DNA of 7,129 nt from assembly GCA_016188575.1 (NCBI GenBank), contig JACPHN010000111.1:1-7129 (forward strand), read 5' to 3'. The stretch comes from Candidatus Schekmanbacteria bacterium. Its GTDB lineage: Bacteria > CSSED10-310 > JACPHN01. The notes beneath the pieces are model-generated. The model was not told the DNA's origin. It worked only from the letters and a program-made list of their open reading frames with translations, and made no database searches. The position numbers and the translations under genes were made by a program. Below are positions 1-7,129 of the stretch, piece by piece; position 1 is the stretch's first letter; every line of letters begins with the position of its first letter.

Positions 1-43
1 GACCGATATCCCCGGCCGTCGGTTCACGGATCAAGCCACCACA

Positions 44-107
44 GGCCTACTTGCTCCCGGCCATACCCACCCAACTGCCACGCCCCGTCTGGCCTACTTT
101 TCGCCGG
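44..107. repeat. two imperfect copies of a GGCCTACTT-N-CCGG motif
   Basis: The 9-mer GGCCTACTT occurs at 44-52 and again at 91-99, and both copies run on to a CCGG-type end (to about 60 and 107), giving a spacing of 47 bases. The similarity fades beyond about 16 bases. Bases 1-133 contain no other feature I can support: all three forward frames are open or nearly so, but their third positions show no strong G/C preference, unlike the sequence after 134. No promoter with a good -35/-10 pair was seen. The copies may be chance or part of a regulatory site for the plus-strand gene. Confidence 0.25.
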
Positions 108-133
108 CACACCCCGGTCGTTTTTCGCCAGCG

Positions 134-1036
134 TTGAAGCTGAAGAAGCAGCGCACGGCCGCGAACGAGACCACGGCGCAGTCGGCGACGGGATCGACGA
201 CGGATCTGGCGACCACCTCGGCCACCGGTTACACCGTCACCGGGTCCGTTTGGGTAGAGGCTTTTGGGGACACCTCGGCCAATGGTTGTGCCGACAGCAA
301 GGGCTGTCTGGTTGCCGCCTACAACACCAACACCTACCGGTACAGCGACGGAGTCACGGTACCCGCGGGTACGCTGGTGAAATACGTGGCCTTTCAGGGC
401 AACTCGTACTCCCTATCGCTGCCCTTCCCCGGAACGTTTGTCATCGTCGCCGGCCGCATCCTCTACGAAGGCTTGCAATGCCAGTTCCCCCAGCTTGGCA
501 CCGGCGTGATCATCATCGGCAAGCCCGGGACCTACACCGTCAACATCGATACACAGAGTATTGAAGGAGTAGATTGGGGAAGATACTACAATCAGTTCGG
601 ACCCGATTACTCCGGCGGGGACATGATGGACCCGAAATACAACCTGTGCATGTCGGGACAAAACAAGCCGTGCTTCGAGCACAGGCACATGTTCTGGAGA
701 GACATCGATGCGGGAGCCGCCGGCACCGATCTCCGCACCATGGTCGTGTCGAACGCGGATGCGACCAGCAGGGTGCTGACCACGTCGTCTGGCGCTTCTC
801 CGGCCGCTTCGCGCATCGTGCAAAACCAGAACGAGCTCTACGCGATATTCATTTATGGCGGCAACGTGCAAGAGCTGAAAAACGCGCTGTGGATCACCTT
901 CGACATCAAGACCGGCGCTTCGCGAATCGATTACATGTTCTATCCGGTATGTAACCTCATCGACATGTCCCGCGTCTGCCAGCCGAGGGTTCCGTGCCCG
1001 CCACTCCGGAAATTCGCGGTCATCGGCGCCGAGTGA
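134..1036 (+). CDS. unrecognised cysteine-containing beta-rich protein, possibly exported; start uncertain
   Basis: I do not recognise this 300-residue protein. It has a polar Thr/Ser/Ala-rich N-terminus (about residues 8-32), then a segment rich in predicted beta strands (VTGSVWVEAF, GTFVIVAGRIL, TGVIIIGKPGTYTVNI), and eight cysteines (residues 52, 58, 116, 172, 180, 273, 282, 288). Paired spacings such as C52/C58 and C172/C180 suggest disulfides and an extracytoplasmic location, which is inference. The start is weak: TTG at 134 has no Shine-Dalgarno sequence and is not followed by a signal peptide, and the frame stays open to base 2. I keep 134 because the third codon positions become strongly G/C-rich from there on and are not before it. 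The true start may lie left of the window, or the 5' end may be lost. The block 541-600 is unusually AT-rich. The gene ends inside the tail of the convergent subtilase-fold gene. Family, substrate and role are unknown. Confidence 0.55.
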   Translation: MKLKKQRTAANETTAQSATGSTTDLATTSATGYTVTGSVWVEAFGDTSANGCADSKGCLVAAYNTNTYRYSDGVTVPAGTLVKYVAFQGNSYSLSLPFPGTFVIVAGRILYEGLQCQFPQLGTGVIIIGKPGTYTVNIDTQSIEGVDWGRYYNQFGPDYSGGDMMDPKYNLCMSGQNKPCFEHRHMFWRDIDAGAAGTDLRTMVVSNADATSRVLTTSSGASPAASRIVQNQNELYAIFIYGGNVQELKNALWITFDIKTGASRIDYMFYPVCNLIDMSRVCQPRVPCPPLRKFAVIGAE

Positions 1037-2423
1037 TCCAGGCCCCCCCGAGCAACGCCAGCAGCCCCGTCCAGCTCAGCGCCGGGACCTGGGTTCCCCC
1101 GTGGTAAGCGGTCCAGATGTCCACCTGGCCATTGCCGGTGCGATTGTCATACCCCACGCCCGTCGAGGGAATGTCGAGAGCGGATCGCTCGAGGACGTCC
1201 GCGAGGTCGGCGGGGCGGTCCAGCCGGTAATGCTCCTGGAGGAGGGCGGCCGCCCCCGCGATGACCGCGGCGGCCGCCGCGGATCCGCACTGGTACCCTG
1301 GCGCGGTGAAGGTCGACTGGCAGTCGGTAGCCGCGACGTGCGGGGAGATGCGTTCGACCAGCGCATCGGTCAGCAGCCGCGCCGGGCCCTCGCCGCTATA
1401 CCCGCGCGGCCCGAAGAGCCGTCCGCCGGCCGGCTCCGGCTCGGGTGAGCCGCGGTCCAGGGCGGCTACCGCCAGCGCTCCGGAAACCGCGCCGATGCCG
1501 CTGATGGAAAACTCCGGTACGAAAGACTGACCCAGGGAGGGGATCTGGACGTCGGCGGGTCCGAGCAACGAACAAGGAGATACGTACAAGTCTATTATTC
1601 GCACCGGAGATGATGCATCTTTCCAAATACCAAGATAATATAACCCTGCCGGCTTGTTATTTTCACCGACGGAGGCCATCGGACCACCAGAAGAATCGCC
1701 GATCTCGAGCACATTCATGTTTGGATCGTAAAGATACAAGAAGTACTCACTGTACACGGTGGAGGCATAGTCGTCGCCCCAGATGAGCATGCCTCCAGTA
1801 TTCGAGCATTGATCTGGCACCTCTATCGGCATCGCCGTGACCCCGCCGCCGAAATCATGAAAGCCGTTGCCGGCGTCCTGAAACGTGCCGCGGTAGTGCG
1901 TCAGGCGATTGTCGTCCGCGCTCGTCACGACCAGCGTCCCGTCCGCGATCACCTTCTCGATGGCGGCGATGGACGGATGGGTGTTGGCGAATGTCGGCCA
2001 AACATAGGTTCTGTCCGGAATCAGCGCGATGTCGGCGGAGCCGTCCCAGTACTGCTCGCCGAGGTCCGCGTAGAGCTCGCTCGCGGGATTGAGCATCGTG
2101 TATCCCTGAATACTCGCTCCGGGTGCGATGTCGTGCACGATTTCGGCGAGGCGGGTGCCGAGGCTCACCTGATGGGCGTCGTTGCGATACTTGAAGGTGA
2201 TCACCGGCAGCTCGCCTTGCGCCAGCGCCGCTTCGTAGCCGTAAAACGCGTAGCCGAAGACCGCCACGGTGACACCCTGCCCGGTCAAGCCGGTTTCGGC
2301 GCGGAACCGGGCGAAGTCGTGCTCGGTGTCGGCCTGTGCCACCACCTGCCCCGCGCCGTGGGCGAATCCCCGGCCGAGCAGGCAGGTTGCTGCCATCAGT
2401 GCCAGCAGTGCCTTGCGTGCCAT
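1020..2423 (-). CDS. exported subtilisin-fold (S8-like) pseudoprotease with degenerate catalytic triad and IPTL-CTERM-like tail
   Basis: The 467-residue product has a signal peptide (residues 1 to about 24), a subtilisin fold and a C-terminal sorting-type tail. The fold shows as GLTGQGVTVAVF (46-57), LGTRLAEIVHDIAPGA (88-103), a beta-sandwich insert bounded by C206 and C284, the nucleophile helix CGSAAAAAVIAG (379-390), and GNGQVDIWTA near the end. It resembles the S8-like group whose usual motifs are VLSDSF, xEGRAMLxIVHDVAPGA, SAGN and CGTSAAAPH. By position, every catalytic residue is replaced: Asp by Gly57/Tyr58, His by Leu88, Ser by Ala382, and the oxyanion Asn by Asp170/171. The frame is intact over the whole length and ends in an ordered tail, so it is not a decaying pseudogene. 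It should bind rather than cut. I chose ATG at 2423 because it gives a good signal peptide and has AAGGGA six bases upstream. A longer frame to 2507 lacks these, and the ATG at 2396 would strip the charged n-region. It is co-directional with the kinase gene and overlaps it by 28 bases. Confident in fold, inactivity and export; function unknown. Confidence 0.86.
   Translation of the reverse strand: MARKALLALMAATCLLGRGFAHGAGQVVAQADTEHDFARFRAETGLTGQGVTVAVFGYAFYGYEAALAQGELPVITFKYRNDAHQVSLGTRLAEIVHDIAPGASIQGYTMLNPASELYADLGEQYWDGSADIALIPDRTYVWPTFANTHPSIAAIEKVIADGTLVVTSADDNRLTHYRGTFQDAGNGFHDFGGGVTAMPIEVPDQCSNTGGMLIWGDDYASTVYSEYFLYLYDPNMNVLEIGDSSGGPMASVGENNKPAGLYYLGIWKDASSPVRIIDLYVSPCSLLGPADVQIPSLGQSFVPEFSISGIGAVSGALAVAALDRGSPEPEPAGGRLFGPRGYSGEGPARLLTDALVERISPHVAATDCQSTFTAPGYQCGSAAAAAVIAGAAALLQEHYRLDRPADLADVLERSALDIPSTGVGYDNRTGNGQVDIWTAYHGGTQVPALSWTGLLALLGGAWITRRR
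1023..1088 (-). other. IPTL-CTERM-like C-terminal sorting/anchor tail
   Basis: The last 22 residues of the subtilase-fold protein (446-467) read VPALSWTG, then a short hydrophobic stretch (LLALLGGAWI), then TRRR at the very end. This matches the order of the IPTL-CTERM signal (IPTLSxWG, hydrophobic segment, Arg cluster), which is known to be handled by exosortase-type enzymes in Gram-negative bacteria. It departs from consensus in the middle: WTG replaces xWG, and the hydrophobic stretch is shorter than usual. It could be a variant processed signal or simply a membrane anchor. No exosortase gene is visible here. Confidence 0.6.
1565..1800 (-). other. low-GC block inside the subtilase-fold gene
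   Basis: A hand count of 1561-1800 gives 116 G/C in 240 bases (48%), against 48 of 60 (80%) at 1201-1260 in the same gene. The block almost exactly covers the beta-sandwich insert between C206 and C284 (codons at 1808 and 1574). The insert contains YFLYLYDPNMNVLEIG and AGLYYLGIW, strands typical of the accessory sandwich in this S8 group. The match of composition and domain edges suggests either separate descent of the insert or a composition effect of Tyr/Asn/Ile-rich residues. Confidence 0.7.
2352..2423 (-). other. Sec-type signal peptide of the subtilase-fold protein
   Basis: From the ATG at 2423 the product starts MARKALLALMAATCLLG, with two positive charges and a hydrophobic core of about 13 residues, followed by a polar, small-residue stretch (GRGFAHGAGQ). 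Cleavage after Ala24 (HGA) is plausible. The Cys at position 14 is preceded by AAT, which is not a lipobox, so I do not call a lipoprotein. Confidence 0.72.
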
Positions 2424-5400
2424 GCCATGTCCCTTTCCCAACGCTTTCTGAAAGCTGCCGCCAGCGCTGTCGCCAGACCATCGGCGGATTCTTCGAGAAG
2501 CGCCCAAAATCGTTGCTCGTGCTCATGGCAGCCGGCGCACCAGACGAGCTTGCACAGGATGTCCATTTCCACCGGAGCCAGGGTCATCTTGCCGACTTCG
2601 CCAAGCGCCGAGCGTAGTGCGGCTTCGTCGCGTTTGAAATACCCCAGCAGCATGTCTCGCTCAACCGCCCGCCGCGGACCGATCTCGGCAAGGAGCTCCG
2701 CCAGGGCGAAGGCTCGCGCCGCGTCTGCCGTGTGGACGGCATGCCGCAAGGCCAGCATGTACAGGCCCAGCCGCTCCTCCGTGCCGGCGAACGGGGTCTC
2801 TCGGAGGCGGCTGGACAGGATTTCCCCCGCGCCGTCGAAGTCGTGGCGCAGCAATCGATATCGAATCCGCGTGCAGTCGGCGAATATCCTTTCTTCCTCT
2901 TCGTCGAGCCGCGGCAGGTCGGTGTCGGAGAGCTCGCCCCCCGCGTCGACCAGCACGTCGCAACGAGTCAGCTCCAGGTTGCCGCGGACAGTCGGCGACA
3001 GGCGATGTGCGTAGCGAGCGGCGCGGTCCAGCGCGTGGAAAGCTGGGCCCAGTCGGCCCGACAGCCGCGCGAGCTCGGCCTGCTGGCACAGCATCATGGC
3101 GAGGTTGTCGACGCCGGAACAGTAGCGTTCGACGCGCTGGGTGTGTCGAATGGCCTCGGTGAGGAGGCCGAGCTCGGCCGCAGCCTCGACCAGATGTGAC
3201 GAAGCGGGCAAGAAGTATGGATGGGATGCCGGCATCTGGGCCAGAGCCGCCGACACCATTTCGTACTGGCGAAGGGTGTTTGCGCCAGTGGAGAGGTTGG
3301 CCTGGATCAGACCCGCATAGATGTTGATGGCCAGATCCGGCCGATGCTTGTGCCGATCCAAGGAAATCTGAGCGTAATCGCTTCGGCGCAATCTCAAGGG
3401 AAGAGGGAGCAGAGCATCGTTGGCGGTTACCAAGGTGCTGAGAAGGATCTTGCGGGTGTACGAACCGAGCGCTTCGAAGGTGACCTCCTCCATGCGGTCC
3501 AGCAGGGAAATTACCGCATCGTCGAAGTTGTCGCCTTTCGACAGGTGCGCGATGGCGATGCACGCTTCCACGTACGCGTCGCGGCGGTCCGCGCACGCGT
3601 CCGCGAGCGCGAGCGCGCGTTCGGCATCGGCTCTGCGCTCCGCCATGGGGAAAAGCCGCGTCATCGACCGCGCCGCATACGCCCGTGCCTCGAGGCCCGG
3701 GTCCCGGAGCCCTGCCGCGAGATCGATCGCCGCCTGAGTCACCTCCCTGAACCGCTGCTCCCGCATCTCCTGTTCCGGCATGCACCGCAGCGCCTGCAAG
3801 TAGCAGATCAGGCAGGAAAACCACGCGCGCTCGTTGCCGATTGGCCGACCGATCATCTCCATGGCGGTAATCAGGTCGCGATGGGCGTCCTCCTGCGAGA
3901 GCTCCTCTACCAGTGCCATCCCAAACGCCACGGCACGGTGCGAGCCCGCCTCGAGGAGCAATCGCAGCGCTCTCGAGCGGTCCTCGCTGCGCACCGCCTG
4001 GGCGAGCGCGCCAACGTCCAGGTCGGCCGGCGTCGCTGGCCAGTCCGGGCGCGCCAGCGCGTTGGCCGGCCTCACCCGCCCATCCGCGTCGCGCAACACG
4101 TGCCTGCCGAGCGCATCGAGCGCCACCGCCGCCCGTTCGTTGCTCCAGCCCAGGGTTGCGGCGATCCCGGCCGGCGGCAGCCAAACGCCGCCGAGCCAAA
4201 TTGCTCCATACGCCGCCGCGGCGTCCGAGGACAGCTCGCCGCGGGGAACGCGGTATGCGGCGGCGAGCTCGGCGAGCGCCGGCGCCGCGAGGATCCGCTC
4301 GATCTGCCGCGCCTCGATGCGCCAGCGCAACGTCGGCATGCTCAGCGCCGCGCCGGCCGCGATCAGCTCACCCAGCAAGGCGATGAGAAGCTGCGGCGTG
4401 CCACCGGCGGCGACGAAAAGCGTCGCCGCGGTCCGCTCGGCGTCATACACGTCGCCGAACACCCGCGCGAGCAGCTCCTGGGTCTCCGCGACACCAAGCG
4501 GCGCCAGCTCGATCGTCCGCGCTTCGTCTCGGGCGATTCTTACCGACCGCGGCGCGCTCGTCGTCGCGACGATGCGGGCGCGACCCCACTCGGCCCACTC
4601 GAGCGCATCGCGCGCCGCCGCCCACGCCTCGAGGTCGTCTACGAGCAACACCGACTCCGCGCACGCGCTCCCGGCCGCCGCGGCGAAGACGTCCCCGAGG
4701 TCGCCCGCTGCCATCGATACCACGTTTCGGCCAGCCGTCCTCAGCTCGGACGCGAGCTCCCGCAAGAACCTCGTCTTGCCCGCGCCCCGGCCGCCCCACA
4801 CGAGCACGAGCCGTGGCCCGGCGGAGTCCTCCACCAGCGCCCCGACCTGCCGCTGCAGCTCCCGCCGCCCCACGTACGCCCAGGCGAGCCGCCACCGCGC
4901 GGTCTCGAGGTCTGGATAAATCGCGTCCGGATTCCACTCGGCGCACACCTCGGCGAAGGAGCGCGGCCGGATCGTTGGGTCGCGGTCGAGACAGCGGCGC
5001 AGCAAGGACCGAAGCCGCGCCGGGATGCCCTCCGACACCATCGGCGGGTCCTCGTCCATGCGTCTCGCGCAGTCCGGCAGGCTTGCCACCGGCAGCGGGG
5101 TGATGCCGGCAAAAACCTCGTGTATCAGCCACGCGAAGCTATAGATGTCCGCGCGCGCATCGACGAGCGTCGCGCGCTCTCTGCCCAGATGTCGTGCCAG
5201 GACCTCCGGCGCCATGTAGGCCGGCGTGCCGCCGGCCGCGGCTGCCGTCAACGACCCCAGGAGCCCGAAGTCCGTGAGCCTCACGGTGCCGTCGGTGGTC
5301 AGCATCACGTTGTCAGGTTTGAGGTCCCGGTGCGCCGCCGCCATTGTCGTCGTCACGAAATCGAGCGCCTGAGCGAGCTGCCAGCCGACACGAATTGCCG

Positions 5401-7129
5401 TCTCCGCGTCCAGCCCGACGCGGCTCGCCTGGGTCAGCGTTCGCGGCAGATACTCCATGACGAGGCCGACCATGCCGAGCTCCTCGTCGTGGACGACATC
5501 GAGCATGCGCACGATGTGCGGGTGCGCGAAGGCGCTGAGCGCCCGCATCTCCTCGCGGAACCGACCCGCCGCCCGCTCGCCCGCCATGCGCGTCACCTTC
5601 ACCGCGACCTGCCGGCCGTCCAACTCTCCGCGGAACACCATCCCCATGCCGCCCTGGCCGATGAAGGACAGCAGTCGACAGGAACCGATGTGGCCGCGGG
5701 CGAGCAGCTCGTCGGGGGAGAGGGAGCTTCGAGTTTCGGGTTGCGGGTTTCGAGTGTCGAATTGCGGGTTTCGGGCTTTGGGTTGCGCGTTTAGCGCGGG
5801 GCCTTCCAGCGCTCGCGTTCGCGCGGCGAGGTGAAAAGGGGGGCCAACAGGCGGTGTGCTCAGGGTCTCCAGGGTCACCTCGGAACCGGAAGCCGGGAGA
5901 TCGGCGCACGGAGCCGACGACGGGCCGCCTGAGACTTCGAGCGCGAAACTCGAAACCTCAAACTCGGAACCGACCTCCCACGTCCCATCGTAACCCCGCC
6001 GCAGCCGGCCCGCCGCGACCTGTTCCCCGAGCCAGTCGATCAGCGTCCCCGGCAGGCGCGGTGCCGCCGCCATGAGCTCCTCCGCGCCCGCCGCGAGCGG
6101 CCCGCCGAGCACGGCACGGCACAGTTCCGCCGCCGGCGCCGCTGCCAGCGCTTCGAGCCGTCGCACGGGCGCGCCCAGACCCACCAGCGCGTCTTCCGAT
6201 TCCGCGGTCACCAGGGCCACGCCCGCGAAGCGCGCCAACAGCGCCGCGACGAATGCGCGGGTGGCGTCCGACGCCGCGTCGAGCCGTTCGAGAATCAGCG
6301 CCGACGCGCTCTCCCAGGTCGGCGCCAACGCCCGCGCCACCGTCTCGGCCGCGCCGGCGTCGAGCGCCGCGATCCCTTCGCCCGCGAGCTCCGCGCCGGG
6401 ATGCGCCCGCCGCACCCGCGCCACCAGCTCCTCGGCAACCGCGCCCGCCGCGATCCGGTCGAGACGCAGCCGCACCACCAGCAGCGACGCGCGCTCCCAC
6501 GCCACGCGCGCCTCCGTCGCCAGGCGGTGCTTGCCGCTGCCCGCCGGGCCGACCAGGCCCAACCGCGGTCCCGCGTGCCCCGGCCGGCAAACCGCCCAGG
6601 CGGCCTTCGCGATCTCGGCCAGCTCATCCTCCCGCCCGACGAGCCGCGTCGCGGGCAGGTCCAGGTAGCTGATCGCCGCCGGCGGGAACAAGCGATCCCG
6701 CTCCGCGTCCAGCTCCGCCCACGCCGCGAGCCGCGCGCCCAGCACCCCCGGAAACGGCCGCGCCTCCGGCGCCAGCGCGAAACACTCCCGCAGCACTGCT
6801 TCGAGCTCCGCGGGAAACGGCGCCACGATCTCGCTCGGCCAGCGCGCCGGCTGCGCCTGCTCGGCGCGGCCGGAGGCGTCGAACGTGCGCACCGGAAACG
6901 CCGCCGCACCGCACCACAGCTCGTACAACACGCAACCGAGTGAAAAGATGTCGCTCCGCGGCACGGCGTCGATCGCCCGGCGCGACTGCTCGACCGCCAT
7001 CGCCCCCGGCGTCCCGAACATCTCGCTCTTGCCGGTCTGCCGCATCGAGCTCCAGAGATGCGACGCCGGCAGCTCCGCGACGATGCCGAGATCCATCAGC
7101 GTCGCGTGACACCCTGCTCCGCCGGCACC
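2396..7129 (-). CDS. tandem serine/threonine kinase-ATPase fusion with helical TPR-like tail (5' end cut by window)
   Basis: The frame is open to the right edge, so the N-terminus is missing; 1577 residues are visible. Residues are numbered from the Met at 7096. Kinase 1 (to about 130) shows only its C-lobe: DLG (2-4), GTPGAMAVE (28-36), Asp49 in SDIFSLG, and Arg113. ATPase 1 (about 150-345) has LVGRE, Walker A GPAGSGKHR (183-191) and a weak Walker B near 267-273. A linker (375-460) carries three 7-residue repeats. Kinase 2 (463-715) is complete: glycine loop IGQGGMG (479-485), Lys500, Glu516, HRDLKPDN (589-596), DFG (609-611), GTPAYMAPE (623-631), Asp650 and Arg710. ATPase 2 (740-925) starts YVGRR, with Walker A GGRGAGKTR (768-776) and Walker B VLLVDD (816-821). 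The rest, to 1566, is Ala/Leu-rich helices with a TPR-like look. No membrane segment was seen, so it is probably cytoplasmic. Such kinase/P-loop/TPR fusions are signalling proteins of the PknK or STAND kind. It should phosphorylate Ser/Thr, with the tail sensing partners; targets are unknown. The doubled kinase-ATPase unit is unusual. Confidence 0.92.
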   Translation of the reverse strand, partial: GAGGAGCHATLMDLGIVAELPASHLWSSMRQTGKSEMFGTPGAMAVEQSRRAIDAVPRSDIFSLGCVLYELWCGAAAFPVRTFDASGRAEQAQPARWPSEIVAPFPAELEAVLRECFALAPEARPFPGVLGARLAAWAELDAERDRLFPPAAISYLDLPATRLVGREDELAEIAKAAWAVCRPGHAGPRLGLVGPAGSGKHRLATEARVAWERASLLVVRLRLDRIAAGAVAEELVARVRRAHPGAELAGEGIAALDAGAAETVARALAPTWESASALILERLDAASDATRAFVAALLARFAGVALVTAESEDALVGLGAPVRRLEALAAAPAAELCRAVLGGPLAAGAEELMAAAPRLPGTLIDWLGEQVAAGRLRRGYDGTWEVGSEFEVSSFALEVSGGPSSAPCADLPASGSEVTLETLSTPPVGPPFHLAARTRALEGPALNAQPKARNPQFDTRNPQPETRSSLSPDELLARGHIGSCRLLSFIGQGGMGMVFRGELDGRQVAVKVTRMAGERAAGRFREEMRALSAFAHPHIVRMLDVVHDEELGMVGLVMEYLPRTLTQASRVGLDAETAIRVGWQLAQALDFVTTTMAAAHRDLKPDNVMLTTDGTVRLTDFGLLGSLTAAAAGGTPAYMAPEVLARHLGRERATLVDARADIYSFAWLIHEVFAGITPLPVASLPDCARRMDEDPPMVSEGIPARLRSLLRRCLDRDPTIRPRSFAEVCAEWNPDAIYPDLETARWRLAWAYVGRRELQRQVGALVEDSAGPRLVLVWGGRGAGKTRFLRELASELRTAGRNVVSMAAGDLGDVFAAAAGSACAESVLLVDDLEAWAAARDALEWAEWGRARIVATTSAPRSVRIARDEARTIELAPLGVAETQELLARVFGDVYDAERTAATLFVAAGGTPQLLIALLGELIAAGAALSMPTLRWRIEARQIERILAAPALAELAAAYRVPRGELSSDAAAAYGAIWLGGVWLPPAGIAATLGWSNERAAVALDALGRHVLRDADGRVRPANALARPDWPATPADLDVGALAQAVRSEDRSRALRLLLEAGSHRAVAFGMALVEELSQEDAHRDLITAMEMIGRPIGNERAWFSCLICYLQALRCMPEQEMREQRFREVTQAAIDLAAGLRDPGLEARAYAARSMTRLFPMAERRADAERALALADACADRRDAYVEACIAIAHLSKGDNFDDAVISLLDRMEEVTFEALGSYTRKILLSTLVTANDALLPLPLRLRRSDYAQISLDRHKHRPDLAINIYAGLIQANLSTGANTLRQYEMVSAALAQMPASHPYFLPASSHLVEAAAELGLLTEAIRHTQRVERYCSGVDNLAMMLCQQAELARLSGRLGPAFHALDRAARYAHRLSPTVRGNLELTRCDVLVDAGGELSDTDLPRLDEEEERIFADCTRIRYRLLRHDFDGAGEILSSRLRETPFAGTEERLGLYMLALRHAVHTADAARAFALAELLAEIGPRRAVERDMLLGYFKRDEAALRSALGEVGKMTLAPVEMDILCKLVWCAGCHEHEQRFWALLEESADGLATALAAAFRKRWERDMAWHARHCWH
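2430..2435 (-). promoter_or_regulatory. ribosome binding site for the subtilase-fold gene, within the kinase coding region
   Basis: AAGGGA, read on the minus strand, lies six bases before the ATG at 2423 and supports that start over others. It sits inside the last codons of the kinase gene, whose stop is at 2398-2396, so ribosomes finishing the kinase pass over this initiation site. This points to one transcript and translational coupling. No separate promoter for the downstream gene is evident. Confidence 0.55.
5726..5799 (-). repeat. 21-bp (7-codon) tandem repeat within the kinase linker; left arm of an inverted pair
   Basis: Bases 5729-5791 fall into three 21-base units that keep the reading frame. 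On the minus strand they encode NAQPKAR, NPQFDTR and NPQPETR, a pattern N-[AP]-Q-x-x-[AT]-R. The 12-mer TTGCGGGTTTCG occurs exactly at 5741-5752 and 5762-5773. The segment is rich in TTTCG and GGG runs, unlike the surrounding coding sequence. Short TTTCGGG-type dispersed repeats are found between genes in some GC-rich bacteria, so this may be such an element captured in frame; that link is inference. Confidence 0.75.
5935..5977 (+). repeat. inverted partner of the linker repeat; right arm
   Basis: This stretch carries the same motif in the opposite direction. CGAAACTCGAAACC at 5944-5957 matches the complement of the left arm (CGACACTCGAAACC) at 13 of 14 bases. Read on the plus strand it gives ARNSKPQTRN, the same kind of peptide the left arm gives on the minus strand. 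In the kinase frame it encodes FEVSSFALEVS. The two arms enclose about 135 bases and could fold as a stem-loop in the transcript, or mark the ends of a small inserted element. Confidence 0.6.

Follow-up and report, generated by a model that had tools for sequence, protein, structure and literature searches.

To our knowledge, the S8 pseudoproteases for which signalling has been demonstrated come mainly from spore germination in Clostridioides difficile. The Csp proteins carry a jelly roll inserted in the subtilase domain, keep their prodomain bound and act in spores on a partner protease, and CspB of C. difficile is a protease. Further relevant groups are the mycosins, which have the catalytic triad and are located in ESX loci, and the sedolisins, which are Ser-Glu-Asp peptidases on a related fold. 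CspC and CspA of C. difficile form a signalling pseudoprotease pair that transduces germinant signals (PMC12880746, PMC6636752), and CspC retains its catalytic Asp (PMC6636752). Catalytically dead enzymes are also frequent among the variable parts of variable conflict systems, in which they accompany a constant core of the MoxR-vWA, GTPase or trypsin kind; subtilisin is named there once, in a different setting (Kaur et al. 2020, PMC7159879).

The locus described here encodes a subtilisin-like protein stripped of its catalytic residues and lying beside a kinase gene. The window, i.e. the whole stretch of 7,129 nt that was analysed, is a complete contig (JACPHN010000111.1) of the 9.2 Mb genome of a Candidatus Schekmanbacteria bacterium (GCA_016188575.1). 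This genome is a draft of 275 contigs (94% complete, 3.7% contamination), in which 46 S8 matches, at least 188 kinase-domain matches and one exosortase match were counted. The initial annotation knew of no description of S8 pseudoproteases coupled to kinases, and a search of the open-access literature for S8 pseudoproteases with bacterial kinases gave no match at the thresholds used. The kinase coupling seems to be new, but S8 pseudoproteases acting as signal receptors are already known in CspC and CspA. What we regard as new is the kinase cassette, the predicted export and anchoring, the missing prodomain and the occurrence as a multi-copy family, and not S8 pseudoproteases as such. Coordinates of all features are collected in Table 1.

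Table 1. Features of the window, with positions counted from its first nucleotide
Feature	Position	Strand	Basis or remark
End of repeated element	1..139	.	common to 20 contig ends
Third cassette gene, convergent, no Pfam family	140..1036	+	homologues beside 8/8 pseudo-subtilases
Pseudo-subtilase gene, 467 aa	1020..2423	-	ORF; S8 and PDB profile matches; structure model
VP-hydrophobic-RRR C-terminal tail, residues 446-467	1023..1088	-	putative membrane anchor or exosortase-type sorting signal
Ala382 (GCG) at nucleophile Ser	1278..1280	-	Ser in 77/77 relatives
Jelly-roll (beta-sandwich) insert, ~residues 185-290	1554..1871	-	between oxyanion and Ser positions
Asp171 (GAC) at oxyanion Asn	1911..1913	-	Asn in 77/77 relatives
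Leu88 (CTC) at catalytic base	2160..2162	-	His in 12/77, Glu in 64/77 relatives
Gly57-Tyr58 (GGC/TAC) at catalytic Asp	2250..2255	-	column 57 in His-type, 58 in Glu-type relatives
Sec-type signal peptide, ~residues 1-24	2352..2423	-	hydropathy
Kinase(1)-AAA-kinase(2)-AAA-TPR partner gene	2396..7129	-	Pfam; 5' end cut by contig end
Constant head of kinase gene	5630..7129	-	89-97% nt identity among five cassettes

The window protein has a modelled subtilisin fold and putative export signals

The pseudo-subtilase frame runs uninterrupted on the minus strand from the ATG at 2423 to the stop at 1020 and encodes a signal peptide, an S8 fold with an inserted jelly roll and a putative C-terminal membrane or sorting tail. 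The Pfam Peptidase_S8 match of the window protein is confined to its C-terminal part and reaches 19.8 bits, below the gathering score of 21.8, whereas the majority of the paralogues exceed this score in the genome search; PDB profile searches with the window protein recovered subtilisins. Its structure model, obtained with 85 sequences as input, is of good quality (pLDDT 87.8, pTM 0.89). Superposition on S8 structures, which had been suggested as a check, gave a Z score of 32.4 (2.0 A over 250 residues) for a subtilisin BPN' variant, and the subtilisin fold is confirmed at the level of this model. Positions 57/58 lie at the end of a strand, 88 at the start of a helix and 382 at the start of another, as in subtilisin. 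The jelly roll is visible as model strands at 197-281 and in a profile match to the jelly roll of Tk-SP (i-E 8.9e-5). The intact frame, the fold and, at the level of sequence, the export signals at both ends, all proposed in the initial annotation, were borne out.

Both ends of the protein suggest, from sequence, that it is exported and anchored. The VP of the tail is invariant in all eight paralogues, one of which matched IPTL-CTERM (E 0.048), and further S8 proteins encoded in the genome end in similar VP-hydrophobic-RRR-like tails. The subtilase domain directly follows the signal peptide, leaving no room for a prodomain; in the relatives examined, a signal peptide and a prodomain-sized stretch (~100-150 aa) precede this domain (median upstream length 138 aa, counted to the first Met).

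The best Foldseek matches of the model were Clostridium Csp proteins, including CspA, CspB and CspC (9pr9, 9pr8, 6mw4, 4i0w), and kumamolisin was also among the matches. The window protein is like CspA and CspC in its fold, in having a jelly roll within the subtilase domain and in the loss of catalytic residues, but it is unlike the Csp proteins in having a signal peptide, a C-terminal tail and a kinase partner and in lacking a prodomain. Membership in the CspBA family was rejected, as the NCBIfam CspBA model did not match the window protein at E <= 1. Another protein of similar layout is mycosin (MycP, type VII secretion), with its signal peptide, S8 domain and C-terminal membrane segment; this identity was also rejected, the score being 25 bits versus a cut-off of 278.75 for NCBIfam TIGR03921.

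The catalytic Asp and base are replaced throughout the family

Alignment with 77 relatives from many phyla and archaea sets window positions 57/58, 88, 171 and 382 in the columns of the catalytic Asp, the base, the oxyanion Asn and the nucleophile Ser, respectively. These columns and the codons themselves (Table 1) agree with the earlier observation that all four sites are replaced. Position 88 is Glu or His in 76 of the 77 relatives, and 13 more homologous stretches from other genomes are intact where covered.

The genome contains eight full-length paralogues with a mutual identity of 30-67%, which form one clade (support 100/100), and a ninth copy, a fragment at the end of contig C252 and near a repeat. 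A catalytic Asp or His is found in none of the eight. Position 57 is G or A, position 58 reads Y/Y/N/P/E/E/E/L, and position 88 reads L/V/I/R/L/L/L/E, with the alignment around this column being less sure for the five more distant paralogues. The oxyanion position reads D/D/G/N/D/D/D/D, and position 382 reads A/S/W/A/S/S/S/A. Substitutions of Ser382 thus occur in half of the paralogues and on separate tree branches (L001 A, L006 W, L007 A, L011 A), as expected once catalysis stops constraining this residue, and the Pro-His of the GTSxAAPH motif is gone in the clade. Since none of the eight paralogues has the Asp and the base while every one of the 77 relatives has the Ser and the Asn, this loss goes beyond chance. 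The idea that this one sequence alone is mutated among active homologues does not hold, as every paralogue in the genome carries such changes and intact sites are confined to distant relatives. A substitute triad did not emerge either: the conservation scan of the alignment found no Ser/His/Asp set that all clade members share and that relatives lack. In our judgement, the window protein is almost certainly non-catalytic.

The tree also changes the view of what was lost at the base. While Leu88 itself is confirmed, a His ancestor, as implied at first, is not: Glu predominates in this column, and the window clade nests on the Glu-type side of the tree, with the 12 His-type rows on the other side. 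The historical change in this lineage was thus probably Glu to Leu rather than His to Leu. Motifs of the closest, Glu-type relatives read ISDG ... EGTAMLEIIHD ... VDDxG ... SAGN ... GTSAAAPH, with the Asp one column past the canonical Asp (58, ISDG); in the window protein this column is occupied by Tyr. These relatives (L012-L091) occur in Chloroflexota, Planctomycetota, Myxococcota and Methanosarcina/Methanospirillum and share with the window clade the domain, the jelly-roll insert and 25-30% identity. Unlike the clade, they always have Ser and Asn and in most cases Asp and Glu, and they carry a signal peptide with a prodomain as well as C-terminal PKD or similar domains. Close relatives of the window clade were not found elsewhere, mainly among 386 genomes searched directly, which is consistent with a restriction of the family to this lineage but is not proof of it.

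The pseudo-subtilase is very probably maintained for a non-catalytic function

For the closest pair of paralogues, dN/dS was 0.26/1.28, i.e. about 0.21, and this estimate rests on that pair, as the remaining pairs are saturated at silent sites. Two pairs of cysteines, 206/284 and 368/379, are almost confined to the clade. Both members of the former are missing only in L007 and both members of the latter only in L011, and such paired gain or loss points to a disulfide pattern, as expected of an exported protein. The dN/dS value, the open frames and the covarying cysteine pairs led us to reject the pseudogene reading. That the sites were lost without decay of the frame, and that this reflects selection, was already proposed for the single window protein; it extends to the whole family of eight, and we consider it very probable that the pseudo-subtilase is maintained for a non-catalytic function.

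The pseudo-subtilase belongs to a multi-copy three-gene cassette

Coupling to a kinase proved to be real at the gene level, since a large gene for a kinase protein adjoins the pseudo-subtilase in 8/8 cassettes. The cassette, present in at least eight copies in the genome, consists of this kinase gene (about 1,500 codons), the pseudo-subtilase and a convergent third gene. In the window, the end of the kinase gene and the start of the pseudo-subtilase share 28 nt; such stop/start overlaps, of 10-28 nt, occur in seven of the eight cassettes, and the eighth has a gap of about 20 nt. Fuller copies of the kinase protein read kinase-AAA-kinase-AAA-TPR, with AAA and TPR weak or undetected by Pfam in some, and the front of kinase 1 is visible on contigs C16/C52. 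One of the eight cassettes, like the incomplete ninth, has a split kinase frame, and in one cassette the kinase is seen only in part. A sequence scan found no clear membrane segment in the kinase protein, which is thus probably cytoplasmic.

The third gene usually overlaps the end of the pseudo-subtilase across the cassettes; in the window its 3' end does so by 17 nt, and its 5' part is absent, the repeated element replacing its start. The genome encodes exactly eight proteins of its family, each within one of these cassettes, and none was found in the 59 other genomes searched. The third proteins are mostly signal-bearing and match no Pfam family, and the structure model of the third protein is poor (pLDDT 54).

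Kinase genes next to an S8 gene are also found in a Chloroflexota locus (L051), where three Ser/Thr kinase genes lie directly before it on the same strand. Unlike in the cassette, its S8 protein retains all of Asp, His, Asn and Ser and ends in zinc ribbons, and its kinases are not kinase-AAA-TPR proteins. Identification of the cassette as a defence system by PADLOC was rejected, because the kinase proteins match broad kinase models only and the pseudo-subtilase matches none.

Kinase genes have a constant head and a variable tail

The head of the kinase gene, 89-97% identical in DNA among five cassettes (Table 1), extends over kinase 1 and AAA 1 into the beginning of kinase 2. Below about position 5630, identity to three of the other cassettes falls to 38-69%, whereas the decrease is more gradual for C253, the closest one. 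Divergence of the kinase tail, the pseudo-subtilase and the third protein is correlated (rank correlations 0.84, 0.74 and 0.71; permutation p <=0.004), which is already expected from linked descent. It is the uniform head that is unexpected, and this sequence pattern suggests that kinase heads may be shared among cassettes by gene conversion or exchange. Strong matches to the head are found only in pseudo-subtilase cassettes, except for two contig ends overlapping the window's own end.

In having a constant core and a variable part that includes a dead enzyme, the cassette is like the variable conflict systems, whereas the dead enzyme here has a signal peptide, unlike in those systems. Moreover, none of the three kinds of cassette protein showed a MoxR, vWA or effector-associated domain in Pfam scans.

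Possible roles of the cassette

We lean slightly towards the view that these proteins are a family which is maintained for recognition rather than catalysis, is exported and is tied to cytoplasmic kinases, each cassette being one recognition-and-response unit. The initial annotation had likewise suggested a binding role, for example that of an extracytoplasmic sensor, decoy or adhesin. The pseudo-subtilase would be an exported, membrane- or surface-anchored pseudoprotease with no usable catalytic residues, whose former substrate cleft, or the area around it, most likely binds a peptide, a protein or a small molecule as ligand. Each of the eight or nine variants would be produced along with two partners, a cytoplasmic kinase-AAA-TPR protein and a protein that is probably exported. 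As the variable extracytoplasmic recognition part, the pseudo-subtilase may pass a signal from outside to the inner kinase protein; for such a functional tie between recognition and kinase, we see the chances as evenly balanced. In function, the nearest precedent is the CspC/CspA pair. Specificity would come from the variable part, to which the pseudo-subtilase and the partner belong as well as the AAA/TPR half of the kinase protein; the kinase head would be the output shared by all cassettes. A further step, that these cassettes make up a lineage-specific variable recognition system, with a constant kinase head and variable AAA/TPR, pseudo-subtilase and partner parts diversified like a receptor repertoire, is a tentative and rather doubtful proposal.

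The same data can be read without any signal entering the cell. A pseudo-subtilase that is a non-signalling surface protein (an adhesin, scaffold or envelope component), with the kinase controlling its amount or export, would fit the export signals at both ends, a tail type common to other secreted proteins of the genome and a cytoplasmic kinase with no clear membrane segment, and translational coupling fixes stoichiometry only. We find this unlikely: a kinase gene of such a size beside every copy, with its tail diverging in step, is a better fit to a specific pair, even if a general regulator is possible. The multi-copy, variable nature of the family, together with some 30 other S8 proteins in the genome, mostly with intact His/Asn/Ser motifs as judged by pattern, would also suit a decoy or inhibitor trap, which mimics an active surface subtilisin and binds foreign proteases, or inhibitors, prodomains or substrates of competitors or invaders, so as to shield the cell's own active S8 proteases. 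However, outside the Ser region identity to these active proteins is low (C-terminal matches only), and the domains sought in the cassette proteins examined were lacking, so that we judge a decoy improbable.

Even less probable is an enzyme rewired to another catalytic set. Three paralogues (L008, L009, L010) have kept Ser382 and combine it with Glu58, Asp171 and a His at 92, and sedolisins provide a precedent on a related fold, with kumamolisin among the structural matches. Nevertheless, position 382 is Ala and position 92 is not His in the window protein, the Ser is missing in four of eight paralogues, the prodomain is lost, and no alternative set is conserved in the clade. We regard activity of the window protein as very unlikely and that of the three paralogues as unlikely. 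Finally, a family of recent duplicates turning into pseudogenes, with the residues lost by drift, would agree with the truncation of the ninth copy close to a repeat and with that of the window's third gene by the same repeat. Set against eight long, diverged open frames, the low dN/dS of the closest pair, invariant structural residues and the co-varying cysteines, this is hardly credible.

Returning to the recognition reading, the significance of the family lies in its scale. Compared with the Csp pseudoproteases, a whole clade is more fully stripped of catalytic residues, exported and free of the prodomain, and a single genome has it in at least eight kinase cassettes. Should the recognition role prove right, the subtilisin fold would have been turned into a diversified receptor-like module, and the constant-head, variable-tail kinase genes would make its specificity testable by swaps of cassette parts.

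A substitution of the catalytic His defines a widespread S8 subgroup
In the alignment of S8 relatives of the pseudo-subtilase from other genomes (L012-L091), the catalytic His position is occupied by Glu in 64 of the 77 sequences, and this subgroup is widespread, being found in both bacteria and archaea. The Asp of the Glu-type relatives is displaced by one residue, while Asn and Ser are retained without exception. The strand preceding the oxyanion position carries Asp in all 64 of them, as opposed to Ser in the His-type relatives. The Glu-type proteins possibly possess an Asp-Glu-Ser or sedolisin-like centre on the S8 fold.

Kinase gene heads are conserved and most tails diverge
The 9.2 Mb source genome yields at least 188 protein-kinase matches, many of them within proteins of 1,200-1,300 aa. 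Across the cassettes (window 5630-7129; contigs C153, C110, C253, C207 and C252), the kinase gene heads share 87-97% DNA identity, whereas the tails are strongly divergent in most, with a sharp boundary inside kinase 2. At loci L113 and L119, the kinase open frame is broken into two overlapping frames near the second kinase domain, owing to either a frameshift or an assembly error.

A repeat at contig ends and an S8-kinase neighbourhood in Chloroflexota
The terminal repeat truncates the third cassette gene in the window copy and is also found on contig C252, where the ninth copy of the pseudo-subtilase breaks off; it is likely a mobile element absent from the assembly.

Location of the terminal repeat and of the Chloroflexota kinase-S8 locus
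Feature	Location	Length	Remark
Repeat end	window 1-139	139 bp	common to 20 contig ends of the genome
Three Ser/Thr kinase genes, then S8 gene directly	L051:1302-9608		Chloroflexota

The S8 protein of L051 has intact catalytic residues and zinc ribbons at its C-terminal end; S8-kinase neighbourhoods occur also with a protease that is probably active.
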